DNA from: a virus
IMG/VR virus record: IMGVR_UViG_3300033388_001057
Span: 1-23,630 of that record
Reading direction: 5' to 3' (one strand)
DNA length: 23,630 nt
Part shown: piece after piece, positions 1-23,630 of the stretch
Layout of the letters: each line of letters opens with the position of its first letter
Numbering within the stretch: the stretch's first letter is position 1
Position numbers and translations under genes: made by a program
Notes under the pieces: generated by a model
What the model was told of the DNA's origin: nothing
Seen by the model: only the letters and a program-made list of their open reading frames with translations
Database searches by the model: none

Positions 1-59
1 TCAGCCGTTAAATTACCTACTCTTTGACCTGTTGAAACTACTTTAAATTTAAAACTCAT
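1..59 (-). CDS. Start of a minus-strand gene, truncated by window edge
   Basis: The reverse complement from position 59 opens with ATG and stays open for 19 codons to the edge, reading MSFKFKVVSTGQRVGNLTA. It has the same U-ending codon style as the plus-strand genes, and the A/T-rich stretch before the ATG (60-80) resembles the leaders of other genes here. It points away from the plus-strand cluster at 1194, so this is a divergent arm. Too little is visible to name a function. In crAss-like phages the arm opposite the structural genes often carries replication and transcription genes, but nothing seen here confirms that. Confidence 0.6.
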   Translation of the reverse strand, partial: MSFKFKVVSTGQRVGNLTA

Positions 60-326
60 AATAAGATAAGATTAATTAGTAATATTAAGATTATTAAAAC
101 GGTTTCTATCATTCCCTTTGTCACAACTTTGACGGGGGACTGTTTAATACTAAAGCTAAGCCGGGGGTTTTGTTAAGGTGGCTCACTCTGACCATCACAC
201 ATTTCTAAAATATTTTTATAATTTTTTCAGGAGCTAGGAGATCAAAAGCTATACTTCAATCATCATCAAGAACATCATCTCTATCAATTTTCGTAAGATA
301 GACTAAATATCACACATCACAATAAA

Positions 327-372
327 CTAGATATGGGACAGTTTATAGGACTATGTGTCCCTTATCATCTAG
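327..372. repeat. Interrupted inverted repeat
   Basis: Outer arms CTAGAT (327-332) and ATCTAG (367-372) and inner arms GGGACA (335-340) and TGTCCC (356-361) are perfect complements in nested order, separated by a 2/5-nt internal loop and a 15-nt central loop. Twelve paired bases in two blocks could form a DNA cruciform or an RNA hairpin on either strand. It lies just beyond the minus-strand terminator at 384-419. There is no T-tract on either side, so it is not a classical terminator. An operator or origin element is possible but inferred. Confidence 0.5.
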
Positions 373-383
373 ACTATTAAGCA

Positions 384-419
384 TAAAAATACCCCCACTA
401 GCTATTACACTAATGAGGG
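384..419 (-). terminator. Rho-independent terminator on minus strand
   Basis: Read on the minus strand, CCCTCATTAG (419-410) pairs with CTAGTGGGGG (401-392) over ten base pairs with two G-U wobbles, around an 8-nt loop. It is followed by TATTTTTA (391-384). It sits about 30 nt downstream of the stop of the 450-581 mini-ORF, where that transcript would end. The U-run is interrupted by one A, so efficiency is uncertain. Confidence 0.65.
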
Positions 420-449
420 CACGAGGATTATCACCTTCTTAACTATATT

Positions 450-581
450 TTAATCACATCCTAAAGCATCTATAAGTCTTATATATGTAGGACATCTTGA
501 ACAATCAGTACTAGGACAATTATCACATATTTCAAATCTAGGTTTTCTAGTCTTTCGTTTATTACTATTAGTATTACTCAT
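450..581 (-). CDS. Cys-rich mini-protein (43 aa), putative zinc-binding
   Basis: ATG at 581-579 opens a 43-codon minus-strand ORF ending in TAA (452-450). Residues 1-15 are Ser/Asn-rich then basic (NKRKTRKPR). Residues 19-30 form CDNCPSTDCSRC, two CxxC knuckles four residues apart, followed by a hydrophobic stretch and a last Cys at 42. This pattern suggests a single zinc site or a small zinc-ribbon-like fold that could contact nucleic acid. Only the motif is seen, and I do not recognise a family. It is supported by the terminator about 30 nt downstream and by phage-like codon choice. In-frame coding-like sequence continues upstream to a TAG at 644-642, so this may be the intact tail of a decayed longer gene rather than an independent gene. 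Confidence 0.5.
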   Translation of the reverse strand: MSNTNSNKRKTRKPRFEICDNCPSTDCSRCPTYIRLIDALGCD

Positions 582-806
582 ATCTATAGAGGAATTACTA
601 CTGGTTTCATGAATTCCATGGCTAGTTGAAATATCATCTATCTAATTACTTCTATTATCATTTGTTATATTATCATAAGCATTAGTTTAATTAATAATAC
701 ATCTACTATTTATTTAATCTCTATAGTCTTTCAGAGAAAGATATAGTGGGGGGAACAAGTCCTGAAATATACAATTTAAAGTAATACCAAGCAAGTATTA
801 GACCAC

Positions 807-1048
807 TTATTTTTCAATATTTTTATCTATATGTAGATGATTATGTATATCATTATCAAGAACCCCTGTAGGATAGAAAGTGTAAGCAGCTTTATCAAGA
901 TTAATATGATTATTATCTCTATGTAGAACATTATTATATCATTATCTAGATGAGACTTCCATGTCTTCCACTCATACGGGGGATCATAACGATGACTTAC
1001 AAGCTTTTTATCATCATGTAGAATACTATCACTATCATCATCATCATA
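807..1048 (-). pseudogene. Decayed minus-strand coding sequence with D/N/H-rich repeats
   Basis: From 1048 downward one minus frame reads a convincing peptide, including LHDDKKLVSHRYDPPYEWK, without an ATG, to about 940. After a -1 shift near 938 the next frame reads HINLDKAAYTFYPTGVL and ends IEK with TAA at 809-807. Upstream, a further -1 relation near 1050 links to another short peptide. Codons are of the phage type (GAT, AAT, CTT, GCT, CCT). The second frame is the frame of the 450-581 ORF, separated from it by further stops at 798-800, 714-716, 687-689 (TAA) and 642-644 (TAG). The simplest reading is one or more minus-strand genes that have decayed. Chance coding resemblance in AT-rich repeat DNA, or an assembly indel, remains possible. 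Confidence 0.35.
831..1048. repeat. Three degenerate ~33-bp direct repeats
   Basis: Three plus-strand copies begin ATGTAGA at 831, 921 and 1016, spaced 90-95 bp. Each is preceded by a TTATC-type hexamer and followed by a variant of (A/T)-ATTAT-ATATCATTATC. On the minus strand they encode similar peptides of the form DND-x-x-N-x-LH-x-D. The repeats could be remnants of an internally repetitive gene, or spaced DNA elements such as iterons or binding sites in an origin or divergent promoter region. Confidence 0.5.
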
Positions 1049-1140
1049 AAGTTATCAATAGTATTAGATCACCTGTAAACATTGGTAAATAAGCATTTTA
1101 AAGTGAAAGTTTTAGCTGAATTATTTGCATATTAGATAGG

Positions 1141-1156
1141 TATAGTGTACATTAGT
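1141..1156 (+). promoter_or_regulatory. Shared TATA-GTGT motif, copy 1
   Basis: TATAGTGTACATTAGT lies 53 nt before the first plus-strand gene. It resembles TATAAGTGTATATTAAC (13121-13137) and TATAAAAGTGTCTAAC (16150-16165), each in a true gap before a gene. A phage-specific promoter or other upstream element is a plausible reading. A partly similar string also occurs inside a gene near 7909, so specificity is unproven. Confidence 0.3.
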
Positions 1157-1193
1157 ATTTAATCAATGTATAAAATTATTAAATAAAGCTATT

Positions 1194-1835
1194 ATGGAAG
1201 ATCAAAGTAAAGCTAAAGACACTACTAAAGTTGAAAGAGAGATGTACGGTCATGTGTATGCCGATGATTATGCAATTGCTTGTAATAAATCTCTAACGAA
1301 AGCTGAAGAGATTGGTGCTAAGACTAGTGTGAACTATGTTCCTACTCAAAATGGTGTCCTCATGAGAGCCACTAGTGATATTAAAGAGTCTGCTGTATTA
1401 AATGATGACCCTAAAGAGATTTTTCAACAAGCTGAAGGGTTTGAATTTGTTGTAGTTGCTGTTGGACCTGATGTAAAGAACATTGAACTTGGTGAAGTAA
1501 TTGATGTTAAGTCTATGCAAGGTGTGAGTTTACGTCCGTTTGTACCACATCCTCAGAATGTTACTGTATGGAGAAAGAATCTTAAAGCTGATCCAGAAGC
1601 TATGATACGTCATAATTTACATATAGCTGAAGATGCTGGTAGAGTTGGTTCTGGTGGAGCTGTAAGTAATCTTCAAGTTGTAGGTAACCCTATGGTTGAT
1701 GCTGCTGGAATGCCTCTTAAGAAAGGTGTTGATATTGAGAAGACTATTACTATAGTAGAACATTTTGCTACTGAAGATCATAACGTATCCGCTGTATATG
1801 AAGCCATTGAGTATGTTCGTGAAGTCGGAGAATAA
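1194..1835 (+). CDS. GroES (Cpn10)-like co-chaperonin-like protein
   Basis: The 213-residue protein opens the plus-strand cluster. Residues 53-59 (NGVLMRA) and 86-105 (VVVAVGPDVKNIELGEVIDV) match the GroES beta-barrel signature, in which the family shows a VVAVGPG...V..GD.V pattern. Family members are usually about 95-110 residues; here a 45-residue N-terminal tail and about 95 C-terminal residues are added. Phage GroES-type proteins such as T4 gp31 replace or modify host GroES so that GroEL can fold the major capsid protein, which fits a phage with a capsid gene in the same arm. The extension after residue 115 is unrecognised and may be a separate domain. The start follows an A/T-rich leader with no Shine-Dalgarno. 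Its last codons overlap the next gene by 23 nt in another frame. The fold is a motif-based call; the chaperone role is inferred. Confidence 0.5.
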   Translation: MEDQSKAKDTTKVEREMYGHVYADDYAIACNKSLTKAEEIGAKTSVNYVPTQNGVLMRATSDIKESAVLNDDPKEIFQQAEGFEFVVVAVGPDVKNIELGEVIDVKSMQGVSLRPFVPHPQNVTVWRKNLKADPEAMIRHNLHIAEDAGRVGSGGAVSNLQVVGNPMVDAAGMPLKKGVDIEKTITIVEHFATEDHNVSAVYEAIEYVREVGE

Positions 1836-2139
1836 GGTAGAACTAATTGATGAAACACGACTAGAGATAAAGAAGACATTTAATATCACAGTACCTTCTG
1901 GTCTAGTCGCCAGAGTCATTAACGATAGAGCTAATACTGTCAAGAAAGGAATAGAGAATAAAATCCCTAGGATAATCATTGGTGGTATAGGTTCTTTCGT
2001 TATAAAACAAGGTAAGAGTAGATTTGCAGTTAAGTTAGGTAGAGAGTATTATGTTCGTAAGAATACTAAAGATCGTAATAAGCTTGAACCTAGATTTCGA
2101 TATGAATATAAAGTTGTAAGTCATGGGGAAGAAGTTTAA
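1813..2139 (+). CDS. Small basic protein, weakly HU/IHF-like
   Basis: This 108-residue protein is in a different frame from its upstream neighbour and overlaps its end by 23 nt. I chose the ATG at 1813 over an upstream ATG at 1765 because the longer form would overlap by 71 nt and add a tail of coincidental sequence. The centre reads VARVINDRANTVKKGIENKI and then PRIIIGGIGSFVIKQGKSRF: a helix, a Gly turn and a beta-strand with the order seen where HU/IHF proteins have a GFGTF turn. crAss-like phages are known to encode IHF-like subunits, but the match is short and the second half of an HU arm is not evident. The protein is Lys/Arg-rich, in keeping with nucleic-acid binding. It overlaps the next gene by 17 nt, so translational coupling is likely. 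Confidence 0.35.
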   Translation: MFVKSENKVELIDETRLEIKKTFNITVPSGLVARVINDRANTVKKGIENKIPRIIIGGIGSFVIKQGKSRFAVKLGREYYVRKNTKDRNKLEPRFRYEYKVVSHGEEV

Positions 2140-2992
2140 GTTAGTTACTGGTATTGATGGTGGTGTAGGTGCTATGACTTATCTCACTGAAGGAAATGTT
2201 AAACCTCAGTCTGATCATAATGTAAAGTATATTAAAGATAGACCTTTAATTGAAGATGAAGACCCTGAAGAGTTTACAGTTAAATCTACTGCTCCACAAC
2301 CTGATGCTAAACCTACTAGAGAAAGAGATGAAACTACAAAGAAATTTATTAAAAGTCATACAATGTTAAGGTTCTTCAAATACGAAAAGGGACAGTTCTC
2401 AATTAACCGTGAGGAACTACTTCTGTTACCGAGTGCTAGACAAATGATATACGCAGATAAAGGCGGTCATATTACGGGTGACAATGATGGTAGGAAGAAG
2501 CTTTGGTGTGAGAAGCAGTTTGGTCTAGCATGGTGGGTTGTTGATATCAATAGTCCTGGTATTCAAGCTGGGCTTGAAGGGGAGGAGTTATTTGATGATG
2601 CTTATAGATCGCTTGAGTTACCTATTGATTGGAAGTATCATACTGATGTTCTATTCATGGCTTTCCTAGAAGATTATGGAGAGATGTATGAAAAGGCTGC
2701 TTATGCTAGACTGTTAAAGCAGATACTAATGTCTTTTAATGATACTGCTGAGATTGTTAAGATCATTAGAGATAACTCGATGAAATTACTTAAAGCTGAT
2801 AGAGACTTAGATGCTAAAGATATATCAGCTTTACTAGCAGGACAAAAAGAACTTATAGCTGTAGCTGGTGATGTTCCTAAACATATAGAGAAACTTAAAG
2901 CTCTACAAGCTATGGTAAGAAAGGAAGAGAAAGAGATTGAGATTGGTCGTGGAGGTATTGAAGTAACTAGTAGTATGGACCCTAACAATTAA
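2123..2992 (+). CDS. Unknown phage protein (289 aa), helical C-terminal half
   Basis: Not recognised. Residues about 25-75 are polar, Pro/Asp/Glu-rich and probably disordered. Residues 78-150 form a mixed region with conspicuous aromatics (FKYEKGQFSINREELLLLP, then WCEKQFGLAWWV). From about 160 to 272 it is strongly helical and charged, ending with KLKALQAMVRKEEKEIEIG, which suggests a coiled coil. It starts 17 nt inside the previous gene and is followed 6 nt later by the PD-(D/E)XK nuclease gene, so it is co-transcribed with both. No signal peptide, membrane segment or catalytic motif is evident. A structural partner or nuclease accessory role is possible but purely positional. Confidence 0.85.
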   Translation: MGKKFKLVTGIDGGVGAMTYLTEGNVKPQSDHNVKYIKDRPLIEDEDPEEFTVKSTAPQPDAKPTRERDETTKKFIKSHTMLRFFKYEKGQFSINREELLLLPSARQMIYADKGGHITGDNDGRKKLWCEKQFGLAWWVVDINSPGIQAGLEGEELFDDAYRSLELPIDWKYHTDVLFMAFLEDYGEMYEKAAYARLLKQILMSFNDTAEIVKIIRDNSMKLLKADRDLDAKDISALLAGQKELIAVAGDVPKHIEKLKALQAMVRKEEKEIEIGRGGIEVTSSMDPNN

Positions 2993-2998
2993 TTTACT

Positions 2999-3976
2999 AT
3001 GAACAAGCGTATATTTACTTTTGATGAAGGACAACATATTTATACAGATGATCGTAATTTTGCGTACACTTCTGTAACTACTCTCATACATGAATACGTG
3101 CCTCAGTTCGACTCTCTTAAACACGCTAAACGGTTATCTCGTTCTGGTAAGGGTCACTATGCAGGAAAGTCATATAAGGAGATTTTGGCTATGTGGGAAG
3201 AGGTAACTGATGATGCACTGACTAAAGGAAATAATAGACATAATTTTCTTGAGGATAATGTAAAAGAAGCTACAGGTTTTAGTGAACAATGGAAAACTAT
3301 TAAACGTGCTCCTGGTCAAATGTACACTGTGTCTGATATACTAGAAGATCATAAGTATGGTCTTATGGATTTAGATAAACTAGAACAAACTGTTGGTATT
3401 AGGTATCCTAAGATATGGGAAGCTATTAAGTACTATGTTGATCGTGGGTTTAGAGTATATTCTGAAATAGTTGTTTACGATGAGAAGTATCTAATTAGTG
3501 GTATGATTGATCTACTACTTGTTCATCCTGATCGTAGATTTGTTATTATAGATTGGAAAACTAATAAACATGATATGCTCTTTGAGAGTGGTTATTTTAA
3601 AAGAGATGAACATCAACAGACCACTAGAGAATGGATGAAGAAATCAGAGTATTTTAAAGCTCCTCTAGATGGTCTAGAACATTGTAATGGTAATGTCTAT
3701 TCTATGCAGTTATCTTTATACTCACGACTTGCTGAGAAGTTAGGTCTTAAACTAGAGTATGTTATCATAGCTCATATACGTGAACATTATCAAGCTAATA
3801 AATATGGTATGCCACTTAGGGATGGTAAAGGTAAATATATTACTATTCCAGAACTCGGGGAACGTGTTGATTTTCACGCAATTAACTATTATAAGGGTCA
3901 TGTAGATAATATGATGAATCATTATTTTAATACCACTATGGGTATTTATGGTAATCAACAAAAAATGTTTAAGTGA
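2999..3976 (+). CDS. RecB/Cas4-type PD-(D/E)XK nuclease
   Basis: A 325-residue protein with the full motif series of RecB-like exonucleases in order: KGNNRHNFLE with His81, YSEIVVYDEKY with Glu156, GMIDLLLV with Asp171, FVIIDWKTNK with Asp185 and Lys187, and the C-terminal QLSLY with Gln237 and Tyr241. The Q-x-x-x-Y motif is typical of the AddB/RecB/Cas4 branch rather than of restriction enzymes. Such enzymes cut or resect DNA with metal ions, and phage copies act in recombination, replication or host DNA breakdown. PD-(D/E)XK nucleases are a known part of crAss-like gene sets. No four-Cys iron-sulphur cluster of the Cas4/AddB type is visible. The stop overlaps the next start (TGATG). The residues beyond 265 form a compact tail of unknown role. 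Confidence 0.85.
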   Translation: MNKRIFTFDEGQHIYTDDRNFAYTSVTTLIHEYVPQFDSLKHAKRLSRSGKGHYAGKSYKEILAMWEEVTDDALTKGNNRHNFLEDNVKEATGFSEQWKTIKRAPGQMYTVSDILEDHKYGLMDLDKLEQTVGIRYPKIWEAIKYYVDRGFRVYSEIVVYDEKYLISGMIDLLLVHPDRRFVIIDWKTNKHDMLFESGYFKRDEHQQTTREWMKKSEYFKAPLDGLEHCNGNVYSMQLSLYSRLAEKLGLKLEYVIIAHIREHYQANKYGMPLRDGKGKYITIPELGERVDFHAINYYKGHVDNMMNHYFNTTMGIYGNQQKMFK

Positions 3977-4176
3977 TGTGGAGAATATTTAAAACATATA
4001 AATATAGAGTAGGTGATGTACATTGTGCCGATAAGACTCTAGTTAGAAGTTGTAAGTTTAGATTAAGTGCTATATTTTATATTAAATATATTGCATCTTG
4101 GGATATTGATGAGATTAATCCTTTTATTAGTGATAGAGATTACATAATAAGTTATACTTTAGGTTATGATAATTAA
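3976..4176 (+). CDS. Small unknown protein (66 aa)
   Basis: The ATG at 3976 shares its A with the TGA of the nuclease gene, a stop-start overlap typical of coupled translation, so I prefer it to the in-frame GTG at 3973. The product is 66 residues, rich in Tyr, Ile, Lys and Arg, with two Cys (CADK and CKF) and a hydrophobic patch AIFYIKYIASWDI that is too short and charged to be a clear membrane helix. I do not recognise it. Its position between the nuclease and the 3'-phosphatase suggests it is expressed with DNA-processing enzymes. Confidence 0.7.
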   Translation: MWRIFKTYKYRVGDVHCADKTLVRSCKFRLSAIFYIKYIASWDIDEINPFISDRDYIISYTLGYDN

Positions 4177-4186
4177 ATTTTAAGCT

Positions 4187-4729
4187 ATGAATAAAGCTGT
4201 ATTTGCTGATTTAGATGGTACGTTGATTCGTACTAAGTCTGGGAAGACATTTCCTAAAGATAAAGATGATTGGGTTCTTGACCTGACTGTATTAGATGCT
4301 GTATATAATTATATGTTTAAGAATTTGACAGGTACTCTTTGTATTGTAACCAATCAAGGTGGAGTTGAAGCTGGTTTTATTACTCGTGATGATGTCACTA
4401 TTAAGTTAGCTAACATAAGAGAGGCTATCTTTAAGTACTTCATGGATAAGTATAACTATAATGTAAAGATAGATTCTGCTGCTAGTTATACTAATGATCC
4501 TACTGATTTCATGCGTAAACCTAATCCTGGACTTGGCTATCATCTAGCAATTAATAATAATCTTATCCTTACTCAATCTGTCATGATTGGTGATGCTAGT
4601 GGTAGAGAGGGTGATCACTCTGATTCAGATGAAGGTTTTGCTAGTAATTGTGTAATGAATTACTTTGATGTTGAAACCTTTGTTATGGTATATAGTCCAA
4701 ATGATATTTATAAAAGTCCAATGATATGA
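4187..4729 (+). CDS. PNKP-type polynucleotide 3'-phosphatase (HAD fold)
   Basis: The 180-residue protein has all HAD phosphatase motifs in their PNKP form. Motif I is FADLDGTLI with nucleophile Asp8 and acid Asp10; motif II is VTNQGG with Thr55; motif III is MRKPNPG with Lys111; motif IV is GDASGREGDHSDSD with Asp136 and downstream Asp residues, followed by FASN. The spacing KSGKTFPKDKDDW after motif I is especially PNKP-like. It should remove 3'-phosphate from DNA or RNA ends, making 3'-OH ends for polymerase or ligase. The length covers only the phosphatase domain, and the kinase domain found in T4 or animal PNKP is absent. Its stop overlaps the next start as ATGA. Neighbouring the RecB-like nuclease, it probably serves nucleic-acid end repair. 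Confidence 0.88.
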   Translation: MNKAVFADLDGTLIRTKSGKTFPKDKDDWVLDLTVLDAVYNYMFKNLTGTLCIVTNQGGVEAGFITRDDVTIKLANIREAIFKYFMDKYNYNVKIDSAASYTNDPTDFMRKPNPGLGYHLAINNNLILTQSVMIGDASGREGDHSDSDEGFASNCVMNYFDVETFVMVYSPNDIYKSPMI

Positions 4730-5460
4730 ATAGACTAAATGAGAAAGTAGATGCTAAATACTTACCTAAATTAATGCTTCATTATGGTTTTAGATTATTT
4801 ACAAAAGCTGACAAACGTTTTAATGTTAATATACTTAATATTAGATCGAGAGAAACAAAGGCAGGTAAGTTTGACGACGTACAGGTGGTATTTTGGTTTT
4901 GGGAAGGTAAGCTTGAATGGAAGAAATACGACGTTACTACTGATCCTGGAATACCTTATTTACTTCGGCCTATGCATAGGTATGGTGCTGCTGTAGTAGC
5001 TCCTGGTCAATATACTGATGTTTGGCGATTAGGTAAGCATAGAGGTAAATATGATGCTCTAGTTCAAACTAGTAAGATTAGTGTATTTAGAGATAATGAT
5101 AAAGACAATACTGTAAAAACTAGTACTCTTCATGATGCTAAAGTTAGATCATCTAGAGATATGTTATCTGCTAGTAGGGGATATATGACTTCTAGAGACG
5201 CTAATCATTTTGATAGACATTTAGTTTATCGTGGACTGTTTGGTATTAATTGTCATAGAGCTTCTAAGTATGGACTAGTTGAACGTGTTGGAAAGTATAG
5301 TGCTGGCTGTTGTGTCCACCATGATCCTGAAGGATATAAAGAATTTATTAAGATATGTAAAGAATCTGCTATTAACTTTAGTAATTCTTTTACTGCTACA
5401 TGGATTACTGAGAAAGATTATGATGAATATATAAATACACTTATTAACACTGTAAATTAA
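4726..5460 (+). CDS. YkuD-like L,D-transpeptidase-fold wall enzyme (putative endolysin)
   Basis: The 244-residue protein begins in an ATGA overlap with the phosphatase gene. Residues 173-195 contain GINCHRAS and, 14 residues after His177, YSAGC with Cys195. This matches the H-x14-17-S/T-x-G-C active-site pattern of YkuD-type L,D-transpeptidases, although the usual second His of SHGC is Ala. Just before it is a beta-rich stretch (LGKHRGKYDALVQTSKISV and FRDNDKDN). YkuD enzymes act on peptidoglycan stem peptides through the Cys. There is no signal peptide, as expected for an endolysin released through a holin. Given the putative spanin gene 2 kb downstream in the same run, I infer a lytic peptidoglycan role. 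It could instead be a non-lytic wall-modifying enzyme or an inactive fold relative. Confidence 0.55.
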   Translation: MNRLNEKVDAKYLPKLMLHYGFRLFTKADKRFNVNILNIRSRETKAGKFDDVQVVFWFWEGKLEWKKYDVTTDPGIPYLLRPMHRYGAAVVAPGQYTDVWRLGKHRGKYDALVQTSKISVFRDNDKDNTVKTSTLHDAKVRSSRDMLSASRGYMTSRDANHFDRHLVYRGLFGINCHRASKYGLVERVGKYSAGCCVHHDPEGYKEFIKICKESAINFSNSFTATWITEKDYDEYINTLINTVN

Positions 5461-5465
5461 ATATT

Positions 5466-5765
5466 ATGGACTATATAAATCATAGCGGTAATCCTATAAT
5501 TGTAGATTTAGATTTTAAATTTGCTAAAGTTTCTGGTATTGGACCAGATGATAATGTTATAGAACTTATAAAGATATGGGGTCATGTATTGATTAAACGT
5601 AATGATGAAACTTATGTTATGAAAGTGTTACTTCAAAAAGAGTTAATTGATGATAATAAAGGTCAACAAATACATACTCATTTTGAATCTTTTATTAAAG
5701 AATGTTCTGAGGTTAGTAGTAGGTATGAAGTAGATGATTTTTCAATTATTTATAAATTTAATTAA
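5466..5765 (+). CDS. Small unknown protein (99 aa)
   Basis: Not recognised. The protein is acidic with alternating hydrophobic residues that suggest a small alpha/beta domain: DYINHSGNPIIVDLDFKFAK, an Asp/Gly loop, VIELIKIWGHVLIKR, then a helical stretch including FESFIKEC. There is no signal peptide or membrane helix. It starts 6 nt after the YkuD-like gene and ends 6 nt before the deoxyribosyltransferase-like gene, and both spacers give an almost identical leader, AATTAAA(A)TATTATG. It is firmly inside the operon, but neighbours do not reveal a role. Confidence 0.75.
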   Translation: MDYINHSGNPIIVDLDFKFAKVSGIGPDDNVIELIKIWGHVLIKRNDETYVMKVLLQKELIDDNKGQQIHTHFESFIKECSEVSSRYEVDDFSIIYKFN

Positions 5766-5771
5766 AATATT

Positions 5772-6542
5772 ATGAAACAACTAGATTTTGACAATGTAAT
5801 TAAGAAGACTTTTGATAAGAAAGTCAATCGTGATGCAACTACTCATGGAGAGAATTTCATGAAGTATAACTCTATGAATGATGCTGAGAAAGAAGTGTTC
5901 CTTGGTGGAACTTGTAATGGTTCTGAATGGCGTGATGCTTTCATTAAAGATTGTATTGTTCCTTGTTTTAATCCTGTAGTTGAAGATTGGAATGACGCTG
6001 CTCAGGCTGCTGAAGTTGAAGCTAAACTCAGGTGTGGTATTCATCTTTATGTTATTACTCCTTTGATGGAAGGTACTTTCTCTATTGCTGAAGCTGTAGA
6101 GTCTGCTATCGTTAATCCTAAAGGTACTGTATTTGTGATATGTCTCAAAGATGGTAGTTTTGAGTTTACTCCTAGTGCTTTAAAGTCTCTAACTGCTGTT
6201 GCTGGCATCATTTCTAAGTATGGTGGAAGTTGCCATACTGTTCCTAGTATTGATAAACTCGGTAATGTAGCTAAAGGCGTAAGTAGTATTAAGCGTGGTT
6301 TCGCTAGTACTCTTATTGTTCAGATTCAATCTCATCCTCATAAGTTTGGTGGAATACATGGAGTACAAGTTACTTATGATTTCATTAATCTAGCTCGTGG
6401 TATTATACAATTCTTTAATGATAAGATTGGTTCTGTTTTTAATATGGCAGCTATTAAATCACTTAAGGATGCTAAAGAGGCTCAGGAAGGTAGAACTGAT
6501 GATCGTAAGTCTAGGAAAGTAGAAGGATATGACAAAAATTAA
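5772..6542 (+). CDS. Nucleoside 2-deoxyribosyltransferase-like protein
   Basis: Residues 41-58 (EVFLGGTCNGSEWRDAFI), 66-73 (FNPVVEDW) and 93-112 (YVITPLMEGTFSIAEAVESA) follow the order of the nucleoside 2-deoxyribosyltransferase-like family: a strand ending in GGT, a W-R pair, an FNP-V strand end, and a G-x-x-S-x-x-E-A helix whose Glu107 fits the catalytic acid. The family transfers or hydrolyses deoxyribose-base bonds, so a role in nucleotide salvage, host nucleotide breakdown or base modification is possible. The fold ends near residue 125. The last 130 residues include a His-rich KFGGIHGVQV segment and a charged tail and are unrecognised, making the protein about twice the usual domain length. 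The stop overlaps the next gene by 14 nt. Substrate cannot be inferred. Confidence 0.7.
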   Translation: MKQLDFDNVIKKTFDKKVNRDATTHGENFMKYNSMNDAEKEVFLGGTCNGSEWRDAFIKDCIVPCFNPVVEDWNDAAQAAEVEAKLRCGIHLYVITPLMEGTFSIAEAVESAIVNPKGTVFVICLKDGSFEFTPSALKSLTAVAGIISKYGGSCHTVPSIDKLGNVAKGVSSIKRGFASTLIVQIQSHPHKFGGIHGVQVTYDFINLARGIIQFFNDKIGSVFNMAAIKSLKDAKEAQEGRTDDRKSRKVEGYDKN

Positions 6543-7482
6543 TACTGATCCTACTCGTGGAGTTACCTATCTTGACAGTCGTAATATGATTGTTAGGGTA
6601 GGTAATCCTGCTAGTAGAAGAGATAGTATAGGTCATAATGTTAGAGGTCTATATGCTTATAAGAATAGTTATACTAGGCGTCTTCTAGTGGAAGGTATAA
6701 AGAGTTGTTTTAAACATTCTGCTGATGGTACTCTAATTGCTTATAGATACCCTGTAGAACGGGATGGGGAGGACTTTCATCATGACACTAGTAGAGATCA
6801 TATTAATTATGCTATTGCTGGTCTTATGATGAATGGTTATGATTGTGATGCTGCTAGAATAGCTAGAGAATTAGGTGATAGAGCTAGTGCTAAATTTAAG
6901 TTTACATTCAGTGGTAAAGTCTGGATGAAAAGTATGTATAATAGAAGGGCTGCTAAGATAATTCCTTTTATATTTGCTTTTAATGCTTGTTGGACTATTC
7001 CTATGAATCTCATACTTAGAAGAATTGGCTGGTTTACAACTAGACCTAATCTAAATGTTTATGCATATCATAAGGGGAATAATATGATTAATAGAAATTG
7101 GTGGAGACGTACTATTAGTAAAGCTATTTATCCAACTTATGCTATGATGTATCAAGCTTTCCAACTTAACGCTATTAAACAAACGTTTCTAGTTAAACTT
7201 ACTAAACGTATTATACTACTTGATGTTGAGAAGTCTAATTATGTTCTTAGGTATTTTCTTAGTGATAAATTTGAAAGGTCTGATTTATCACGTATGGAGC
7301 ATTATACACCTACTGCTCATTTTAGATGGACTACTAGACTTGATGAAAGTAATGATAGAAATTTAGATAGAGTTCCTATTATACCTGGAGCTAATCTTGA
7401 ATATGACATTTTAAAAACTATATATGATGAACTTACTGAGAACCCTAACGGGCCTATTCCTAACGTTGTTAATTATTGGTAG
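6529..7482 (+). CDS. Unknown protein (317 aa), basic and aromatic
   Basis: Not recognised. Strongly basic, with Arg, Tyr and Trp throughout. One hydrophobic stretch at about 144-163 (IIPFIFAFNACWTIPMNLIL) could be a membrane helix or a buried core helix. It is flanked by RRA and RRIGW, which argues for membrane association but does not settle topology. The N-terminal 90 residues carry a histidine patch (EDFHHDTSRDH). The start lies 14 nt inside the preceding gene. Its final 59 nt also encode, in another frame, the signal peptide of the next gene. A place just before the lipoprotein raises the possibility of a lysis-related role, such as a holin-like factor, but the sequence does not demonstrate it. 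Confidence 0.8.
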   Translation: MTKINTDPTRGVTYLDSRNMIVRVGNPASRRDSIGHNVRGLYAYKNSYTRRLLVEGIKSCFKHSADGTLIAYRYPVERDGEDFHHDTSRDHINYAIAGLMMNGYDCDAARIARELGDRASAKFKFTFSGKVWMKSMYNRRAAKIIPFIFAFNACWTIPMNLILRRIGWFTTRPNLNVYAYHKGNNMINRNWWRRTISKAIYPTYAMMYQAFQLNAIKQTFLVKLTKRIILLDVEKSNYVLRYFLSDKFERSDLSRMEHYTPTAHFRWTTRLDESNDRNLDRVPIIPGANLEYDILKTIYDELTENPNGPIPNVVNYW

Positions 7483-8155
7483 TAGTGGTTGTAACGTCTT
7501 TCGTAAAATTAATACTACGACTACTACAATTGATACTATTTATTATCCTGATACAATCAAAGTTGAGGTAGTTGCTCCTACTCAGGATAGTGCTGTTATA
7601 ATTCCTCAACTGTCTGACAGTATAATTATTGTTCTAGATTCTTTAACTAGACTTGTAGATTCTCTTAGTCTTGATTCTGCTAACTATATACATTATAATG
7701 ATTCTATTAGTTATATTGAGTTCTCTACTTTTATGGGTGGAGGGACTGGTATTAGTGTTATAAGTTATATGAATGATTCAGATAAATATATTTACATTAA
7801 TGATATTGTAGCATGGTATAGAGTCTATAATGAATTTAAGGATATGAAGATGCCTGGTGTATATACTCCTGATACTAGTAGGATTAATAGTTCATATGCT
7901 TATTCCATAGTGTACATGGGTGCTGACTTAAATCTAGAACATTTTATATATGATAATGATAGTATTGATGTTTATTTAGATAGTCTGATAAGGGAGATAG
8001 TTACTAAAGATATGACTATAATTCAGACTAGACAGAATAGTAAGAAGTTTAGAAAGTACAGGAGAGTTGCATGGCTATTTGGATTTATCTTATTAGTGAT
8101 AACTATTTATGCTCTAAAGCCTTTTGTAGCTAGTCTTTTTAATAGAGAGAAATAA
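7424..8155 (+). CDS. Lipoprotein with C-terminal membrane anchor, candidate u-spanin
   Basis: Residues 1-23 form a lipoprotein signal peptide: NLLRT, a hydrophobic core TGLFLTLLII, and a lipobox-like GSSGC with Cys23. Residues 24-214 are a Thr/Ser/Asp-rich extracytoplasmic domain with a central region predicted mostly helical (LSDSIIIVLDSLTRLVDSL). A transmembrane helix lies at about 215-231 (VAWLFGFILLVITIYAL), preceded by KKFRKYRR and followed by a short charged tail. An N-terminal outer-membrane lipid plus a C-terminal inner-membrane helix is the architecture of unimolecular spanins such as T1 gp11, which fuse the two membranes in the last lysis step of Gram-negative hosts. At 243 residues it is longer than T1 gp11. 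The signal peptide is encoded in the 59-nt overlap with the previous gene. ATG at 7427 would serve equally. Confidence 0.6.
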   Translation: MMNLLRTLTGLFLTLLIIGSSGCNVFRKINTTTTTIDTIYYPDTIKVEVVAPTQDSAVIIPQLSDSIIIVLDSLTRLVDSLSLDSANYIHYNDSISYIEFSTFMGGGTGISVISYMNDSDKYIYINDIVAWYRVYNEFKDMKMPGVYTPDTSRINSSYAYSIVYMGADLNLEHFIYDNDSIDVYLDSLIREIVTKDMTIIQTRQNSKKFRKYRRVAWLFGFILLVITIYALKPFVASLFNREK

Positions 8156-8218
8156 ATGCACTCTATACTTATTGGTAAATGTAAAATTGATATTGTGGAA
8201 ACTATTGCTTATCTTTGA
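8156..8218 (+). CDS. Possible 20-residue ORF
   Basis: An ATG directly abuts the TAA of the lipoprotein gene and opens 20 codons, reading MHSILIGKCKIDIVETIAYL. The zero-nucleotide spacing would permit coupled translation. Nothing else supports it, and its 3' end coincides with a possible promoter element. It may be a leader peptide or chance. Confidence 0.2.
   Translation: MHSILIGKCKIDIVETIAYL
8187..8217 (+). promoter_or_regulatory. Possible Bacteroidota-type promoter
   Basis: TTG (8187-8189) and TATCTTTG (8210-8217), 20 nt apart, fit the TTG ... TAnnTTTG consensus of the primary sigma factor of Bacteroidota. It is one of few places where the match falls in a gap between gene blocks. Such a match is expected by chance several times in DNA this AT-rich, so confidence is low. 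A transcript from here would meet the 8270-8300 terminator after about 50-75 nt. Confidence 0.3.
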
Positions 8219-8269
8219 ATTAATCTTATGGGTATATCTCACTGAGTATCACATTATTTAAGAGTTTTT

Positions 8270-8300
8270 AAAACGGGGGTCTTGTAACTCCCGTTTTTTT
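8270..8300 (+). terminator. Rho-independent terminator before the packaging module
   Basis: AAAACGGGGGT (8270-8280) pairs with ACTCCCGTTTT (8287-8297) over 11 bp with one G-U wobble around a 6-nt loop, and the 3' arm runs into a T7 tract (8294-8300). It closes the lysis/nuclease operon and separates it from the packaging genes beginning at 8317. Confidence 0.85.
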
Positions 8301-8316
8301 ATTATATATTGCTGAC

Positions 8317-8535
8317 ATGGAAGTAGTTAGAATATATCCTGCTGCGGCTAATGGTGGTCGAGATAGTATTAGAACTAGAAAGAATTTAAGCGCTGCTAGG
8401 GTAGATACTTATGAAGAGTGGCCTACTGATGTTGATTATACTCTAGTCACAGCTAACAATGAAAGTTTTGTAATTGATGAAGACTTTAATTCTTTCGATA
8501 AGAGGTTAAAAGCTGAGAAAGTAACAGACTACTAA
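8317..8535 (+). CDS. Small protein upstream of terminase (72 aa)
   Basis: Not recognised by sequence. The protein opens with MEVVRIYPAAANGGRDSIRTRKNL and ends acidic and basic by turns, without membrane or signal features. It is the first gene after the 8270-8300 terminator, and its TAA overlaps the start of the large terminase gene (TAATG), so the two are translated together. That position is where a small terminase subunit often sits, but 72 residues is short for a TerS and no helix-turn-helix is evident. The TerS suggestion is therefore only positional. Confidence 0.7.
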   Translation: MEVVRIYPAAANGGRDSIRTRKNLSAARVDTYEEWPTDVDYTLVTANNESFVIDEDFNSFDKRLKAEKVTDY

Positions 8536-10748
8536 TGGAAGAATTTGATTTTACAATATCTGGTGCATTCTTTAGTTTTATCAATGAAGATAAAAGTCGT
8601 TATAAAACTGCAACAGAAGCTGGCTACCATGATCCTTATAATGATTTTCTTATAGGTGATAGTGGTGGCTTTTTAATGAATATATCTTTTCAGTTTACTA
8701 ATACTGCTGCTCTGGCTCCTGCTGGAAATTATTATTTAGATAACAGTAAGACGTATACCGATGCTGAAGTAGATTCTCCTGCTCATAAGAAATTTAGAAA
8801 GAGAGAAGAGTATAGGAGAGAACATGGTTTTACTGCTCCTTGTAAATTAATGCCAGATGGTAGTGTACAAAATCTACATATTACTGGTGAACATTATAAT
8901 TTCTTGAATTATGTTGAGATTCTAAGACTTGATTACGCTAGTATTGTTAAAGGTACAGGTAAAAAGAAGTTACTGTTTCCTAGATTCTTCGACTCACAAT
9001 ATTGGTATTACAAATGTAAGCAGTTTGCTGAAGATAATGGTTACCATACTATTGTCAATAAGACTCGTCGTGCTGGATTTACTTACATGGAAGGTAAAGG
9101 TGGAGCTAATTATATTAATCTATTTCCTAATCAAACTGTTCTTTTAGCTGCCTTTGATAAAAAGTATGTTACTAAGGGTAACTCTATTGCTTCTCTGGCT
9201 CTACAACAGTTGGAGTTTTATGAGAATCATACTCCTTTTAAACGTGGTATCATTAGTAGAGATTTAGAGAATATACAACTTGGTTATAAAGATAAAAGAG
9301 GTACTAAAAAAGGATGGCTAAGTTCCATGCTTGCTGTGAGTACGGGACCTAAGAATCCTGATGCTGCTATTGGTAAAGATGCTCAAAGAATTAAAGTTGA
9401 GGAACTAGGTAATATGCCTAACTTCGATGAGTTTATGACACAGACTGAACCTACTACTAGAACTGGTTCTTTTACTACAGGTAATATAACAGGCTTCGGT
9501 ACTGTTAACTCCGATAACGAAACTAATGAACTCTTTGAGGCTAACTTTAAGAATCCTGCCAAGTGGGGTTTTATGCCTATGGAGAATGTCTGGGATGATA
9601 ATTGTAGGCATCTTACTTGTGGTTTCTTTAAACCTTTCTGGTGGGGTCTAGAAGGAGTGTATAAAGGTGAGTTCGCTATGGACTTAGATGGTAATAGTAA
9701 TTTTGAGATTGCCAAAGAGATTGTAAGAATTGAACGTGAAAATAAATGGGCTAATAAGAAAACTCTTAAAGACTATGTTGATTACTGTGGTCAATATGCT
9801 AATAATCCAGAAGAGGCTTTTAGTAATGCTACTGCTAATATCTTTACAAGTGCTGCCCTAGACTTTCAGATAAAGAGACTTAAAGAAGATAAACTAATGC
9901 ATTTCTATAGGGATGGTAAACTTATAGATAATGGTACTGAAATAGAACTTAAAATCAATGAACGTCTACTTGCTGCTGGTGAACCTTTCCATGAGTTTAT
10001 AGAATGGTTTGGAGCAACTAAAAAAGACAAAGATAATCATGGTTGTTTTAGAGAGTTCTTTCCACCTCATAAGATTAATGATAAAATACCTGATAACTTA
10101 TATAGAATATGGTCTGATCCCTTTGGTGTTGATAAGAAAGCTAAAGACCTTGATAGATATAATTCATTAGGTTGCTTCTATGTTTATATGAGAGCTAATA
10201 CTCTATTACCCTCTATAGGGGATAAAATTGTAGGCGTATATGTTGGCAGACCAGATACAATGTATGAGTATGATGAGATTCTACTGTTAGCTTCTAAGAG
10301 GTATAATGCACAAGTTCTTACTGAGAACGATAGAGGTGAGACTATACCTAACTTTAGAACTATGAAAGCTACTGCTAGATTAGTTAAAGAACCTAACTTT
10401 GCATGGGATACTAATATACAAGGTGCTATGGGTAGAACCTATGGAGTAAGTGTTGGTACTAGTTCCCGTAAACTTGCTGGAATACAGGCTCTTTATGAGT
10501 ATGAATATGAGAAGCGTGGTAAGGATGAGCATGGTAATCAGTTATACAATTTACACTATAATTATGACTTACCTTACTTATTAGAACTAAAAGCGTGGCG
10601 ATTAGATGGTAACTTCGATAGGGTTTCATCCAAGACAGTCGGTATGTTTGACATGAAACAATTAGCTTTTGATAATATACCTGTTAAAACTAATGCTAGA
10701 AAGAAGTCTGTTTTTAGTAGAAAATGGTACACAGATCAACCTATTTAA
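8535..10748 (+). CDS. terL: Terminase large subunit (TerL)
   Basis: The 737-residue protein has the two-domain plan of a phage DNA-packaging motor. The ATPase domain shows a Walker-A-like NKTRRAGFT (residues 175-183), a Walker-B-like RIKVEELGN (285-293) and a coupling-type segment near TGNITGFGTVN (315-325). The nuclease domain shows the RNase-H-like acidic residues Asp528 in IWSDPFG, Asp599 in TENDRG, and Asp691 and Asp695 in RLDGNFDR. The usual Walker-A Lys is replaced by Phe182, with Lys176 nearby, resembling lambda gpA (KSARVGYS). The protein cuts concatemeric phage DNA and pumps it through the portal, whose gene follows 12 nt downstream. The N-terminal 130 residues precede the ATPase and are rich in aromatics. 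The length fits crAss-like TerL proteins. Confidence 0.9.
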   Translation: MEEFDFTISGAFFSFINEDKSRYKTATEAGYHDPYNDFLIGDSGGFLMNISFQFTNTAALAPAGNYYLDNSKTYTDAEVDSPAHKKFRKREEYRREHGFTAPCKLMPDGSVQNLHITGEHYNFLNYVEILRLDYASIVKGTGKKKLLFPRFFDSQYWYYKCKQFAEDNGYHTIVNKTRRAGFTYMEGKGGANYINLFPNQTVLLAAFDKKYVTKGNSIASLALQQLEFYENHTPFKRGIISRDLENIQLGYKDKRGTKKGWLSSMLAVSTGPKNPDAAIGKDAQRIKVEELGNMPNFDEFMTQTEPTTRTGSFTTGNITGFGTVNSDNETNELFEANFKNPAKWGFMPMENVWDDNCRHLTCGFFKPFWWGLEGVYKGEFAMDLDGNSNFEIAKEIVRIERENKWANKKTLKDYVDYCGQYANNPEEAFSNATANIFTSAALDFQIKRLKEDKLMHFYRDGKLIDNGTEIELKINERLLAAGEPFHEFIEWFGATKKDKDNHGCFREFFPPHKINDKIPDNLYRIWSDPFGVDKKAKDLDRYNSLGCFYVYMRANTLLPSIGDKIVGVYVGRPDTMYEYDEILLLASKRYNAQVLTENDRGETIPNFRTMKATARLVKEPNFAWDTNIQGAMGRTYGVSVGTSSRKLAGIQALYEYEYEKRGKDEHGNQLYNLHYNYDLPYLLELKAWRLDGNFDRVSSKTVGMFDMKQLAFDNIPVKTNARKKSVFSRKWYTDQPI

Positions 10749-10760
10749 AAAATATATAAT

Positions 10761-13067
10761 ATGACTAATTTAGGACATACTCCCCCAGATCATTTAATTA
10801 TTACTTCTAAGAAGATGAAGCCTGAGTGGTATAAGAATACTTTGAATTATTATGTTGGTTTGGCGATTAGTTATAAAGATATTGCTGAACTAGATAGACA
10901 ACGTAGAGCTTTCGGAGGTAGCTTAGATAGTAGCGATTATCATTTTGTTCTCAATCCTTATAACTTTACTGAAGATCGTTTTGCTAATCTTCCTGGTAGA
11001 CTTCGTAATTATGATATTATACAACCTGTTTGGCGAAGGTATATGGGCGAGTATTCAAAGTCAACTCATAACTTTACTGTAATAGGTGTTAACCCAGAGG
11101 TAGAGAATCAGTTTGAAAATGGACTGATGGAGATGGTTAATGGTAAGGTTAGACAACTTGCTGCAAACGCTCTTAACGCTGAAGGTATTGATAGTGGAAT
11201 TAAAAGTAAGGACGTTAGTAATGTAGACGATGCTGTTAGATCACATAAGGCTACTTATAAGCAAACTCGTGCTATGCTAGCTAATGAACGTCTTGATATT
11301 CTTAATCATACAACTGGTGATGAAACTATCAGACTTCGTTGTTATTCTGATTGGATTAACTATTCTGAGTTCTATACCGTAAGGGATGTTAGACATGATG
11401 ATGTTTATAAAGAAGCTGTTCCTGTTGAAGAGTATTATGCAATAGATAACGGCAAAGAGTTTGTTGAAGATAATGATGCTGGTGTACGTATTAGGCAGAT
11501 GACTATTCCTCAGATACTTGAATACTTCGGTACTGATTTAACTAAGACAGAGTATAATTATCTACGTGATCTTTCTTTACAATATGCTAAAGGTATTTAT
11601 ACTGTTAAGGGTTCTCTAATATATAATCCTAATAACGTTGAAATTGATGGTCAAAGTAAGAGTGGACTTGATCCTCTTAAAGACTATAAATTTTGTGATA
11701 GTCAAGGTTACTTAGATGTTATTCATACTGTTTATAAAACTCAAATTCCTACTAGGATACTTACTTTTATAAATCCTTTAGGTGAGGAGCTTCAAACTGA
11801 AGTAACAGATAGTTATAAAATTGATCCTAGTATTGGAGATATTGGTATTGAAATTGTATATCGTAATAGGGTATGGGGACAGTATAGGTTAGGTGAAGAA
11901 GCTTCTGGTGTATATATGAAACCTAAAGAAATTGACGTTCAACGTACAGATATTAATAACAATAATATTTGTAAACTTCCTTATAATGGTAGACGTAGGT
12001 TATTCCCGGGTTTTCCTAGTCATGGTATTCTTAAAACTCTAATGCCTTATCAAATCTTTATCAATATACTTTATCTTACTAGGGAAAGAGCTATTGCTAA
12101 AAATCATGGTAAGATCATGACTATCCCTCAAAGTTTTATTAATAGTAATGGTAATCTAGAAGATGAGGAAAAGATATATTATATGTTAGCTGATGGTAAG
12201 CTTTACGTAGATGATACAGGTCCTAACTTTGCAAATGCTATTCAAGGTCTTAAGTCTGTAGAGACAGGAGATGGTGATTATATACTTGGACTTGGTGCTC
12301 TTATTCAGGAAACTAAACTATCTGCTCAAGAAGATGTAGATATGAATCGTCAGAGATTTGGTGAGACTGCCCCTAGTGATGGTAAGTACACAACTCAACA
12401 AGCTCTTATTCGTAGTTCTTTAGGTAGTGCTATCATTAATGATCTATTTGCTAAGACCTTTGAAAAGGACTATGATGCTGATATGGATTATAGTAAAGTA
12501 GCATGGATTAATGGTAAGAAAGGTACATACCTTAATTCAGATAGACAAGTTGCTTTCTTTGATATTAATGGAACTGAACACGCTGAAACTTCTTTCGGTA
12601 TCTTTGCAACTGGTGGACAAGTAGAACAAGAGAAGATTGATCAACTTAAAGAATTTGCTTTTTCTGCTGGACAGAATGGTGATCTCCTTATAGCTGCTCA
12701 AGCTGTTAATCTTAACGATAGTGGCAAACTGCAAGAACATATTGAGAAATATGATCAACTAGTTCAAACTCGTAATGAGAATGCTGCTAAGTCTGAGCAA
12801 GAAAGTAATCAAGCTGTTGAACAAATTAAACAACAGAATGAACAAGCCAAGATTGAATCAGCTGAAAATATAGCTAAATTTAATGGTCAAATTAAACTTA
12901 AAATTAAGGAACTTGACATACTAGAGACTGAGTTAAAGATTTCTAGTGCCGAAGATATTGCTGGGGTTAAGGCTCAGATAGAAGATAAGAAAGCCGAACT
13001 ACAAAGTTTTATTCAAACTAGTGCTGAAGCTGTAGAGAAAGATCAAGCCATGTTAGGATTGGTTTAA
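10761..13067 (+). CDS. Portal protein
   Basis: The 768-residue product directly after TerL and before the scaffold and capsid genes is the portal by position and size; crAss-like portals are about this long. The N-terminal part contains typical portal helices and an IIQPVWRRYMGEY segment at about 86-98, where portals often show a conserved helix. The centre (about 380-560) includes GRRRLFPGFPSHGILKTLMP and a long helix around LYLTRERAIAKNHGK. The last 120 residues are a Gln/Glu/Lys-rich coiled coil (EQESNQAVEQIKQQNEQAK) that could form the barrel or crown. The protein would form the dodecameric ring at the capsid vertex that TerL docks to. No residue motif alone proves this, but context is strong. 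Confidence 0.85.
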   Translation: MTNLGHTPPDHLIITSKKMKPEWYKNTLNYYVGLAISYKDIAELDRQRRAFGGSLDSSDYHFVLNPYNFTEDRFANLPGRLRNYDIIQPVWRRYMGEYSKSTHNFTVIGVNPEVENQFENGLMEMVNGKVRQLAANALNAEGIDSGIKSKDVSNVDDAVRSHKATYKQTRAMLANERLDILNHTTGDETIRLRCYSDWINYSEFYTVRDVRHDDVYKEAVPVEEYYAIDNGKEFVEDNDAGVRIRQMTIPQILEYFGTDLTKTEYNYLRDLSLQYAKGIYTVKGSLIYNPNNVEIDGQSKSGLDPLKDYKFCDSQGYLDVIHTVYKTQIPTRILTFINPLGEELQTEVTDSYKIDPSIGDIGIEIVYRNRVWGQYRLGEEASGVYMKPKEIDVQRTDINNNNICKLPYNGRRRLFPGFPSHGILKTLMPYQIFINILYLTRERAIAKNHGKIMTIPQSFINSNGNLEDEEKIYYMLADGKLYVDDTGPNFANAIQGLKSVETGDGDYILGLGALIQETKLSAQEDVDMNRQRFGETAPSDGKYTTQQALIRSSLGSAIINDLFAKTFEKDYDADMDYSKVAWINGKKGTYLNSDRQVAFFDINGTEHAETSFGIFATGGQVEQEKIDQLKEFAFSAGQNGDLLIAAQAVNLNDSGKLQEHIEKYDQLVQTRNENAAKSEQESNQAVEQIKQQNEQAKIESAENIAKFNGQIKLKIKELDILETELKISSAEDIAGVKAQIEDKKAELQSFIQTSAEAVEKDQAMLGLV

Positions 13068-13120
13068 TTTACTCTATATTTATCTATACCTTATTATATA
13101 TAGGGGTAATTCAATGAGAG

Positions 13121-13137
13121 TATAAGTGTATATTAAC
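13121..13137 (+). promoter_or_regulatory. Shared TATA-GTGT motif, copy 2
   Basis: TATAAGTGTATATTAAC lies in the 98-bp gap after the portal gene and 45 nt before the scaffold-like gene. It matches the copies at 1141 and 16150. It would suit extra transcription of scaffold and capsid genes, but this is inference. Confidence 0.35.
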
Positions 13138-13165
13138 ATAAATGTTTAACTAAATTTTATTAATC

Positions 13166-14599
13166 ATGTTTATAACCAATAATGGTGAGGGTCGTAATGG
13201 GTTCCTCAAAGCCAAGAATGGAAGAGACACAGAAATTAGTGTTGAAGACTTAGAACTTGAAGGTTTAGGTGGAGGTGGTGGAGACACTAAAACTCCCGAA
13301 GAAATTGCTGCTGCTAAACTTATTGAAGATGCTGCTGAAACCGAAAGGATTAGGTTAGAGAAAGAAGCCGCAGGTGGTGGAGCTAGTTATGCCGATCTAA
13401 TTTCTACTGTTGAGAATGAATACGTTAAAGGTCTTTCAGAAACTAAAGTAACCGATATTATATCTAGGTATGAAGGTGCTGGTTTTGACACTGACGGTAA
13501 CGTAATTGATGCTGACGGTAAAGTTCTTAAAACTGTTGAAGAGTTTAAAACTGAGATTGAAACTGAAGATTCTGCGTTTGAAGGAATGACTGAAGTAGAG
13601 ATTGAAGGAACTAAATATACTCTTGATGATGCTAACAATGCTGTCGATGCTGAGGGTAATGTAGTTAAGACTAGAGAAGAGATTGTTGCTTTAATGAATG
13701 ATGATGGTGGTGAGACTGATGAGGACAATCACGTTGCTGCTATTTCCACTCTTACAGGGTATCAAGCCGTTGATGATCAAGGACAGGAAGTTGAATTTGA
13801 TAGTACTGTTGAAGGTCTTGCTGCTAGAGAAACACATATAGTTCGTCAAGAAGCTGGTAGGATTGCCAAAGAGGAAGTTACAGATTTCTTCGATAAGAAT
13901 CCCGATCTTGTTGAGATGTATAATTACAAGAGACTTCACGGTTCTCTTAAAGATTTTGCTACTCATGAAGATTTCAATAAAATAATTGTAGAAGACTCCA
14001 ATGATGACCAACATAAGTCTATCATTATTAAAGCTGAAATGGCTAGGGGTCGTGATGAAGCAGAAGCAGGTACTATGGCTGATCTGCTTATGAGTGATGG
14101 TAAAGGAAAAGCTTATGCCGATAGTTCACTCAAATTTCTACAAGATAAGCAAGGTGTTGATAATGCAGCTGCTGAACAAAGAATAGCTGATTCACAAGCG
14201 AGTGAGTTACAAACAATAAAAGAATTTAATACAGGAATAGCTGAAGTTGTTAAGGCTGGTTCAGCTCAAGGTTTCGTTATTCCTGAATATTTTTCAGCTA
14301 ATACTCCTGATGGTAGAAAAATTAATCTACATCGTAACTCTATTTTCCAGTTCATTACTGAACCTTTAGAAGATGGTAGTACAAGGAGAGAAAATATGAT
14401 AGCGAAAGATAGTCCTGAAGCTGTAGTACTAGATGCTTATTTAAGGCTTACAGGATATGATACATCTAAGTTAGTTCAACAACGTGCTAATAATGATAAA
14501 GTAATCAAACTGAAACAAACTAAGAAGAGTATTTCAGCTAAGGTTAATTTCATTAAAGAAGGTGCTGGAGTTGGTGATGACGATTTAGATTTTAATTAG
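13166..14599 (+). CDS. Acidic scaffold-like protein
   Basis: The 477-residue protein lies between portal and major capsid genes, where a scaffold normally is. It is very acidic, with a Gly run (LGGGGGD, residues 34-40) and an Ala/Glu helix (residues 44-70), and it ends in GDDDLDFN. Three short repeats of the form D-x-x-G-x-V-x-K-T-x-E-E occur at about 106-127, 157-177 and 199-220, the third degenerate. The C-terminal third is helical and ends with a basic stretch (KLKQTKKSISAKVNF), where scaffolds often bind the coat protein. No protease motif is evident. The long 5' gap and TATA-GTGT motif suggest separate expression control. A minor capsid or cargo protein is the main alternative. Confidence 0.6.
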   Translation: MFITNNGEGRNGFLKAKNGRDTEISVEDLELEGLGGGGGDTKTPEEIAAAKLIEDAAETERIRLEKEAAGGGASYADLISTVENEYVKGLSETKVTDIISRYEGAGFDTDGNVIDADGKVLKTVEEFKTEIETEDSAFEGMTEVEIEGTKYTLDDANNAVDAEGNVVKTREEIVALMNDDGGETDEDNHVAAISTLTGYQAVDDQGQEVEFDSTVEGLAARETHIVRQEAGRIAKEEVTDFFDKNPDLVEMYNYKRLHGSLKDFATHEDFNKIIVEDSNDDQHKSIIIKAEMARGRDEAEAGTMADLLMSDGKGKAYADSSLKFLQDKQGVDNAAAEQRIADSQASELQTIKEFNTGIAEVVKAGSAQGFVIPEYFSANTPDGRKINLHRNSIFQFITEPLEDGSTRRENMIAKDSPEAVVLDAYLRLTGYDTSKLVQQRANNDKVIKLKQTKKSISAKVNFIKEGAGVGDDDLDFN

Positions 14600-14653
14600 G
14601 CAACATCGTAATGATGATATATCTTTTAAACCGTTAATTTAAAAATAATTAAA

Positions 14654-16123
14654 ATGATTCGAGAAGTTAGACAAACTACTTTTGATGCAAGCGGTCATAG
14701 CAATGAAAATTCTATGGCTCGTCTTATGATCAATTCCCCTAGCGTACTTAGTAATAAACTTACGTTTATCTGGGGTGAAGACAGTGATAAATTCCCTCTT
14801 ACTTTCCTTACTGAAGGACAAGGTTCTCAAGGTATTTTTGAGACAAATGACGTTGAATATGTAATGCCTATCATGGGTAGGATTTCCTTTACTGATACGT
14901 CTGTTTATACACCTTATGGTAGTGGTACTAAGCCAGGTCTTGGAAGTGCTCCTTTTGAGTTTTATGCTACAACCAATAAGTTTACCATTCAGTTTGGTGC
15001 TGTTGGTCCTGGTAATGTAAGGACTCGTATTATGACCAAAGGTGAGTATGTTGAAGGACGTGGTTATAAGTTCCTGATGCAGCTTAAAGACCCTAGTGGT
15101 ACAGCTTTTGTTGATCCTGCTGTTCTTGCTGCTGGTAAGGTTTGGTCTATGACTGCTCCTACTACTTCTGAGAGTTTCTCTCGTGGTAACAAGAGTAATG
15201 TTCAAGGACCTGGTAAATTAGCTAACCAAATTAGTTTCAACCGTTATACCAAGATTATTGCTGGTAATATGGCTAATAAGGTTGTTGAATTTGAAGTACC
15301 TCTTAAGTCTGGTGGAACTACTAGGCTATGGTTGAACGAAGAGATGAGACAGTTTGAGCTTACTATTCGTCAACTGAATGAAGAACATATCTGGGAAAGT
15401 AAGTATAACCGTAGGGCTGATGGTTCTCTGGTTATGCGTGATTATGATTCTGGTGAGCCTGTACCTGAAGGAGCTGGTGTTCTTCAACAAGTAAAGGAAA
15501 CTAACTATGATACCTATGGTTATAATCTTACTATCCAAAAGATCAAAAACACTGTTTCTGATGTAATGGACGGTAGTTCTGACAATGGTAAAATGGAAGT
15601 TGTTCTTTATGGTGGTGATGGTTTTGGTGAAGATTTTGACCTCGCTATGAAGTCTGATAATATTGCTAATGGATGGCAACTCGCTCTTGGAGATCATATG
15701 GTTTCAGGTGGTAATTATCTTAGTTATGGTAAGTACTTCCGTCAATATACTGATCCTAAAGGTAACAGGGTTACTTATAGGAATCTTGATCTTTTTAATG
15801 TAGGTTCTTATGCTGAAATGCAAAAGCAGAATGGAGAGATTCATCCTAGGACTGGTAAAGCTATGATTTCTCATACAGGTATCTTTTTAGATCAATCAGT
15901 TTATCAAGGTGAGCGTAACGTTGTAATGGTACACCAAAAAGGTCAGAGTGAGATCACAGGTGTTTATAAAGGTATGGCTCCTATTCCAGCTGCTTGGGGT
16001 GCTGCTGTTGGTAACATGATTTCAACAGATGAAGATAAGTCATCTTACGAGAAGAAATACTCTAAGGGTGTTGGTATCCGTAGGCTGAAGCATTGCTTCA
16101 TGTTGCAAGCAGTATTGGACTAA
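14654..16123 (+). CDS. Major capsid protein
   Basis: The 489-residue protein has the size of crAss-like HK97-fold capsid proteins and follows the portal and scaffold-like genes. The N-terminal region (residues 20-60) is a polar arm with NENSMARLMINSPSVLSNK, then a beta-rich body with many Gly/Asn turns. The segment around FSRGNKSNVQGPGKLANQIS (about 176-195), followed by FNRYTKIIAGNMANKVVEFE, resembles the conserved central segment of crAss-like coat proteins as I recall it. Its codons are the most C-tolerant and regular of the window (many AAC, TTC and GGA), as expected for a highly expressed gene. The leader is AAATAATTAAAATG. It forms the icosahedral shell; the GroES-like protein at 1194 may help fold it. 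Confidence 0.8.
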   Translation: MIREVRQTTFDASGHSNENSMARLMINSPSVLSNKLTFIWGEDSDKFPLTFLTEGQGSQGIFETNDVEYVMPIMGRISFTDTSVYTPYGSGTKPGLGSAPFEFYATTNKFTIQFGAVGPGNVRTRIMTKGEYVEGRGYKFLMQLKDPSGTAFVDPAVLAAGKVWSMTAPTTSESFSRGNKSNVQGPGKLANQISFNRYTKIIAGNMANKVVEFEVPLKSGGTTRLWLNEEMRQFELTIRQLNEEHIWESKYNRRADGSLVMRDYDSGEPVPEGAGVLQQVKETNYDTYGYNLTIQKIKNTVSDVMDGSSDNGKMEVVLYGGDGFGEDFDLAMKSDNIANGWQLALGDHMVSGGNYLSYGKYFRQYTDPKGNRVTYRNLDLFNVGSYAEMQKQNGEIHPRTGKAMISHTGIFLDQSVYQGERNVVMVHQKGQSEITGVYKGMAPIPAAWGAAVGNMISTDEDKSSYEKKYSKGVGIRRLKHCFMLQAVLD

Positions 16124-16149
16124 TTGATCCTGCGACTAGTAATATAATG

Positions 16150-16165
16150 TATAAAAGTGTCTAAC
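16150..16165 (+). promoter_or_regulatory. Shared TATA-GTGT motif, copy 3
   Basis: TATAAAAGTGTCTAAC lies 16 nt upstream of an A-rich leader and the ATG at 16182. It shares TATAA..GTGT..TAAC with the copy at 13121. The gap after the capsid gene has no hairpin, so readthrough from the capsid gene is also likely. Confidence 0.35.
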
Positions 16166-16181
16166 TTATAAACAAAAAATA

Positions 16182-17171
16182 ATGTCACAATTAACTATTA
16201 ATAAAAAAGTAGTCATCTATCGTAAGGCAGATGCTAGTGAGTTCTCGAAAAGAAACCATAAAGTACTACCTGTTGGTGTTAATAAAATTGGTAGTGCTAT
16301 TAACCCAATAAAAGCTATGACTGTTCACTCCGATATGATGAAGGAACTTATGCCTGATTTACTTGGAGTGAGCAAGAATGCTCAAACTTTTGAAGAGAGA
16401 GTAGCAGCTTATTGGGATAGTTTGGCTGTTAACATTCCTGAAACTGGTAAGGACTTAGAGATTGGATTTATCTATGATCTAAGGGCTTCTAGTAAGATTG
16501 CCGCTATTGGTGAACTTAAGGGTGCAGACGATAAAGTCAAGAAGTTTCCAACTGAGAAGCAACTAGCTGATTATGTAGAAGACCATGTTGTTGAAGAAGA
16601 TAAGTGGAGGTATGGAAAACCTATTCATGCTGCTGATTATTTACTGTGGAGATATTGCTTAGGGTATAAAGCTGTTGCTAATGATCCTAGTGATTACACA
16701 ATAAATAAGTCTCCTGATATTCGATTTTATATTCATAATGAAGTTGATATTAAGAAAGCTGAGAAGAAAGGTTTTGAAACACGAACTAAAGCAGGTGCTA
16801 TTTACTTTGATGTAATTTCCGAACCTGATAAAGTTAAATCTTATCTCTTTGCACTTGGTCATGGTACTGGAGCTATTATGACTGATGAACTTGGAAGAGC
16901 TAAACTACTTGAGACTATTTATCTTGAAAAGCCTCAGAGACTTATTGATGCTAAGACAGATAAACAACTTGAGAAGAAAGCTTATATCGAAGAATGTATT
17001 GTTCATGGAATTTTAAGAAGACTTCCAAATTCAACTGTTGTTGTTAATGCTAGTGATAATTCAGCTATCGGTAACAACATGGAAGATGCTATAGTATTTT
17101 TAGATCAATCTGAGAATACTAAAGTAGCTAACGAAATTGAAGGTAAGCTTAGGGTTTCTATAAAGAAATAA
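16182..17171 (+). CDS. Virion-associated protein downstream of MCP (329 aa)
   Basis: Not identified with certainty. The protein sits directly after the coat protein gene and 3 nt before the neck-protein gene, so a head-completion or virion role is likely. It begins with a beta-strand rich segment (QLTINKKVVIYRKADASEF), then a largely alpha-helical body with ADYLLWRYCLGYKAVANDPS (about 148-167) and a KAGAIYFDVIS segment (about 203-213), and ends with a Lys-rich strand (GKLRVSIKK). crAss-like phages carry a conserved protein of similar length at this position, which supports the call only by order. No enzyme motif, signal peptide or membrane helix is seen. Confidence 0.65.
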   Translation: MSQLTINKKVVIYRKADASEFSKRNHKVLPVGVNKIGSAINPIKAMTVHSDMMKELMPDLLGVSKNAQTFEERVAAYWDSLAVNIPETGKDLEIGFIYDLRASSKIAAIGELKGADDKVKKFPTEKQLADYVEDHVVEEDKWRYGKPIHAADYLLWRYCLGYKAVANDPSDYTINKSPDIRFYIHNEVDIKKAEKKGFETRTKAGAIYFDVISEPDKVKSYLFALGHGTGAIMTDELGRAKLLETIYLEKPQRLIDAKTDKQLEKKAYIEECIVHGILRRLPNSTVVVNASDNSAIGNNMEDAIVFLDQSENTKVANEIEGKLRVSIKK

Positions 17172-17174
17172 GAT

Positions 17175-18476
17175 ATGTTTAGTACAGCTCAAGAGCTACA
17201 TATAGGAATTGATCAGGGATTACAGAGTATTGACTCTAACCGTAAAGGTAGTATCGAACCTGCTGAAAAGGATTGGGTACTTAATACTGTAATGATTCAA
17301 GAAATTAATAATAGACTCAATGCTGCTTCTAATCCGAAGCGTCAAGGTTTTGAGGATACTTTTAAGAGGATTGATGATCTACAGTCACTTAAAGTTAATA
17401 CTTCTGAAATCTCTAATCAGCCTATATATAAATATACTGATAAGGCTGTGTATGTACCACTTCCTCCTGATTACCATAGGTTGATTGATTGTAGTGCTAG
17501 AGTTAATCACTTTGGTACTATCGGTTCTCCTACTGTAGTTATGTATGATTTTGTTACAACTAATGTAGATCAGTATAAGACTATGTATTCCATAGTTAAA
17601 CTTCCTGATGCTACTACTAACTATGCTGATTTCCTTATTACGCTTTACAATGATATAAGTGGTTCTTATGGTAGTGAAGTTTATTTTCCAACTACTATAT
17701 TTGATATTAATGCAGAAGAGCGTTACTTTTCTTATACAGGTAATCCTTTGAATGTTTATTTCGAGCATGGATATACTTCTATTTATGGTACGTTTAGTGA
17801 TTATAAGTATCAGTTCATAAGGCTAGTTATGGACGCTGTTAATTACTCTACTACTAGAACTAGACAAGGTATATCTGTATATTGGGAGAAATATAATAAG
17901 GTATATGCTAAAGATAGTTTCATATTCGTTATGGATATGCCTTTAGCTACTATGAATATTGGTAATGCTGATTTCCCTGCTAGATTCTATTTAAGTCCTA
18001 CAGGTCAAGAACCTAATACAGCTGGTGATGAAGATACTTATGGTTCTGTTGCCAACTATGGTGTTGCTAAGTTTGAAGACAGTGCTACACGTGATCTTAC
18101 AGTTTATACTGCTGAACAAAGAGCTGCTTATGAGGCTGCTACTTTTGAAGATCAACCTGTTAGGGTAGTCAAGTCTAGTGAACGATCAAGACTTAATAAA
18201 CATTATTATGGTAAGACCAATCCTGAATCCCCTATAGGTGTGATTGAGAATGACAGGTTTGTTGTCTACAGTGATGATAAGTTTGAGTTTGATAGACTAG
18301 ATATTGAATATTATAGAAAACCTCGTTTAATAAGTCTTGTCAACAATCAAGGATGCGAGATTACAAGTGATAGTTTTAAAATGGAACTTGTTGAGAAAAC
18401 AGTTCAGAAACTTTCAGCTCGTCTTCAAGACCCTAATTATAGGAATGTTGTACAAGAGAATGTGATACTAGAATAA
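17175..18476 (+). CDS. Neck/ring (head-tail adaptor) protein
   Basis: The 433-residue protein starts 3 nt after its neighbour. N-terminal helices (FSTAQELHIGIDQGLQSIDS and DWVLNTVMIQEINNRL) are followed by a beta-rich body with YVPLPPDYHRLIDCSARV. The end has the pattern usual for phage adaptors: FDRLDIEYYRKPRLISLVNN, then GCEITSDSFKMELVEKTV, a strand, a Cys-Glu turn and a long helix. Adaptors with this ending bind beneath the portal and start the tail; in crAss001 an equivalent ring protein lies between portal and tail. The assignment rests on this C-terminal pattern and its place in the head-neck block, and I could not test homology. A middle insertion of about 200 residues may form the outer face. 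Confidence 0.6.
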   Translation: MFSTAQELHIGIDQGLQSIDSNRKGSIEPAEKDWVLNTVMIQEINNRLNAASNPKRQGFEDTFKRIDDLQSLKVNTSEISNQPIYKYTDKAVYVPLPPDYHRLIDCSARVNHFGTIGSPTVVMYDFVTTNVDQYKTMYSIVKLPDATTNYADFLITLYNDISGSYGSEVYFPTTIFDINAEERYFSYTGNPLNVYFEHGYTSIYGTFSDYKYQFIRLVMDAVNYSTTRTRQGISVYWEKYNKVYAKDSFIFVMDMPLATMNIGNADFPARFYLSPTGQEPNTAGDEDTYGSVANYGVAKFEDSATRDLTVYTAEQRAAYEAATFEDQPVRVVKSSERSRLNKHYYGKTNPESPIGVIENDRFVVYSDDKFEFDRLDIEYYRKPRLISLVNNQGCEITSDSFKMELVEKTVQKLSARLQDPNYRNVVQENVILE

Positions 18477-18507
18477 AATAATTTTAACGTTTAAAAAGAA
18501 ACAAGTT

Positions 18508-19443
18508 ATGTTAAAAACTCTTATTATTAAAAAAGATGATGTAGTTTATGGTGAAAGCGGTGCTGGTGCTGTTAGTACTATTGCCACTATTGGTGCTCTC
18601 GCTGAGGGTAGTTTTGCTGTATTTACTGCTGATGGGCAACTCGTTAGTAGAACTGGTACTGTTACCACTCTGGCTAATGTTGATTTCAATAAGCCTTTCA
18701 CTCTTTACGCTATGGAGAATACAGAACTCCGTGCTATTCCTTTCTTCGGTAAAGGACAAAATTCTGCTATGCCTACTACTGCGGCTGCTGCCAAAGTAAT
18801 TACTGTTGATGTAGATGTATTCCCTACTTCACGTTCAGAACTGAAACCTACAGGTTTTATTGTAATTGATTCTGATAGAACTCCTCATGATCCTAAAGCT
18901 AGGAAACGTGCTGAAGTACCTGTTGATGATGATGTAACTGCAACAGGTTCAACTAACTTTGAGGGTCAGGTTATCGTTGCTCTTAACGCTATTGATGGTA
19001 TTACTGCTAGTGGAGACGGCTCTGGTAACATTACAATTACTGGCGATGCTGGAAAGAATTTCCAAATGATTGGTACAGGTTATATTGAAGGAATTACTAT
19101 CACTATTGGTACTGCCATTGCTTATGCTAATACTCTTACTGCTGCTGAACTTCTGGTTCTGGAACGTGAGACTAGGGCACACCAAGGTGAAACTCAGCAT
19201 GACCTTATGGGTTCTCATAGTGATATGTGGACTAAGGCTTCACTAGTTGAGTCTGGATTGACTTACTATGTTTACTATCTTAAGTATGTTCATACTAACG
19301 GTCAGTTGTTAACAGGTGGAGTTCATGATAACCATATAATGTGTGTCGCTTCTCCAGATTCTGTTCCTGGTGGTTCCGATGCTGATGGAACATGGGCAGC
19401 ACTTATTGGTGCTATGGCTGATCCCGTAAACAACTTATCTTAA
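18508..19443 (+). CDS. Beta-rich virion protein (311 aa)
   Basis: Not recognised as a named family. It is Gly/Thr/Ala-rich with short strands and turns throughout, as in phage decoration, tube or fibre proteins. Residues 1-95 form one beta-rich unit (TLIIKKDDVVYGESGAGAVS ... LYAMENTELRAIPFFG). A basic/acidic linker lies at about 129-146 (DPKARKRAEVPVDDDV), followed by a second unit with VIVALNAIDGITASGDGSGN (about 160-179) and a helical end with ERETRAHQGETQHD. Codons are GCT/ACT-rich and regular, similar to the capsid gene, suggesting a high-copy protein. A strong terminator follows 10 nt after the stop, so it closes the packaging/capsid operon. Confidence 0.6.
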   Translation: MLKTLIIKKDDVVYGESGAGAVSTIATIGALAEGSFAVFTADGQLVSRTGTVTTLANVDFNKPFTLYAMENTELRAIPFFGKGQNSAMPTTAAAAKVITVDVDVFPTSRSELKPTGFIVIDSDRTPHDPKARKRAEVPVDDDVTATGSTNFEGQVIVALNAIDGITASGDGSGNITITGDAGKNFQMIGTGYIEGITITIGTAIAYANTLTAAELLVLERETRAHQGETQHDLMGSHSDMWTKASLVESGLTYYVYYLKYVHTNGQLLTGGVHDNHIMCVASPDSVPGGSDADGTWAALIGAMADPVNNLS

Positions 19444-19453
19444 TTCCGATATT

Positions 19454-19481
19454 AGATGCCCTCTTCGGAGGGCATTTTTTT
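19454..19481 (+). terminator. UUCG-loop terminator closing the capsid operon
   Basis: ATGCCCTC (19456-19463) and GAGGGCAT (19468-19475) form a perfect 8-bp stem around the stable tetraloop TTCG, and the stem is followed by a run of T to 19481. The A-G before the stem can extend pairing into the T-run. This is a textbook intrinsic terminator. The ATG inside its 5' arm is in frame with the next gene but is not a credible start. Confidence 0.93.
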
Positions 19482-19491
19482 AAACTCTATT

Positions 19492-20133
19492 ATGAATAAC
19501 GCAACTGATGTTAATTTGTGGCATGAGCTAGGTGAACTCGATTTAACAAAGTACGTTATAGCAGTAATTGCACTATTTATTATCCCCTCTATTCTCTTAG
19601 TAGTAAACATGTTGGTAAAGAAAGGTCCGATTGACTCTATTAAAACAGATGTTAAAGAGATGAAAGAACAGATGCAACTTGATCATAAAGAAATAAGAAC
19701 AAAAGTTGATTATTTATATGCTGAGATATATGATGAAATCAACGATGGTCAAGCACAAGTTATATTTGAGTGGTTAAGTTTATCTATCATTAATAACATT
19801 GTTAAACAAACTAAGCGTTTAATAGCGTTTGAAAACTTAGATGATAAAGAGGCTACACTTACTAAAATAGATGTTTCTGCAAATAATATTGTAAATTCAG
19901 CAACTCAGAAGCTTGACGTATTTAAGTATAAAGGTATCATACTCTCTAAGTACTGCGGTGATACATGGGCTGAATATATTAAAGCTTCTATGACTGAGTT
20001 TGTTTATTCTAAGGATGCTAAACTTAGTAATGGAAACGATTACAACTATGACGTATTGTATATTAAAGTTAAAGATGTTGTTAATTCTATAAACTTTGAT
20101 TTTCATATGAGTTTAAGAAAAGGTTTAATCTAA
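19492..20133 (+). CDS. Single-pass membrane protein with coiled coil
   Basis: The 213-residue product starts at the ATG at 19492, 11 nt after the terminator; an in-frame ATG at 19456 lies within the hairpin and is rejected. Residues 1-20 are polar and acidic, about 21-43 form one clear transmembrane helix (KYVIAVIALFIIPSILLVV), and about 45-80 are a charged heptad-like helix (SIKTDVKEMKEQMQLDHKEI). The rest is a soluble helical domain with LDDKEATLTKIDVS. The positive residues after the helix suggest the large domain is cytoplasmic. I do not recognise the family. It could be a holin-associated or assembly membrane protein, or a membrane protein made late in infection. A classical holin is less likely because the soluble domain is so large. 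Confidence 0.75.
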   Translation: MNNATDVNLWHELGELDLTKYVIAVIALFIIPSILLVVNMLVKKGPIDSIKTDVKEMKEQMQLDHKEIRTKVDYLYAEIYDEINDGQAQVIFEWLSLSIINNIVKQTKRLIAFENLDDKEATLTKIDVSANNIVNSATQKLDVFKYKGIILSKYCGDTWAEYIKASMTEFVYSKDAKLSNGNDYNYDVLYIKVKDVVNSINFDFHMSLRKGLI

Positions 20134-20146
20134 TAATTATATTAAG

Positions 20147-20782
20147 ATGGGTTTAACTCTTACACCTACTGTCCAAAATAATCGTAAAGGCTTAGTCCTT
20201 ACGGATTCTACACCACAATTAGATGAGCAAGGTGCTCCCGCTGGTTGGGGTGTTGATTATGAATTTTATACATATGCGACAACAGGTACTCAACAAGCTA
20301 CTCTGTTAATAACTATAGACCATTATGATGGTAGTACAGAAGATGTATTTTTCAATCTGACTCTTGATGGATGGTTTGATGATGTTACAGAGCAGTCTAG
20401 CTTAGTTTTTAATTTAGTTAAACATAATGGTGAGTACAGATTATACGGTGCTAATCATTCTTATGTTGATGAAGTCGAAGAACTACCTGATGGGGTATAT
20501 ACAATAATCTACACTCTTACGACATCTACTTCAGATGTTACTAACAGTCAACTCTTTGTGTTTGATAAGAAGGCTGAATATATTTTAGAAAGTAAAGCTA
20601 ATAACCTTGATGCTAAGATATTTGCTTCTAATACTACTGATCTTGTACAACTTATAGATATAGTGATGTTAGAGTCAATGCTCTTTGTGGTTAATAGGTC
20701 AGATGCTCTAGGTAAGAAGGACATAATCCTTACAATGCTCAAGGCGATAAATCAAGGTGAGTACGACTACTATAGAGACTGA
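20147..20782 (+). CDS. Virion-like protein, beta N-half and helical C-half (211 aa)
   Basis: Residues 1-145 alternate strands and turns (GLTLTPTVQNNRKGLVLTDS, QQATLLITIDHYDGSTEDVF, DGVYTIIYTLTTSTS), like the Ig- or jelly-roll-type domains of phage virion and appendage proteins. Residues 150-205 are helical (LVQLIDIVMLESMLFVVNRS). I do not recognise the family. It starts 13 nt after the membrane protein gene and is followed by the stem-loop at 20811-20850. The neighbours downstream look like surface or fibre proteins, so a tail or collar appendage component is the likeliest role; a membrane-linked function with the preceding gene is possible. Confidence 0.65.
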   Translation: MGLTLTPTVQNNRKGLVLTDSTPQLDEQGAPAGWGVDYEFYTYATTGTQQATLLITIDHYDGSTEDVFFNLTLDGWFDDVTEQSSLVFNLVKHNGEYRLYGANHSYVDEVEELPDGVYTIIYTLTTSTSDVTNSQLFVFDKKAEYILESKANNLDAKIFASNTTDLVQLIDIVMLESMLFVVNRSDALGKKDIILTMLKAINQGEYDYYRD

Positions 20783-20810
20783 TAAAGAATAGGGTTTAGT
20801 TAATGATGGT

Positions 20811-20850
20811 GAAGCTCGTGGTCTTAATTGACTTCGGGCTTCTTCTCTTC
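20811..20850 (+). terminator. Possible terminator with internal loop
   Basis: GAAGCTCG (20811-20818) pairs with CGGGCTTC (20835-20842), eight pairs with one G-U. Inside it GTC (20821-20823) pairs with GAC (20830-20832) around TTAATT. A pyrimidine-rich TTCTCTTC follows. The tail is not a clean T-run, so this may be a weak terminator or a regulatory RNA fold. The stretch is more GC-rich than its surroundings. Confidence 0.5.
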
Positions 20851-20875
20851 TACAGGGGATCAAGACACGATCTAG

Positions 20876-21394
20876 ATGCTATCAAAAATAAATTTGGATG
20901 CTTACTCTATATTTATATCTTTGTATCCTTGGATCGCCCTATTTGACCCTGTTTATAGGTATATTGCCACCTACATAAAACATAAAGTTATGACTATAAG
21001 TTCTGTAAGTGATTATAATGAGTTACTAGTTAATCTTAGTTATTCTCTTATTGATAAGGCTACGGTAATTAGTAAGAAATATGCTCAGGGAACTATTAAT
21101 ATATTTGATAAGATGAGATTTCTACTCCTTACTAGATATATTAAACATCTGTATGATGAGGCTGTATTTGAATCACATGATATATCTTCAGATTATGCAA
21201 AGGATGACTTTGTTGTTGATGGTAGTGGGAACTTTTATATTTGCCTTAAAGATATAATTAATAACCCAGGTATGATACCTGTAACCAATACAACATATTG
21301 GAATCCTCACTTACAGTTTACTTATGATTATACTGCTATTGATACTTCACTTCAGCATATTAATCGTCTTTGTGGTACTAACTATTCAATTTAA
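20876..21394 (+). CDS. Unknown protein with CBM5/12-like sugar-binding motif
   Basis: The 172-residue reading starts at ATG 20876. An internal ATG at 20990 (134 residues) has a better A-rich leader, so the true start is uncertain. The first 38 residues of the long form are hydrophobic (AYSIFISLYPWIALF). Residues about 107-144 read YAKDDFVVDGSGNFYICLKD and then, after an NNPG turn, TNTTYW. This is the Y..G..V...G..Y.C ... N....W layout of CBM5/12-type (ChiC-like) carbohydrate-binding domains, common in phage fibres and baseplates. The middle (45-100) is helical. It begins a probable appendage cluster with the two genes downstream. Sugar binding is inferred from the motif only. Confidence 0.6.
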   Translation: MLSKINLDAYSIFISLYPWIALFDPVYRYIATYIKHKVMTISSVSDYNELLVNLSYSLIDKATVISKKYAQGTINIFDKMRFLLLTRYIKHLYDEAVFESHDISSDYAKDDFVVDGSGNFYICLKDIINNPGMIPVTNTTYWNPHLQFTYDYTAIDTSLQHINRLCGTNYSI

Positions 21395-21406
21395 AAAATA
21401 AAGAAA

Positions 21407-21706
21407 ATGGGCATTTTTGAACAAATAATGAACGTACTATCAATGATGTTTGGTAGTACCGATTATAGTAAGATCGCTATAGCTGGTCAAACAGTTACAG
21501 GTAAAATTACTACTTTTGAAGCTAGGGCTGATGGTACTACTATTACAGCTCTTACTGATATTAAGAAGGTTGATGTTCTCGCTGACTGTCTTAATGGACA
21601 ATCTCTTAACCAAGGTGAATGGTTCAGTAACCCTCATGGTTTTAAAACTATTACTGTTGGTGCTGGTTCTATTAAAGTTAACGGTTCGACTTTGATTATT
21701 TCTTAA
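21407..21706 (+). CDS. Small beta-rich virion/fibre protein (99 aa)
   Basis: Residues 1-20 form an amphipathic helix (GIFEQIMNVLSMMFGSTDYS). The remaining residues are short beta-strands (VTGKITTFEARADGTTITAL, NGQSLNQGEWFSNPHGF, TITVGAGSIKVNGSTLIIS). The pattern of strands with an ITAL turn and a tryptophan-containing hairpin near the end is common in small trimeric phage fibre heads, decoration proteins and trimerisation domains. I do not recognise the exact family. It lies 10 nt before the large LamG fibre gene, so it may be its adaptor or companion. A capsid-surface decoration role is the main alternative. Confidence 0.6.
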   Translation: MGIFEQIMNVLSMMFGSTDYSKIAIAGQTVTGKITTFEARADGTTITALTDIKKVDVLADCLNGQSLNQGEWFSNPHGFKTITVGAGSIKVNGSTLIIS

Positions 21707-21716
21707 ATCTGATATT

Positions 21717-23630
21717 ATGAGTGGTGCTTACGGTTATGCAACAGCGTATCCTTTTAGAAAGAACATACAAGGACTTGCTGAATATATTAGAGACAATCTA
21801 GTTTATTGGTTAGGTCCTCCTGTAGAAGATGCCGAATATCCTAATAGGATAGGTGATCAACAACGTGATGTTTTCACAGGTCGTGCATTTAACTATGATG
21901 GTATAGATCAATATAGTCAATCAGTTGAAGATGCTTCTGTTATATTTGCTGGATTTAATGATGCTGATACATGGAGTTTAGGATTCTGGATTAGACCTAT
22001 TTTATCAGCAGGAGCTAACATACAAGAACTTGTAAATGCTACTAATTTTGAAGTTAGATTAGAAACTTCTGGTGATCTTACTTTAGATGTTGTTGGTGCT
22101 GGTGGAACTACTGAATTATCTATTTCTGGTGTAGTTGATGGTGAATGGAATCATATTCTAGTTCATAGAAACACAGATAATCAATTAGGTATTACTTTAG
22201 CAGATGAAAGCGGTACACTACTTAATGGTGATATTGATATAACCGATATAGGTGTTGTTACTTTGAGTGATAAAATTACACTTGCTAGACATGCTACTAT
22301 ATCTCAAAGTTTTTATAATGGTGCTGTAAGAGATATTAGAGTATATGAAAAAGATTTATCTATAGATTTATATGCTTCTTTAATACAAGGTGAACATCTA
22401 GAAGATGAAAAACTCTGGTTGTTCTGTGAAGGCACTGATCTACTTGAAACATTCGATGCTTCAGGTAATGGTTATCATCTTACTAATTATGAGTTCGATT
22501 CAGGTAGTTTTATTGAAGGCAACTGGCAGAGCCTAATGAATAAGTTCGGGTATAATATTGATGTGACTGATGGGGTTGAGAGAGTTGCTAATGGAGATTT
22601 TAGCACAGGAGATTTAACTAGCTGGAATAATCCAGATGCATCATGGAGTGTAAACGGAAGTAATCAAGCTGTATCTAATGCCACTGGTGGTGATCAGCGT
22701 CTATTCCAAACCGCACTTACAAGTGGATTGAAGTATAAATTGTCCGTTGATGTGATAAGTATTAATGTGGGGTCACTGCGATTAGGTTTCGGTGGCTCAA
22801 GTAGTCCTTATTTAGAAGTAGATTCTGTTGGTAGTTTTGAAAAGGTAGATGTAGCAGATAATCAGTATGCTTACATAAAAGACGCGGGCGCTCCCAATCC
22901 AGCCGCTATAATTGATAATATTTCATATCAAATCTACTACGACACAGCCATACCACCTGACATGAGTACTGCTATCAATAGCATACCCACACATGATATA
23001 TTTGGTAATGAACTAGAGAATGCAGGTCAAGCTCAGTATTTTGGTATTGCGAGGGATAGGAGTTGCTTTGTTGGGGATGGTGCTGCTTATTGGAATACGA
23101 CTAATGATATTGTGATTGATAGAACTCAAAGTACCGTTATCACAATAAAATGCAAGTTGGATGTGACAGGTATAACTCAGTCGCTACTTGGTAATAGCGG
23201 TGTGTCAACCTATAAACTTCTCACCATTAATGTTGCTGGTGCTATTGTGGGAGAGACAGATGTTAATGCAGATCAGTTTTTAACTCAGAATATAATCACA
23301 GACACAGAATGGCATTTGATAGAGATAACTACTAACAATTCTGTTGTTTCTGTTAAAGTAGATGGTGAATCAGTTGTAATGGTACTTGACACAATCGCTA
23401 ATAACACAACTTACAATAGAGTTGGAATTAGAGGTTTATCAGACCCTCTTCAGGGTCGTCTAGAGTATATCACTATTGCTGAGAATGGAATCAAAAAAGC
23501 CAACTACCAATTCTGCGAAGGCTCTGGCAACACTGTCTACGATGTATCAGGCAACGGCAATAATCTTACAGGTATTAGTTTCGATCAGAATAACTGGGGC
23601 GTGATTGATACTCCTGATGAAGACTATCTC
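21717..23630 (+). CDS. Large LamG/CBM fibre or receptor-binding protein, 3'-truncated
   Basis: ATG at 21717 opens a frame with no stop through the last base (638 codons seen). Residues about 55-225 resemble a LamG/concanavalin-A-like jelly roll: WSLGFWIRPIL, DGEWNHILVHR (141-151) and the closing strand GAVRDIRVYEKDLS. Residues about 288-408 begin NGDFSTGDLTSWN and end DNISYQIY, the CBM4/9-like layout. A second LamG-like domain spans about 430-592, with DTEWHLIEIT (529-538) and GRLEYITIAENG. Each LamG-like domain is followed by a similar module, FCEG...DASGNGYHLT (236-256) and FCEG...DVSGNGNNLT (599-618). Such chains of glycan-binding domains are typical of tail fibres. The N-terminal 50 residues would attach it to the virion. 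Domain calls are by eye. Confidence 0.75.
   Translation, partial: MSGAYGYATAYPFRKNIQGLAEYIRDNLVYWLGPPVEDAEYPNRIGDQQRDVFTGRAFNYDGIDQYSQSVEDASVIFAGFNDADTWSLGFWIRPILSAGANIQELVNATNFEVRLETSGDLTLDVVGAGGTTELSISGVVDGEWNHILVHRNTDNQLGITLADESGTLLNGDIDITDIGVVTLSDKITLARHATISQSFYNGAVRDIRVYEKDLSIDLYASLIQGEHLEDEKLWLFCEGTDLLETFDASGNGYHLTNYEFDSGSFIEGNWQSLMNKFGYNIDVTDGVERVANGDFSTGDLTSWNNPDASWSVNGSNQAVSNATGGDQRLFQTALTSGLKYKLSVDVISINVGSLRLGFGGSSSPYLEVDSVGSFEKVDVADNQYAYIKDAGAPNPAAIIDNISYQIYYDTAIPPDMSTAINSIPTHDIFGNELENAGQAQYFGIARDRSCFVGDGAAYWNTTNDIVIDRTQSTVITIKCKLDVTGITQSLLGNSGVSTYKLLTINVAGAIVGETDVNADQFLTQNIITDTEWHLIEITTNNSVVSVKVDGESVVMVLDTIANNTTYNRVGIRGLSDPLQGRLEYITIAENGIKKANYQFCEGSGNTVYDVSGNGNNLTGISFDQNNWGVIDTPDEDYL

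Follow-up and report, generated by a model that had tools for sequence, protein, structure and literature searches.

In the archaeon Halobacterium, the small zinc protein Brz is encoded in an intergenic region and regulates a neighbouring gene (PMC2253796). The CPxCG-related small zinc-finger proteins are defined by two pairs that lie 7 to 40 residues apart, at least one of which must be CPxCG-like (PMC2253796). The rightward arm of crAss002 and of named genomes related to it opens with hypothetical proteins of small and middle size, after which comes the exonuclease; this arm adjoins a minus-strand arm rich in small hypothetical genes.

In this work we analyzed a window that comprises an entire virus record of 23.6 kb and carries, between its two arms, a minus-strand ORF of 43 residues. 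The encoded protein resembles the CPxCG-related proteins in being shorter than 100 residues and in having two cysteine pairs (Cys/His in that group), and in both cases the gene lies beside one or more genes that it could control. In contrast, its pairs are only 4 residues apart, neither has the CPxCG, CPxCx or CxxCG form required of that group, and its sequence is unrelated to theirs; given this gap and the lack of a CPxCG-like pair, the protein was not placed in the Brz family.

The gap between the arms

The terminase, portal, capsid protein and exonuclease of the window match phage families, and the named relatives of the exonuclease are crAss-like phages. A crAss-like exonuclease, the terminase, the portal and the capsid protein follow one another in that order, and the window is a Crassvirales fragment. 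Its rightward gene order from 1194 is that of crAss002 and the related named genomes. The 43-residue ORF is located inside a 1.1-kb gap (1.19 kb, 1-1193, as shuffled) between divergent arms, in agreement with the arm boundary named in the initial annotation (Table 1). The same annotation had regarded the region as otherwise empty; most of the gap looks non-coding, but a leftward gene starts at 59, at the left end. This gene shows a slight resemblance to one gene in the left arm of the nearest relative (7 of 2000 shuffles scored as well), which is only suggestive because the comparison was the best of many.

Table 1. Positions of the ORF, its terminator and the flanking genes in the window
Feature	Position	Strand	Basis
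43-residue ORF with CxxC-x4-CxxC and basic N-terminus	450..581	-	translation and chance tests
12-residue Cys4 core CDNCPSTDCSRC, inside the ORF	492..527	-	translation and motif scan
intrinsic terminator hairpin (14 pairs, loop of 6 nt), then T-rich tail TTTTATGCTT	389..422	-	folding and shuffles
start of the next leftward gene, MSFKFKVVSTGQRVGNLTA..., open at the window edge	1..59	-	weakly similar left-arm gene in the nearest relative
first gene of the rightward arm	1194..1835	+	homologue with 28% identity, likewise placed in the nearest relative
PD-(D/E)XK exonuclease of crAss-like phages, marker of the rightward arm	2999..3976	+	family and relative matches

Other elements were also observed in the gap. 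Four copies of imperfect repeats of about 26 nt, of the type ATTTTTATCTATATGTAGATGATTAT, occupy 812-1043, ahead of the rightward arm, and could be promoter or origin elements. An inverted repeat, GGGACA...TGTCCC, lies at 334-365, in the stretch that separates the terminator from the leftward gene, and might act as an operator or as a second terminator; a plus-strand terminator-like hairpin is found at 115-138, beside G runs.

Coding character and probable transcription unit of the ORF

The ORF begins with ATG and its translation, MSNTNSNKRKTRKPRFEICDNCPSTDCSRCPTYIRLIDALGCD, includes the stretch ...EICDNCPSTDCSRCPTY..., in which the cysteines are arranged as C19xxC22-x4-C27xxC30. The two pairs read CDNCP and CSRCP, and a fifth cysteine is present at residue 42. 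The N-terminal third is basic, with six lysines or arginines within residues 8-15 (KRKTRKPR). The translation therefore agrees with the 43-residue CxxC-x4-CxxC protein and the basic N-terminus proposed earlier; the range 384-581 assigned to it is the ORF plus the terminator and its tail, which ends at 384. An AlphaFold prediction without alignment showed no fold (pLDDT 52).

Dinucleotide shuffles of 1-1193 gave no ORF of at least 30 residues with two CxxC pairs 1 to 12 residues apart (0/1000), and among 1083 simulated ATG ORFs of at least 40 residues none had a GC3 of 5% or less and none carried a double CxxC. The GC content of the ORF by codon position is 27/52/4.5%, with G or C in only 2 of the 44 third positions (hypergeometric p = 5.4e-6); these chance tests were chosen after the ORF had been seen, so their p-values are generous, and two different features agree. 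The large genes of the phage have a GC3 of 17-26%, and the ORF deviates in the same direction and more extremely. This is the direction expected for a gene in an AT-rich phage, and the codon-position composition favours a real gene. The codon-usage score against the other genes of the phage is weakly positive (0.11 bits per codon vs 0.23-0.78), a weak resemblance of the kind often seen in small orphan genes.

The hairpin downstream begins 27 nt past the stop codon and has a folding energy of -20.7 kcal/mol (z -4.94), with no equally stable structure in 200 shuffles; two terminator-like sites were found in 1-2400, where 0.4 were expected. The ORF thus has a strong intrinsic terminator of its own, as had been claimed. 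The sequence ahead of the terminator is less structured than its shuffles (z +1.26), a result that argues against a small RNA with a defined structure and fits what is expected of an mRNA, and a search of Rfam gave no match. Because the leftward gene at 59 starts beyond this terminator, the ORF would form a separate transcription unit. No clear case of the Bacteroides-type promoter (TTTG/TAnnTTTG) was found on the minus strand ahead of position 581, and a literature search on the promoters of crAss-like early genes gave no usable information. Taken as a whole, these data make it probable that the ORF is a genuine small gene with a transcript of its own.

Search for relatives

ORFs as short as 43 residues are often dropped by gene callers. 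The searches were carried out at both the protein and the DNA level. A tblastn search of 50,697 phage records with E values up to 10 yielded no frame related to the ORF, the best E value being about 3. In IMG/VR, a peptide scan with the 63-codon open frame around the ORF gave no match, and three DNA scans for the cysteine motif gave no homologue; the matches of these motif scans were large proteins, wrong-frame or low-complexity stretches and unrelated tiny frames. Pattern and protein searches of 13 crAss-like records revealed no similar protein. There was no match above cut-off in Pfam or NCBIfam, no significant match in PHROGs and none among PDB sequences. Relatives were also sought with the terminase as bait in genome contigs and viral contigs, and with the first right-arm gene in viral contigs, and none was obtained.

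Two weak profile matches were considered. The profile of DUF678 (PF05077) aligned with residues 5-32 (E 0.0017), but its 18.9 bits fall below the 24.1-bit Pfam gathering cut-off, and the score probably reflects the composition of the basic tail plus the cysteines; the protein is not assigned to this family. The match to phrog_13558, of unknown function (residues 5-35, E 0.063), is not significant; this profile hits 9 of the 14 ordinary genomes used as controls but none of seven crAss-like relatives. The same 13-residue pattern, CxxCPxxxCxxCP, occurs in larger phage proteins (CDNCPDALCLDCP, CDNCPENGCEDCP; L042, L043, L044 and L079), where the knuckles lie within open frames of about 130-420 residues that have no similarity to the 43-residue protein outside the motif. 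The shared pattern looks convergent, and a compact metal knuckle arising repeatedly would be the simplest view.

The nearest relative (L003) has a capsid protein 65% identical and an exonuclease 52% identical to those of the window. Its corresponding gap is occupied by different small ORFs on the minus strand and lacks a Cys4 protein of this kind, and for this reason the position of the ORF looks like a variable slot. Ten stretches from relatives were inspected for cysteine-rich ORFs close to the boundary, and the spacing and size of those seen differ from those of the 43-residue ORF.

Several other cysteine-rich frames were seen. In L069 (nearest relative), the minus-strand frames 1563-1922 and 4485-4868 encode two related left-arm proteins of 119 and 127 residues with CxxC-x6-CxxC, neither with a family match above cut-off. 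Another crAss-like relative (L070, 10363-10659) encodes, close to its exonuclease, a 98-residue protein with a SEC-C motif at the C-terminus (E 5e-10) and additional CxxC pairs. Two viral contigs (L080, 3481-3518, minus strand; L081, 5487-5524) hold near-identical frames of 20-26 residues, MIICxDCPLCDCESCPVERL, with the same cysteine-proline pattern as the 43-residue ORF.

Possible roles of the product

In a phage protein this small, four clustered cysteines would most likely bind zinc, and a basic tail would point to nucleic acid or a polymerase as partner. The zinc-regulator or host-takeover role put forward in the initial annotation is conjectural. We favour, with moderate confidence, the reading that the ORF is a small accessory gene of a crAss-like phage, located in a variable slot and transcribed leftward as its own unit, with a transcript that would end at the terminator just past its stop codon. 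The four cysteines would hold one metal ion, predicted to be zinc, around which the product would fold; the basic N-terminal tail may touch nucleic acid or a component of the polymerase or the ribosome, and for this reason the predicted role leans to that of a small regulator. The ORF with its motif, the double CxxC that shuffles and simulations lack, the low GC3 next to a high GC2, the strong nearby terminator and the unstructured stretch ahead of it argue for this reading. Comparison with other genomes is consistent with it, given the small minus-strand genes beside the same right-arm order in named Crassvirales and the different small minus-strand ORFs in the gap of the nearest relative, and Brz may serve as a precedent by analogy (PMC2253796). 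Against it count the lack of a homologue in the collections searched, a codon usage only weakly like that of the phage, the lack of a clear promoter, the low pLDDT, the fifth cysteine and the loop of 4 between the knuckles. Such a loop is shorter than in most zinc ribbons.

It is possible, though we consider it less than probable, that the gene is real and its product is something other than a regulator: it might serve in anti-defence or another accessory function, form a dimer bridged by metal, or act as a redox peptide. A variable gene in an accessory slot would suit this, and four clustered cysteines plus a fifth fit such uses equally well; nothing specific counts against it, though the basic N-terminus leans to nucleic acid. 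That the frame arose by chance, inside an operator region or a short non-coding RNA with a terminator, is unlikely: the absence of homologues and the non-coding appearance of the rest of the gap agree with it, and the terminator could end an RNA, whereas GC3 and the double CxxC were unmatched in simulations, no stable fold precedes the terminator, and Rfam gave no match. An iron protein of the 4Fe-4S or rubredoxin type is very improbable, since, despite four cysteines of which the last is followed by proline (CxxCP) as in ferredoxins, the spacing C-x2-C-x4-C-x2-C departs from the ferredoxin C-x2-C-x2-C-x3-C-P (the pattern C-x2-C-x2-C-x3-C-[PEG] is absent from the protein) and no Pfam or NCBIfam family matched above cut-off.

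The favoured reading, that of an accessory gene for a small regulator, has a far-reaching form that we regard as distinctly doubtful, in which the ORF would represent a new zinc-protein family of very small size, encoded as an independent unit between divergent crAss-like arms, whose members switch or block transcription by the host or phage polymerase at the boundary. At present the protein is best read as an orphan accessory protein, perhaps a zinc-binding regulator, and is one more small cysteine-rich phage ORFan; being a single orphan with no relatives found, it so far raises no broader question. If the ORF is expressed, the gap between crAss-like arms would carry separate small transcription units.
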